Shown here piece by piece: positions 1-64,000 of a stretch of DNA of 64,000 bases. Each line of letters begins with the position of its first letter. Position 1 is the first letter of the stretch. This stretch comes from Janthinobacterium sp. (GTDB taxonomy: Bacteria > Pseudomonadota > Gammaproteobacteria > Burkholderiales > Chitinibacteraceae): the NCBI GenBank assembly GCA_025360045.1, contig JANYCY010000052.1:1-64000 (forward strand), given 5' to 3'. The position numbers and the translations under genes are program-made. The notes beneath the pieces were generated by a model. That model searched no databases. It was not told where the DNA came from and saw nothing but the letters and a program-made list of their open reading frames with translations.

Positions 1-115
1 AAATATGGAAATAAAAGGGAAGTAGCGCTGAAATTTTAAAAAAAATGCAATTTAATGCAGGATTGTACGTTTTAAATAAAAAAAGTAGTGTATTTAAATT
101 AAAAATACATCTGCG

Positions 116-1699
116 GTGAGTTTGTGCAGACCTTCCCTAAGCTCTTCATTACTTATTGCAAGCATTGCATGGCAACAACTCAATACGGCTAATCAATCAT
201 TGCAAACCGTTACAGAACAAAATATTCCGGCTATTCATACGCTGAATCAAATTAGTCTTTCATTTAAAGAGCGGCGTGTGCAGCTTTATCAACATATCAT
301 GGCCCATGATGTAGAAAGCAAAAAGAAACACGAACCCCGTATTCAGGAATTGACGGCAGAGATTAATGATGCAGCCAAAAAGTTAAAATCAAACCATTGG
401 GTGAATAATACAACTGCATTAAGTAGTGCACTCGATGCTTATCATCCTGTATTTACGGAAGTGCTCAAGCTTTCGCAAGAAAACAATGAAGAAGAAGCGC
501 AAACTTATGTGCAGCAATATGGCACAAGTGTGGGCATGCAAGTAAATGTGGAGCTTAAAAAATTAGCCGATGAAAATGCCCGCGCAATTAGCGAAGCACG
601 TGAACATTTTAATACTGAGCAGCAAAATGCCAAGCTGGTTTTTCTAAGTATTGTAATAATGAGTTGCCTTATTTTACTTGGCCTAGGCAGCTATATTTAT
701 TTACAGATTCGCAAACCTTTGCAAGATACCGTGAGCACCATGCAAAGTATTGCTAAGGATTTAAATCTATCCTTGCGCATTCCACAAAGTAGCAATGATG
801 AAATTGGCCAAATGGTTAAAACCATTAATCAAGTGCTCGCGCATATTCAGGGCTCTTTTCAGCAAATTCAACAAAATAGCAAAGATGTAAATCAAGCTGC
901 GGCAGGGCTGGCCCAAATGGCGGAGCAACAATCGATCAATGCCGAAATCGCCAGTGAAACAGCCTCGGCGATGGCCGCGACCGTTGAAGAGGTGAGCAGC
1001 AGCATTAGCCTAATCGCCGAGCGCAGCACCGACACGCATCGGGTCAGCCAAGCTGCGCACACGCAGGCCGAGCGAGGCATTGCGGTGATTGATAGTACGG
1101 TAGAGCAAATTTACGGCATTGCCGCCCAAGTCGATGAAGCCTCCAGAGAGCTGGGCGAGCTACAAGACAGCAATAAAGAAATTCAGAGCATGGTGCAGAT
1201 CATCAAGGAAATTGCCGACCAAACCAGCTTGCTGGCACTGAATGCCGCTATCGAAGCCGCCCGTGCAGGGGAAGAAGGCCGTGGTTTTGCCGTGGTCGCC
1301 GATGAAGTACGCAAACTCGCCGAGCGCACGACCCGCTCTACCCAGCAGATTGTTGGCTCCGTAGAACGCATCCATCAGGGCGCCAACCGCGCCGCAGAGC
1401 GGATGCTGGATGTGGTTGGCCGAGTCGACCAAGGCGTGTCCCTCGTGGGCGATGCAGGCAATGCCATGCGAGAAATCCGTAGCGCATCGCACTCTGTGGT
1501 GGAGCAAGTCAGCGATATTTCCTTGGCCATCAACGAGCAAAGCGCTGCCAGTCACGCAATGGCCTTGCAAGTCGAGCGCACCGCCAGCATGGCCGAAGAA
1601 GCCCACGCCGCAGCCAAGCACGAAGCCGATTCAGCCAAGCAATTACGCAAACTGGCAGACACCATGCAAAGCGAAGTTAGCCGCTATCGTTTGAGCTAA
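116..1699 (+). CDS. Methyl-accepting chemotaxis protein (4HB sensor, HAMP, MA signalling domain); N-terminus looks truncated or frameshifted
   Basis: Signalling hairpin motif [45 protein letters not shown]2 then HAMP. GTG start, no RBS, TM1 incomplete. Confidence 0.9.
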
Positions 1700-1722
1700 G
1701 GAGTTTATGCATTATTGCAGGG

Positions 1723-1790
1723 GAAAACCCAGGTCTTGAATTGCGGGGGCCACAGAGAACACGGAGTTTCACGGAGAAAGGCGGGGCTTA
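1723..1790 (+). repeat. Repeat family A, half copy (aaaacccaggtcttgaa...cacagagaacacggagtttcacggagaaa)
   Basis: Related copies at 8528, 26712 (reverse) and 33564 (full inverted form). Confidence 0.75.
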
Positions 1791-1811
1791 TATTTCCAAT
1801 GCCACGCAGTA

Positions 1812-1962
1812 CCGTAGGGTGGGTTAGGCCGCTCTTGATGCTCTATTAGGGCGCGGGTCTATTTCGGCCGTAACCCACCATGGCACTGCGCTGCGGTGGG
1901 TTACGGCCAAGAAACGGCTGCGCCCATATTTAATACATTGTCTGGCCTAACCCACCCTACGG
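1812..1962. repeat. Repeat family D: nested palindrome
   Basis: Outer arms ccgtagggtgggttaggcc (1812-1830) / ggcctaacccaccctacgg (1944-1962); inner arms ggccgtaacccacc (1866-1879) / ggtgggttacggcc (1895-1908). Confidence 0.85.
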
Positions 1963-2193
1963 ATGCATTCGTTATTTATTTCAACTTGTGTAGATACTTA
2001 TGCCCCGCGGTGGCTACAGCTCCAAAATCAACGTGCCGAAGGCACTAAAAAGATCTTTTTGTATTTGCTAAGCGCACAAAGCCCCCACCCTATGCATCGA
2101 CAATATTCACTCCAAATGCAACTGACTTGCACAAACGACCCATAAATTGCTATTGTAAAAAAGGAAACCCCGTTACACAAAAGGAAACAGCAA

Positions 2194-2295
2194 GTGAAAG
2201 GTTTATTTGAAATGGCAGCGTGGCAGCGGGTGTTGTGTGTGCTGCCTTTATTATTACTACTCTGGGCACTGACTGATTGGGCTTTGCAATCATGA
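2194..2295 (+). CDS. Small 33-aa hydrophobic ORF upstream of znuC (MKGLFEMAAWQRVLCVLPLLLLLWALTDWALQS)
   Basis: GTG start after aaggaaacagcaa; single TM-like segment; TGA overlaps the next ATG (ATGA). Below the ORF-track length cutoff. Confidence 0.5.
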   Translation: MKGLFEMAAWQRVLCVLPLLLLLWALTDWALQS

Positions 2296-2402
2296 TAAAA
2301 GCTCACCAGCTTACACTCTACTATCGCGACCGAGCGGCGATACATTCATTATCCGACCACATTGAAACGGGCAGCCACACCGCGAGGGCTTTGCAAGCAT
2401 GA
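2292..2402 (+). pseudogene. Truncated, diverged copy of the znuC 5' end (36-aa ORF MIKAHQLTLYYRDRAAIHSLSDHIETGSHTARALQA)
   Basis: Direct repeat with the start of znuC (MMEAHHLTLCYRDRAAVHSLSGRFETGSHTA), 107-bp period; its TGA overlaps the znuC ATG. Confidence 0.85.
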
Positions 2403-3118
2403 TGGAAGCCCACCACCTTACGCTGTGCTATCGCGACCGCGCAGCGGTGCACTCATTATCCGGCCGCTTTGAAACAGGTAGCCATACCGCGATTGTCGGC
2501 CCCAATGGCGCGGGCAAATCGACGCTACTTTCTGCCTTGGCTGGCATCAAGACGCCAGACGAAGGCCATATCCATGCCCACGGCAAGGTGGCGTATTTGG
2601 CGCAGCTTTCAACGCTGGATAAACAGTTCCCCTTAATGGTCAGAGAATTGGCTTTAGCGGGCGCTTGGTCTAGGCGCGGCGCTTGGCGTGGCCTATCTAA
2701 GCAAGATCGAGAGCAAGCCGACAGCGCTTTAGAGCAAGTCGGTTTAAGTGATTTTGCCAATGCACCGATCAGCAATTTATCAGGCGGGCAGCTGCAAAGA
2801 GCGCGTTTTGCACGGCTGATTGTAGAAGACGCCGATGTGCTGTTACTGGACGAGCCCTTTGCCAATGTAGATAGCAACACCATAGCTAAACTCTTAGAAG
2901 TGCAACACCACTGGCATCGTATGGGTAAAACACAGATCACCGTCTTGCACGATATTTCGCAAGTGCGGGCGCATTACCCACAAACGCTGCTATTGGCCCA
3001 ATCGGCCATCGCATGGGGCAATACGCCCGATGTACTGACCGAATCGCTACTGGCCGAGGCCAATCGCCGCGCTCAGCACTGGCGCAATGATGCCGCTTGG
3101 TGCGAGGTATGCGAATAA
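2399..3118 (+). CDS. znuC: Zinc/metal ABC transporter ATP-binding protein
   Basis: Walker A GPNGAGKST, signature LSGGQLQRARFARL, Walker B DVLLLDEPF; followed by znuB and znuA. Confidence 0.9.
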   Translation: MMEAHHLTLCYRDRAAVHSLSGRFETGSHTAIVGPNGAGKSTLLSALAGIKTPDEGHIHAHGKVAYLAQLSTLDKQFPLMVRELALAGAWSRRGAWRGLSKQDREQADSALEQVGLSDFANAPISNLSGGQLQRARFARLIVEDADVLLLDEPFANVDSNTIAKLLEVQHHWHRMGKTQITVLHDISQVRAHYPQTLLLAQSAIAWGNTPDVLTESLLAEANRRAQHWRNDAAWCEVCE

Positions 3119-3981
3119 TGGCTCAATTTGAAATCATTAGCGCCTTAGGCGAGTTCGCCTTTATGCGCCGCGCCCTCATTGGCAGCATGGCACTGGCCAT
3201 CGGCTGCGCGCCAGTTGGCGTATTGCTGCTGCTACGGCGCATGTCCTTATTTGGCGACGCGCTATCGCATGCTGTTTTACCCGGCGCTGCCATTGGCTTT
3301 TTACTCGGGGGGCTCACCCTGCCTTGGCTAGCCGGTGGCGGCTTAATCGCAGGCCTGCTCGTTGCCCTTGCTGCCAGCGTGGTGGCTAGAAAATCGCGTT
3401 TAAATGAAGACGCTAGCTTTGCCGGATTTTACTTACTGGCGCTTGCCATTGGTGTGTTGATTGTTTCTAAATGGGGCAGTAGCGTCGATCTGATTCATCT
3501 TTTATTTGGCTCGGTATTGGCGATTGATGATCCATCGCTGTTGATCGTCAGCTCTGTTGCCAGCATCACCCTGCTGTGGTTGGCGATTGAATATCGCGGC
3601 ATTGTGCTGGAATGCGCCGATTCTGGCTTTATCGCCGCCACTAGCGGCAATGGCATGCGCTTTCATATTGGCTTTATGGTGATTGCCGTGCTTAATTTTG
3701 TGGCCGCATTTCAAGCTATGGGCACGCTGATGGCCGTGGGCCTAATGATGCTCCCCGCCGCCACCGCTCGGCTCTGGGTAGAACGCTTGTCGATGCTGTT
3801 CGCCGTATCTTGGCTGATCGCCCTCTTTGCCTGCGTAGCGGGGTTGATTGCGTCTTACCAATGGGATTTGCCATCCGGCCCCGCCATTGTACTGATCGCT
3901 GGCGCTCTGTACTGCCTGTCGCTCCTCTTCGCCCCCTTCGGCTTATTTATCCGCCGCAAAGCGAGACATCATGCGGTTTAG
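3118..3981 (+). CDS. znuB: Zinc/metal ABC transporter permease
   Basis: ABC-3 family permease; ATG at 3118 overlaps the znuC stop (taatg); the ORF-track start at 3097 is probably too early. Confidence 0.9.
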   Translation: MAQFEIISALGEFAFMRRALIGSMALAIGCAPVGVLLLLRRMSLFGDALSHAVLPGAAIGFLLGGLTLPWLAGGGLIAGLLVALAASVVARKSRLNEDASFAGFYLLALAIGVLIVSKWGSSVDLIHLLFGSVLAIDDPSLLIVSSVASITLLWLAIEYRGIVLECADSGFIAATSGNGMRFHIGFMVIAVLNFVAAFQAMGTLMAVGLMMLPAATARLWVERLSMLFAVSWLIALFACVAGLIASYQWDLPSGPAIVLIAGALYCLSLLFAPFGLFIRRKARHHAV

Positions 3982-3989
3982 GTGAAGGG

Positions 3990-4015
3990 TAAAACCCAGA
4001 TCTTGAACCACGGAT
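3990..4015 (+). repeat. Repeat family A fragment
   Basis: aaaacccagatcttgaaccacgga, directly abutting family C. Confidence 0.6.
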
Positions 4016-4020
4016 TTTCC

Positions 4021-4099
4021 ATAGGGTGTGTAAGTCGTTTTTCTTGCGCACCGCCCTCGCGCTTTCGGTGCGCAACAACTGCGTCGTTGTACACCCTAT
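4021..4099. repeat. Repeat family C: palindrome atagggtgtgtaagtcg...tgtacaccctat
   Basis: Inverted ends; related copies at 26594, 42452, 43987. Confidence 0.8.
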
Positions 4100-4130
4100 A
4101 AATACAGCCCCACCCAATAAGGACTCCTCC

Positions 4131-5009
4131 ATGCAAAAACATTTACTCGCCCTACTACTGGCTGCCAGCAGCCTCGCCCAAGCGGCCCCCCTTAAAGTCG
4201 CGGCTAGTTTTAGCGTGCTCTCTAATTTAGTTCAGGAAGTAGGCGGCAAGCGGGTGGAAGTCAGCAGCCTCGTGGGCATGGATGAAGATGCGCATGTGTG
4301 GCAAGCCAAGCCTGCAGATTTAAAAAAACTCTCTGCAACATCGCTATTTTTTGTGAATGGCCTAGGTTTTGAAGGTTGGTTAAAGCGAGTCGAGCAGGCT
4401 TCAGCCTATAAAGGACAAGTGATTACCGTCAGCAAAAACATCAAGCCACGCGAAATGGCCGATGATCACGGGCATGAAGGCCACCAGCATGGACACACCG
4501 ATCCACACGCCTGGCATGATCCACGCGCTGTGGTGTCTATGGTCGAAGAAATTAAGCTGGCTTTAAGCAAAGCTGATCCGGCAGGGGCGGCAGAATACGC
4601 ACAAAATGCCTTGCGCTTTACCACGCAAATCACCCAGCTCGATCAAAAAGTCAGTACCGCTTTTGCAGCGATTCCAGCCGCAAAACGCAAAGTGGTGACT
4701 TCGCATGATGCGCTTGGCTACTTGGGTGCGCGTTATCAGCTGCAATTGCTGCCTTTGCAAAGTATTTCTACCGAAGCCGAGCCCAGCGCCCGCCAGATGG
4801 CAGCACTGATTCGTGAAATTCGCAAAAATAATATCCGCGCTGTATTTGCCGAGAACATCAGCAACCCCAAGCTAATCGAGCAAATCGCCCGCGAAACCCA
4901 AGCCAAAGTCGGCCCGCCGCTCTATACCGACGCCCTATCTAAAAACGCCCCCAGCTGGCTAGCCATGTTCAGCCATAATACGCAGGCGATTTTGGATGCT
5001 TTGAAATAA
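4131..5009 (+). CDS. znuA: Zinc ABC transporter substrate-binding protein with His-rich loop
   Basis: Signal peptide MQKHLLALLLAASSLAQAA; HGHEGHQHGHTDPHAWHDPR; RBS aaggactcctcc. The ORF-track start at 4026 lies in repeat C. Confidence 0.9.
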   Translation: MQKHLLALLLAASSLAQAAPLKVAASFSVLSNLVQEVGGKRVEVSSLVGMDEDAHVWQAKPADLKKLSATSLFFVNGLGFEGWLKRVEQASAYKGQVITVSKNIKPREMADDHGHEGHQHGHTDPHAWHDPRAVVSMVEEIKLALSKADPAGAAEYAQNALRFTTQITQLDQKVSTAFAAIPAAKRKVVTSHDALGYLGARYQLQLLPLQSISTEAEPSARQMAALIREIRKNNIRAVFAENISNPKLIEQIARETQAKVGPPLYTDALSKNAPSWLAMFSHNTQAILDALK

Positions 5010-5021
5010 GCTGACCGTAAG

Positions 5022-5093
5022 CCGTAGGGAGGGTGAGCCCCGCCATCCTTTGCATGAAGTGCAAGGAAAACGGCGGATTTTACCCGCCCTACG
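5022..5093. repeat. Repeat family B: palindrome gtagggcgggtgaaacccgcc...ggcgggtttcacccgccctac type
   Basis: Inverted arms; copies at 11015, 32516, 32630, 54289, 63658. Confidence 0.8.
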
Positions 5094-5141
5094 AATACAG
5101 CAACCCAGTTACGCCCCCACTCAAAACAACAGCCCCCAACC

Positions 5142-5573
5142 ATGCAAAAACTCATCCTCCCCCTTAGTCTTCTCGCCTTGGCGGGCTTACTCGCATCTTT
5201 AGCTTTTAATGCTGAAGATAATCTAGTGAGCTGGCCTCTTCTTGCCAAGGTGCAAATAAAACAAGGCTTATTTGGTGAGGTTGAAACAAGCTTTGATCCA
5301 GCCGTTAAAGCGCTGGAGCAAAAAGAGATCAAGCTGGCGGGGTTTATGTTTCCACTGCAATCGGGGGAGATGATAAAGCGCTTTATTTTGTCGGCCAAGC
5401 AGCCCACTTGCGCAACCTGCATGCCTGGTGGAGCAGAAGCCATGGTGCTGGTAAATAGCCAACAGCCTGTTAAAGTCAGCACTGATCGGGTACAAGTAAG
5501 AGGGCAGTTTAAAATTGCCCAAGAAATGGGCCTACTTTACAAGCTAGATCAGGCACAGGTGAATGGGCGCTAG
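5142..5573 (+). CDS. DUF3299-like periplasmic/lipoprotein-type protein downstream of znuA
   Basis: N-terminal hydrophobic segment; LAGFMFPLQ and CATCMPGG motifs resemble DUF3299. Confidence 0.6.
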   Translation: MQKLILPLSLLALAGLLASLAFNAEDNLVSWPLLAKVQIKQGLFGEVETSFDPAVKALEQKEIKLAGFMFPLQSGEMIKRFILSAKQPTCATCMPGGAEAMVLVNSQQPVKVSTDRVQVRGQFKIAQEMGLLYKLDQAQVNGR

Positions 5574-5576
5574 TGT

Positions 5577-6053
5577 TTAAGGGGCTATTCGTTTGCGCAG
5601 TAAGGCGTTTTCTAGCCATTGCCCACGCACCTCGCTAGAGAGTGTGTAATCAATAGTAAAGCCATGTGCAATAAAAAAGGGTTGGGCGCTAATGCTAATA
5701 AAGCAATAAATATCAGGCATATTCATCTCAAACGCCCTATCTTCCATATGCTTCAATAAACGCTTAGCGATTCCCTTGCCAAGATAATCGCCATGTACAA
5801 AGAAATGGCTCATCAAACCATCCGCTTGCAAATCGGCATAGGCCACCAATTGGCCCTTACACTCCACCACCCTTGGCTTAAGCCCCTCTAGCACCTTCTC
5901 CCAGATCTTGGGGTCAAAAGCTTTGGGCGCCCAAGCATCCAGCTGAGCAGCACTGTAATCTTTCTGGCAAGACCGATGAATCGCTGTGTAATACACCTCA
6001 TGTAGTTCTGCGGCGTCTTCGGGGCGATAACGACGAATATGCAAATAGGACAT
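5577..6053 (-). CDS. GNAT family N-acetyltransferase
   Basis: MSYLHIRRYRPEDAAELHEV...GKGIAKRLLKHMEDRA...FFIAHGF. Confidence 0.85.
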   Translation of the reverse strand: MSYLHIRRYRPEDAAELHEVYYTAIHRSCQKDYSAAQLDAWAPKAFDPKIWEKVLEGLKPRVVECKGQLVAYADLQADGLMSHFFVHGDYLGKGIAKRLLKHMEDRAFEMNMPDIYCFISISAQPFFIAHGFTIDYTLSSEVRGQWLENALLRKRIAP

Positions 6054-6243
6054 AGGCGATCTCCAGACTAAATTCAGTATATGCACATGCGTTTATGCTT
6101 GCAGGCAAAAAAACAGCCTAAAAACTTCCTTACCACGGCAAACGCCAAACAATAAAAATAGAATATAAATTGAATTTTATATTCTTAACGGAAATATAAA
6201 GAACTGCTACGCTTGCTATATACCTTTCAAACAAAGGGCAGCT

Positions 6244-6558
6244 ATGCAAGCGTATATTGTTGGCGCAGACCATCTTGGCCATATCCCTAAATTACTCGCC
6301 CTGTATGGTATTACCATAGGCGAGCATATTACAGGCCGAAATCCATCCCACCAGCGCAAACCCAGCGGCCTAAAGGATATGGATATCATGATTTTATTTA
6401 CTGATTTTTTGGGCCATAACGTGATGAAAAACTATCGTGCCGCAGCAGCAGCCAACCGCATGCATATCGTGGCTTGCCGCAGATCACAAACGGCGCTGCA
6501 ACAATCCTTACAAAATTGCCCCGCATTTAGCCAAGCTGCGCTTTCTAGCCACCCATAA
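6244..6558 (+). CDS. DUF2325-like protein
   Basis: MQAYIVGADHLGHIPKLLALYGI...MDIMILFTDFLGHNVMKNYRAAA. Confidence 0.7.
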   Translation: MQAYIVGADHLGHIPKLLALYGITIGEHITGRNPSHQRKPSGLKDMDIMILFTDFLGHNVMKNYRAAAAANRMHIVACRRSQTALQQSLQNCPAFSQAALSSHP

Positions 6559-6561
6559 AAA

Positions 6562-6593
6562 CAATAGCCATCAGTAAGAACTGATGGCTATTG
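6562..6593. terminator. Bidirectional hairpin between convergent genes
   Basis: CAATAGCCATCAGT-aaga-ACTGATGGCTATTG perfect 14-bp stem. Confidence 0.75.
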
Positions 6594-6608
6594 ATAGCAG
6601 ACTTACGT

Positions 6609-7187
6609 TTACTCCAAATCGGCGTAACTTTGAATCACGCGCGAAACAAGGCCGTAGTCAATGGCCTCCTGCGGGTTCATCCAGTAATCACGCTCAATAT
6701 CATTCAATATTTTTTCTAGGCTTTGGCCGGTTTCTTTAGCGATCACCGCCGCAATTCGTTCCCTCATGCGGATGATTTCTTTCACTTGAATTTCCACATC
6801 AGATGCCGATCCACCCATGCCACCGCTGGGTTGATGAATCAAAAAGCGCGTATTTGGCAGGCACACCCTTCGCTCTTTAGGCACAGAAAGGAAGATATGC
6901 GCCCCTGCACTCGCCACCCAGCCGCTGCCTATCATATTTACCGGCGCACGAATAAACTTGATGATGTCGTGAATCACATCGCCAGATTCCACATGGCCGC
7001 CAGGAGACGAGATCAACACATTAATAGGCTTGGCCGATTCAGTCGCCAAGGCAATCAAGCGCCGAGCGGTATCTTTAGCTAATACGTCGTTAATCGTGCC
7101 AATGATAAAAACAAAACGGGATTCGAACGCTTTTTCTTCCAGAAAAGCATCTTGCGAGCCCCCTGCTACCGCTGCTTCTTCAGCCAT
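6609..7187 (-). CDS. ClpP-like serine protease
   Basis: GSGWVASAGAH (catalytic Ser region), FLIHQPSGG (His), ERDYWMNPQEAIDYGLV. Confidence 0.85.
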   Translation of the reverse strand: MAEEAAVAGGSQDAFLEEKAFESRFVFIIGTINDVLAKDTARRLIALATESAKPINVLISSPGGHVESGDVIHDIIKFIRAPVNMIGSGWVASAGAHIFLSVPKERRVCLPNTRFLIHQPSGGMGGSASDVEIQVKEIIRMRERIAAVIAKETGQSLEKILNDIERDYWMNPQEAIDYGLVSRVIQSYADLE

Positions 7188-7364
7188 CTTATGCCCCTAG
7201 GTGGTTAAACTTACAAACATCAACAGTAATCATAATGTAAACGCAAAAGAATGGCCGATTTATCCACGTCTCAGTTCTGGCGCATGAGCGCACACTTGAC
7301 TCTGAACAATACGCGAATCATTGGTAGGCCTATGCTGCTCCTTACCTACGTAAGGATAAAAATA

Positions 7365-8516
7365 ATGAGTTTTAAACCACTTCAGATTGCAGGACGCAGC
7401 CTCTTACCTATCGTGCAAGGCGGCATGGGCGTGGGTATTTCAGCGCATAAACTTGCCGGAGCCGTTGCCAAAGAAAACGCCCTAGGCACCATTGCCAGTG
7501 TGGATTTACGCCAACACCATCCTGATTTACTCGCGGCAACGCATCGCTGCCTAGATGCAGATCTGATCGACAAAACCAATCTAACAGCCCTAGACAGGGA
7601 AATTCGCGCCGCTAAAGAGATCGCCAATGGCTGCGGCATGATTGCTGTGAATGTAATGAAAGCCGTACGAGATCATGTGGCACTGGTAAAACAAGCCTGC
7701 GAAAGCGGCGCAGACGCCATTGTGATGGGTGCAGGCCTACCCATTGATTTACCCGAAATGACGGCGGATCACCCTAAAGTAGCACTTATTCCGATCTTGT
7801 CTGACGCACGCGGCGTGGCGATTATTTTAAAGAAATGGCTCAAAAAAGGCCGCCGTGCTGATGCCATTGTGATCGAGCATCCCGGCCATGCAGGTGGCCA
7901 CTTGGGCGCAGCCCGCATCAGCGATATTCACGATCCGCGCTTTGACTTTGCCAAAGTGCTAGCCGATTGCCACGCCCTATTTACCGAGCTAGGCCTAGGC
8001 CGTGATGCGCCCAAATTGATTCTCGCAGGCGGCATAGACAGCCACGAGAAAGTAAATCACTGGCTAAGCAACGGGGCCGATGCGGTACAAATTGGCACCG
8101 CCTTTGCCGTGTGCGAAGAAGGCGATGCGCATCTTAACTTTAAACAAACCTTGATCAACGCCAAGGCCAGCGATCTAGCCGAGTTTGTCAGCGTAGCTGG
8201 CCTGCCTGCCCGAGCCGTTGCCACGCCTTGGCTAAAGCAATACTTACGCCGCGAAAGCCACTTACAAGCCGTCGCCCGCGCCGACCCGCGCCGCTGCACC
8301 CAGCGCATGGATTGCCTAAGCCACTGCGGCCTGCGTGATGGCCTGAATAAAGTCGGCCAATTTTGCATCGACCTCAAACTCGCCTCCGCGATGCACGGCG
8401 AAGTCGACAAAGGCTTATTTTTTAGAGGCAACGGCGCGCTCCCCTTTGGAGAAGCCATTCGCCCTGTGCGCGAGCTGATTGATTATTTGATGAATGGCAG
8501 AATGGCGACGGTGTAA
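7365..8516 (+). CDS. Nitronate monooxygenase family flavoprotein
   Basis: IVQGGMGVGISAHKLAGAVAKENALGTIASV; HPGHAGGHLG; probable start MSFKPLQIAGRS at 7365. Confidence 0.85.
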   Translation: MSFKPLQIAGRSLLPIVQGGMGVGISAHKLAGAVAKENALGTIASVDLRQHHPDLLAATHRCLDADLIDKTNLTALDREIRAAKEIANGCGMIAVNVMKAVRDHVALVKQACESGADAIVMGAGLPIDLPEMTADHPKVALIPILSDARGVAIILKKWLKKGRRADAIVIEHPGHAGGHLGAARISDIHDPRFDFAKVLADCHALFTELGLGRDAPKLILAGGIDSHEKVNHWLSNGADAVQIGTAFAVCEEGDAHLNFKQTLINAKASDLAEFVSVAGLPARAVATPWLKQYLRRESHLQAVARADPRRCTQRMDCLSHCGLRDGLNKVGQFCIDLKLASAMHGEVDKGLFFRGNGALPFGEAIRPVRELIDYLMNGRMATV

Positions 8517-8527
8517 AGCTCTGCGAG

Positions 8528-8575
8528 AAAAACCCAACTCTTGAACCACGGAGGACGCAGAGAACACAGAGTTAC
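8528..8575 (+). repeat. Repeat family A, half copy
   Basis: aaaacccaactcttgaaccacggaggacgcagagaacacagagttacacggagaaaacc. Confidence 0.75.
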
Positions 8576-8623
8576 ACGGAGAAAACCAAGGGAAATGACC
8601 CGTTCTTTCGTGCTTTTCGTAAA

Positions 8624-8764
8624 CCTGGTGGGTTAGGCTGCCAATACGCTAAATATGAGCACAGTATCATCCAAGCCGTAACCCACCGCAGCGCCACGGT
8701 GGGTTACGGCCGAAAACGTTTTTATGCTTAATACGCAGAAAACGCGGCCTAACCCACCCTACGA
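8624..8764. repeat. Repeat family D: nested palindrome
   Basis: ctggtgggttaggc...ccgtaacccaccgcagcgccacggtgggttacgg...ggcctaacccaccctacg. Confidence 0.8.
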
Positions 8765-8778
8765 AATTCATCCCCCCT

Positions 8779-10935
8779 TCACTTTCTCAACAACCTCAAC
8801 CCATTCAACACCACCAACAAACTCACCCCCATATCGGCAAATACCGCCATCCATAGCGTGCCGTGGCCTGCTAGGGTGAGGGCTAGAAACACCACTTTCA
8901 CCAGCAGCGCCAGCGTGATGTTTTGCACCAAGATGCGATGCGTGGCTTGCGATAGGCGGATGAATTCGGGGATTTTGCGCAGATCGTCATCCATCAGCGC
9001 CACGTCAGCGGTTTCGATGGCGGTATCGGTGCCTGCTGCGCCCATGGCAAAGCCAATATCGGCGCGAGCTAAGGCCGGTGCATCATTAATGCCGTCCCCG
9101 ACCATGCCGGACGATGCGGCCATGCCTTCCACAAGGCGCAGCTTGTCTTCTGGCAGTAAATTACCGTGCGCTTGGGCGATACCCAGATCGCTAGCAATCG
9201 CCGCCACGGTGTGCTCGTTGTCCCCTGATAACACCACCGTTGTCACGCCTAAGGCTTGCAGCTGGGCAATCGCCTCGCGGCTGCTTGGCCTTACTGTATC
9301 GGCCACAGCGAACAGCGCCAGTACGCGATCGGATGCCAATACCACCACCGACTTGCCCTGCATTTCCAGCGTTTGCAGCTTTTCTTCCAGTGCTAGCGAG
9401 CAAAGGCCCAGCTCTTCGATTAGGCGATGATTGCCCATTGCATAAGATATGCCCTCAATCTGGCCGCTGATGCCGCGCCCGAGTAACGCTTTTACATCGC
9501 TCACTTCAAGGTAATCATTGCTCTGAGCCGCAATCGCCTTAGAAACAGGGTGATCCGAGCGCGCGCCTAGGCTGGCGGCGATACGCTGGCAAACCTCTAG
9601 AGGCACATCGGCCAAAGTTGCCGCATCAGTCTGCACCGGCTTACCAAAAGTCAGCGTGCCGGTTTTATCCAGCGCAAGGCTTTTTAGCCTGCGCCCTTCT
9701 TCCAGATAAGTACCACCCTTAATCAAAATACCCAGCCGCGCCGCGCGGGCAAGGCCGCTGACGATGGTTACCGGCGTAGAAATCACCAAAGCACAGGGGC
9801 AAGCAATCACCAGCATGGCGAGCGCACGGTAAATCCACTCCTGCCACGCGCCACCCAGCAATAGCGGGGGAATCACCGCCACAGCCAAGGCCAGCACGCA
9901 AACGACGGGGGTGTAAATTTTAGAAAAGCGATCCACAAACCGCTGGGTTGGCGCACGCACGCCTTGTGCCGCCTCTACCGCATGGATAATCCGCGCCAGC
10001 ATGGTGTTGCCCGCCACCGCCGTTACCCGATATTCAAACGAGCCGGTTTCATTAATCGTGCTGGCAAACACCGTATCACCGATATTCTTTTCAACCGGCA
10101 GGCTTTCCCCTGTAATTGCCGCCTGATTAATAAACGATTGCCCGGAGATCAGCTCGCCATCCAGCGCAATTCGCTCGCCAGGCTTTACCCGTAAAATGCT
10201 GCCGAGCGCAATATCGGCCGCCGCCTGCTCTTGCCAGCTGCCATCCGTCTGCTGCACCGTGGCGCGCTCTGGTGTGAGCTGCAATAAGCCACTAATCGCG
10301 TTTCTGGCGCGCCCCAAAGATTTGGCCTCGATCAATTCGGCAAGGGTAAACAACACCATCACCATCGCCGCTTCCGGCCACTGGCCAATTAACAAGGCCC
10401 CCGTCACCGCAATACTCATCAGCGCATTGATATTTAAATCGCCATTGGAAATCGCAATCCAGCCTTTCTTATAAGTAGTCAGCCCGCAAACCAGCACCGC
10501 CGCAATCGCCAGCACCGCCGTCAGCCACACCGGCAATACCAGCCAATCGCAAACCTCAGCCCCCACCGCCAACACACCCGCCAGCGCAAAAGGCCACCAA
10601 GGCTTAGCCACCTCGGCAATAACTGCTTTACTTCCATCATCCACACGCGGCGTAAAGCCCAGCTCGCGTATCGCCGTCAGAATCGCAGGCAAGGCCTCTT
10701 GGCGATGCGATACAGTCAACACCCGTTGCAGCAAATTGAACTGCAAACCACGCACATCCGCCATCGCCCCCAGCTTTTTGCGAATCAAGCCTTCCTCGGT
10801 AGGGCAATCCATCTGCTGAATATGAATTTTACTCAACACCCCAGCCCCATCGCCTAGTGGCAAAGGCGGAGGGGATGAACCGACTGCTCGATAGCGGGAT
10901 TTGGCGGGAGAAGAATGGTTGCAGCAATTGGACAC
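8779..10935 (-). CDS. Heavy-metal translocating P-type ATPase (Zn/Cd/Pb type)
   Basis: DKTGTLT, CPCALVIS, GDGINDAPALARADIGFAMG. Start revised to GTG 10935 (MSNCCNHSSPAKS) with upstream GGAG; earlier starts overlap or precede the promoter. Confidence 0.9.
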   Translation of the reverse strand: MSNCCNHSSPAKSRYRAVGSSPPPLPLGDGAGVLSKIHIQQMDCPTEEGLIRKKLGAMADVRGLQFNLLQRVLTVSHRQEALPAILTAIRELGFTPRVDDGSKAVIAEVAKPWWPFALAGVLAVGAEVCDWLVLPVWLTAVLAIAAVLVCGLTTYKKGWIAISNGDLNINALMSIAVTGALLIGQWPEAAMVMVLFTLAELIEAKSLGRARNAISGLLQLTPERATVQQTDGSWQEQAAADIALGSILRVKPGERIALDGELISGQSFINQAAITGESLPVEKNIGDTVFASTINETGSFEYRVTAVAGNTMLARIIHAVEAAQGVRAPTQRFVDRFSKIYTPVVCVLALAVAVIPPLLLGGAWQEWIYRALAMLVIACPCALVISTPVTIVSGLARAARLGILIKGGTYLEEGRRLKSLALDKTGTLTFGKPVQTDAATLADVPLEVCQRIAASLGARSDHPVSKAIAAQSNDYLEVSDVKALLGRGISGQIEGISYAMGNHRLIEELGLCSLALEEKLQTLEMQGKSVVVLASDRVLALFAVADTVRPSSREAIAQLQALGVTTVVLSGDNEHTVAAIASDLGIAQAHGNLLPEDKLRLVEGMAASSGMVGDGINDAPALARADIGFAMGAAGTDTAIETADVALMDDDLRKIPEFIRLSQATHRILVQNITLALLVKVVFLALTLAGHGTLWMAVFADMGVSLLVVLNGLRLLRK

Positions 10936-10963
10936 GGTGCGTACTCCTGATAAGCTTGAGGCC

Positions 10964-10994
10964 ATTACACAGCCTGAAGCCACTTTAGGGTCAA
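10964..10994 (-). promoter_or_regulatory. MerR-family (CadR/ZntR-like) promoter and operator of the P-type ATPase gene
   Basis: On the minus strand TTGACC-N19-TGTAAT with dyad cctgaagccactttaggg in the spacer. Confidence 0.75.
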
Positions 10995-11014
10995 GTGTTA
11001 TTGCGAAATGTTTT

Positions 11015-11084
11015 GTAGGGCGGGTGAAACCCGCCAGCCTTTGGAATGAAATGCAAAGAACACGGCGGGTTTCACCCGCTCTAC
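11015..11084. repeat. Repeat family B palindrome
   Basis: gtagggcgggtgaaacccgcc...ggcgggtttcacccgctctac. Confidence 0.85.
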
Positions 11085-11129
11085 GATCATTCGAGGCTTG
11101 CAACCTTAGTTTTAACTAAAAGGAACAGC

Positions 11130-11561
11130 ATGAAAATCGGTGAACTCGCCCAAGCCGCACAATGCACGGTCGAAACGATCAGATATTACGAGAAGGAATC
11201 TCTGCTACCTGAGCCTGCCCGCACCAGCGGTAATTATCGTGATTACAGTGAGATTCATCTGGAGCGTTTAAGCTTTATTCGCAACTGTCGTGCGCTGGAC
11301 ATGACGCATCAGGAAATCCGTGCTTTATTGCAACTCATGGATCAGCCTGAAGACAACTGCAACTCAGTAAACAATCTGCTCGATGCGCATATCGAGCATG
11401 TCAGCATCCGAATTCAGGAGCTGCTTAAGCTGGAGACACAGCTAAAAACGCTAAGGCAGCAGTGCCAAAGCGAGCAAGCGGTGCAAGACTGCGGGATTGT
11501 GCAAGGTTTAAATAATATGGAAGTCAGCAATACCCCTGAGCGGCATACTCATTTAGGCTAG
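11130..11561 (+). CDS. cadR: MerR family transcriptional regulator, CadR/PbrR-like
   Basis: MKIGELAQAAQCTVETIRYYEKESLLPEPARTSGNYRDYSE; conserved Cys in DNCNSVNNLLDAHIEHV; divergent from the P-type ATPase. Confidence 0.85.
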   Translation: MKIGELAQAAQCTVETIRYYEKESLLPEPARTSGNYRDYSEIHLERLSFIRNCRALDMTHQEIRALLQLMDQPEDNCNSVNNLLDAHIEHVSIRIQELLKLETQLKTLRQQCQSEQAVQDCGIVQGLNNMEVSNTPERHTHLG

Positions 11562-11606
11562 TATCTTACACACACAAAACCTACACCTCACCCACCGGAT
11601 TCGTGA

Positions 11607-12158
11607 ATGTCGCCTTTTTTCAGAAAAATTGCCCTCTATATCGTTGCCCGCCCGCGCCTTGTTGCAAAGCTGATGAAATTTGGCTTGAACTGGTTTCCCG
11701 CCATTCGCCGCACCGGCTGCAAAGTGACCGCCGTATCCCCCGATGTGCGTTATATCCGCGTGGAGCTGCCGCTTAATTGGAAGACGCGCAATATCAATGG
11801 CACGATTTTTGGCGGCAGCATGTTTGCCGCCACCGACCCGTTTTATATGAGCATGCTGTATTTTAATTTGGGGGATGATTATGTGGTGTGGGATAAAGGC
11901 GGCACCATCCGCTTTAAACGCCCAGGCCGTGGCACGCTGGTAGCCGAATTTAGAATCGACGAAGCCGAGCTTACCGAAATTCACGATCTACTCGCCCTTA
12001 CCCCAGAAATAGACCGCGTCTACCCTGTGCAGTTGATCGATCAAAAAGGCTATGTCTGCGCCGAAGTAGAGCGCGTCTTATACATTGCCCATAAAAGCGC
12101 TTACGACAATAAAATGGCTGAAAGACGAGCCAAGCGTGATTTGGCAGAGGTAAACTAA
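11607..12158 (+). CDS. DUF4442 / hotdog thioesterase-like protein
   Basis: NINGTIFGGSMFAATDPFYMSMLYFNLGDDYVVWDKGGTIRF. Confidence 0.8.
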   Translation: MSPFFRKIALYIVARPRLVAKLMKFGLNWFPAIRRTGCKVTAVSPDVRYIRVELPLNWKTRNINGTIFGGSMFAATDPFYMSMLYFNLGDDYVVWDKGGTIRFKRPGRGTLVAEFRIDEAELTEIHDLLALTPEIDRVYPVQLIDQKGYVCAEVERVLYIAHKSAYDNKMAERRAKRDLAEVN

Positions 12159-12198
12159 GCATCAGGGCGTATAAACGCCCTACAACAACAAACGCCCA

Positions 12199-12558
12199 TC
12201 AAAAACCAATCACCAGCAGCAGTGTGGCCGCCGAACCGACAAAGGCAATGCCATAGCAAAGCAGCCGCGCCACAGGGCCAGCATGAATGCCAACATCGTG
12301 CAGACTATGAAAAATACGATGCACTGCGTGCCATAAAAACAGCGCGATCATCGCCAAAATCAAAGCCTTACCCACAAGATGCTGAGCAAAACCCTGCATA
12401 TTGGCGTAAGAAAATAACTCGGCAGGCAGCAGGCCCAAGGGAGCGGCGAAGCTGGTGATCAAGACCAGCATCGCCCCAATCAGCGCAGACAACATGCCGC
12501 CCGCGCCAAAAAGCAACCAAAATACCGGCTCGTTAGAGCGCTTTAAATTGGCCTTCAT
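12199..12558 (-). CDS. frdD: Fumarate reductase subunit D
   Basis: [31 protein letters not shown]; position after frdC. Confidence 0.88.
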   Translation of the reverse strand: MKANLKRSNEPVFWLLFGAGGMLSALIGAMLVLITSFAAPLGLLPAELFSYANMQGFAQHLVGKALILAMIALFLWHAVHRIFHSLHDVGIHAGPVARLLCYGIAFVGSAATLLLVIGF

Positions 12559-12962
12559 CACATTCCCCTCGCAATAAACCACAACACTGCAAACACCAGC
12601 GCACTCGCCCCCACTGCGGCTGCAATACCCACCGCTGTAATGGTGGCTGCGGCGACTTTTTGTCCGCCAACTTTCATCTGCGGTAAGGTAAGTGGCATGA
12701 TTTTGAACCATGTGTAGCCGTGGTAAAGCATCGCGGCAAAGATCGCCAGATTGATGATCAGCATCGGCCCGCTCGCCACAAAGGCACGATAGCTATTCCA
12801 TGCAGCCTCGCCTTGACTAAGAAAAATCAGCCCAGCGAGTAGCTCCAAGGCGTAAGCCAGCACAAAAAAAGCCGTGCCTTCGTGCACCATATATTCAATA
12901 AAAAAAGGATTGTGCCGCCACCAACCGGCCATAGGGCGGATATAGGGTTTTCTGGCATTCAT
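12558..12962 (-). CDS. frdC: Fumarate reductase subunit C
   Basis: [34 protein letters not shown]. Confidence 0.9.
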
Positions 12963-13711
12963 TTGCAGCCACCTTTTTGATCAGGGAATGGTAAAAAGCG
13001 AAAGAAAAAGTCGCGTGCGCTCGCCATCTTATTGATATTCACCGCATTGGCCGGATCGACCATTTTTGGGCAGACTTCGGAGCAATAACCCACGGCGGTG
13101 CAGTTAAATACGCCGACTTGCGAGTTAATCAAAGCCTTGCGCTCGTCCGCCCCGCCATCTCTGGAATCTAGGTTGTAGCGCTGTAACAGCGCAATTGCGC
13201 CGGGGCCGATAAAGTCGGGGTTTAGCCCCACCTGAGGGCAAGCGGCGTAGCACAGCATGCAGTTAATACAGCCTGCAAATTGCGAATACACATCCATTTC
13301 GGCTGGTGTTTGTAAGTATTCGCCGTCCTGCAAAGATTTGGCTTCTTTGGGGATGAGGTAGGGCTTCACGCTTCCCAGCTTTTCGATAAAGCTGTCCATC
13401 ACCACCACCAAATCTCGCTCGATCGGGAAATGCGCCAGCGCTTCGATTTTTACGCCCTTTGGGTAATCCCTCAGAAAGGTTTTACACGCCAAGGCGGGCT
13501 TACCATCCACCATCATGCCGCAGCTGCCGCAAATGGCTTGCCTGCAAGACCAGCGAAAGCTTAATGTGCCGTCCAGCTCGTCCTTGATATAGTTCAGCGC
13601 GCCCAGCACGGATAAATCATCGCTAAAGGGCACGGCATAATCTTGCCAGACCGGATGCTCGTCTTGCTCCGGGCGGTAGCGAAGGATGGATACGGTTACT
13701 TTGGTATTCAT
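12959..13711 (-). CDS. frdB: Fumarate reductase iron-sulfur subunit
   Basis: [43 protein letters not shown]. Confidence 0.93.
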
Positions 13712-15492
13712 GCGTTTTTCTCCATCTTTTCGGCGGCTTCCCCTGCCGCGCCATAGGCACGCACTTTGGGTGCTGAGCGGGTGATTTTCACATCACCGTA
13801 AGTAAGTGTTGGTGCTGCACTGCCTTGGTAATGCGCCAAGGAATGCTTAAGGAAATTCACATCGTCGCGCTCTTCAAAGCCATCGAGGCGCTGATGCGCG
13901 CCGCGTGATTCACGCCGGTGCAGCGCCGAATACGCCATGGCTTCGGCCACATCCAGCTGATAGCCCAGCTCGATGGCCAGCAGCCATTCGCTATTCCACA
14001 CGGTAGATTTATCTTCAACGCGGATATGCTGATAGCGCTGTTTTAGCTCAGCCAACTTGTGGCAAGTGGCTTGCATGCTGGCTTCTAAGCGATAAATACC
14101 GCAGCCGTCTTCCATGGTTTGCGCCATTTCACGGCGAATATCGGCCGCACGCTCGCTGCCGGCTTGCTGACGGATTTGCAGAGCCGGCAAGGCTGCGGCT
14201 GCGGCTGCGGCTAATTTCAATAATACATCGCTGTTTTTAGGCCCTGCATTTTTGGCATAACGCGTGGCTGATTCGCCCGCGACTTTGCCAAACACTGAAA
14301 GCTCAGCAAGGGAATTAGAGCCAAGACGATTCGCGCCATGAATCCCCACGCTGGAGCATTCGCCCGCGGCAAATAGCCCAGGCAGAGATGTCGCGCAGTG
14401 GATATCAACCGGAATGCCGCCCATGGTGTAATGCACCGCAGGGCGTACAGGAATCGGCTGGGTCACCGGGTCAATGTCCATAAATTCGCGGGCTAGCTCG
14501 CAAATTTGTGGCAGACGCTCGTGCAGTGTTTTTGCGCCGAGGTGGCGTAAATCCAGATGCACCACCGCGCCGTAGCGGCCGTCAATAGTGCGGTTCTTTT
14601 GCATTTCATGCCAAAACGCTTGCGAGAGCCGGTCTCGCGGGCCAAGCTCCATCGCCTTATTGCGCGGCTTATCCTCGGCGGGGCCTAGGCCATAATCTTG
14701 CAGATAACGATAGCCATCTTTATTCACCAGTAAGCCGCCTTCACCTCGGCAAGCCTCAGTAAACAGCAGGCCCGTGCCGGGCATGCAGGTGGGGTGGTAT
14801 TGCACGAATTCCATATCGCGCAGTGGCACACCATGGCGATAAGCCACTGCCATGCCGTCGCCGGTGACAATCCCGCCATTGGTGTTTTCGCGGAACACCC
14901 GCCCAGCACCACCGGTGGCCATCACTACCGCACCCGCTTCGATCAGGATAAATTCGCCGCTGGCAATTTCGATCGCCAAGATGCCCTGCACGCGGCCATC
15001 GGCCACAATTAAATCGACCAGAAAATACTCATCAAAACGCGCAATTGAAGGGTATTTCATCGAGGTTTGGAATAGCGTATGCAGCATATGAAAGCCGGTT
15101 TTATCCGCAGCAAACCATGTGCGCTCGATTTTCATGCCGCCAAAGGGCCGCACATTGATATGGCCGTCTTCCTTACGGCTCCACGGGCAGCCCCAATGCT
15201 CTAGCTGCACCATTTCTCGCGTGCATTCGCCCACAAAATAGTCGACTACATCCTGCTCGCACAGCCAATCGCCGCCGGAAACCGTGTCATTAAAATGGTG
15301 CTCTAGACTATCGTGCGCCTGCACCACGCCAGCCGATCCGCCCTCTGCCGCCACCGTGTGGCTGCGCATTGGATAAACCTTAGATAACAGCGCCACTGTT
15401 TGAGTTGGGTCGGCCTCAGCCGCGGCAATCGCCGCCCGCAAACCCGCACCCCCCGCGCCTACAATCACCACATCCGCTTTAAATACCCGCAT
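13708..15492 (-). CDS. frdA: Fumarate reductase flavoprotein subunit
   Basis: [41 protein letters not shown]. Start at MRVFKAD. Confidence 0.93.
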
Positions 15493-15750
15493 ATCACTTC
15501 GCTTACGCCATGCTTGGCGAGTCAAATCAGAAGCAATCAATGTAGAGCCATTTGCTTAAAGCTTGCTTGATCCTGATCATCTGGGCGGCAAGTCGCGGTG
15601 TCATAAATATGAAAGAACGAGGGCTAGCTTATGGAGAAAACTTGCTACTAAAAAAACTAACCGCGTAAAAGTGCCCTACCCACACCTTAGATTAAAGGCT
15701 TAGAATCCTTTTTCAAAAAATACAACACACTGACGGCATTACGGAGAATT

Positions 15751-16890
15751 ATGAAAAAGGTCTTCATCCTCGCGGCCATGATGGCGGTGGTAGGCTTGGC
15801 AAACGCAGCGCCCACCCTTACGGGCAAAGCGCCTTTGGTGATTGGGCATCGCGGCGCATCCGGCTATTTACCTGACCATACGCTGGCAAGCTATCGCAAG
15901 GCCATTGAAATGGGCGCGGATTATATCGAGCCAGATTTAGTTTCGACCAAAGATGGCGTGCTCATTGTGCGGCACGAAACCACGCTCAAAGACAGCAGCG
16001 ATATAGCTTCCCGACCCGAATTTGCCGCACGCAGGCACAAGTTTAAAATTGATGGCATTGAGAAAGAAGGCTGGTTTACTTTTGATTTAACGCTGGCAGA
16101 AATTAAAACGCTGAGGGCTACTCAACCCCGCTCTGACCGATCTCAGGCTTATAACGGGCAATTTCAGATTGTGACATTTGATGAATTACTCACCTTGCGT
16201 GAGGAAAAATCTAAAGAAACAGGACGCGAAATTGGCATCTATCCGGAAACCAAGCATTCCACCCTGCACCAGCAGCTGGGCTTACCTCTGGAAGAAAAGC
16301 TTGTTGCCGCGCTGACTAAGCACGGTTTAAACCACAAAGATGCGCCTGTTTTTATTCAATCCTTTGAAACGCATAGCCTTAAAATATTACGCAAACTGAC
16401 CCCAGTAAAATTAGTGTTTCTAGTCGATGGCCATGATGTGCGCCCAGATGGCAGCATTATTGCAAACCGGCCCTATGATTATGTAATCAGCGGCGACCTA
16501 CGTAACTACGCCGATATGATGACACCAGCAGGGTTGCATGAGATCAGGCAGTTTGCAGATGGCATTGGCCCGTGGAAAGCTTATTTAATCGGCTGGAAAT
16601 ACAAAACAGGAGCCGATGGCAAAATCATTGATTTAAATGGTGATAAAGAAATTGATCAGCGCGATGCTGTGCTCTTGCCGCCTAGCAATCTGGTGCATGA
16701 GGCGCATAAGGCAGGGTTGCTGGTTCACCCTTTTACTTTTCGAAATGAAGTAGGCCTTTTAGCTTCCGATTACAAAGGCAGGCCAGAAGCAGAATACCTT
16801 GCCTATTTTGCACTTGGCGTTGATGGCGTATTTTCAGATTTTAGCGATACGGCCGTTGCGGCCAGAAAGCATTATTTGGCGATTCAATAA
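15751..16890 (+). CDS. glpQ: Periplasmic glycerophosphodiester phosphodiesterase (GlpQ-like)
   Basis: Signal peptide; VIGHRGASGYLPDHTLASYRKAIEMGADYIEPDLVSTKDGVLIVRHE. Confidence 0.9.
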   Translation: MKKVFILAAMMAVVGLANAAPTLTGKAPLVIGHRGASGYLPDHTLASYRKAIEMGADYIEPDLVSTKDGVLIVRHETTLKDSSDIASRPEFAARRHKFKIDGIEKEGWFTFDLTLAEIKTLRATQPRSDRSQAYNGQFQIVTFDELLTLREEKSKETGREIGIYPETKHSTLHQQLGLPLEEKLVAALTKHGLNHKDAPVFIQSFETHSLKILRKLTPVKLVFLVDGHDVRPDGSIIANRPYDYVISGDLRNYADMMTPAGLHEIRQFADGIGPWKAYLIGWKYKTGADGKIIDLNGDKEIDQRDAVLLPPSNLVHEAHKAGLLVHPFTFRNEVGLLASDYKGRPEAEYLAYFALGVDGVFSDFSDTAVAARKHYLAIQ

Positions 16891-17002
16891 ACGGCGAGTA
16901 CCGCCTGACAAAGGGGCTTTGGCCGCGAAGGCTGTGTGAGCATTCGCAGCCAAAGCCACCAGAAAACTAAATCAAATTCACTTTCAACAATAGCCTAGCC
17001 CT

Positions 17003-18163
17003 CTACCCCGCCATCCGCACAATCGCCATACAATCTGCCAAGGTCAGCTTACCGCGCTCCCCAAGAGGGAAAGCCTTGTGCTTGGGCAGTAAATCACCGA
17101 CAGCCAGTGCCACTTCCTCGGCATTGAGGCCATAAGCAGCTAGATGCGTAGGCAGGCCCATCCGCTCAAAGAAATCCGCCGTGGCATCGATGGCGGCGTG
17201 GGCCACTTCGCTATCACTGCCTGATAATCCCCATACGCGGCGACCATATTGGGCGAGTTTGAGTAATTTATCGTCAAAGCAATAACGCAGTAAGCTTGGC
17301 AGCAGCACGGCCAGTGTTTTGGCGTGATCCATATTGTAGAGCGTTGTCAGCTCGTGACCGATGGCGTGGCTAACCCAATCCTGCGGCTGCCCAACGCCTA
17401 CCAAGCCAAACAGCGCCTGATTGGCACACCACATATAGTTAGCCCGAGCGTCAATGTCGGCAGGATTTGCCAGCGTCGTCGGCCCAACTTCGATCAAGGT
17501 CGATAAAATCCCCTCGGCTAAGCGATCTTGTAAACGGGCTTCGGCAGGGAAAGTAAGGTATTGCTCAGTAGTATGAATAAACGCATCGACCACGCCATTG
17601 CTAATCTGCCGCGCTGGCAAGCTCTGCGTCAGTAGAGGATCAAGCACGGCGCAGCGGGGGAATACCATAGCGTTTTTAAACGACATTTTATCTTGCGTAG
17701 CGCGGCGGGAAATCACCGAGGCAAAATTACTCTCTGCCCCTGTGGCAGGTAAAGTCAGCACCACGGCAATCGGCAAGGCGCGTTTGATAGGCGTGCGATT
17801 ACCCACAATCAGCCAAGGATCAATCGTCTCATCGAGTAGCGCTGCGGCCGCAATAAACTTAGCCCCATCAATCACCGAGCCCCCGCCCACGGCGAGCACC
17901 CAATCCACCTTGGCGGCTTTAGCCTGTGCCACAGCTAGCAGCAGCGTTTCGTACTCGGGATTGGCCTCAATGCCTGCAAACTCATAGACTTCATGCTGCG
18001 ACAAAGCCGCCATCACCTGCTGATAAGCGCCATTTTGTTTAATACTACCGCCACCATAAACTACGAGCACACGGCTAGCCACGGGAATCTCCGCCGCCAA
18101 TTGCGCCACCTGCCCCTGCCCAAAATGAATACGCGTTGGCGCGTAAAAACTAAAATTTTGCAT
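17003..18163 (-). CDS. Iron-containing alcohol dehydrogenase
   Basis: GGGSVIDGAKFIAA; HAIGHELTTLYNMDHAKTLAVLLP. Start MQNFSFYAPTRI with RBS gggaga. Confidence 0.9.
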   Translation of the reverse strand: MQNFSFYAPTRIHFGQGQVAQLAAEIPVASRVLVVYGGGSIKQNGAYQQVMAALSQHEVYEFAGIEANPEYETLLLAVAQAKAAKVDWVLAVGGGSVIDGAKFIAAAALLDETIDPWLIVGNRTPIKRALPIAVVLTLPATGAESNFASVISRRATQDKMSFKNAMVFPRCAVLDPLLTQSLPARQISNGVVDAFIHTTEQYLTFPAEARLQDRLAEGILSTLIEVGPTTLANPADIDARANYMWCANQALFGLVGVGQPQDWVSHAIGHELTTLYNMDHAKTLAVLLPSLLRYCFDDKLLKLAQYGRRVWGLSGSDSEVAHAAIDATADFFERMGLPTHLAAYGLNAEEVALAVGDLLPKHKAFPLGERGKLTLADCMAIVRMAG

Positions 18164-18224
18164 GATTGATTCTCCCTTGCTAGGCACAAAGCTTACACCC
18201 ACTCAAGGGCTAAGGGCGAAGGAG

Positions 18225-18264
18225 TGCAGGAATGCAGGAATGCAGGAATGCAGGAATGCAGGAA
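18225..18264 (+). repeat. 8-bp tandem repeat (tgcaggaa)x5
   Basis: Five perfect copies in the divergent intergenic region. Confidence 0.95.
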
Positions 18265-18385
18265 TGCCGCAAGGTGGGCACAGGTCTATGCTGCGCAGAG
18301 CAATTGTTGTTATTACAATGGCATTGTGCGTGCAACATTCTCGGATCTAATATAGCCCCCCAAAAATAAAACCAGGAGCCGCCTC

Positions 18386-18802
18386 ATGACAAACATCGAA
18401 AGTGTTGCCAACCTTATTCGCAAAACAGAACATGCCCGATTATCTGCGTTGGTTTTGGGTGATATCGAAGCCGCCAGCGCCCTGCACGCGCCGGATTTTC
18501 AGCTTATTACCCCGATTGGCGATACGCTGAGTAAGGCCCAATATTTAGGGGCCATTGCCGCAGGGCATATTAAATACCTGCACTGGGAACCCGCCACCAT
18601 CGAAGTTCGCATATTTGGCTCTGCGGCGATCATCCGCTATCGCTCAAATCTTGCTGTGGTTTTTGGCGGCTACACCGTGCCGCCCGCACAATATTGGCAT
18701 ACCGATTTTTATGAGATGCGCGATGATATCTGGCAAGTGGTTTGGTCTCAGGCCACCGAGATTCGCCCTGTTAGCTCACGGGGCGAAGTGCCCGCCGCAT
18801 AA
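18386..18802 (+). CDS. SnoaL/NTF2-like (DUF4440) protein
   Basis: ALVLGDIEAASALHAPDFQLITPIGDTLSKAQYLGAIAAG. Confidence 0.75.
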   Translation: MTNIESVANLIRKTEHARLSALVLGDIEAASALHAPDFQLITPIGDTLSKAQYLGAIAAGHIKYLHWEPATIEVRIFGSAAIIRYRSNLAVVFGGYTVPPAQYWHTDFYEMRDDIWQVVWSQATEIRPVSSRGEVPAA

Positions 18803-18878
18803 GACCTACTGAGTGACGCTCCATATTCAAGCAAGCCTAAGCTGCGTAAACTACACCGCTCAAAATAAGGCGTTCAAC

Positions 18879-19268
18879 ATGTCACTCAAAGCAACTTGGT
18901 ATCAAGACAAACTACGGAAAAAAGCCAAACGCGGCTTTCAAGGCTATCCGATCGCAACCGTTACCTTTTATGGCCCTAACGATCAACTGGCAAGCAAAGT
19001 GTCTGTGGGGATTATTCAAGAAGAAGGCGGCGAAGTGGTTGCGCTGGAGCGCTGGCTCGATGAAAACGGTGATATTCGTAAGAATGGGGCCGTTATTGCA
19101 GAAGTCTTAGCCTTTATCGCCAACTACGACGCATTCTCAGTGATCTCACCCGAGCGTATCCTAGGCTGCCCACACGAAGAAGGTGCAGATTACCCAGTAA
19201 GCGAAAAATGCCCTAAGTGCGCTTATTGGGAGAATAGAGATCGGTTTACGGGCAAGTTGATTGCTTAG
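18879..19268 (+). CDS. Conserved hypothetical protein
   Basis: MSLKATWYQDKLRKKAKRGFQGYPIATVTFYGPNDQLASKVSVGII; C-terminal CPKC; start revised from 18813. Confidence 0.7.
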   Translation: MSLKATWYQDKLRKKAKRGFQGYPIATVTFYGPNDQLASKVSVGIIQEEGGEVVALERWLDENGDIRKNGAVIAEVLAFIANYDAFSVISPERILGCPHEEGADYPVSEKCPKCAYWENRDRFTGKLIA

Positions 19269-19438
19269 CGTAGAGGGGGCACATCGCCTAACTCAATCCG
19301 CTTAAGCTGAATTCGTAGGTTGGGTTAGCGGTCTGCGTGCGAGGTTTACCTCGCCCAGCGATTTATCGCGTAACCCAACATTCTTTTGAGCCTAAATATT
19401 GAGTTACGCGGGTTTGGCTTAAGCCAATAGGATCACAC

Positions 19439-21799
19439 CTACAGCCCCATCTGCTTTTGCCTAATCGCCAACAAGGCTTGGTTCCTTAGCGTTTTAAGCA
19501 GATTCAATTCCTTGCCCGCTATTTTTAATTCCCCCGCCTTGCCTTTATCGGCATAGAGCAGGCCAATGGTGCGTTTTTCTAATACTAATGGGAAAATAAT
19601 AAAGGTTTGTGATGTGAGGGCGCTGCGATACCAAGTGGGAATACGGCTCTTAATCGATTCCACATTGATATCTTCAATAAAAATATCGGCGTTTCGCTCC
19701 ATTGCCACTTGAAATACATCCACTGCTTTATCTAAGCCAATTTGGAAACGCGGAATAATCTCGCCGATATCGTTGCCAAAGCCAAAACGCCCAACGATTT
19801 GATTTTTCTTTGGGTCGCGCGTGGCAATTAAGACATGCTCAAAGCCCATACTGCGATACATGGTTTCTAAAATCATTCTGAGTAAATCATTTAATTTAAA
19901 GCTAGTCACCAGCGTATTGGTAATATCTTGCACCCCCGCCGATAGGGATTCAGCTGCAGCCACGGCTTGCTCTGGCACGGCCTCTGTATCTAAATCATCT
20001 AAATCAAATTGCTGCGTGCGCACACTCGCCCTATCGATGGTATCCGCCACATATGGAGCATTGGCCTTATCCGTAAGAACGCCAGTTAACACGCGCAGTT
20101 GATTGGCAAAATCACTCTGCCGCGTGTCTACCCCTAAAATACCTAAATAGCCCAAATAGGCGGATGCCGAATCCTTGAGTAAATCACCCAGCTCGCGTGC
20201 GCTCCAACCATAAGCGGGTTTAATTCTTTTTTCCATATCATAAAGCGCACGCTCTGCCGCAGCCTTAGGTAGGTGAACAAGAGGAACTAAGTCCGCGCCA
20301 AGATTGGCAAATAAACGCAGCCGCTCAGTTTGATTTTGCGGCGGCTTCACTGGCCCTTCAGGCAAATGACGCATGCTGGCGATCATCCGCTCAGGGAAAT
20401 TCCAACTCTGTGCCACACCGATGCCTAGCTCTCTAAAGCTTAAACCTAGCACTTGCACCGAAGCGATTTCTTCACCACTACCCGCTTGCACGCGCTTATT
20501 GATCTCGATGTTTTCTTCATGAAAATAATACACTGTCAGTAATTTGCCCAGCGCGGTAAACATGCCGCAAATCAGGCCTTCTTCCACGTCGCGTGCACCG
20601 CTTTTTTTGCCCAGCTCACGCGATAATATCCCGCCAAAAAAGGCGCTCAATACCGCATCCCTAAGCGTGACGGCTTGCGCCTTATTATGCATATGCTCAA
20701 ACAGCAGCAGGGTAATTGCCAAATTGCGAATGGCATCAAAACCTAAAATCACAATCGCTCTGGAAATGGTGCTAATGGTGCCGCCAAAATGCCCGTAGCT
20801 GGCCGAATTCACAATTCTGAGCAATTTATTAGTCAGCGAAAAATCCTGCAAAATCACTTCAGACAAGACCTGTAAGCGCTCTGCATCCCCCTCGTTGATT
20901 TTATTAATCGCCGTGACTGCTTGGGATAAGGCGGGGAAATCGGCGGTGTGGCGCATTCGCCTCAGTAAAAAGTCGAGCGTGCTATTACCGCTACTCTCTA
21001 CCCCTTCCTGCTGATTTTGCCCGCCTAGCCATTCACGCATGGCCAGCAACATGGCCCGCGCATCTTGATAGCGCTCCTGCGGGTTTTTAAACAGCGCCAC
21101 CATCACAAGGTGATCAAGCTTCTCGTCTACGCTATTTTTTAAGCTAGATGGCGGCACAAATGGCTCGTTAGCGATGCGGTGCAAGATGGTATAAACCGAC
21201 TCGCCCTCGGCAGCGGGCCTGCCGGTGAGCATTTGATACAGCGTCATCCCCACCGCAAACACATCGGCCTCGGCATCTACCGGCAAGTTTTGCATCATTT
21301 CGGGGGCCATATAGCCCACCGTGCCGATCATGCCGACTTCCTTGCTGCCGCGCTTGGCAGCGATACCAAAATCCATCAGGCGAGGACGATCATGCTCATC
21401 AAGCATCACATTATGCGGCTTAATATCCCTATGAATCAGCCCTTCCCCATGCGCATAAGCCAAGCCTTCGAGCAGGCCACAAATAATCTCCACCGCGCGC
21501 ACCGGTGGGATGGCCCCCTCGCTAGCAATCAACTGCGCCAGCGTTTGCCCATTCACATATTCAAACACTAAACAGGGGTGGCCGTTATGCAGCAAGGTAT
21601 CGTAAAGCGCCACAATATTAGGATGCTGTAAGCGGCTAACAATTTTAGCCTCTTGAGCGCTTTCGGCAGAATGACTATGCAAAACCTTAATCGCCACCAA
21701 TCTATCCAACTGCGTATCATTCGCAAGAAAAACCAAACCCTGCGCACCCTGCCCTAGCTCTTTAACAACCTTAAACCGCCCCCCTTCAAATTCTTTCAT
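19439..21799 (-). CDS. Ser/Thr protein kinase with HDOD and GAF-like domains
   Basis: VAIKVLH, HRDIKPHNVMLDEHDRPRLMDFGIA; HDOD-like LLRIVNSASYGHFGGTISTISRAIVILGFDAIRNLAI; C-terminal GAF-like region. Confidence 0.9.
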   Translation of the reverse strand: MKEFEGGRFKVVKELGQGAQGLVFLANDTQLDRLVAIKVLHSHSAESAQEAKIVSRLQHPNIVALYDTLLHNGHPCLVFEYVNGQTLAQLIASEGAIPPVRAVEIICGLLEGLAYAHGEGLIHRDIKPHNVMLDEHDRPRLMDFGIAAKRGSKEVGMIGTVGYMAPEMMQNLPVDAEADVFAVGMTLYQMLTGRPAAEGESVYTILHRIANEPFVPPSSLKNSVDEKLDHLVMVALFKNPQERYQDARAMLLAMREWLGGQNQQEGVESSGNSTLDFLLRRMRHTADFPALSQAVTAINKINEGDAERLQVLSEVILQDFSLTNKLLRIVNSASYGHFGGTISTISRAIVILGFDAIRNLAITLLLFEHMHNKAQAVTLRDAVLSAFFGGILSRELGKKSGARDVEEGLICGMFTALGKLLTVYYFHEENIEINKRVQAGSGEEIASVQVLGLSFRELGIGVAQSWNFPERMIASMRHLPEGPVKPPQNQTERLRLFANLGADLVPLVHLPKAAAERALYDMEKRIKPAYGWSARELGDLLKDSASAYLGYLGILGVDTRQSDFANQLRVLTGVLTDKANAPYVADTIDRASVRTQQFDLDDLDTEAVPEQAVAAAESLSAGVQDITNTLVTSFKLNDLLRMILETMYRSMGFEHVLIATRDPKKNQIVGRFGFGNDIGEIIPRFQIGLDKAVDVFQVAMERNADIFIEDINVESIKSRIPTWYRSALTSQTFIIFPLVLEKRTIGLLYADKGKAGELKIAGKELNLLKTLRNQALLAIRQKQMGL

Positions 21800-21873
21800 A
21801 ACGAAGCTTTCCTTTTTCTTCTCCGCCCTAGCTCCTTGACGACTTTAATCCGACCCATTTCATACTCTTTCAT
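21796..21873 (-). pseudogene. Truncated, diverged copy of the kinase gene 5' end (25-aa ORF MKEYEMGRIKVVKELGRRRKRKASL)
   Basis: Direct repeat of the kinase start (MKEFEGGRFKVVKELGQG), 74-bp period; its TGA overlaps the kinase ATG. Confidence 0.85.
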
Positions 21874-21934
21874 AAAGACGCTTTCCTTTTTCTTCTTAGC
21901 AATATAGCCTTAGCGCGCTTAAATCAGGAGCCTA

Positions 21935-22510
21935 TTGTCTGTGTCTATATTAGAAATCATTGGTTTTATCGCCTCTTTACTCGGAATTTGGCTCGCAACA
22001 CGTAGCCATGTGCTGACTTGGCCCCTGCAACTGATCGCCAGCATGCTCTATGTTTGGCTATTTTTTGATGCCAAACTGTTTGGCGAAAGCCTGCTGCAAT
22101 TTATCTACGCCGCCCTCGCTATTTATGGCTGGTGGATGTGGAAACGCAGTGCGGCAGATCACTCACTGCCGATCAGCAAACTGACTCGCCGAGAATGGCT
22201 ACTGATTAATGGCGGCGGACTGCTCCTCACCCTGCTACTTACCCGCTTTCAAGTGCAGTTTTTACCCACCGATCTGCCCCTACTCGATTCAGGCATCTTT
22301 GTCTTTGGTTTGATCGCTCAATGGATGCAGGCACGCAAGAAAATCGAAAACTGGCCGTATTGGATAGCGCTGGATCTGATTGCCTCTGGCGTTTACGCCT
22401 ATAAAGGCCTGCACCTCACCGCCGTGCTTTACGTCATCCTGACCGCATTGGCCGTATCAGGCTGGATAAGCTGGCGCAAAGAGATCGCTAAAGAGATTCC
22501 CAAGGTATGA
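21935..22510 (+). CDS. pnuC: Nicotinamide mononucleotide / ribosyl nicotinamide transporter
   Basis: LATRSHVLTWPLQLIASMLYVWLFFDAKLFGESLLQFIYAALAIYGWWMWKR. Confidence 0.9.
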   Translation: MSVSILEIIGFIASLLGIWLATRSHVLTWPLQLIASMLYVWLFFDAKLFGESLLQFIYAALAIYGWWMWKRSAADHSLPISKLTRREWLLINGGGLLLTLLLTRFQVQFLPTDLPLLDSGIFVFGLIAQWMQARKKIENWPYWIALDLIASGVYAYKGLHLTAVLYVILTALAVSGWISWRKEIAKEIPKV

Positions 22511-23046
22511 AAATCGCCATCGTCGGCCCAGAATCCTGCGGCAAATCCACCCTAGCGCAAGATTTGGCCGACGCGCTAAACGCCACATGGGTGGCCGAAT
22601 ATGTGCGCGAATACTTCGCAAAAAAAGGCACGAGTGATTATCAGCTCAGCGATATCATCGCCATCGCCCAAGGCCAGCTCAAAGCCGAAGCCGCTCACAA
22701 GGCTCCGCTCTTAATCTGTGATACCACAGCGCTGGTATGCAAAATATGGGCCGAAGTGCGCTACGGCCACTGCCCCACCGAGCTAGCCGCCCTCTACCGC
22801 CCACAAGACTACGCTCTCCACCTCCTCACCCGTCCCGACATCCCATGGGAGCCTGACCCGCTGCGAGAGAACCCAAACGATAGAGACTATTTATTTAGCC
22901 TTTACGAAGCTGATTTAAAAGCTAGCGGCGCGAATTATCGGGTAGTAGAAGGAAGCAGGAAAAAGCGGCTGGCGATGGCGATAGAGGCGGCATTGTGTAT
23001 ACCTCCCCTTTGTGACGTTTCCTACCCACATTACTCAAGCCTTTGA
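22507..23046 (+). CDS. NadR-like AAA ATPase/kinase
   Basis: MKIAIVGPESCGKSTLAQDLA; VAEYVREY; ATGA overlap with pnuC. Confidence 0.85.
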   Translation: MKIAIVGPESCGKSTLAQDLADALNATWVAEYVREYFAKKGTSDYQLSDIIAIAQGQLKAEAAHKAPLLICDTTALVCKIWAEVRYGHCPTELAALYRPQDYALHLLTRPDIPWEPDPLRENPNDRDYLFSLYEADLKASGANYRVVEGSRKKRLAMAIEAALCIPPLCDVSYPHYSSL

Positions 23047-23116
23047 TGTTTTTTTTTAATAAACGCCTACTGCGTGTTATGGTGAAAATCCCCTTGTAAG
23101 CCATGGAACACGGGCA

Positions 23117-24532
23117 ATGTCTGATCTTTTCCCTAGCCAATTAACCGACGGCCATAATGAGCGGCAATTGGCTTTGCAATCTTTATTTCGCACTTTAGAA
23201 GACAATTCCGAAGGCACGGTGATTGTGGATGAGCAATGCAAAATCGTCTGGATTAATGCCCGCTATGCCGATCGTTTCGGTTTTAAAGACCCAGCCACAG
23301 CCATTGGCAAGGAAGTAGAAGAAGTTATTCCCCAAAGCCAGCTAAGGGAAGTGCTTAAAACGGGCCAGCCTATTTTATTAGATTTAATGGAAACGCCAGA
23401 TAGAACGCTGGTCGTCACCCGTTTGCCACTTAAAGACCCGCAAGGCAAGTTGATTGGGGCCATTGGCTTTGCCCTATTTGATGAAATTCAATCGCTTGCG
23501 CCCTTAGTGGCAAAGTTTTCTAGCTTGCAAAAAGAGCTGGCCGTGGCGCATGAATCACTCGCCCAAGCGCGCCGTGCTAAGTATTCTTTTGGCCATTTTA
23601 TTGGCGAATGTCATGCCGTGCAGGAGCTAAAACGCCAAGCCCACCGCGCCGCGCAAAGAGATGCACCGATTTTATTATTGGGAGAAACGGGCACAGGTAA
23701 AGAGGTACTGGCGCACGCCATTCACGCCGCATCGCCCCGCGCCCACAAGCCGCTGGTTATTCTAAATATGGCGGCGATCCCTGAAACGCTACTCGAGGCC
23801 GAGCTATTTGGCGCAAGCGCGGGTGCTTACACTGGCGCTGATAAAAAGGGCCGCATCGGCAAATTTCAACTCGCCCACGGCGGCACGTTGTTTCTCGATG
23901 AAATCGGCGATATGCCGCCCGCGCTGCAAGTCAAATTATTGCGCGTTTTGCAAGATAAGGAATTTGAAGCGCTAGGCTCTAATCAAGTGCAGCGCTCCGA
24001 TGTGCGCATCATCGCCGCCACCTCCGCCCCCCTAACGAAACTCATTGCCGCAGGGCAATTTAGAGCCGACCTATTTTACCGTTTGAATGTACTGACCATC
24101 GAGCTGCCACCACTACGCGCTCGGCTACCCGATCTAACGCTGCTGGCCGAATCAATAATGAATAAGCTCGCCTCCAGTGGCCTTGGCCAACATCACCTCT
24201 CGCCCTCCGCCATCGCACTTTTAAGCCAATACTCATGGCCGGGCAATGTGCGTGAGCTGCACAATATTTTAGAGCGCGCGCTGATGCTCAGCGATAAAAC
24301 GCGATTAGAAGCCGAAGACCTTGCCCCGCTGCTCTACCCTGGCATCCAGCCCAGCCACAGCAGCAGCACAAAAACCCACGCCGAATCTATGCAAGCTTTT
24401 GAGCAGCAGCTGATCAACGAAGCCATCAAAAACTGCAAAGGCCACATCCCCACCGCAGCCAGCCAACTCGGCCTGGCGCGCGCGACGCTTTATAAGAAAA
24501 TTGCGGGGTTTAAACAGAGCGGAGTTGGATGA
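23117..24532 (+). CDS. Sigma-54-dependent transcriptional activator (PAS, AAA+, Fis-type HTH)
   Basis: GETGTGKEVLAHAIH, ELFGASAGAYTGADKKGRIGKFQLAHGGTLFLDEIGDMP; C-terminal HTH. Confidence 0.92.
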   Translation: MSDLFPSQLTDGHNERQLALQSLFRTLEDNSEGTVIVDEQCKIVWINARYADRFGFKDPATAIGKEVEEVIPQSQLREVLKTGQPILLDLMETPDRTLVVTRLPLKDPQGKLIGAIGFALFDEIQSLAPLVAKFSSLQKELAVAHESLAQARRAKYSFGHFIGECHAVQELKRQAHRAAQRDAPILLLGETGTGKEVLAHAIHAASPRAHKPLVILNMAAIPETLLEAELFGASAGAYTGADKKGRIGKFQLAHGGTLFLDEIGDMPPALQVKLLRVLQDKEFEALGSNQVQRSDVRIIAATSAPLTKLIAAGQFRADLFYRLNVLTIELPPLRARLPDLTLLAESIMNKLASSGLGQHHLSPSAIALLSQYSWPGNVRELHNILERALMLSDKTRLEAEDLAPLLYPGIQPSHSSSTKTHAESMQAFEQQLINEAIKNCKGHIPTAASQLGLARATLYKKIAGFKQSGVG

Positions 24533-24587
24533 ATGGCTTCATCTTTATGACTAGGCTCCGCTTCTTTCATCAAAGCCCTCAGCTTTT

Positions 24588-24661
24588 GTAGGGTACCAAT
24601 AAGCGCAGCGCATTGCACCACGCCCAGATGGCGTATGCGCTGCGCTTATTAACGCCCTACA
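24588..24661. repeat. Palindromic element gtagggtaccaataagcgcagcgcat...atgcgctgcgcttattaacgccctac
   Basis: 16-bp perfect stem AATAAGCGCAGCGCAT. Confidence 0.8.
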
Positions 24662-24784
24662 ACATCATCTTTATTACCTAGCTATAGAACTAAAAACAGT
24701 CTCCATACTGAGAATATCATCTCGTTTTGTAGACGAATCACAAAGTAAGTCATTCTCTCGTTTTATTACATTTTTATGCACCAC

Positions 24785-24800
24785 GACGACTCTGGTCGTC
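24785..24800. promoter_or_regulatory. Candidate activator-binding dyad GACGAC-tctg-GTCGTC
   Basis: Perfect 6-bp inverted repeat about 65 bp upstream of the candidate sigma54 promoter. Confidence 0.4.
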
Positions 24801-24865
24801 TCACTCTGTAGACATCTGCTTTTTTTAAACGACTCAAAGCCGCTATTTTATTCATTTCTGAACGC

Positions 24866-24881
24866 TGGCACACATCATGCT
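24866..24881 (+). promoter_or_regulatory. Candidate sigma54 promoter TGGCACacatcaTGCT
   Basis: Close match to TGGCACG-N4-TTGCW with correct GG/GC spacing, upstream of the ABC operon. Confidence 0.65.
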
Positions 24882-25028
24882 TACTAGCTAGACAGGATTT
24901 CGGCAAAAATACGACGCTATTTTTTCCCAACAGAAACATCATAACTTTCTACCAAAGAAAGATTTACTCTGGCAAAGTAGCACGCACCCGTGCATCACAT
25001 CGCCCTTGAGCAACGCCCAGCCTGACGG

Positions 25029-25826
25029 ATGGATACAATGAACTCAGATCCTATTTTACAAACGCGTGGCCTTTGTAAAGAATTCAAAGGCTTTGCAGCA
25101 GTCAGCAATATTAATCTTGAAGTGGCCCGTGGCAGCATCCATGCCTTAATTGGCCCCAATGGTGCAGGCAAAACCACGGTGTTTAATTTGCTGACCAAGT
25201 TTCTGGCCCCCACGGCTGGGCAAGTGATTTTTGATGGCGTCGATATCACGGCAGCGCAGCCTGCGGAAGTGGCGACCAAGGGGCTGATTCGCTCCTTCCA
25301 GATTTCAGCGGTTTTTCCCAATATGAGTGCGCTCGACAATATCCGTGTGGCACTGCTGCGGATTAATGGCGGCGCACATCGTTTTTGGCGCTCTAAGCAA
25401 GAGCTCAACGCTTTCACCGATACCGCCATGGCCTTGCTAGAAGAAGTGGGCCTTGCTGAATTTGCCCATGTATTAGCGGGCGAGCTGGCTTACGGTAGGA
25501 AACGCGCCTTAGAAATCGCCACCACCTTGGCACTTAAACCCAAACTGATGCTACTGGATGAACCCACACAGGGCATGGGCATCGAGGATGTGGAGCGCGT
25601 CACCGCACTGATTCGCCGCGCATCCGTAGGGCGCACCATTTTGATGGTGGAGCACAACCTAAAAGTGGTTTCTACCCTTGCCGACAAAATTACCGTGTTA
25701 GCTCGTGGTCAGCATTTATCTGAAGGTGATTACGCCACCGTATCGGCCGACCCACGCGTCATGGAAGCGTATCTAGGCGTAAGCCCTACTATTTCCGCCC
25801 CCTCACAGGAAGCGCTACATGCTTAA
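25029..25826 (+). CDS. livG: Branched-chain amino acid-type ABC transporter ATP-binding protein (LivG-like)
   Basis: GPNGAGKTTVFNLLTKFLAPTAGQVIFDGVDIT; LMLLDEPTQGM. Confidence 0.85.
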   Translation: MDTMNSDPILQTRGLCKEFKGFAAVSNINLEVARGSIHALIGPNGAGKTTVFNLLTKFLAPTAGQVIFDGVDITAAQPAEVATKGLIRSFQISAVFPNMSALDNIRVALLRINGGAHRFWRSKQELNAFTDTAMALLEEVGLAEFAHVLAGELAYGRKRALEIATTLALKPKLMLLDEPTQGMGIEDVERVTALIRRASVGRTILMVEHNLKVVSTLADKITVLARGQHLSEGDYATVSADPRVMEAYLGVSPTISAPSQEALHA

Positions 25827-26541
25827 TAGCCAAGATCATAGTGGTGAAATGTTGCGCGTGAGCGGCTTACACGCTTTTTACGGTGAATCACATATTTTGC
25901 ACGGCATTGACTTTGGCGTGCGCCGTGGCGAGCTGATTACCCTATTGGGCAGAAACGGCGCAGGCCGCAGCACCACACTGAAAGCAATTTTGGGACTGAC
26001 TGGCCAGCGTGCCGGATCGATTATGGTGAATGGCCGCGAAGTCATCCGCATGGCCACGCACAAAATCGCCCACCTTGGCGTGGGCTGGTGCCCCGAAGAG
26101 CGGGCCATTTTCTCTAGCCTGAATGTAGAAGAAAACCTCAACCTGCCACCCAAAGTGCGCAGCGATGGCATGAGTTTGGAAGAGATTTACACGCTATTCC
26201 CCAATCTGTGGGAGCGCCGCAAAAGCCAAGGCACAAGGCTTTCCGGCGGCGAGCAGCAAATGCTGGCCATGGCGCGAATCTTGCGCACCGGCGCGCGCCT
26301 GCTATTGCTGGATGAAATCACCGAAGGCCTCGCCCCTGTAATTGTTAAAAAGCTGGGTGAAACGGTAGAGCTGCTTAAAGCACGCGGCTACACCATTGTG
26401 CTGGTTGAACAAAACTTTCACTTTGCGGCAGGCATCGCCGATCGGCATTACGTGATTGAGCACGGCCAAGTGGTGGATTCAGTTAGCGCAGACGAGCTAT
26501 CGGCCAGTGCGAGCAGGCTAAATCATTATCTTGGGGTTTGA
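25819..26541 (+). CDS. livF: Branched-chain amino acid-type ABC transporter ATP-binding protein (LivF-like), Walker A Lys replaced by Arg
   Basis: LLGRNGAGRSTTLKAILGL; LSGGEQQMLAMARIL; LLLLDEITEGLAP. Confidence 0.87.
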   Translation: MLNSQDHSGEMLRVSGLHAFYGESHILHGIDFGVRRGELITLLGRNGAGRSTTLKAILGLTGQRAGSIMVNGREVIRMATHKIAHLGVGWCPEERAIFSSLNVEENLNLPPKVRSDGMSLEEIYTLFPNLWERRKSQGTRLSGGEQQMLAMARILRTGARLLLLDEITEGLAPVIVKKLGETVELLKARGYTIVLVEQNFHFAAGIADRHYVIEHGQVVDSVSADELSASASRLNHYLGV

Positions 26542-26593
26542 GCTACAGGGTGGATTCACCCAATAGGCATCAAGTTAAAACAATCGATTTTTC

Positions 26594-26665
26594 ATAGGGT
26601 GTGCAAGTCGTTTTTCTTGCACACCGGCCGTTGGTGCGCAACGACTGCGTCGTTGTACACCCTAT
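26594..26665. repeat. Repeat family C palindrome
   Basis: atagggtgtgcaagtcg...cgttgtacaccctat. Confidence 0.8.
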
Positions 26666-26711
26666 AAAACCACTCAGAAACTGCTAAGCAGACATTCACA
26701 AAAGGCAGGAG

Positions 26712-26792
26712 AAAAACGGATCATTCCTCTTGGTTTTCTCCGTGTAACTCTGTGTCCTCTGTGCTCTCTGTGGTTCAAGATTTGGGTTTATT
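26712..26792 (-). repeat. Repeat family A, reverse half copy
   Basis: ggttttctccgtgtaactctgtgtcctctgtgctctctgtggttcaagatttgggttt. Confidence 0.75.
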
Positions 26793-26885
26793 CACACACA
26801 TAAATGGCTCTACAAAAACCTTATATTTACAAAAACAACCTTATCGCAGTCCCTGCAAGATCGACCCCAAACGGAGATACACCCT

Positions 26886-28085
26886 ATGCAAAACTGTAAA
26901 CCACTTGTTCTTGCTTTAGCGCTTGCCTTACCTGCCACCACTTTTGCTGGCCCTGTTTCTGGCGACATGGTCAAGATTGGCATTCTGACGGATATGTCAG
27001 GCGTGTATGCCAGCGTAGGTGGCAAAGGCTCGGTGATTGCGGCGCAAATGGCGATCGCGGATTTTGGCGGCAAGGTTTTGGATAAGCCGATCGAACTCGT
27101 CAGTGCAGATCACCAAAACAAGGCCGACATCGGCGTAGGCAAGGCACGCGAGTGGTTTGATACCCAAGGCGTGGATATGGTGAACGATCTGCTTAATTCT
27201 GGCGTCGGCATTGCCGTGCAAAAGCTAGGTGCAGAGAAAAAGCGCATTACCATCAATAACGGCGCAGGCTCTACCGCACTCACCGGCAAGGAATGCAGCC
27301 CTTACGGCGTGCATTACGCTTACGACACCTATGCACTAGCCAAAGGCACAGCCACCGCGCTGATGAAGCAAGGCTTAGATAGCTGGTTCTTCCTACAAGC
27401 TGACTATGCCTTTGGTGCAGCGCTGCAAGGCGACGCCAGCAAAATTGTCGCGGCCACGGGTGGCAAGGTACTGGGCACCGTCAAACATCCGCTTTCCTCT
27501 ACTGACTTCTCCTCCTACCTGCTGCAAGCGCAAGACTCCAAAGCCAAAGTGGTTGGCCTTGCTAATGCCGGAGCCGATTTTGTAAACGCGGTGAAGCAAG
27601 CCAAAGAATTTGGCCTGAAGCAAACCATTGCGGGGCTGTTGGTGTTTGATAGCGATGTGAAAGCGCTGGGCCTGAATGCTGCGCAAGGCATGAAATTTAC
27701 CACTGCCTATTCATGGGAGTTAAACCCAGAAATGGAAGCTTTTGGTAAAAAATTCTTCGCAAAAGCGGGCTTTATGCCAACGATGGACCATGCAGGTATT
27801 TACTCCAGCACCCTGCATTATTTAAATGCGGTGAAAGCAGCAGGCACCGATGACGCCGATGCCGTCATGAAGAAAATGCGCGAAACCAAGGTAAACGACT
27901 TCTTTGCTAAAAACGGCATCATCCGCGAAGACGGCCGCATGGTGCACGATATGTATCTGGTAGAAGTGCTTAAACCTAGCGAATCCAAAGGTGCATGGGA
28001 CCAGCTCAAACTCGTCGCCACCATCCCTGGCGACGTCGCCTTCAAACCGCTATCTGTCAGCGAATGCCCTTTAATCAAGAAGTAA
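26886..28085 (+). CDS. ABC transporter substrate-binding protein (type 1 periplasmic fold, Leu/Ile/Val/urea-type)
   Basis: Signal peptide MQNCKPLVLALALALPATTFA; VKIGILTDMSGVYASVGGKGSVIAAQMAI. Confidence 0.87.
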   Translation: MQNCKPLVLALALALPATTFAGPVSGDMVKIGILTDMSGVYASVGGKGSVIAAQMAIADFGGKVLDKPIELVSADHQNKADIGVGKAREWFDTQGVDMVNDLLNSGVGIAVQKLGAEKKRITINNGAGSTALTGKECSPYGVHYAYDTYALAKGTATALMKQGLDSWFFLQADYAFGAALQGDASKIVAATGGKVLGTVKHPLSSTDFSSYLLQAQDSKAKVVGLANAGADFVNAVKQAKEFGLKQTIAGLLVFDSDVKALGLNAAQGMKFTTAYSWELNPEMEAFGKKFFAKAGFMPTMDHAGIYSSTLHYLNAVKAAGTDDADAVMKKMRETKVNDFFAKNGIIREDGRMVHDMYLVEVLKPSESKGAWDQLKLVATIPGDVAFKPLSVSECPLIKK

Positions 28086-28093
28086 GTGTCGTG

Positions 28094-28206
28094 CGTAGGA
28101 TGGGTGGAGCAAAGCGATACCCATCAACATTGCCAAGCACGATGGGTATCGCCGTATCGCTGAGCGAGGTAAACCTCACACACAGAACGGCTCCACCTAT
28201 CCTACG
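28094..28206. repeat. Double palindrome within the ABC operon
   Basis: Outer cgtaggatgggtggagc / gctccacctatcctacg; inner gcgatacccatc / gatgggtatcgc. Confidence 0.8.
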
Positions 28207-28236
28207 AACCTTCTTTTATTATTTCTGAGGTAGAGC

Positions 28237-29142
28237 ATGGACATTCCCTTGCAAGCCATCATGTCGCAAGCCTTACTCGGCTTAAACAATGGTGCTTTTT
28301 ATGCCTTACTCAGCCTTGGCCTTGCCGTTATTTTTGGCATGCTCAATGTGGTCAATTTTGCTCACGGCGCTTTTTATATGCTGGGCGCTTTTGTAGCGCT
28401 ATTGGGCTATGACCAGCTAGGGCGGATTTTGGGTGATGAAAGTATCCATATGTCGTTCTGGACAGCGCTGATTGTCGGGCCAATTGTGGTGGGTTTACTC
28501 GGCGTGTTGATCGAAAAAACCATGCTCAGCCGCCTCTATAAAGTTGATCATCTTTATGGCCTTTTACTCACTTTCGGGCTGGCGCTGATTTTTGAAGGTC
28601 TGCTGACTAATTACTTTAATGTGGCCGGTGAGCCTTACAACGCCAAGCCAGAAATCCTCGAAGGCGCAATTAATCTGGGCTTTATGGTATTCCCTAAATA
28701 TCGCTTATTTTCGATTGTGCTATCGCTTTCGGTTTGCTTTGCTGTTTGGTATTTAATCGAGAAAACCAAATTAGGCTCGCATCTGCGGGCCGGTACAGAA
28801 AACCCCGATGTCACCCGCGCCTTTGGCATTGATGTGCCATCTTTACGCACGCTGACTTATTTTCTTGGTGTGGCTTTGGCCGGGCTGGCTGGCGTAGTGG
28901 CCGCGCCCATTTATTCAGTCAGCCCCAAGATGGGATCAGACTTAATCATTATCGTGTTCGCCGTAGTAGTGATTGGCGGCATGGGCTCGATTATGGGGGC
29001 GATTGTAACGGGCATTGCACTGGGGCTTTTAGAAGGGCTGGTGAAAGTGTTTTACCCGCCACTGGCCAACACCGTCATCTTTATCGTCATGGCGCTGGTC
29101 TTACTCTGGCGCCCATCTGGCCTCTTTGGTAAGGAAGCATGA
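28237..29142 (+). CDS. livH: Branched-chain amino acid-type ABC permease (LivH-like)
   Basis: ALLSLGLAVIFGMLNVVNFAHGAFYMLGA. Confidence 0.87.
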   Translation: MDIPLQAIMSQALLGLNNGAFYALLSLGLAVIFGMLNVVNFAHGAFYMLGAFVALLGYDQLGRILGDESIHMSFWTALIVGPIVVGLLGVLIEKTMLSRLYKVDHLYGLLLTFGLALIFEGLLTNYFNVAGEPYNAKPEILEGAINLGFMVFPKYRLFSIVLSLSVCFAVWYLIEKTKLGSHLRAGTENPDVTRAFGIDVPSLRTLTYFLGVALAGLAGVVAAPIYSVSPKMGSDLIIIVFAVVVIGGMGSIMGAIVTGIALGLLEGLVKVFYPPLANTVIFIVMALVLLWRPSGLFGKEA

Positions 29143-30137
29143 TGAACGCTCCGATTGTCCAACTCACCCCTGAAGCCGTATTACTCAGAAAAAAAACCAA
29201 CTACACCCCATGGATTGCTGCACTGGTATTTGCCGCCATTGCACCCTTTGTGGTCTACCCTATTTTTGCTATGGAGCTGATGTGTTTTGCGTTGTTTGCC
29301 TGTGCTTTTAATCTGCTTTTGGGCTTTGGTGGCTTGCTGAGCTTTGGCCACGCCGCATTTTTTGGCAGCGCGGCTTATCTATGCGGCCATGCGATTAAAA
29401 ACTGGGGGCTAAGCCCAGAGCTGGGCATTTTATTCGCCACTTTGGGAGCCGCTTTAATGGGGCTGGCCATCGGCAGCATCGCCATTCGCCGCCAAGGCAT
29501 TTACTTTGCCATGGTCACCTTAGCGCTCGCGCAGATTGTATTTTTCTTATGCTTGCAAATGCCTTTTACCGGCGGCGAAGATGGCTTACAAGGCATACCC
29601 AAAGGCCATCTGTTTGGCTTCATCGATTTAGCCAGCACCGTCAGCGTGGGCCAGCAGCAACTGCCGCTGGCGCTGTATTTCTTTGTGCTGGCCATTACCT
29701 TTGGCGGCTATTGGCTCATCTGGCGCACCGTTCATTCGCCCTTTGGCATGGTGCTCAAAGCCATCAAAGAAAACGAACCGCGTGCGCTGTCTCTGGGCTA
29801 TCAAGTTAATCGCTATAAGCTCGCTACCTTTGTACTCTCTGCTGCCTTGGCGGGGCTGGCGGGTGCGACTAAAGCGCTAGTCGTAGGCCTAGCGTCGCTC
29901 AGCGATGTGTCTTGGCATATGTCGGGCGAAGTGGTGCTGATGACCTTACTCGGCGGCATGGGGACGTTGCTTGGCCCCGTCGTCGGCGCGGTCACAGTGG
30001 GCACGCTGCATCACGAGCTCGCCTCATTCGGATCATGGGTCACTGTCACCATCGGCGTGGTGTTTGTGGTTTGTGTGATGGCATTTAGGCGCGGCATTGT
30101 GGGTGAGATTGCTTATCGCTTGAAGCGGGATTTGTAA
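29139..30137 (+). CDS. livM: Branched-chain amino acid-type ABC permease (LivM-like)
   Basis: FNLLLGFGGLLSFGHAAFFGSAAYL; ATGA overlap with livH. Confidence 0.87.
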   Translation: MMNAPIVQLTPEAVLLRKKTNYTPWIAALVFAAIAPFVVYPIFAMELMCFALFACAFNLLLGFGGLLSFGHAAFFGSAAYLCGHAIKNWGLSPELGILFATLGAALMGLAIGSIAIRRQGIYFAMVTLALAQIVFFLCLQMPFTGGEDGLQGIPKGHLFGFIDLASTVSVGQQQLPLALYFFVLAITFGGYWLIWRTVHSPFGMVLKAIKENEPRALSLGYQVNRYKLATFVLSAALAGLAGATKALVVGLASLSDVSWHMSGEVVLMTLLGGMGTLLGPVVGAVTVGTLHHELASFGSWVTVTIGVVFVVCVMAFRRGIVGEIAYRLKRDL

Positions 30138-30197
30138 TGTCAGTTCGTGTGGGCAAAACGATTGACCTTGCCCACATCCACATCAGTTTGATGCACT

Positions 30198-30330
30198 TAT
30201 TCCCCCTTTTGAAAAAGGGGGGTTAGGGGGGGGATTTGGCATTGCATATTTTCACAATAAGAAGCCAAGCCACACAAAAGCAAATCCCCCTCGGGGCCCC
30301 TCAGCCCCCTTTTACAAAGGGGGAGGCTAC
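30198..30330. repeat. Palindromic repeat with poly-C/poly-G arms
   Basis: tccccctttt...aaaagggggg...ggggatttg...caaatcccc...cccccttttacaaaggggga. Confidence 0.7.
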
Positions 30331-30390
30331 GGTATGGATACACCCTCTCCCCCACATAAAACCACGCCATCATTGGCAAAGAGGTAGGAA

Positions 30391-32490
30391 ATGCGATTAC
30401 TCCTAACGGGCATGGTCGTTTTATTATCGGCCTGCAATAGCAATGATATTTTCGACAGCAATCCCCGCCCCGCTTGGCTGGGCAAGGTTAACCAGAATAA
30501 TTTTGATGGCGTGAACAATGACTTATTAACTGCAGGCTTGGGCAAAAGTGGCTTGGCCCTTGCCCTGCCTGCCTACGCTGATCCAGCCAAGCCCACCCCC
30601 ACCGAATTGCGTCGCGCGGCCATTTATAATAATTACCGCGCCTTAGTCGATATCAGTAGCAGCGGCGGTTACGGCCGGCTGTATGGCCCCAACCTAGACA
30701 TCAACGGCAACGACACGCTCGGGGAGGGCAAAATTGCGGGGGAGGAATACCTTGCCTACGCGGATGACGGCACAGGCAAGCAAAATGTCACGCTAATGGT
30801 GCAAATCCCCGCCAGCTTCAATCAAAGCAAGCCTTGCGTAGTGACAGCTACTTCATCCGGATCGCGCGGGGTGTATGGCGCGGTGTCTGCGGCTGGCGAG
30901 TGGGGGCTAAAACACGGCTGCGCGGTGGCTTATGCCGATAAGGGCAGCGGCACGGGGATTCATGATTTAAGCAGCGATACGGTTAATTTGATCGACGGCA
31001 CACGGGCTAATCGCAGTGCAGGCGCAGGCAATTTTGACGCGGGTTTATCAAGTGGCGAGCTGGCCGACTTCAACGCGCAATTCCCTAATCGCATCGCATC
31101 CAAACATGCGCACTCACAGCAAAATCCTGAAAAAGACTGGGGTAGAGATACTTTACGTGCGGTGGAGTTTGCTTTCTGGCTGCTGAACGAAAAATACGCT
31201 GACACGCTAGCGGGTGTTCGCAAAGCCGATTACGCCACTCCTGCCACTGTGACCGTGATTGCTGCAAGCGCATCCAATGGTGGCGGCGCTGCACTCGCCG
31301 CCGCCGAGCAGGACACTAAAGGGCTAATCGATGGCGTGGCCGTCAGCGAGCCGCAGGTGCAGCCCACCTCAGTCGCTGGCTTAAACATCCAGCAAGGCAG
31401 CAATCGGATGCCCGCCATAGGCCTCCCACTCATTGATTACTTCACCCTTGCCAATCTCTACCAGCCCTGCGCAGTGCAATCGGCGCGTTTAAGCGGTGCT
31501 AATTCAGCATTAGCTACCGCAGTTTCTCCGGCACTAGGTAGCGCACGTTGCGCGTCGCTCGCGGCCAAAGGGTTTTTAAGCGGTAGCACGCTCGAAGCGC
31601 AAGCTAACGAAGCCTATAACAAGCTTATTTCTGCCGGTTGGCTGAGCGAGGCCGATGCTTTACACGCCAGCCATTACGGGCTTAACGCTACACTGGGTGT
31701 AGCACTCACTTACGTTAATGCCTATGGCCGCTTTTCAGTTAAAGACAATATCTGCGGTTATAGCTACGCGTTTACCAATGCCGCTGGCGATGTCATTGCG
31801 CCTCTTGCCAATAATCTAGCGGGCATCTTTGGCAGCGGCAACGGCGTGCCACCCACAGCGGGCATCTCCATCATCAATAATTTATCCGTGGGTGGCGCCA
31901 AGGCCGATGCGATGTCGATTTCAGCTTCAAGCAATACCGCAGATTACAATCTAGATGGTGCAATCTGCCTGCGTAAGCTCGCCACGGGGGTCAACCCGCT
32001 TACAGGTGTGGCGCTCACTGGCAATGAAAAATTACAGGCTGATCGTGTGGCCATTGGCATCAAAGAAGCGCAGCGTAATGCACGCTTAAACGGCAAGCCA
32101 GCCATTATTGTGGCAGGCCGCTCTGATGCACTGATTCCTGTGAACCACGCCGCCCGCGCCTATTACGCGCTCAACCAATCGCTCGAAGGCAGCAGTTCAA
32201 AGCTTCGCTATATCGAAGTCAGCAATGGCCAGCATTTTGATTCTTTCCTTGCGCTAAGCGGCTTTCCAACGCGCTTTATTCCGCTGCATGTTTATGCTGG
32301 CCGTGCGCTGGATGCAATGTGGGCGCATTTAAATAACGGCGCGGCACTGCCCGATAGCCAAGTAGTGCGCACCACGCCCCGCACCTTGGCAAGCGACAAT
32401 TTAAATGCCAGCGCCCTGCCTGCGTTTGCTACAGCGCCCGCCAGCGATGCGATTCGCTTTAGCAATGCCACACTTACTATCCCGCAGTAA
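30391..32490 (+). CDS. D-(-)-3-hydroxybutyrate oligomer hydrolase, lipoprotein-type N-terminus
   Basis: Lipobox LLSAC; RPAWLGKVNQNNFDGVNNDLLTAGLG; PCVVTATSSGSRGVYGAV. Confidence 0.85.
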   Translation: MRLLLTGMVVLLSACNSNDIFDSNPRPAWLGKVNQNNFDGVNNDLLTAGLGKSGLALALPAYADPAKPTPTELRRAAIYNNYRALVDISSSGGYGRLYGPNLDINGNDTLGEGKIAGEEYLAYADDGTGKQNVTLMVQIPASFNQSKPCVVTATSSGSRGVYGAVSAAGEWGLKHGCAVAYADKGSGTGIHDLSSDTVNLIDGTRANRSAGAGNFDAGLSSGELADFNAQFPNRIASKHAHSQQNPEKDWGRDTLRAVEFAFWLLNEKYADTLAGVRKADYATPATVTVIAASASNGGGAALAAAEQDTKGLIDGVAVSEPQVQPTSVAGLNIQQGSNRMPAIGLPLIDYFTLANLYQPCAVQSARLSGANSALATAVSPALGSARCASLAAKGFLSGSTLEAQANEAYNKLISAGWLSEADALHASHYGLNATLGVALTYVNAYGRFSVKDNICGYSYAFTNAAGDVIAPLANNLAGIFGSGNGVPPTAGISIINNLSVGGAKADAMSISASSNTADYNLDGAICLRKLATGVNPLTGVALTGNEKLQADRVAIGIKEAQRNARLNGKPAIIVAGRSDALIPVNHAARAYYALNQSLEGSSSKLRYIEVSNGQHFDSFLALSGFPTRFIPLHVYAGRALDAMWAHLNNGAALPDSQVVRTTPRTLASDNLNASALPAFATAPASDAIRFSNATLTIPQ

Positions 32491-32515
32491 GCCTCCGTTG
32501 GTGAAAGGGCAAGAT

Positions 32516-32575
32516 GTAGGGCGGGTGAAACCCGCGAGCAATCCTGAAAAATACGCGGGTTTCACCCGCCCTACG
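32516..32575. repeat. Repeat family B palindrome
   Basis: gtagggcgggtgaaacccgcg...cgcgggtttcacccgccctac. Confidence 0.88.
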
Positions 32576-32629
32576 ATGATTCAATACTTGTCATTGCGTG
32601 GCAATACCATAACTTCTGGCTAATTTGCG

Positions 32630-32700
32630 CAGACAGGATAAAACCCGCCAGACTTTGATGCAAAATTAAATAAGAACGGCGGGTAAGCACTCGCCCTAAG
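32630..32700. repeat. Degenerate repeat family B copy
   Basis: aaaacccgccagactttgatgc...ggcgggtaagcactcgccctaag, followed by the shared tail cattcaatgtttg. Confidence 0.55.
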
Positions 32701-32763
32701 AATCATTCAATGTTTGCAGTTGGGGGCGAGGCAATCGCCCCCAAACAACACAAGGAAATGGCG

Positions 32764-33543
32764 ATGACTAAAACCTTATCAGGAAAAAGTGCCTTAATTA
32801 CCGGCTCTACCAGTGGCATTGGGCTGGGCATTGCCCGCGCGCTCTCAGATGCAGGCGCAAATGTGGTGCTCAATGGCTTTGGCGATGTTTTGGCGGCAAG
32901 AGAATTCGTTGAACAAGCGGGTGGCAAAGTGGCTTATCACGGCGCAGATTTAAGCCACCCCGAGCAAATCACCGACTTAATGCGCTATGCAGAAAAAGAA
33001 TTTGGCAATGTCGATATATTAGTAAATAACGCAGGTATTCAGCACTTGGCGCCCGTAGAAGATTTCTCTATTGAGCGCTGGAATAGCATTCTGGCGCTGA
33101 ATTTATCCGCAGGATTTCACACCACCCGCCTTGCCGTGCCCGCCATGAAAAAGAAAAACTGGGGCCGCATTATTAATATCGTTTCCGTGCATGGCTTAGT
33201 GGCATCCGCAAACAAATCGGCCTATGTGGCCGCCAAGCACGGCATGATAGGGCTAACTAAAGGCGTGGCTTTAGAGTTAGCCCACACCGGCATTACTTGT
33301 AATGCCATTTGCCCCGGCTGGGTACTTACGCCCTTAGTAGAGCAGCAAATCACCAGCAAAGCCACGCAGCAAGGCATTAGCTACGCCGAAGCCCAATCTC
33401 AGCTTTTACTAGAAAAACAACCCTCGGGCGTGTTTGTAACGCCGGAGCAAATTGGCGCGCTGCTACTGTTTTTATGCAGCGATGCCGCCCAAGAAGTACG
33501 CGGTGCCGCATGGAATATTGATGGCGGATGGATTGCACAATAA
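32764..33543 (+). CDS. 3-hydroxybutyrate dehydrogenase (SDR family)
   Basis: MTKTLSGKSALITGSTSGIGLGIARAL; YVAAKHGMIGLTKGVALE; HVE/NAICPGWVLTPLVEQQI-type motifs. Confidence 0.88.
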   Translation: MTKTLSGKSALITGSTSGIGLGIARALSDAGANVVLNGFGDVLAAREFVEQAGGKVAYHGADLSHPEQITDLMRYAEKEFGNVDILVNNAGIQHLAPVEDFSIERWNSILALNLSAGFHTTRLAVPAMKKKNWGRIINIVSVHGLVASANKSAYVAAKHGMIGLTKGVALELAHTGITCNAICPGWVLTPLVEQQITSKATQQGISYAEAQSQLLLEKQPSGVFVTPEQIGALLLFLCSDAAQEVRGAAWNIDGGWIAQ

Positions 33544-33563
33544 ACGCCATTCCACAGCAACAT

Positions 33564-33682
33564 AAAACCCAAACCTTAAACCACGGAGGAAAGGGAGAAC
33601 ACGGAGAGTCACGGAGGAAAACTAGGTTTTCTCCGCAAACTCCGCGTTTTCTGGAGTCTCCGTGTTTCAAGACTTGGGTTTT
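33564..33682. repeat. Repeat family A, full inverted-repeat form
   Basis: aaaacccaaaccttaaaccacggagg...gaaaac-ta-ggttttctccg...ctccgtgtttcaagacttgggtttt. Confidence 0.8.
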
Positions 33683-33764
33683 GGTGTGGGGTATGACTGC
33701 GTACTAGCTGTTTGTCCGATGAAAAGAGACACGTTTTATATCCACCCACTTATAGAGACTCGTA

Positions 33765-34724
33765 ATGCGACAACTCAGCCCTAAAATCAGCCCTTGGCTT
33801 GCCACATTTAATCAACAACTAAACACCCTACAAGCCAATGGCTACAAGCCCACATGCACCAATATTCGTGAAGGCTTGGCCTATTTAACGGCCGTTTTTG
33901 TAACTGACATCCCGATGATCCCTTGGGTGCAAGACGATATTGTGCCTTCCTCTCGCTATAAGGTGCCGGTGCGAATTTACCACCCCAACCCTAGCCGCGC
34001 CCTGCCTGTCTTGGTTTATTTTCATGGTGGTGGCCATATGGCGGGAGGGATTACCGTTTACGACGCCATTTGCCGCAAAATCGCCACCGCTGCGCAGCAT
34101 ATTGTGGTGTCTGTAGATTATCGGCTCGCCCCAGAATGCCCTTACCCCGCAGGCGTAGACGATGCTTACACGGTGGTAAAAAACATCTGGGGGGTGTTAG
34201 ATCAGCGCCAATTACAATATCAGCGGCAATTATCCATTGGGGGTGATTCGGCAGGTGGCGCACTTTCAGCCACCGTGGCCAGCATCGCGCAATTTGATCC
34301 TGCTATCGACATCCACGCCCAAGTGCTGATTTACCCTAGCCTAGATTACACACTGAGCGCCCCTTCGCTAGACGAAAATGGCACAGGCTATTTGGTTTCT
34401 AGAGGAAAAGTGAATTGGTACTTTAATAACTATTTTCAGCATAATGAAGACCGAAAAGCCGCCTCGCCGCTGTTCGCAGAATTCAGCGCCAAGCTCCCGC
34501 CCACCCTAGTGATTAGCGCAGAATTTTGCCCGCTACGGGACGAAGGCATTGCCTATTTGGCAAGGCTAAAAAAAGCAGGCGTGGCATCAGATCACCTGCA
34601 CTTTGCTGACCTACCCCATGCTTTTTTGAATTTAGAAAATTTAATTAAAGAAGAATGCCAACGCGCTTATCAAGGAATTGGGGCTTGGTTGAATTTAAAG
34701 AAAAATAATGTAGAAAATAAATAA
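33765..34724 (+). CDS. Alpha/beta hydrolase (HSL-type esterase/lipase)
   Basis: YFHGGGHMAG; SIGGDSAGGALSATVA; LPHAFLNL. Confidence 0.88.
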   Translation: MRQLSPKISPWLATFNQQLNTLQANGYKPTCTNIREGLAYLTAVFVTDIPMIPWVQDDIVPSSRYKVPVRIYHPNPSRALPVLVYFHGGGHMAGGITVYDAICRKIATAAQHIVVSVDYRLAPECPYPAGVDDAYTVVKNIWGVLDQRQLQYQRQLSIGGDSAGGALSATVASIAQFDPAIDIHAQVLIYPSLDYTLSAPSLDENGTGYLVSRGKVNWYFNNYFQHNEDRKAASPLFAEFSAKLPPTLVISAEFCPLRDEGIAYLARLKKAGVASDHLHFADLPHAFLNLENLIKEECQRAYQGIGAWLNLKKNNVENK

Positions 34725-34783
34725 CGCAGAAAAATCCAAACCCAGAGAACACCGAGTTTCACGTAAAAAGGCGAGGCTTAAAT

Positions 34784-34820
34784 AAAAATGGCTCAGTATT
34801 TTGAACTGGGCCATTTTTAT
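34784..34820. terminator. Hairpin with A/T flanks downstream of glsA
   Basis: aaaaatggctcag-tattttgaa-ctgggccattttta. Confidence 0.75.
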
Positions 34821-34841
34821 ACTTTTAAAGCGATTGCCTGA

Positions 34842-35855
34842 TTACTTCAAAGGCTGCGGTGCTAAAGGATTGCCACCCAATGCATTTGAGATATCTGCAA
34901 TGGCTTTTTGAGCACGTACGCTATTGCCAGCGCCATCCAAAGGAGGGGAAATCACTGCAATACCGAATTTACCTGGTGAAACCGCGATAATCCCGCCGCC
35001 TACGCCGCTCTTAGCAGGCAGGCCGGTTTTGTACAGCCACTTGCCGGAATCATCGTAAAGACCTGCAGTTGCCATCACCGCCAGCACTTCAGGTACATTT
35101 TCAACTTTCAGTGCCTGCTTACCAGTCACCGGATTCTTACCCCCATTGGCTAGCGTTGCCGCCATCATGGCCAGATCTTTAGCATTTACGCCAACCGAGC
35201 ACTGACGGGTATAGATGTCTGTTGCACGATCTGGATCAGCTTTAATCTTACCGTAGGCATACATTAAACGGCCAATCGCCTGATTACGCTGATTGCTGGC
35301 GGCTTCAGATTGATACACTTCATCCAAAACAGTCAGGTGACGGCCCGCGAAATCATTGTAATAACCGAGAATCTTGCTCCAGATTTCGTCGTAATTTGCG
35401 CCCTTTACCATGCTCGTTGCAGCAATCGCACCCGGGTTCACCATGGCATTCATTTCTGCACCGCGATTTTGCTCAATTGCCACGATAGAGTTAAATGCTT
35501 GGCCAGTGGCATCTACGCCTTGGTTGTTCAGAATGGAGTCAGTCCCCGACTCATCAATCACCTTGGCCATCGTAAAGACTTTGGAAATAGACTGAATTGA
35601 AACTTCCGTCGTTACATCGCCCTTGGTGTAAACCTTACCATCTGCAGTCACCAGTACAATCCCGAATACTTTTGGATCAACCTTAGCCAATGCAGGGATG
35701 TAATCGGCGTTTTTACCCTCTTGCAGACCTTTGTAATTATCGTAAGCGGCGCTCAGTGCAGCTTCTACTTCAGTCTTTTTAAATAAGTCTTTTGCTTGTG
35801 CGGCACCATTCAAAGCCAGTACCAATACAACAGCTAACATGCTGCGTTGTTTCAT
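34842..35855 (-). CDS. glsA: Glutaminase with signal peptide
   Basis: Signal peptide MKQRSMLAVVLVLALNGAAQA; SIQSISKVFTMAKVI; MNAMVNPGAIAATSMV. Confidence 0.88.
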   Translation of the reverse strand: MKQRSMLAVVLVLALNGAAQAKDLFKKTEVEAALSAAYDNYKGLQEGKNADYIPALAKVDPKVFGIVLVTADGKVYTKGDVTTEVSIQSISKVFTMAKVIDESGTDSILNNQGVDATGQAFNSIVAIEQNRGAEMNAMVNPGAIAATSMVKGANYDEIWSKILGYYNDFAGRHLTVLDEVYQSEAASNQRNQAIGRLMYAYGKIKADPDRATDIYTRQCSVGVNAKDLAMMAATLANGGKNPVTGKQALKVENVPEVLAVMATAGLYDDSGKWLYKTGLPAKSGVGGGIIAVSPGKFGIAVISPPLDGAGNSVRAQKAIADISNALGGNPLAPQPLK

Positions 35856-36096
35856 TGTAAAGCTCCTCGTTAACGCGCCTTTAGTCGGATCGCGCTTGAC
35901 GAAAATATACCTAATGGAATGCGAGGAGAAGCTGCATTAAGTCAGTTGCACAATACCTGTAAGAAAGGCATGTAATCTTAAATGGCAGCATGATTTCCAG
36001 TATGAAATAACATAAAATCTGCCAATCTTTCGGCGTATTAATACCAATAAACAAGCTTTTTATTACAAAGCAATAGAAGCCATATCGTCCCTTAGA

Positions 36097-36124
36097 CAAA
36101 AAAAAATAGCACTCAAGTGAGTGC
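36097..36124 (-). terminator. Rho-independent terminator of the DUF2726-like gene
   Basis: Minus strand GCACTC-actt-GAGTGC followed by TATTTTTTTTT. Confidence 0.8.
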
Positions 36125-36138
36125 AATTTTTTGCTGGA

Positions 36139-36630
36139 TCATTCAGCGTCGAGGGTTACCACCGGCCTAAGTGCGGCTCTAATTTCCACCTCATCCGGCA
36201 GCGCTTTGGCCTGCCAGCGGATCACACGAATCCCTGCCGAACTTAATGCTTTATCCTTCTTCGCATCCGCCAATTGGCGATCCTGCCGCTGATGCGTAGC
36301 ATCATCCAGCTCAATCACCGCCACAATACTTGAATCCTTATTGCACACCACAAAATCCGCGCTCATGCGATTAATCCGATTCAGCCAAGAGCGATAATTA
36401 CTGCCCTTTTTTACCCCCAGCAAGCAAGAAAGCTGCACCTGCGCCAACACAATATGCTCAGGCATGGCTTTTAGTAGCCGAAAATACAGCACTTGCTCGG
36501 GGGTGGTGAGCGGGCTTTTAGCATAAAACGGCCAAACCGCCTCCTCTGCTGCGCCTTGCGTTTTTGCTTTAAGAATGGAAATAAGTACAAAAACAGCGCC
36601 GATCAACAACAAGAGCACAATAAATTTCAT
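36139..36630 (-). CDS. DUF2726-like membrane-anchored protein
   Basis: N-terminal TM; SADFVVCNKDSSIVAVIELDDATHQRQDRQLADAKKDKALSSAGIRVIRWQAK. Confidence 0.8.
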   Translation of the reverse strand: MKFIVLLLLIGAVFVLISILKAKTQGAAEEAVWPFYAKSPLTTPEQVLYFRLLKAMPEHIVLAQVQLSCLLGVKKGSNYRSWLNRINRMSADFVVCNKDSSIVAVIELDDATHQRQDRQLADAKKDKALSSAGIRVIRWQAKALPDEVEIRAALRPVVTLDAE

Positions 36631-36685
36631 TTTATTTCCATAAAAAAGAAGACGTTTAAGCAAAAATAGCAGGGTAAGGGGCTTT

Positions 36686-36823
36686 TGTAGGGCGGGCGCA
36701 ATAACGAAGTCAGAGCGCAGAAAAACGGTGCGCAAGAAAAACAACTTGCACACCCTATAAAACCAAGCTCTTCCCTATCAACACCAACAAGGTCCTGATT
36801 ATTGTCAGGTTTCACCCGCCCCA
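36686..36823. repeat. Nested repeat: family B arms flanking a partial family C sequence
   Basis: tgtagggcgggcgca ... cggtgcgcaagaaaaacaacttgcacaccctataaaacc ... caggtttcacccgccccac. Confidence 0.65.
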
Positions 36824-36829
36824 CAAACC

Positions 36830-38215
36830 CTAGCCACGACGCCAAGTCGTACCCTGAGCGCTGTCTTCTAGCACAATGCCAGCGGTAATCAATTCATCTC
36901 GAATGCGATCAGATTCGGCAAAGTTTTTAGCTGCGCGGGCGGCTTTACGACCTGCAATCAAGGCTTCAATCGCTGCTGCACTGTATTCGCCCTCATCGAT
37001 ACCGATGCTGGCCTGCAAGTAAGCTTGCGGCTCACGCTGCAATAGGCCCAAGATCGCACCCAATGCTTTTAACTGCCCAGCCAGCTCGCCCGATTGCTGC
37101 TTGTTGACTTCTAGCGCCAGCTCAAACAACACCGCCACGGCTTCAACGGTATTGAAATCGTCATCCATTGCGGCTTTAAAGCGCAGGGCGTAGCTGCTAT
37201 TCCAGTCGATTTCTGACTCGATAGCGGGTACGTTTTTCAGGGTGGTGTAAAAACGGTTTAATGCGCCTTTCGCGTCATCCAAATGAGCATCGCTGTAATT
37301 CAACTGGCTACGGTAATGGGCGCGCAAGATAAAGAAGCGCACTACTTCAGCATCGTATTTTTCCAGCACTTCGCGGATGGTGAAGAAATTGCCCAAGCTC
37401 TTGGACATTTTTTCGTTATCCACGCGAATAAAGCCGTTATGCATCCAGTAATTCACGTAGGTATTGCCGTGTGCGCCTTCGGATTGGGCGATTTCGTTTT
37501 CGTGATGCGGAAACTGCAAGTCTGAACCACCGGCATGGATATCAAAATGGCTACCCAGATGATGGCAACTCATGGCCGAGCATTCGATATGCCAGCCAGG
37601 ACGTCCCTCTCCCCATGGAGAGGCCCATTTTGCGTCTTGCGGCTCGTCGGCTTTAGCGGCTTTCCAGAGCACAAAATCCAGCGGATCTTGTTTATTTACA
37701 TCCACATCTACCCGCTCGCCTGCGCGTAAATCGTCCAGCGATTTGCCAGACAATTTGCCGTAGCCTTCAAACTTACGCACGGCATAATAAACATCACCGT
37801 TGGGCGCAGGGTAAGCTAGGCCATTTGCAATCAACTTGGCGATTAAATCGTGCATGCCTTGCACATGCTCAGTAGCGCGTGGCTCGTGATCTGGGCGAAT
37901 CACGCCCAGCGCATCGAAATCTTCATTCATGGCGGCAATAAAGCGGCCGGTCAGCGTATTGATGGCTTCGCCGTTTTCTAGAGCACGTTTGATGATTTTG
38001 TCGTCAATATCGGTGATATTGCGTACATGGGTGAGCTGATAGCCGGAAGCTCTCAACCAACGCGACACCATATCAAACACCACTACCATGCGGGCGTGCC
38101 CCAGATGACAGTAGTCATACACGGTCATACCGCAGACATACATATTCACCTTGCCGTCGGTAATCGGCTGAAAACGCTGTTTTTCGCGGGCCAGTGTGTT
38201 GTAGATATTTAACAT
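36830..38215 (-). CDS. cysS: Cysteinyl-tRNA synthetase
   Basis: [24 protein letters not shown] (HIGH-type motif); KMSKSLGNF (KMSKS). Confidence 0.97.
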
Positions 38216-38395
38216 GAGTGCTTTCGTCGACGTAAAAGAGTGATTCTACCAAAGCTGTCAATAGCGCGCTTCATCAGCAGGGATGAATCGTCAGAAAGAC
38301 GCTTTTTTACCCAGCAACACTCACTTACCCCTATTGACAGAAAAGCACGCGCACAATATAAGAGTCTTTCTCAATACGACCATGGAATACACGGC

Positions 38396-38614
38396 ATGAG
38401 TAAGAAAAACATAGCCATCATCGCCTTCAGCTTACTCGCTAGCGCGTGCAGCAGCGTGCCAGCAGACAATAAGCAATATGCAGAAATGGAAGAGAAAGAA
38501 TATGTAACAGGAAGCAATATCCCACGCAAAGATCGCAGCACGGTTAAAGTCTATGACAAAGAATTACTACGAGAGCTGCAAGACCGCCCTACTGTTTCGC
38601 CTAATACCAATTAA
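38396..38614 (+). CDS. Small lipoprotein
   Basis: MSKKNIAIIAFSLLASACSSVPADNK, lipobox LASAC. Confidence 0.65.
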   Translation: MSKKNIAIIAFSLLASACSSVPADNKQYAEMEEKEYVTGSNIPRKDRSTVKVYDKELLRELQDRPTVSPNTN

Positions 38615-38691
38615 TACTTGGCCGCTCCGCACCCCATGTATTGCGCCAGCCGAGGCCCGCTTTGGCGCAATACGCTTTAGAGCAGCATGCA

Positions 38692-39855
38692 TTATTCCAA
38701 ATAACGCCGCCCACCATAGCCACTAATCCCCATCATTAGCCGCACCACTGCATGGCAAAGCCAAGGTAGAACACGGTAAACCCAGCGATCGCGCTCCACA
38801 TCGCTCTTTTTAATAGGCGTAGCATCTTCTTGCAGGGCGCGTTTTAGGTCTGCACGCAACTCGCCAGCGAATTGCTTCTCACGGACAAAAACATTGGCCT
38901 CGCGGGCCAAAAGCAGGCTAAAAGGATCAATATTACTCGAACCTACCGTCGCCCATATCCCATCAATCGCGGCAACTTTAGCGTGCATAAAACCTTTTTT
39001 ATATTCATAAATTTCAATGCCCGCACTTAAAAATTGCTGATAAAAGCCACGGCTGGCGTAATGCAGCAAGGCATGATCAACCCGCCCCTGCACCAGCAGC
39101 ACCACATTCACCCCTCGTTTGGCCGCATGAATAAGGGCATGGCGTAAGCGATAGCCAGGCAAAAAATAAGCATTAGCCAAAATGATTTCGTTTTTAGCGT
39201 GCAAAATGGCTTGCAAATATTCGCGCTCGATATCCCGCCGATGGCGCAGATTATCTCGGTATACAAAACGCCCTCGTGCTCGCCCCAAGACCCTAGGCGA
39301 AGGTTGAATCAGGCTTTTCTGCGCCCAATTTTTTTTAAGCTGCACCCAGGCCGTATGCCGCCACAAATGATCCACCGATTCATGCAACTGAGCCACTAAG
39401 GGGCCAACCATACGCACGGCATAATCATAGCGGGGCGCCAGCTCAGGCTGCCCCGGCTCAAAATCTGACAAAATATTAATGCCACCAATAAATGCCACAC
39501 AGCCATCAATAACAGCCAGCTTTCGATGTAAGCGACGCAAGCGCTGCCTATCAAAGGACAATACTTTGACTTCGGGCCTAAAAAATAAAAGCCGCACACC
39601 CGCTACAGCCAGCTTCTCCCGCCACGCCAAGGGTAAATTTCCAGCGCCAAAACCATCAATTTGCAGATTAACCCGCACACCCCGCAAAGCGGCCGCGATG
39701 AGGGATTGCATGACCGCTGTCCCTACTTCATCCGCTTCAAATAAATAGCTTTCTAAAAAAACTTCCTGCTGCGCTAGCTCAATTGCATCAATGAGAGCGG
39801 GGAAATAATCCTGCCCATTAAATAGCAATTTAAAGCGATTACCCGCCACATACAT
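38692..39855 (-). CDS. clsB: Phospholipase D family cardiolipin synthase (ClsB-like)
   Basis: HRKLAVIDGCVAFIGGINI and MHAKVAAIDGIWATVGSSNIDPFS (two HKD motifs); start approximate. Confidence 0.82.
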   Translation of the reverse strand: MYVAGNRFKLLFNGQDYFPALIDAIELAQQEVFLESYLFEADEVGTAVMQSLIAAALRGVRVNLQIDGFGAGNLPLAWREKLAVAGVRLLFFRPEVKVLSFDRQRLRRLHRKLAVIDGCVAFIGGINILSDFEPGQPELAPRYDYAVRMVGPLVAQLHESVDHLWRHTAWVQLKKNWAQKSLIQPSPRVLGRARGRFVYRDNLRHRRDIEREYLQAILHAKNEIILANAYFLPGYRLRHALIHAAKRGVNVVLLVQGRVDHALLHYASRGFYQQFLSAGIEIYEYKKGFMHAKVAAIDGIWATVGSSNIDPFSLLLAREANVFVREKQFAGELRADLKRALQEDATPIKKSDVERDRWVYRVLPWLCHAVVRLMMGISGYGGRRYLE

Positions 39856-39973
39856 AAGCCCACTGCCTTTGGCACAACGCTTGCGCTCAAAATGATTGAC
39901 CCAGAATACGGGTAAGAATACAGACAATATAAATAACCGCAGCGCTGACTGCTTTGTACCACCAAGAGAAAAC

Positions 39974-40738
39974 TTACACCACGCCTTCATGGCGATGCAA
40001 AACCGTATATAGCGGCGCATGATCCGACAAATGAGACCAAGGCATACCACCCAGCACATTCGCCACTTGCACCGAAAAACCGCGCAAATACACTCGATCT
40101 AAAGACAAGAGAGGCCATTGGGCTGGAAAACTTTTGGCTGATGCACCATGCAGCGCATTAAATGCCTCGATCAAGCCTAACTCACGGGCAAATTGCATTG
40201 TGGCTTCACCGCGCCAATCATTAAAATCTCCTGCAAGCACGAGGGGTGCATCTTCAGGCACATCGCTTAATACTCGTTCGATCAGCATTTTTACCTGCTT
40301 GCGTCTATCCATTGCTCGCAAATTAAGGTGTACGCAAAGCGCATGCAAAGGCTGACGCCAGCCTGGCACGGCTAGCTCGCAATGCAAAACGCCCCTTTGC
40401 TCAAAACGGTGCAGCGTTAAATCATGGTTATGCCAGCGCAAAATAGGAAAACGCGACAGGAGTGCATTGCCATGATGGCCCAGTTTATAGCGCGCATTTA
40501 AGCCATAAGCCGTGTGTAAATCGCCAGCCAGATATTCATGCTGCGGTACAATCGGCCAATTAGAAAAACGCTGTATCCGCTGGCTATGCTCCCCCTGTAC
40601 TTCCTGTAAAAAGATCAAATCGGGCGACAGCGCTTGTAAGGCCTCGCGCACATCATGTACCACCAAACGCTGGTTAAAGAGCGAGAGTCCCTTATGGATA
40701 TTGTAAGTTGCAATCTTTAGCGAAAGAGGAGCATTCAA
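39974..40738 (-). CDS. Endonuclease/exonuclease/phosphatase family protein
   Basis: KIATYNIHKGLS; LIFLQEVQGEH; LVLAGDFNDWRGEA; LSDHAPLYTVL. Confidence 0.88.
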   Translation of the reverse strand: MNAPLSLKIATYNIHKGLSLFNQRLVVHDVREALQALSPDLIFLQEVQGEHSQRIQRFSNWPIVPQHEYLAGDLHTAYGLNARYKLGHHGNALLSRFPILRWHNHDLTLHRFEQRGVLHCELAVPGWRQPLHALCVHLNLRAMDRRKQVKMLIERVLSDVPEDAPLVLAGDFNDWRGEATMQFARELGLIEAFNALHGASAKSFPAQWPLLSLDRVYLRGFSVQVANVLGGMPWSHLSDHAPLYTVLHRHEGVV

Positions 40739-41070
40739 AGCCTAAGCTCCGTTGACGTTTGTTTCACAGCTGCATTTGGTCTAGTTTTGGGGCGGATAAT
40801 GAGCACTCTTGCAAATACACGGCTACCACTTACCTTTACGGAGCATACCCGCCAATGTCGCCAAAACGTAAGGAAAATGTATGCAAAATAAGTAGTAAAA
40901 AAACACACCACGGTTAATTCAAAAACATCTGTAGACACAGAGAAAACCCTGAGGGAATGCAAGTCAATGACATGGATGACTTATGATTTCTCAGTTTTTC
41001 TTTGTGAGCGCCGTGTGCTCACCGTTCTCTGTGCCCACAGAACTTTTTGAATCTGAGGCTTTACCCAGAC

Positions 41071-42210
41071 TTAGCGCAGCACCGTCGTCAAAGCATGCAC
41101 ACACACGGCAATGTTTTCGCGCCGAGCGCCGTAGCCCATCAAGCCAAACCGCCACGCTTTACCAGCCAACACACCTAAGCCTGCGCCAATTTCAAGGTTG
41201 TAATCTTCCAGCAGCACCTTGCGCACCGCCGCGTCATCGATGCCTGCGGGAATGTGCACGGTATTGAGCTGAGGCAGGCGGTAGGCTTCATCCACTACAA
41301 ACTCTAGGCCCAAAGATTCCAGACCATAGCGCAACAGCTGATGCATATCACGGTGGCGCTGCCATGCTTTTTCTAAGCCTTCATTGGCCAGCAAGCGCAA
41401 AGATTCATGCAAGGCATACAGCGTATTCACCGGTGCAGTGTGGTGATAGCTACGCTTTGCGCCGCCTGTGGCATCGCCCCAATAGCCCATCACCAAGCTT
41501 TGATCTAAAAACCAGCTTTGCACCGGCGTTTTGCGGGCTTTTAATTTAGCCACGGCCGCATCAGAGAAAGACAGCGGCGACAGGCCTGGCACGCAGGATA
41601 AACATTTCTGGCTTCCTGAATACACCGCATCAATGCCCCAATCATCCACGCGCAGCTCAACGCCGCCAAGGGAAGTCACTGCATCCACAATGGTCAGGCA
41701 ATCGTATTTTTTAGCCAGCGCGCAAAGCGTTTTGGCGTCAGACAACGCCCCTGTCGAGGTTTCTGCATGCACAAAGGCAAGGAACTTGGCTTCTGGATGG
41801 GCTTTAAGTGCGTCTTCGACTTGATTTGGATTAACCGGCTCGCCCCAAGCGTTGTCTACCAGCACGGCAATTGCGCCAAGGCGTTCGACATTTTGGCGCA
41901 TACGTTCACCAAATACGCCATTGCGACAAACGATGACGGTTTCGCCCGGCTCAACCAGATTCACAAAACACGCTTCCATCCCTGCTGAGCCAGGCGCTGA
42001 AACGGCCATGGTGACGGAGTTTTTAGTCTGAAATGCGTATTGCAGCAGCGTTTTAATCTCGTCCATCATGCCCACAAATAGCGGGTCTAAATGGCCCACC
42101 GTCGGCTTAGACAGCGCTGCCAGCACAGAAGGATAAATGTCAGAAGGCCCCGGCCCCATCAAAATACGATGTGGCGGGAAGAAAGGCATAATCATCGGTG
42201 GCGTAAGCAT
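41071..42210 (-). CDS. Class V aminotransferase (alanine-glyoxylate / serine-pyruvate type)
   Basis: HRILMGPGPSDIYPSVLAALSKPTVGHLDP; YSGSQKCLSCVPGLSP (PLP Lys region). Confidence 0.88.
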   Translation of the reverse strand: MLTPPMIMPFFPPHRILMGPGPSDIYPSVLAALSKPTVGHLDPLFVGMMDEIKTLLQYAFQTKNSVTMAVSAPGSAGMEACFVNLVEPGETVIVCRNGVFGERMRQNVERLGAIAVLVDNAWGEPVNPNQVEDALKAHPEAKFLAFVHAETSTGALSDAKTLCALAKKYDCLTIVDAVTSLGGVELRVDDWGIDAVYSGSQKCLSCVPGLSPLSFSDAAVAKLKARKTPVQSWFLDQSLVMGYWGDATGGAKRSYHHTAPVNTLYALHESLRLLANEGLEKAWQRHRDMHQLLRYGLESLGLEFVVDEAYRLPQLNTVHIPAGIDDAAVRKVLLEDYNLEIGAGLGVLAGKAWRFGLMGYGARRENIAVCVHALTTVLR

Positions 42211-42451
42211 GGGAGTCTCCGTCTTAAAAAAGGGGGTAGTGCCATTATCGGGCTTTTTAGCCCGTCTTACGGCAGCGGAAAACACTTATGTTGCTGCAGT
42301 GCAAAAAAACCTCTATTTCACCCCCTTATTAAGTTAAGTTTTAAGCAGAATGTCATCCGGTGGGCGTACACTTACACTGTATTTACTGATATTGCCTCTT
42401 GTAAGTACCCAAGCATAAATTATCCAATCTTTTTCAATCATGCGTTTTTCT

Positions 42452-42521
42452 TAGGGTGCAAAACGCCGTAGGCGTTACGCACCAAGAGCTGGTGCGCAAG
42501 AAAGGCACTTGCACACCCTAC
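42452..42521. repeat. Repeat family C, diverged copy
   Basis: ttagggtgcaaaacgccgtaggcgttacgcacc...ggtgcgcaagaaaggcacttgcacaccctacg. Confidence 0.65.
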
Positions 42522-42750
42522 GAAAATCACATGTTTTTTCTTTTAAAAATGCGTGATAACTTATGTCAAACTACTTACAAGCACATTGTAAATATCCTAG
42601 GAAAAAGGCTTACCCGCGTACTTTTTAGCATTGTTCAGCCTACACATTCAAAAACCAAACGCGGCCCTCAAGAAACCCATCGACATAGACGTCATTCAGC
42701 AAAAGGCATAGCTGCATTTTTTAATAGAGAATCAATCTAAGGATAAGCGG

Positions 42751-43566
42751 ATGCTAAGCGATCAAGAAATCGGGCGATATCTAGAACGAATCAATTATTC
42801 CGGCAGCATTCCCGTGGATCTAGCCACGCTCACCGCCTTGCATCAAGCGCATATGCGGCATATTCCATTTGAAAACTTAGATATTCACTTAAACATCCCC
42901 ATTGAATTAAGCCATCCCGCCCTATTTAATAAGGTGGTCTTAAAAAAAAGGGGTGGGTTTTGTTATGAACTTAATTATTTATTTTTTGCACTACTTTCAT
43001 CTCTTGGCTTTTACACTCAACTAATCTCTGCCCAGGTATTCAATGGCAAAAGCTATGGGCCAGAATTCGGTCATTTATTGCTGCTTGTTACCCTAAACAA
43101 TCAACAGTTTATTGCCGATGTCGGCTTTGGTGATTCATTTCAAACGCCCTTAGCCATCCATCACCAAAGTCATGAAAATGCCGCTTACCAAATTATGCAA
43201 AGCGATGCGTTTTATACTGTGTTGCAAAAAAAGAGCAATCAAGAATATAAGCCACTATATCAATTCACTTTAAATACTTATGATATTAGTGATTTTGCTA
43301 ATATGTGTATTTATCAGCAAACATCCCCTGCTTCGCATTTTACGCAAAAATCGGTTTGCTCAATCGCAACGATGGAGGGGCGCAATACGATTTCAAATGG
43401 CTGCGTTATTCAAACCAAGCATGATCGCCGCACGATTCACCATATTGGCGACATAGCAGAATATCGCCAACGCTTACAACAATATTTTCAAATCTCGCTT
43501 CCTGACACCGCCTGCATTGCAGCACTTTTACATAGCAAAAAGATCGTCAGCCAAGTTGGCACCTAA
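42751..43566 (+). CDS. nat: Arylamine N-acetyltransferase
   Basis: IPFENLDIHLN; KKRGGFCYELNYLFFALLSSLGF (catalytic Cys). Confidence 0.88.
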   Translation: MLSDQEIGRYLERINYSGSIPVDLATLTALHQAHMRHIPFENLDIHLNIPIELSHPALFNKVVLKKRGGFCYELNYLFFALLSSLGFYTQLISAQVFNGKSYGPEFGHLLLLVTLNNQQFIADVGFGDSFQTPLAIHHQSHENAAYQIMQSDAFYTVLQKKSNQEYKPLYQFTLNTYDISDFANMCIYQQTSPASHFTQKSVCSIATMEGRNTISNGCVIQTKHDRRTIHHIGDIAEYRQRLQQYFQISLPDTACIAALLHSKKIVSQVGT

Positions 43567-43760
43567 AAAGATACGTGAATAACATAAACGGCCTATTCAG
43601 GCGTGCTCTTGTTCAGCAATGTACTGTAGGGCGGATGCAACCCGCGTATTTACTCAACATCTTGTCCAAACAAATAAGGGATGGTGTGCGGCCAAAATCC
43701 AAATCTTGCACCTCTTTCTCTCCAGAAAACACGGCATTTTATGGAACAAAGGGCTAGGGT

Positions 43761-43909
43761 CTGTCGGACTTAAGGCTGATCTACTGCGGAAAAGCCGGAT
43801 TTGGCCATATTTCACGCATCTTTTCGTTGAATAGCCAGCTATTCGCCTCAAAAATCCATGTTGCTGTCTCAAACTGGGCTTTGCCTCTACGATCGCTTAA
43901 GTCCGACAG
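43761..43909. mobile_element. MITE-like element with perfect 14-bp terminal inverted repeats
   Basis: ctgtcggacttaag (43761-43774) / cttaagtccgacag (43896-43909), 149 bp, no plausible full gene. Confidence 0.65.
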
Positions 43910-43986
43910 GCTGCTAGGTAAAACCCTAGCCCCTCTTACCTCAATCCTATCAACTTAAGCTTATTGCATTGGGTGTGTTGGCATTT

Positions 43987-44057
43987 ATAGGGTGTACAAC
44001 GACGTAGTCGTTGCGCACCGAAAGCGGTGCGCAAGAAAAACGACTTGCACACCCTAT
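43987..44057. repeat. Repeat family C palindrome, reverse orientation
   Basis: atagggtgtacaacgacgtagtcgttgcgcaccg...cgacttgcacaccctat. Confidence 0.82.
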
Positions 44058-44173
44058 ATAAAACCAACCATGTTTTGACCTTAAGTTGATAGGATTGCCT
44101 CTTACCTAAGCCACACTCTGCCCTATAAAATAACGCGCACCCCGCAAATACTTAAAATAATCGACAGCCCAAC

Positions 44174-44200
44174 TAAAGCTTCCAGTATAAATGTCGATAT
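44174..44200 (+). promoter_or_regulatory. Sigma28 (FliA) promoter of the flagellin gene
   Basis: TAAA-N15-GTCGATAT against TAAA-N15-GCCGATAA. Confidence 0.8.
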
Positions 44201-44236
44201 AGTAGTCCTGAGGCAAGCTTAGCCATAAGCTCAGGA

Positions 44237-45859
44237 TTGGCCTTGCAAATCATCAATACCAATGTGGCTTCGCTGATGGTGCAGCGAAACCTCGAAAAAA
44301 CGCAAAATGCGCTGAATACCTCTCTTCAGCGTTTATCATCCGGCTTGCGTATCAATAGCGCCAAAGATGATCCAGCTGGACTATTAATTTCAGAAAGAAT
44401 GACCGCCAAAATCCGGGGCTTAACGCAGGCCAAGCGCAATGCCAACGACGCGATTTCGATGGCGCAAACCGGCGAAGGCGCGCTCACTCAGCAGATCGAT
44501 ATTTTGCAGCGCATACGAGAATTGGCGGTGCAATCGGCCAATACCACTAACTCGGCATCGGATCGGCGGGCGATGAATGCCGAAGTCACTCAGCTCGTCG
44601 ACGAGCTAGACCGTATTGCCAAAGACACCGAATTTAACGGGCAAAAATTATTCGATGGCTCCTCCCCCATGATGTCTTACCAAATTGGCGCCAATGCAGG
44701 GGACACGCTGAGTACCCGTTTAAGCAACTTACGAACAGATCAATACGGCGCTTACACCATCGGCAGCAGCAAGCCCACTTGGAGCGAGCCATCCACCGGC
44801 TCGTTAAGCTACACAGATGGCATGGCAGGCACGATCAGCACCGCCAGTGGCGCTGTTTTTAGCAGTGGCACGCTGCTGCTTAATGGCCGCAGTATCAGCT
44901 TAAATGAGGCCGATTCTGCCCGAACCATCGCGGCCAAAATCAATCAAGCCAACACCGGCGTCAATGCCAGCGCCCGCACTGAAACGATTTTATCGCTAGG
45001 CTCAGGCAGCTATGATTTAACTGTGGCATCAAAATCCAATAACTTTAGTAGCGTTAATTTTAATGTGGTGGATGCTAATAACAACGGCGTGATTGATCGC
45101 GATGAATACGCCAGCGCCATCAACGCCTTTAATGCTAAATCATCGAAGACCGGCGTTTTAGCTCAGCTTACCGAGTTCAAAAACACCAGCGGCGGCGCAG
45201 CACTAGGGATTAAATTAAGCAATAACGATGGCAATCATATTGTGCTGGCATCCAACTCTGGAGCGGCCAGCGGCTTTGGCGGCGCGGTCTCGATCTGGAA
45301 TTACGACCCCGCCACCTCCTTTGGCAATAGCCCGCAGATGGTCGAATCCTTACTCGGGAGCGCGCCTTATCTATTATCCAGCTCAGGCAGTGTCAGCTTT
45401 GCTGGGCAAGTGGCTTTAAATAGCAACACGGCTTATTCATTACAGACCGATAGCACGCTTTCGATCAGAAATGGCGTGTTTTATAACGGTGGCAGCAGCG
45501 GCACGCTTACCCCTGCTAGCAGCCTCAGCCCTAGCCTTAATTCTGTTGCCGATCTGGATGTGTCCACCGTCCACAACGCAAATATGGCGATGATTATTGC
45601 AGACAAAGCCCTCGACACGCTCAACCAGCAGCGATCTAGTCTAGGTGCATTTCAGAGCAGAATCGCCTTTACCATCGCCTATATCGACAACAGCATAGAA
45701 ACCACCAGCGCCGCCCGCAGCCGCATTTTGGACGCCGATATGGCTGCAGAAATGGCCTCGCTGGCCCGCTCGCAAATCTTGCTGCAAGTTGGCCACGCCA
45801 TGCTTGCTGCAGCTAATGCCATGCCTAACTTGGTGTTGAGCTTATTAAAAGGATTGTAA
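44237..45859 (+). CDS. fliC: Flagellin with EF-hand-like loop in the variable region; TTG start
   Basis: N-terminal D0/D1 LQIINTNVASLMVQRNLEKTQNALNTSLQRLSSGLRINSAKDDPAGL; C-terminal SRILDADMAAEMASLARSQILLQVGHAMLAAANAMP. Confidence 0.93.
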   Translation: MALQIINTNVASLMVQRNLEKTQNALNTSLQRLSSGLRINSAKDDPAGLLISERMTAKIRGLTQAKRNANDAISMAQTGEGALTQQIDILQRIRELAVQSANTTNSASDRRAMNAEVTQLVDELDRIAKDTEFNGQKLFDGSSPMMSYQIGANAGDTLSTRLSNLRTDQYGAYTIGSSKPTWSEPSTGSLSYTDGMAGTISTASGAVFSSGTLLLNGRSISLNEADSARTIAAKINQANTGVNASARTETILSLGSGSYDLTVASKSNNFSSVNFNVVDANNNGVIDRDEYASAINAFNAKSSKTGVLAQLTEFKNTSGGAALGIKLSNNDGNHIVLASNSGAASGFGGAVSIWNYDPATSFGNSPQMVESLLGSAPYLLSSSGSVSFAGQVALNSNTAYSLQTDSTLSIRNGVFYNGGSSGTLTPASSLSPSLNSVADLDVSTVHNANMAMIIADKALDTLNQQRSSLGAFQSRIAFTIAYIDNSIETTSAARSRILDADMAAEMASLARSQILLQVGHAMLAAANAMPNLVLSLLKGL

Positions 45860-45875
45860 TACTTACACGTACCGC

Positions 45876-47447
45876 TTACCGCTCTTGCTGCCCTGCACAG
45901 GGCGTGGATACTCCTACATGCAGCACACAATTTCGCCCTGCACGCTTGGCGGCGTAAAGCACTTGATCTGCTTCTGCTACTACGCTTTCTGGGGTATCAC
46001 CATGTAAAGGAAAGCTCGCCACACCAATGCTCACGGTGACTCTCAGCGCTTTACCCCCCGCCACAAACAAATAGCCTTCCACGCAAGCACGTATCCGCTC
46101 CGCCACCAACAAAGCGCCCTCAAGCTGCATTTTATAGAGGCACACCGCAAACTCTTCGCCACCATAGCGCGCGGCACAATCAATTGGACGAATGCACTCT
46201 TGCAAAAGACTTGCCACTCGGCGCAGCACTTCATCCCCTGCCTGATGCCCGTAATTGTCATTCACTTTTTTAAAGTAATCGACATCAATCATCAATACCG
46301 CTAACACACCCCCATCCACTCGACAATGGGCCATGTTTTGCTCCAAGAGGCGATAAAAAGCCACTTGATTGGCTAAGCCCGTAAGCGCATCCAGTTGAGA
46401 TTTTATTTTAAACAGATCCCGCTCACTTTCTGTTTGAGTTAGGCGAACATACACACGATCCACCACATACTTCGCAAAGAGCAGGCTAGCGCCACCAAAC
46501 ACGATCAAGGCCGCCAAAACCCTCAGCACAAACTGCTGCTGCTCCCGATGTTTTTCAGTGAAATTATTAACCACCACCCACTGCCCAACCGCTTGCCCTG
46601 CGGTATCACGCAATACCACTTCACTAAAATATAAGACTTCATGATCAATCGTTGCCTCAAAAACAGACTGCATCTGCCCACCTCCCGCAAAACGGGTATA
46701 GCGCAACAGATGTGGATTAATATGCGGTGTATTGCCTGCCAAGACCACATCGGGAAATTGCCCCCAATGAGGCACATGCCCCAGTCCGCGCATGCCATCT
46801 TCCCATTTAGCTTGATCCAAATATTTTTTTTCAATCAGCATAAATAAATTAAGGCCCGCTAGATCTTGTAAGGTGGATAAGGATTTATCTACCTCCATGC
46901 CGAGCTCTAAATACCCGAGCAAATGCTGCTGCTGATCACGCCAAGGCAAGACTACTCTTAAGGTGAACGAGCCTCTCACCCCAAGCTCAACCCCAGATGC
47001 CACCTTAGCTAAGCGCTGAGCGTCGATGGCTGTTTTGCGCTCCACAATATCTCCAAAACGATCAGGCTGATGTACCCGTAAAAAAATCTGTCGCTCAGGC
47101 GTCATAAAATACCAATGCGTTACATCATGATCGGCTCTTAAGCGCTTAAATAAATCTTGGCTGGCGGCCAATAAAGCAGGCCGATCTCGTCGTACAAAAG
47201 CATCTTGAAAGATCACATTTCCTTCTAAAACTTTCAGCAACGCACCTAATTTATCTGCATTACTTTCCACATTTAGCCGCATCGCACCTTCAACCGATAT
47301 GGGCATTTTTCTCAAGAATGCATTTTTATCACTCCGATCATGCAAATAGGTACTCATAAAAAAAATGGCAACCATCATCACTAGCGCCACGCAAAAGGGA
47401 ATAAGCAGCACCGCACGATAGAAATTAAGACTTTGCTTATTGAACAT
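45876..47447 (-). CDS. Diguanylate cyclase with periplasmic sensor domain
   Basis: RYGGEEFAV motif; two TM segments flanking a periplasmic region. Confidence 0.92.
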   Translation of the reverse strand: MFNKQSLNFYRAVLLIPFCVALVMMVAIFFMSTYLHDRSDKNAFLRKMPISVEGAMRLNVESNADKLGALLKVLEGNVIFQDAFVRRDRPALLAASQDLFKRLRADHDVTHWYFMTPERQIFLRVHQPDRFGDIVERKTAIDAQRLAKVASGVELGVRGSFTLRVVLPWRDQQQHLLGYLELGMEVDKSLSTLQDLAGLNLFMLIEKKYLDQAKWEDGMRGLGHVPHWGQFPDVVLAGNTPHINPHLLRYTRFAGGGQMQSVFEATIDHEVLYFSEVVLRDTAGQAVGQWVVVNNFTEKHREQQQFVLRVLAALIVFGGASLLFAKYVVDRVYVRLTQTESERDLFKIKSQLDALTGLANQVAFYRLLEQNMAHCRVDGGVLAVLMIDVDYFKKVNDNYGHQAGDEVLRRVASLLQECIRPIDCAARYGGEEFAVCLYKMQLEGALLVAERIRACVEGYLFVAGGKALRVTVSIGVASFPLHGDTPESVVAEADQVLYAAKRAGRNCVLHVGVSTPCAGQQER

Positions 47448-47805
47448 TTCCTTCCCTTTCTACTTACTTGGAGATAACTACAACTACCCACTACGGTTTT
47501 TTCTGACTGAGACAAAAAAAAGTCATACAATCATGCGCATTCCCATTGGCATAAATACCGCAGTATTATTTACAATATATAGCTTACTTCAATTTAAATT
47601 ACACCCCCAACTACGTGCCACCTATAGGTAAAATAATCTCGAATTTAAAAAAAACACTTAAAGAAATTGTGTTAGCAATTAACAAACATCAAAGAAAATC
47701 ACCTATCTCAATTAAAAAAAATGCCAGTTCGCCACATTTCTTGATATCGCGCACATTTTAAATCGCTCCCCTATTTTATGATCGAGATGACATAAACTCC
47801 TGCGG

Positions 47806-48747
47806 ATGCCGACCATGCTCGACCTCTCAACCTTTTTTCTTGGCCGCCCCCTGACTGCGCCGTTGATGAACGCCTCCGGCGTTTGGTGCAACGTCACAAA
47901 CCAGCTCAATGCGCTCGCAAAGAGTGAAGCAGGTGCAATGGTCACTAAAAGCTGTACACTCTTACGCCGCGATGGTAATCCAGAACCCCGCTACCATACC
48001 CTTGCGATGGGCAGTATCAACTCAATGGGGCTACCCAATGAGGGCCACCACTATTATCTGGACTACGCCGAGCGCCATGATTACGAAAACAAACCCTTGT
48101 TTTTTTCTGTGGCGGGGCTGACGCTAGACGACAATCTAACCATGGTGGCACAGATTCAAGATGCCTATACGCCTGCGATTTTAGAGCTAAACCTCTCTTG
48201 CCCCAATGTGCCGGGCAAGGCACAAATTGGCTACGACTTTGAAGCCTTAGACGTCATTCTTTCAGAAATAAGCTCAGCCTATTCACGTCCATTTGGGGTG
48301 AAACTACCACCCTATTTTGACATTGCGCACTTTGATGAAGTGGCCGATATATTAAATCGCTATGATAAAGTTCAGTTTATCACCTGCATTAACTCTATCG
48401 GCAATGGATTAATGATTGATATCAATAGCGAAACCGTACTCATTAAACCTAAGCACGGCTTTGGTGGAATTGGCGGCGAATATGTATTGCCAACTGCATT
48501 AGCCAATGTCAATGCTTTTTATAGCCGCTGCCCAAATAAATCAATCATTGGCTGTGGTGGTGTGAGCACAGGTGAACATGTGTTTTTGCACTTATTAGCG
48601 GGTGCGGGAATAGTTCAAGTGGGCACAACATTATATGAAGAAGGCCCAGAAGTATTTACTAGATTGAAATCTGAGCTATCACAAATTATGGTAAAAAAAG
48701 GATATAAAACTATTCGGGAATTTCAAGGGAAATTAAAAACGATTTAA
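47806..48747 (+). CDS. pyrD: Dihydroorotate dehydrogenase, class 1A (fumarate)-like
   Basis: LMNASGVWC; AMVTKSCTLLRRDGNPEPRYH; INSMGLPNEG; LNLSCPNVPGKAQIGYDFE with catalytic-type Cys. Confidence 0.88.
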   Translation: MPTMLDLSTFFLGRPLTAPLMNASGVWCNVTNQLNALAKSEAGAMVTKSCTLLRRDGNPEPRYHTLAMGSINSMGLPNEGHHYYLDYAERHDYENKPLFFSVAGLTLDDNLTMVAQIQDAYTPAILELNLSCPNVPGKAQIGYDFEALDVILSEISSAYSRPFGVKLPPYFDIAHFDEVADILNRYDKVQFITCINSIGNGLMIDINSETVLIKPKHGFGGIGGEYVLPTALANVNAFYSRCPNKSIIGCGGVSTGEHVFLHLLAGAGIVQVGTTLYEEGPEVFTRLKSELSQIMVKKGYKTIREFQGKLKTI

Positions 48748-48812
48748 GCGTTTTTACTAATCTATTTCCCTATTAGGCATAATATCCATTTACGCTACCC
48801 TCTTCCCCAGCG

Positions 48813-48853
48813 CATGATCATCAACCACTGCAAATCTGCAGTGATTGATCATG
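48813..48853 (+). promoter_or_regulatory. Long hairpin in the ansB leader
   Basis: catgatcatcaaccactgca-aatc-tgcagtgattgatcatg, followed by cacagt-ttc-actgtg. Confidence 0.55.
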
Positions 48854-48892
48854 GATGCACAGTTTCACTGTGCTCCCGCTTGGAGGAATAGC

Positions 48893-49960
48893 ATGCTTAC
48901 TCAATGTGTTAAGACGGGGCTTACCCTTACTCTAATTTGTGCTGCCTTCGCTGCCAATGCAGCAGACAAGCTTCCAAATGTAACGATTCTCGCAACGGGC
49001 GGCACCATTGCAGGCACGGGTGCCACCAGCACTACTACCGTAGGCTATACCGCAGCCAAAATCGGCGTAGAGCGTTTGATTGAAGCCGTACCCGAGCTGC
49101 AAAAAGTGGCCCAAGTTAAAGGCGAGCAAGTTTTCCAAATCGCCAGCGAAAACATGAGTAACGAGCATTGGTTAAAGCTTGCCAAACGCGTCAATGAAGT
49201 ATTAAAACAATCTGATGTAGACGGTATCGTCATTACCCACGGCACCGATACCATCGAAGAAACCGCCTACTTCCTAAATCTAGTCGTTAAAAGCAAGAAG
49301 CCGGTAGTCATCGTTGGTGCGATGCGCCCAGCTACTGCCATTAGCGCAGATGGCCCGATCAATCTTTACAATGCAGTCGCTTTGGCTGGCAGCAAAGAAG
49401 CCATTGGCCAAGGTGTATTGGTCTCCTTGAATGATGAAATCCAAGGCGCACGCGATGTCACCAAAACCAATACCATGACCGGCAATACTTTCAGAGCGCC
49501 AGAGCTAGGCAGCTTGGGTTATATGGTATCGGGCCAAGCTAAGTTTTATCGCAGCAGCACTCGTAAGCACACCAGCGAAACCGAATTCGATGTAAGTAAG
49601 TTAGAAACCCTGCCAGCCGTGGATATTGCTTACGGCTCAGCCAATGCAAATACCCTAGCGATTGATGCCTTTGCGGCAGCTGGCGATGTAGGCATTATTT
49701 ATGCAGGCACAGGGGACGGCAGCTTATCCACCCCAGTTCGCGCCCGTCTTACTGAGCTACGCCAAAAAGGCATACACATTAATCGCTCATCCCGCGTGGG
49801 CAATGGCCCAACCGTACGTGGCGGCGAAAATGACGATGATAAAACCGACTTTACCGTTTCCGACACCCTCAGCCCACAAAAAGCGCGTATCCTGCTGATG
49901 CTGGCACTAACAAAAACTAAAGACAGTAAAGAAATTCAGCGGATGTTTTATACCTACTAA
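48893..49960 (+). CDS. ansB: Periplasmic L-asparaginase type II
   Basis: Signal peptide; VTILATGGTIAGTGATST; VITHGTDTIEETAYFLNL; VGAMRPATAISADGPINLYNAV. Confidence 0.93.
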   Translation: MLTQCVKTGLTLTLICAAFAANAADKLPNVTILATGGTIAGTGATSTTTVGYTAAKIGVERLIEAVPELQKVAQVKGEQVFQIASENMSNEHWLKLAKRVNEVLKQSDVDGIVITHGTDTIEETAYFLNLVVKSKKPVVIVGAMRPATAISADGPINLYNAVALAGSKEAIGQGVLVSLNDEIQGARDVTKTNTMTGNTFRAPELGSLGYMVSGQAKFYRSSTRKHTSETEFDVSKLETLPAVDIAYGSANANTLAIDAFAAAGDVGIIYAGTGDGSLSTPVRARLTELRQKGIHINRSSRVGNGPTVRGGENDDDKTDFTVSDTLSPQKARILLMLALTKTKDSKEIQRMFYTY

Positions 49961-50060
49961 TCTAAGCGTTTAAGCAAGACGCTATCTGTAATATGCGAAA
50001 AATGACTTACTTGCAACTTAGCTTTTTTGAATAAAGTTAAATTATCATCATTTTTCAAAA

Positions 50061-50089
50061 TAAAATGCGGCCAGAATGGCCGCATTTTA
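50061..50089. terminator. Bidirectional-type terminator after ansB
   Basis: TAAAATGCGGCCA-gaa-TGGCCGCATTTTA perfect 13-bp stem. Confidence 0.85.
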
Positions 50090-50127
50090 TTACAATAAAT
50101 AAATTAGAAAACCAAGTTAGAAAATCT

Positions 50128-50240
50128 GGGCTTTGTTGCACAAATCAATTTAAGAACGAACCGCCCCAAAACCCAAACGGATTTACGCCACGCGCACCGT
50201 CACTGGTGTGCCCAATTGCGTGAAGCGATTTTAGTGGGTC
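50128..50240. mobile_element. Possible IS end remnant
   Basis: gggctttgttgcacaaatcaatttaagaacgaacc resembles the terminus of IS5-type elements; no transposase ORF. Confidence 0.35.
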
Positions 50241-50245
50241 CACAA

Positions 50246-51268
50246 TCAGCGTGAATAGCCCGTCGCGGGGACAATCACCAAAGCGGCCCGCTGCCCCACT
50301 TCAACATGAGGATTAGGAAAAATAAGCCGTGCACTGGCTTCATCCACCACATGCTTAATATCCGCGTCCTCGGCCAAGAGAGTGCCGATGGCTAGTGGCG
50401 TAAAGTTATCCATCTGGGCATCAATACGTAAGGCAAAGTCTTCACTCTGTTTTACGATCTCACGCGAGACTTTAAATAGACTGACATGTGCAGGCACGAC
50501 ATCGCAATCTGGCAGCTCGCCGCTGATCAAGCCTTCTAAATAAGCCTGCATTTTGCTCAAATCAACGTCGGTGTTCTGGCCAAAGGGCTTGGCTCGGCCC
50601 AGCTCTACCGTAAAGGCCGCTGCGCCACAATGCTGACTAGAGAAAAATGAAAAGGTGGTGGAGGTGGTCGACTGCAGCAGCACCGCATCCACACCGGCGC
50701 AAGCTAGGCGCGCCACTTGCAAAGGATCAAAATCACGCCCCTGCGGAGGCAGAGGGTAGATGGCAAATTTTTCAATTAAGGAGCCATGAATCGCAGTGTG
50801 TAAATCGTAATGCAGACGCGGCTTGCCGTCTTGTATCGATCTAGAAAAAAACCGCATCAGCTGCATTTCTAACATCGCGGCACGGCGAGCTTCCTCACCA
50901 TCATCTACATCAGGCAGGCGGCAAAATAGGCGATTCATATCTTGATCAATGCAGCGCACCCCCTGGCGCATCGCCTCAATATTGCCAAATATGCAGAGCA
51001 CGCGCGCACGCACTCTAAGCTGGCCCTCCAAAATCTGGCTAACAATTTGATCCAGCAGCTCAATCGGTGCGGTTTCATTACCATGAATGCCGCAGCTCAA
51101 CACCACATCCAGCTGTCTATCGCTTGGGTCTTTAGGCTCGAAGCGGATCACGCCTTCGTCCATCACCTGCACATGCGTGCCATTAGGCAGGCAATAGGGC
51201 AAGGCAATGCAAGTTTTGCCTGCTAAGGCTTGTGCTAAAAAAGATTGTTCTAAACAGGAGTTACTCAT
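50246..51268 (-). CDS. astE: Succinylglutamate desuccinylase
   Basis: VVLSCGIHGNETAPIELLDQIV; DLHTAIHGS; end of the ast cluster. Confidence 0.9.
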   Translation of the reverse strand: MSNSCLEQSFLAQALAGKTCIALPYCLPNGTHVQVMDEGVIRFEPKDPSDRQLDVVLSCGIHGNETAPIELLDQIVSQILEGQLRVRARVLCIFGNIEAMRQGVRCIDQDMNRLFCRLPDVDDGEEARRAAMLEMQLMRFFSRSIQDGKPRLHYDLHTAIHGSLIEKFAIYPLPPQGRDFDPLQVARLACAGVDAVLLQSTTSTTFSFFSSQHCGAAAFTVELGRAKPFGQNTDVDLSKMQAYLEGLISGELPDCDVVPAHVSLFKVSREIVKQSEDFALRIDAQMDNFTPLAIGTLLAEDADIKHVVDEASARLIFPNPHVEVGQRAALVIVPATGYSR

Positions 51269-51424
51269 TTTAGGTCTGGTCTTCTGGTGGCTGATTAGTC
51301 TAGCAGATGGCTGCAGTGGGCATGCCGCCTATAAATGCCCACGCATTCTGTCGCTCAAATCAAAGCTTTACGTAAGCAAAGCCAGAAATAAGAAAGGGCG
51401 CATCACGCGCCCCCACTGTCTATA

Positions 51425-52761
51425 TCAAACCAACTGGCAAGGGTAAATTGAGCCAAGATGTAAAATTTGCGTCAGCTCATCTAGCGCGGTACGTACTTCA
51501 ATAATCAGCTTAGGATCAGCTAAATCCGACTCGCTTAGGCGATCACGGTAATGCTGATCGACCCACGTATTTAACTTAGCAAATAGCGTGTCGTTCATCC
51601 AGATATGTGGATTCACCGCCGCCAGCTCTTGCTCTTTCAAAGCGACGCGTAAGCGTAAGCAGGCCGGGCCGCCGCCGTTTTGCATGCTTTGCTTTAAATC
51701 GAACACCATCAGCTCGGCAATCGGTCCATTGCTAGCCAACATGCCTTGCAAATAATCCCAAACGGCAGGCGTGGCGCGGCACTCATCCGGCACGACTAGA
51801 TTTTGTCGGCCATCGGCACGCGCCAACAATTGGCTATTAAAGAGGTAAGACTTCACTGCATCAGCCACGCTCACTTGCGCCAGCGGCACTTCAATCACTT
51901 GCAAACCACCACCCAGCTTTGCGTCTAGCTCGGCATAGACGGCCGCTTGGCGCAAAAAAGCCGTTTCATGGCTAAACAGCACATTTTGATTGCCAACCGA
52001 AATCACGTCATTGTGAAACACGCCCGCATCAATCACCGCAGGGTTTTGCTGAGCAAACACCATATGATCGGCGTTTAAGCCATGTAAGCGCGCAATCGCC
52101 TCTCCGGCTTCACGCGTTTGCCGAGCAGGGAATTTCTGCGGCTCAAGTTCACCAGCCCAGTGCTGGCGACCATAGACAAAAAACTCCACGCCGGTCTGGC
52201 CATAATCGTGACAAAAACGGGTGTGGTTTGCTGCGCCTTCATCACCAAACACGGCCTGCATAGGTAGCGCATCATGATGAGCAAAGACCGCATCGTTATT
52301 AAACATGGCTTTGAGCGTGCGGGTGGTTTGCCCATGCTCGATCGCGCGATGAAATTTATTTTGTAAATTAGCCGCGGTAAAGTGCACTCGCCCATCGCGT
52401 GTATCTGCTGAAGGGCTAACCGTCGCGGCATTGGCCGTCCACATACTGGATGCGGACGATACATTGGCAAGTAGGCCCGGCGTGGCTTTAGCCACTGCAG
52501 CTAAAACGCTGGCGTCATCCCCCACAAAGCCCAAGTCACGCAATAGACCAATGGCTGGGCGCTCTTGCGGCACAAATACGCCCTGCTTATAGCCCATATC
52601 GGCCAGCGCTTTCATTTTAGCAAGGCCTTGCTTGGCCGCTTCACGCGGGTTGGCGGCTTTATTGGCATTGGATGTGGAGGCCACATTGCCAAATGAATGG
52701 CCACCATAATGGTGGGTTGGGCCAACTAAACCATCAAAATTTGCTTCAAAACTAGTCGACA

Positions 52762-52762
<1 letters not shown>
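51425..52762 (-). CDS. astB: N-succinylarginine dihydrolase
   Basis: [41 protein letters not shown] overlap with astD. Confidence 0.93.
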
Positions 52763-54234
<1,472 letters not shown>

Positions 54235-54282
54235 CTACCCCTTAGCAGACAACAGCACCGCTCGTACTTGCTCGCCATCTGC
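54235..54282 (-). pseudogene. Duplicated 3' end of astA (last 15 codons plus stop)
   Basis: 46/48 identity to 54369-54416; encodes ADGEQVRAVLLSAKG*. Confidence 0.92.
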
Positions 54283-54288
54283 AAGCAT

Positions 54289-54357
54289 CGTAGGACGGGT
54301 GAAACCCGCCGTTCTTCAACGTATTTCATGGCAAAATCTGGCGGGGTCCCGCCCTAT
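54289..54357. repeat. Repeat family B palindrome between astA and astD
   Basis: cgtaggacgggtgaaacccgcc...ggcggggtcccgccctata. Confidence 0.78.
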
Positions 54358-54368
54358 AAAATACAAAA

Positions 54369-55394
54369 CTACCCCTTGGCAGACAACAGCACCGCTCGCA
54401 CTTGCTCGCCATCTGCGATACCCAGCCTATCCAACACCTCTTGCGTTAATTGCAAGCCATGGTGGGTTTTATGCGCCATCGCAATGGTGCAGCGAAAGCC
54501 GACCAATTTACGATTCGACACTAGCCAAGGCTCCGCATCATCAGCGGCAGTAGGCAACGATTCGGCCACATAGCTGCAACTCGCACGCACTGCACGAATT
54601 TGATTAAGCTCGCATTCCAGCGTGGGGCCTGCGTCAAAAATATCTACATAGCCTTGATAGCGAAACCCTTCGGCTTCTAGCATGGCGCGAGCAGGCCGCG
54701 TTGCCGCGTGAACCTCGGCAATCGTCGCCCGCGCTTCCTCGGGTAAAAAGCAGGTGTAAATCGGATGTTGCGGCATCAGCTCGGCAATAAACGATTTGCT
54801 GCCGACATAGGACAAGAAATCGGCACGGGCAAAATCCATGCGAAAAAAATGCCGCCCCAAGCTTTCCCAAAAAGGCGAAATGCCGTCTTCATCCGAAATG
54901 CCGCGCATTTCAGCAATAATGCGATGCGAGAAGCGCTCGCTATGCTCGGCCATAAATAAGAAACGCGCCTTAGACAGCAAGCTACCATTACCGTCTTTAC
55001 GGTAAAGCGGCAGCAAGAACAAGGAACACAGCTCGCTTGAACCGGTCATATCGCTATTCAAAAATAGCGTTTCCAACTGCTTATAAATGCCTAATTCACG
55101 GGACGCATGCACATTAATGCCGACGCGATAGTTGTACCAAGTCTCATGCATGCCAACAGCGGCCTCAATCGCCGAAGTCCCGACAATTTTCCCCGTCGAC
55201 TCATCTTCCAGCACAAACACATAACTTGCATCCGCCGCATCAGGGGCATCGGCATGCAGCGATGTTTCGCTCGCTAAAATACGCGCAGACAAACGATCAG
55301 GATTCGCTTGCAGGGTGGTTACTCCCACCCCGGCTTCTTTCGCTAAAGCCAGTAACTCAGGTAAATCGCCAGTCTCAATAGGGCGAATCAACAT
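54369..55394 (-). CDS. astA: Arginine N-succinyltransferase
   Basis: MLIRPIETGDLPELLALAKEAGVGVTTLQANPDRLSARI; GPTLECELNQIRAVRAS. Confidence 0.93.
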   Translation of the reverse strand: MLIRPIETGDLPELLALAKEAGVGVTTLQANPDRLSARILASETSLHADAPDAADASYVFVLEDESTGKIVGTSAIEAAVGMHETWYNYRVGINVHASRELGIYKQLETLFLNSDMTGSSELCSLFLLPLYRKDGNGSLLSKARFLFMAEHSERFSHRIIAEMRGISDEDGISPFWESLGRHFFRMDFARADFLSYVGSKSFIAELMPQHPIYTCFLPEEARATIAEVHAATRPARAMLEAEGFRYQGYVDIFDAGPTLECELNQIRAVRASCSYVAESLPTAADDAEPWLVSNRKLVGFRCTIAMAHKTHHGLQLTQEVLDRLGIADGEQVRAVLLSAKG

Positions 55395-55895
55395 TCACAA
55401 AACTCCTTTTAACCTCAACTTGGGCATCGATTGATGCATGCTCTCCGCTACAAAAAAAGCGCTACAACGAACAACACAAATCTTATTTTTTAATTGCAGC
55501 CCGTTCGCCATCAGGCCCAATTCTTACGAAACCATAGTGACCGTCAGCCACTCTATTTTACTCACTGAGCGGGCAATTTAATGCCTAGCAACACGAGAAA
55601 ATCCACTCGAATCCTATTTTTCAATCTAACAAAGCTTGCGTTTCATTACATCGGGACAAGCCCCAACCATTGAGTATGCCCTTGTAAATAGAGCGTAATT
55701 TAGTACGCTGTCTTTCAACTTGGCTCAATATTGACTATGAATAACACATCAATTACGACTTGCAGATATCAAAATGAATCGTTCATACCACCAATGTAAA
55801 TGCCTGCCGTCTAAAGTACGACCCTAAGCAGAATAATCACTGAGCCCTGCTGCCCTGCACCCCTGACTCAAATTTTCAGCAAACGCTTATACAGG

Positions 55896-56228
55896 ATGTT
55901 ACAAATGGCCGTAACGCACAAAATCAACAATGAGCTATGTACGATATCCATCAGCGGCGAAATGTCCATTTATACCGCGAAACTCACCCAAGAAGCGCTG
56001 ATGGAATTACTACAAACAGGGGAGGATATTCATCTAGATTTATCCGAGGTCAATGAAATTGATAGCGTGGGAATTCAGCTTTTAATTAGCCTAAAAAAAT
56101 ATGCGCATGAAAAAAATATCGCACTGCAATTCCATGCACACAGCCAGTGCGTACTTGATGTCATTGATCTTTACAATATTGCCGCCGAATTGGGTGATCC
56201 ATTAGTGCTCACCCAACGTCAGGAGTAA
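55896..56228 (+). CDS. STAS domain protein
   Basis: ISGEMSIYTAKLTQEALMELLQTGEDIHLDLSEVNEIDSVGIQLLISLKKYA. Confidence 0.85.
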   Translation: MLQMAVTHKINNELCTISISGEMSIYTAKLTQEALMELLQTGEDIHLDLSEVNEIDSVGIQLLISLKKYAHEKNIALQFHAHSQCVLDVIDLYNIAAELGDPLVLTQRQE

Positions 56229-56231
56229 AGT

Positions 56232-58439
56232 ATGGATTTGAATAGCGCCAGAGCAGCCCTGATCGAAGAAGCGCGTGATTTGCTTATTTCGATGGAATCT
56301 GCCCTCCTGACGATCGAAGGGTCGAATATAAATAGCGAGGAAATTGACGCTATTTTTCGCGTGGCTCATACCATCAAAGGCTCTGCTGCATTATTCTCCC
56401 TTGATTATATTGTAATCTTTACCCACAGCATGGAAAGCGTACTAGACTTAGTCAGAAGTGATGAAATACAAATCGACGAAAAAATGATTTCAATTTTATT
56501 AGACTGTAAGGATTACCTTTGCCTACTCATTAATGCAGTAGAAAACAAAACAGAAAACATTGACCCAGATATTGTTAGTCGTGCACGCTTACTCGCACAG
56601 CTTGATGAATACCTTTCATGCTCAAACGAAATACAGACAATTGCCGAATCCGCACATATTGAAAAAGAAATTACAAAAAAAAATGGAGACACCCATTGGC
56701 ATTTATCTTTACGTTTCAATCAAAACATCTTCATCAATGGCCTAGATCCTTCTGAATTTATTCGTTACCTAGCAACTCTAGGCGAAATTATATACATCCA
56801 CACCATTACTGAAAAAATACCCACACTTGATCTCATTAATGCTGATCTATGCTATTTAGGATTTGAAATTGATCTAGAATCATCTAAAGACAAAAAAACG
56901 ATAGAAAGCACTTTTGATTTTATTCGCAAAGACAGCACTATTCGTATTTTATCACCTCACGCTAAAATCCAAGAATATATTGATCTTATTTATTCGCTCC
57001 CCGAGCCACCACAGCTACTAGGTGAAATCATCCTCAAAGGCGGGTCGATCACCCCTTTAGAGCTGGAAGAAATTCTTCATATTCAAAAAACAGAACCCAA
57101 TCGACAATTAGGTAGCATTTTTGTTGAAGAAAAAATGGTTGCCGCTCCCGTGGTGGCGGCCGCATTGCAAAAGCAGAAGCAAAGTGAAGATAGAAAAAAT
57201 AGCGAATTAAAATTCATCAAAGTTGAAGCCGGCAAACTGGATATGCTGATTAATATGGTCGGCGAATTAGTCATTGCAGGCGCCGCCGCCAATTTAATTT
57301 CAAAAACAAACCAAGATCCTGCCGTAGGAGAAGCCTGTGCAAACATTTCTGATTTAGTAGAAAAAATACGAGATAGCGCACTAAATTTAAGAATGGTGCA
57401 AATAAAAGAAGTATTCGATCGCTTCCCAAGAGTTATTCGTGACGCGGCCAAAAGTTTAGACAAGCAAATCAATTTAAAATTAATTGGCACAGAAACTGAG
57501 CTAGATAAAAGTATGATAGAAAAGCTCAGCGACCCTTTGATGCACATTGTTCGTAATGCTGTAGACCATGGCATTGAGCAGCCCGAAACAAGAATTGCTA
57601 ATGGCAAGCCCGCCCAAGGCGAAATCATCCTCAATGCTTTTCATGATTCCGGTAGCGTTGTCATCGAAATCTCTGATGATGGTGCAGGGCTTAATAAAGA
57701 TCGAATTGTTAAAAAAGCGATTGAAAAAAAATTAATTAGTAAGAATTCAACACTGAGTGAATATGAAATTTACCAGCTTATTTTTGAGGCCGGTTTTTCA
57801 ACCGCAGAAAAAGTAACCCACCTCTCCGGCAGAGGGGTAGGTATGGATGTCGTCAAAAAAAATATCGAGCAATTACGAGGGGAAGTTGAAGTTTTATCAG
57901 AAGAAGGAACAGGCAGTATATTTAGAATTCGTCTTCCCTTAACCATGGCGATTATTGATGGCTTTCAAGTCATGGTAGCGGGTGCTACATTCGTTATTCC
58001 GCTCGATTTAGTCCTCGAATGCGCCGAACTCACTCCTGATGATGAACAGCATAACTTTGTGAATTTACGTGGAAAAGTTTTGCCCTTTGTGCGATTGCGT
58101 GATTTATTCGACCTTCCTGAAAACAAAACAATTAAAGAAAACATTGTAGTCATTCAATACGGGCAAAATCGCGCTGGATTAGTCGTTGATAAGTTAATTG
58201 GCGAGTTCCAAGCAGTGATCAAGCCATTAGGCCGTTTATTTAAAGAATTAAAAGGGATTAGTGGATCAACCATTTTAGGGTCTGGCCAAGTTGCTTTGAT
58301 TTTAGACGTTGCACAACTTATTCAATTTGCACATAAAAAATCGAGCTACATCACGCCAAATCAATTAATAAACGCACCCACAAACCCGCAAAACACGGCC
58401 CAAGAAGAAAAAAAAGGAAATTATAATGATCTGGTTTGA
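56232..58439 (+). CDS. cheA: Chemotaxis histidine kinase CheA
   Basis: P1 [56 protein letters not shown]; CheW-like C-terminus. Confidence 0.95.
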
Positions 58440-59997
58440 TAATTTAAAACTTGGAAAGAAACTAATCATCACCTTTATGGCTATCGCCAGCATGTCGCTC
58501 ATCACGGGCATTATCGGCATGACAAGAGTCATTGAAACCTCTGAATTATTAAACACCATGTATCTGAATAAACTCATACCCATAAAAGACATTTCTAAAG
58601 CACATATCAATGCAGTACAAATAACTAGACGGCTGAATTTTTATTTACTAACCCAAGATGAGAAACTACGGGCAGACACATTGTCTTTAATCAAAGATCA
58701 TGAAAATGAGATGCTAGCCTTTATAGAAAAATACCAAAGCAGCGAACACACCAAAGACAATGACGCTGTATTAAAAGAACTCCCTTCTTTATTACTTAAA
58801 TTTAAAAATTCTCAAAATCATTTTATTAGTGTAGCCAATCAACACGAAGATGAAGAAGCAACGCTTATTATTCTAAATGAAATCCGACCTATTTTTATAG
58901 ACATTGAAGATGCATTTAATGCATTAACCAACAACAATGCGGCCAGTAGCCAGCAATTATTTGAAACGGCCACTGTACTTTCTGAGCGCATTAAACAATG
59001 GATGTTTCTTCTAGTCTTAGCCATATTCCTTCTTGCGATCAGTATGGCTCTATATATGACAAAAAAAATAACCCAACAAATTGGCGGGGAGCCCAATGAG
59101 GCAGTTCGGCTTGCCAACAAGGTGGCCGCTGGTGATTTAACGATTAAAACAATCTTAGTGAATGACGATAAAACCAGCATCTTGTTTGCACTTCAAACCA
59201 TGACCGACACGCTTAACCGTATTATTCGTGATGTACATAGCACCTCTGATGCACTTGCTAGCGCATCAGAGCAAGTCAATGCTTCATCACAAAATCTATC
59301 GCAAAGTACGTCAGAGCAAGCCGCGAGCATCGAAGAAACCAGCGCATCTTTGGAGCAAATAACGGCCACAATTTCACAAAACAACGAAAATGCAAAAGTC
59401 ACCGAGGGGATCGCAAGTAACGCTTCAGGCAAGGCCATTGAAGGAGGCGCAGCTGTTGCCGCTACCGTTTTGGCGATGCAGCAAATTGCCAGCCGAATCA
59501 GAATTATCGACGATATTGCCTACCAAACTAATCTATTGGCCCTTAATGCCGCCATCGAGGCCGCTCGGGCTGGCGAGCATGGCAAGGGCTTTGCTGTCGT
59601 TGCGGCGGAAGTGCGTAAGCTTGCTGAGCGCAGCCAAATTGCATCTCAAGAAATTGGCGAGCTGGCGAGTAATAGCCTAATCCAAGCAGCGGGGGCTGGA
59701 GAGCGCCTCGATGAAATCGTGCCTTTAATTAAACGAACAGCCGATCTAGTTGAAGAAATATCCGCGGCATCACAAGAGCAATCCAGCGGCATTGAACAAA
59801 TCAATGGCGCGGTAAGCCAGCTGTCCATGGTAACCCAAGGCAACGCCGCCGCAGCAGAAGAGCTGACCTCTACCGCCGAAGAGCTTTCTGTTTGCGCCTC
59901 TCGTCTACAAACGATGATTGGCTTTTTTCAAACAGATCAGTCTGTGCAAAATATAGCCAATATAAAACCAGCGCCCTCTATTCGCCCCACAAGTTAG
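58426..59997 (+). CDS. Methyl-accepting chemotaxis protein
   Basis: TM1, TM2, [47 protein letters not shown]. Confidence 0.95.
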
Positions 59998-60047
59998 CCC
60001 CCTGCGATGAAGACCTCTTGGTTCGCTATTAAGTAAGGAAGAAAACC

Positions 60048-60617
60048 ATGAATATCCGTAGTTTAAGAAAAAACAGCGACAGCCAATCCGCCATGCCTTT
60101 GATTGAGGAAAAGCAATACCTCACTTTTACTTCAAACCAAGAGTTATTTGCCATCGTCATCCACAATATTAAGGAAATAATCGAGTACGCAGGCGTCACT
60201 GAAGTTCCCCTCATGCCGTCCTTTATGCATGGCGTAATTAATATGCGCGGTGCCGTAGTGCCGGTCATTGACTTAGCCATTCGCTTTGGCAAAGGAAGCA
60301 GCCGAATTGGCCGACGCTCTTGCGTGGTGATTTTGGAGGTGTTTTTTGATGGCGAATACCACGACATGGGCATCCTTGTGGATTTAGTCAATGAAGTGAT
60401 CGAAATTCCCGCATCTAAAATTGAACCCGCTCCCGAGTTTGGCGCAAAAGTGCGTAGCGATTTCATTGCTGGAATAGGCACAATCAATGAAAAATTCGTC
60501 ATTATTCTAGATATAAACCATGTTCTTTCCTTGGGTGAAATGGTCAGCCTAATGGATGATGAAGTTAATTTATCCCTAGAGCACCACCCCAGCCATGATC
60601 TTCATGAATCCCCTTAG
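60048..60617 (+). CDS. cheW: Chemotaxis adaptor CheW
   Basis: GVINMRGAVVPVIDLAIRFGKG; VIEIPASKIEPAP. Confidence 0.9.
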   Translation: MNIRSLRKNSDSQSAMPLIEEKQYLTFTSNQELFAIVIHNIKEIIEYAGVTEVPLMPSFMHGVINMRGAVVPVIDLAIRFGKGSSRIGRRSCVVILEVFFDGEYHDMGILVDLVNEVIEIPASKIEPAPEFGAKVRSDFIAGIGTINEKFVIILDINHVLSLGEMVSLMDDEVNLSLEHHPSHDLHESP

Positions 60618-60620
60618 CCC

Positions 60621-61154
60621 ATGTCCAGCAAACGCATCATCTTACTACCCGGCGACGTTCGTTTTGCAGCCGCCCCCGACCACCTCTACACGCTTTTAGG
60701 CTCTTGCCTTGCCATTACGGCTTGGCATCCACAGCGCCAGCTCGGCGGCATGTGCCATTTCCTACTTCCCAAGCCCCAACGCCCCGCCCCTCCCGATGGA
60801 CGCTACGGCAGCGATGCGTTTGCCCTACTGTGCAAACTCATGCAGCAGCATGCGTCCCACCCAGAGGAGTATCGCTACCACCTCTACGGCGGTAGTGATA
60901 TTTTCTCAGTACCGTCTACTGAATTATCGATTGGCACGCGAAACATACGCACCGCCAAGCAACTCCTACTTGAGGCTTCCCTATGCGTATCGTTTGAAGA
61001 CACGGGTGGCCATCACGCCCGCAGGATAGAGCTGAACTTAACAACAGGGGAAATCTGGGTAACTTGCACGACGACCACGACGCAGCAAAGCCATCCGAGC
61101 AGTGGCATTAAAGGCCCTTTCTCGCCAACAAAGGATCACAAAAGGCGAGAATAA
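60621..61154 (+). CDS. cheD: Chemoreceptor glutamine deamidase CheD
   Basis: LLGSCLAITAWHPQRQLGGMCHFLLP; IGTRNIRTAKQLL. Confidence 0.88.
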   Translation: MSSKRIILLPGDVRFAAAPDHLYTLLGSCLAITAWHPQRQLGGMCHFLLPKPQRPAPPDGRYGSDAFALLCKLMQQHASHPEEYRYHLYGGSDIFSVPSTELSIGTRNIRTAKQLLLEASLCVSFEDTGGHHARRIELNLTTGEIWVTCTTTTTQQSHPSSGIKGPFSPTKDHKRRE

Positions 61155-61251
61155 AGAGAGCACTCGTTTTGTGAAAAAATACAAACACCGAAAGCATAAT
61201 CAATCCACCCCCCCTATAACTAAGATTATGTCCTTCAATAGTGATTGAACC

Positions 61252-62385
61252 ATGGCCATTAAAGTCATGATCGTTGATGACTCCGCAGTCGTTCGCCAAG
61301 TCATGCTCGACACCCTCTCTAAGGCCAGTGATATCGTCGTCATCGGCTCTGCCCCCGACCCCATTTTTGCTCGCGAAAAAATGCAAAAAGAATGGCCGGA
61401 TGTGATCGTACTCGACATTGAAATGCCAAGAATGGATGGCTTAACTTTTTTAAAACAAATCATGGCCGAACGCCCTACACCGGTAGTGATTTGCTCATCG
61501 CTCACAGAAAAAGGCGCAGAGATCACCATGCAAGCGCTCTCTGCTGGCGCGCTAGCCATCATCACCAAGCCATCACTTGGAATCCGAGACTTTATTCAAG
61601 ATAGCTCTGCCGACTTATTGCATGCCATTCGCGCAGCCTCAATGGCAAAGCTACAGCGTCCCCGCACGCCCCTTCCCGCACAAGCCCCTCATCCAGCACA
61701 CCATTCCAGCGCCCCCTCCAGCCCTGCCAGCACCATGCAAGAGCGAATGAGTTCCCCCAAACTATCAGCAGACGCCATATTACAAGCCACAGGCGGCCCA
61801 AGCACCATCCAAACCACACAAAAGATCATTGCCATCGGTACATCAACAGGTGGCACACAAGCGCTCGAAAGCATACTGCCAGAGTTACCCAAAACATCCC
61901 CTGGCATTGTGATTGTGCAACATATGCCTGAAAAATTTACCGCCACTTTTGCGGCAAGACTCAATAGCCTTTCCCAAATAGAAGTGCGCGAAGCCAAAAG
62001 CAACGATCGGATTTTGCCAGGACTCGCGCTGATTGCGCCGGGTGGAAAGCATATGCTAGTGAAGCGCAACGGCACTCAATACCATGTGGATGTGATTGAT
62101 GGGCCGATGGTTAGCCGACACCGCCCATCCGTTGATGTTTTGTTTAGATCCGTTGCGAACGCCGCAGGCAAAAATGCTATCGGCTTTATTTTAACCGGCA
62201 TGGGCGACGATGGGGCCAGAGGCTTAAAAGAGCTCCATGACACGGGAGCGCGAACCTATGCACAAGACGAGGCCAGTTGCATTGTTTTTGGCATGCCCAA
62301 AGAAGCAATCAAGCTGGAAGCTGCGGATGAAGTCATTGCCCTTGAGCGCATCCCTGAAGTCATCGCCAAACTTTCCAATCGGTGA
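61252..62385 (+). CDS. cheB: Chemotaxis response regulator methylesterase CheB
   Basis: [70 protein letters not shown]. Confidence 0.95.
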
Positions 62386-63605
62386 ACGTTATGCAATTCG
62401 ATCTCAATGTTTTTATTGTTGAAGATAGCCTCATCCAAAGAATGCATGCAGCCGCGCTCTGTACTGAGCTTGGGCTTTGTGTCATGGGTGAAGCATCGGA
62501 CGGCAACGAAGCGCTGCTCATGCTGCAAAACATGCCATTGCCCGACGTCATGCTGATTGATTTAGAAATGCCCGGCATGGATGGTATTGAACTCATCCAA
62601 GAGCTGGCCCATAAGTCCATCCCCGTTTCTATTATTGTTTCGAGCGCAAAAGAAGACGCACTCATTGCCTCGGTAGAAACGATGCTGCAAGCCTATGGAC
62701 TTCCTGTGCTAGGTGCAATCAAAAAACCGCTGACGCTGACCCAGCTAGACAAAGCATTTGGTAAATTTAAGCCTATCTCAGAAGAGCAACTTCAGAAGAG
62801 GCCAGAAGTCGTGATGGCCTCATCGGAAATCACCCGTGCATTAATTGAACACCAGTTTGTTATCTATTTCCAACCTAAAATCTCGATTAAAACGGGCGTA
62901 ATCAAAGGCGTTGAAAGCCTTATTCGCTGGCAGCACCCAGAGAAAGGGTTAATCATGCCTTCGCAATTTATTGCGATTGCGGAAGAGCATGGCTTAATTA
63001 ATGAATTAACAATGGAAGTTCTCGATTTAGCACTACAGCAATGCCGCCATTGGCATGAGCGCGGCTTAAAAATCACCGTCGCCATTAATTTATCCATGCT
63101 GTCTTTATCAAACTCTGCTTTTGCAGAGCAAATTTCACAAAAAGTGGCGAGCTACTCGATAGACCCCAGCTTTATCATGTTAGAAATCACCGAAACCGCC
63201 GTCATGGGCGATGTGGGCAATGCACTCGGCACGCTAGCAAGGCTAAGACTAAAAGGATTTGGTCTCTCCATCGACGACTATGGCACCGGGTTTTCATCGA
63301 TGCAGCAGCTCTCCCGCATCCCCTTCACCGAGCTAAAACTAGATCGCTCCTTTGTCGATGGCGCGCATGCCAAGCCTCATCTACGCGCCATTTTGGCCAG
63401 CGCCATTGAAATCGCAAAGAAACTAGATCTAAGAAGTGTTGCAGAAGGAGTAGAAAACGAGGATGACCTCACTGTCTTAAAAGAATTGGGCTGCGATATT
63501 GTACAAGGCTACCTGACTGCGAAACCTATGCCAGGAGAGGAAGTTGTACCTTGGCTAAAAAGTAACAATCAACGACTCCGAGACCTATGCAAACCTTTGC
63601 CTTAG
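62382..63605 (+). CDS. Response regulator with EAL domain (predicted c-di-GMP phosphodiesterase)
   Basis: [20 protein letters not shown]-type [37 protein letters not shown]; overlaps cheB. Confidence 0.93.
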
Positions 63606-63657
63606 CCACCTTGCTTTCTGAAGGGGCAATCCTATCAACTCAAGAGAAACATTTTTC

Positions 63658-63716
63658 CTAGGGCGGGTAAAACCCGCGAGCCAAGCTAAAAATACGCGGC
63701 TTGCGCCCGCCCTAAG
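63658..63716. repeat. Repeat family B palindrome
   Basis: cctagggcgggtaaaacccgcg...cgcggcttgcgcccgccctaag, with the tail gattcaatgtttgtcatt shared with 32576. Confidence 0.78.
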
Positions 63717-63775
63717 TTGATTCAATGTTTGTCATTATGTTGCAACGACTGCGTCTCAGCCTTGCAATACCCAGC

Positions 63776-64000
63776 CTACTCCAGCAATGCTGGTTCAGGC
63801 TCGCCTTCCAGCTTCACTTGCTCAATTTCGACAAAACGGCGAGAAATTTTATCGCTGGTAATGCTCACCTGCTGCACATCGTCATTCACCTGACGAATAT
63901 GCGTGGCAAGCTTTTTCATTCTGTCGTCAAAGCGAGTAAATTCCTGCCCCAGCTTACCCAGCGCCTCTTTAATGATATGCACTTGCTTGCGTGTTTCCAC
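63776..64000 (-). CDS. rmuC: RmuC-family DNA recombination protein, C-terminal part (continues beyond the window)
   Basis: LGKLGQEFTRFDDRMKKLATHIRQVNDDVQQVSITSDKISRRFVEIEQVKL. Confidence 0.75.
   Translation of the reverse strand: METRKQVHIIKEALGKLGQEFTRFDDRMKKLATHIRQVNDDVQQVSITSDKISRRFVEIEQVKLEGEPEPALLE

Follow-up and report, generated by a model that had tools for sequence, protein, structure and literature searches.

The window analysed here, a stretch of 64,000 nucleotides from an Iodobacter genome, carries a Ser/Thr protein kinase gene whose 5′ end was found to be duplicated in tandem (Table 1). The two copies form a direct repeat of 74 nt and are 81% identical over that length; TRF placed the repeat at 21751-21896, with a period of 74, 83% matches, no indels and a score of 208. 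An earlier note on this DNA had described the duplication, its period and, on the minus strand, a mini-ORF whose TGA lies on the kinase ATG, and all of this was borne out; the mismatch count, about 11 by hand, was corrected to 12 over the best 72-nt segment (83% identity). From match/mismatch scores, it is estimated that essentially no chance matches of this score would be expected in such an amount of sequence.

On the minus strand, each copy has a Shine-Dalgarno-like stretch rich in purines (AAGAAGAAAAAGGAAAG), followed by an ATG with about 16 codons. The TGA of the mini-ORF (21796-21798) overlaps the kinase ATG (21797-21799) as ATGA, and the basic tail of the mini-ORF corresponds, codon by codon, to the kinase's Shine-Dalgarno-like stretch; the kinase N-terminus itself reads MKEFEGGRFKVVKELGQG. 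The pair is co-directional, with a stop/start overlap of the termination-reinitiation type. Because the NMN transporter gene is divergent, the kinase message is likely to have the mini-ORF as its first reading frame, and since no same-strand gene precedes the kinase, only the mini-ORF and the kinase can form a coupled pair there. The two copies adjoin with a 2-nt joint and without a dispersed repeat between them, so that the locus does not have the form of a REP-element insertion.

Table 1. Features at the kinase locus and other boundary duplications in the window.
Feature	Position	Strand	Basis or comparison
107-bp tandem duplication at the metal ABC-transporter ATPase start; mini-ORF TGA overlaps the ATG at 2399	2279..2492	+	82% identity; single copy in G007, G004, G005, G008 and G002
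Ser/Thr protein kinase, HDOD and GAF domains, intact, 786 aa	19439..21799	-	Orthologues with 86-96% identity in seven further Iodobacter genomes
Downstream copy: Shine-Dalgarno-like region and true kinase start	21751..21824	-	Repeat comparison, TRF; single-copy form in six other Iodobacter species
Mini-ORF, 25 codons, MKEYEMGRIKVVKELGRRRKRKASL before the stop	21796..21873	-	ORF translation; homologous 23-codon ORF with the same ATGA in G007
Extra (upstream) copy: Shine-Dalgarno-like AAGAAGAAAAAGGAAAG, ATG and first 16 kinase codons, diverged	21825..21898	-	Repeat comparison, TRF
NMN transporter gene (pnuC-like), divergent	21935..22510	+	No same-strand gene ahead of the kinase here
Third boundary duplication: two copies of a 51-nt gene end flanking 83 nt of dispersed REP-like sequence, just ahead of the next gene; no start-coupled ORF	54232..54416	-	

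At the kinase leader (21650-22000), neither a terminator-like site nor an Rfam match was found, and the RNA fold was not unusual (z +0.56). With no terminator, no structure and no Rfam family, leader-peptide attenuation and a riboswitch were ruled out for this gene.

Among the eight other Iodobacter genomes compared (G001 to G008), only G001 lacks the kinase; in that genome (L062), a degenerate 5′ remnant with a Shine-Dalgarno-like region persists beside the NMN transporter gene. In six species (G002-G006 and G008), the kinase start is single-copy; it reads ATGAA and follows the same Shine-Dalgarno-like stretch. This is the orthologous state expected of a tandem duplication. The sister species G007 (L002), whose kinase is 96% identical, carries the duplication too: an in-frame loss of 6 nt has brought its period to 68, the ORF reads MKEYEMGRFKVVKELRQRRKASS before its stop, and the ATGA is intact. 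Residues Y4 and M6 are common to both carriers, and the duplication is therefore older than their split. For the full kinase gene, dS was 0.44 and dN 0.02. The comparison of this locus, suggested in the earlier note, thus revealed a duplication that is lineage-specific, yet kept in a sister species.

Recurrence was determined by two types of scan over 1.26 Mb, about 31% of this Iodobacter genome, with gene calls from a simple purpose-written caller. Lag-by-lag self-comparison yielded 17 short tandem duplications at gene boundaries. Of these, 13 had periods that were 2 mod 3 (binomial P 3e-4, one third being expected); gene-internal tandem duplications were 0 mod 3. The start-anchored scan gave 16 matches per 1,019 genes, compared to 3 per 1,041 for mid-gene anchors, all three of the latter being 0 mod 3. 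In E. coli K-12 (450 kb), 0 of 368 starts were duplicated (Fisher p 0.01 against this genome), and the values in relatives were 4/298 for G007, 3/320 for G004 (one convincing), 1/145 for G003 and 0/157 for G001; these between-species comparisons of rate involve small samples, with Fisher p of 0.01-0.02. In this Iodobacter lineage, members of the class have units of about 55-130 bp and lie across gene starts and the junctions between genes. Genome-wide self-comparison, also proposed in the earlier note, thus uncovered many further duplicated gene starts. The note had reserved the term one-off scar for a situation in which relatives lack the copy and no other cases occur; this combination was not encountered, and a one-off scar was ruled out by the genome scan together with the carrier in the sister species.

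A duplicated start was regarded as coupled when the frame set by the copied start met its first stop between -3 and +14 nt relative to the true start. The test set comprised 16 duplicated starts, after L102:9907 (score 15, the score floor) was left out and gshA, missed by the gene caller, was put in. Twelve were coupled, namely ABC ATPase, kinase, L089:12879, murF, rsmH, apt, cvpA, the T2SSF/ATPase junction, DUF1656, the L113 secretion ATPase, nuoD and gshA (gene names from family searches), and four were not (miaB, pgpA, 54231 and L125:10606). In a null of 40,840 simulated tandem duplications in the same genes, 53-203 bp long and in any register, only 16.8% were coupled (P 4.7e-7 for the observed 12/16).

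The periods of the coupled duplications were 107, 74, 84, 86, 86, 98, 68, 125, 59, 128, 109 and 98. They were 2 mod 3 at ATGA, TTGA and TAATG junctions, 0 at TAG|ATG (84 bp) and 1 at the 11-nt nuoC/nuoD overlap GTGGCTGCTGA (109 bp). The idea in the earlier note that a period of 2 mod 3 creates the coupled overlap is supported at ATGA and was refined for the class: as the duplications of 84 and 109 bp each suit the junction at which they lie, a simple 2 mod 3 law was replaced by one in which the period preserves the geometry of the junction. In operons, the bridging ORF often fuses the start of the next gene to the end of the previous one; at the T2SSF/ATPase junction, for example, the ORF MTDAVDMFTRLFEQTFLMLMISVLVGGIVLYMQILKLAGNMQ begins with MTDA like the ATPase and ends with LAGNMQ like the T2SSF protein. 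For apt in this genome, the copied start codon has been lost, and the ORF would need an in-frame TTG three codons later. Coupling is not obligatory, because 4 of the 16 start duplications are uncoupled and the apt mini-ORF is uncoupled in G004. Phase variation was ruled out, as copy number leaves the frame of the real gene unchanged.

Single-copy orthologous sites were found in relatives for kinase, ABC ATPase, gshA, rsmH, nuoD, pgpA, cvpA and murF, and lineage-specific gain of the duplications was confirmed. Copies of the gshA start numbered one in G002, two here, two in G004 and three in G007, every extra copy being coupled. The rsmH, L089:12879 and apt starts were duplicated here and in G004 and single in G002 and G007, the T2SSF/ATPase junction, cvpA and murF were duplicated here and in G007, and gshB, pgpA, nuoD, DUF1656 and ABC ATPase only here among the Iodobacter genomes compared. 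Of the seven shared mini-ORFs tabulated, six still end on the start in both species, with apt as the exception. This was observed together with changes in length of -6 (kinase), -3 (rsmH), -3 (cvpA) and +4 (L089:12879), the last of which shifted the overlap from 0 to 8 nt. Filler of 21-58 nt occurs in gshA, gshB, rsmH and nuoD, and several fillers are absent from relatives; for most, the 1.26 Mb searched contained no further copy. In two cases, 54232 and L113, the copies have dispersed REP-like sequence between them.

Some related arrangements were also observed. At L077:6352-6653, an alpha/beta-hydrolase-like gene carries three coupled tandem copies of its 3′ end, with a period of 107 and TTGA overlaps; G002 and G004 also have extra copies, G007 one. 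The junction ahead of gspK is duplicated in G007 (L185:5340-5604) and G004 (L129:12367-12920), with periods of 200 and 203 and two and three copies, respectively, both 2 mod 3 and both coupled. At L112:15175-15340, and in relatives (L234, L235 and L246), a tiny bridging ORF of 11-15 codons is ATGA-coupled at both ends; its sequence is unrelated between species, with coupling kept.

Substitution patterns were evaluated for the seven shared mini-ORFs between species. Pooled pN/pS was 0.40 (p 8e-6), a value that gene conversion between copies could lower, mimicking constraint; changes private to the mini-ORFs, found in none of four species' true starts, comprised 25 silent and 28 replacement changes, a per-site ratio of 0.34 (p 1e-4) that gene conversion would lower less easily, and both ratios are softened by transition bias and small numbers. 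Divided by part, pN/pS was 0.15 in the start-derived portion and 0.88 in the remainder, and for the T2SSF/ATPase mini-ORF it was about 1, i.e., neutral at the protein level. The mini-ORFs are probably translated. A conserved peptide as their function is contradicted by the neutral T2SSF/ATPase mini-ORF and the neutral tails; no peptide function is claimed, because the T2SSF/ATPase peptide drifts freely, and the peptide itself looks mostly dispensable.

Taken together, the class probably arose by repeated duplication of junctions, with selection retaining those copies that leave translation uninterrupted and coupled, an explanation supported by the recurrence, the frame rule, the gain by duplication, the persistence through indels and the excess of silent changes. 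Once a start has been duplicated, translation of a short bridging ORF would begin at the first of the two ribosome-binding sites and start codons; the stop of this ORF would fall on the true start codon, and its last codons would carry the gene's own Shine-Dalgarno sequence. Ribosomes would finish the mini-ORF and then re-initiate on, or be recruited at, the real gene. Where a duplication interrupts this passage, by a wrong period, an early stop, a long out-of-frame overlap or an in-frame protein fusion, it would be purged by purifying selection, and survivors would carry a period set by the geometry of the junction. From these patterns, we infer functional coupling of mini-ORF and gene.

Termination-reinitiation coupling is known at short overlaps such as ATGA, TGATG and TAATG (PMC6728339, PMC10666635). 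Among gene pairs, no other spacing comes close in frequency to short overlaps of 4, 1 and 8 nt; in experiments, reinitiation depends on an overlap or a very short gap, declines as the distance grows to about 20-40 nt, and requires no more of the upstream gene than its last 15 nt (PMC10666635). The duplicated starts resemble such pairs in having overlaps of 4, 1 and 8 nt on the same strand and a Shine-Dalgarno-like sequence in the last codons of the upstream ORF, but here the upstream partner is an ORF of 20-42 codons newly made by duplication of a start or junction, not an inherited gene. Like leader peptides and uORFs of attenuated operons, the mini-ORFs are short, presumably translated ORFs directly ahead of a structural gene; unlike in those systems, no terminator or alternative RNA structure was found at the kinase, and the sequence copies the gene's own 5′ end. 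Small tandem duplications from laboratory evolution and phase-variable repeats share the head-to-tail arrangement and a copy number that can rise (1, 2 and 3 for gshA), whereas the Iodobacter copies are old and diverged, their period is constrained by the junction frame, and the frame of the real gene is never switched. No earlier report of such duplicated coupled starts was found in the open-licence literature on duplication, coupling and Iodobacter.

GrcA/YfiD, encoded beside pflB, is a 3′-end gene duplication whose product is a functional spare domain. The likeness lies in a piece of a gene end duplicated beside its parent and kept as a small ORF; the difference is the spare-domain function, as against the mostly dispensable appearance of the Iodobacter mini-ORF peptide. 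A GrcA/YfiD-like candidate was observed in G007 (L181:6131-6579), where the last 58 or so codons of a pyruvate formate-lyase-like gene are duplicated just downstream as a 61-codon ORF.

The kinase copy, limited to this species and one sister, with a short mini-ORF and a leader devoid of terminator, unusual fold or Rfam match, could in itself be an ordinary small tandem duplication that landed once in a harmless frame by luck, coupling having no role. This reading is unlikely, and as an explanation of the whole class it is already disfavoured, since the frame bias is class-wide, the period tracks the geometry of the junction, and coupling survives indels in the sister species. A mobile or recombination process directed at gene boundaries (insertion of a REP-like element flanked by a long duplication, template switching or acquisition of diverged DNA), with the frame pattern secondary, would accommodate the REP-like sequence at 54232 and L113, the fillers absent from relatives and the divergence between copies, which often exceeds that between orthologues of different species. 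It is somewhat more improbable still: the kinase, ABC ATPase, L112 and pgpA cases consist of simple tandem copies without inserted foreign sequence, most fillers are without a further copy in the sequence searched, and targeting alone leaves the frame rule unexplained.

Adaptive regulation, in which the mini-ORF was favoured as a leader tuning translation (a standby site, dosage or nascent-peptide sensing), would agree with the strong constraint on the start-derived part, the retention of duplications across species and the risen gshA copy number in G007. The genes concerned are functionally unrelated (gshA, rsmH, murF, nuoD, apt, cvpA and secretion ATPases), the kinase has no attenuator-like terminator or structured RNA, and the parts of mini-ORFs not derived from starts drift, which makes this account quite improbable. 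Fusion of mini-ORF and gene by ribosomal frameshifting or stop readthrough, by which the protein would gain an N-terminal extension and contain a repeated segment, would require a -1 shift at the overlap in most cases; the recoding needed nevertheless varies from case to case (-1, +1, or stop readthrough at TAG|ATG), no common slippery site was noticed by eye, and such fusion is very improbable indeed.

If selection for coupled translation does act in this way, the duplications are natural mutations that test its strength, nearly only coupled frames surviving. They would also show a definite and repeatable way in which tiny overlapping ORFs, often dropped by annotation pipelines, can arise, and would provide a ready comparative set of gain, copy-number change, retention and loss in one genus. 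A broader proposal is tentative, its chances being a little short of even: junction duplication may be a recurrent bacterial route to new, translated, overlapping small ORFs, in which a matching stop/start geometry and the right period make the bridging ORF open and coupled at both ends by construction, and the mini-genes then persist, multiply (from one to three in gshA) and drift across a genus under selection for ribosome passage.

Elsewhere in the window, the companion 107-bp duplication that the earlier note had placed at znuC was recovered at the ABC-transporter ATPase gene and was found in this genome only, among the Iodobacter genomes compared at that locus. The ATGA overlap of this gene with an upstream 33-codon hydrophobic ORF predates the duplication; the small hydrophobic ORF MKGLFEMAAWQRVLCVLPLLLLLWALTDWALQS (window 2194-2295), whose stop overlaps the start at this locus, is recognisable in relatives. 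Outside the window, a 243-aa alanine/lysine-rich protein built of a 16-residue repeat (48-bp array) was observed at L082:2435-3033. An intergenic array of six copies of an 8-bp unit (AGGAATGC) lies at 18220-18267 of the window and may represent a slippage-prone repeat.
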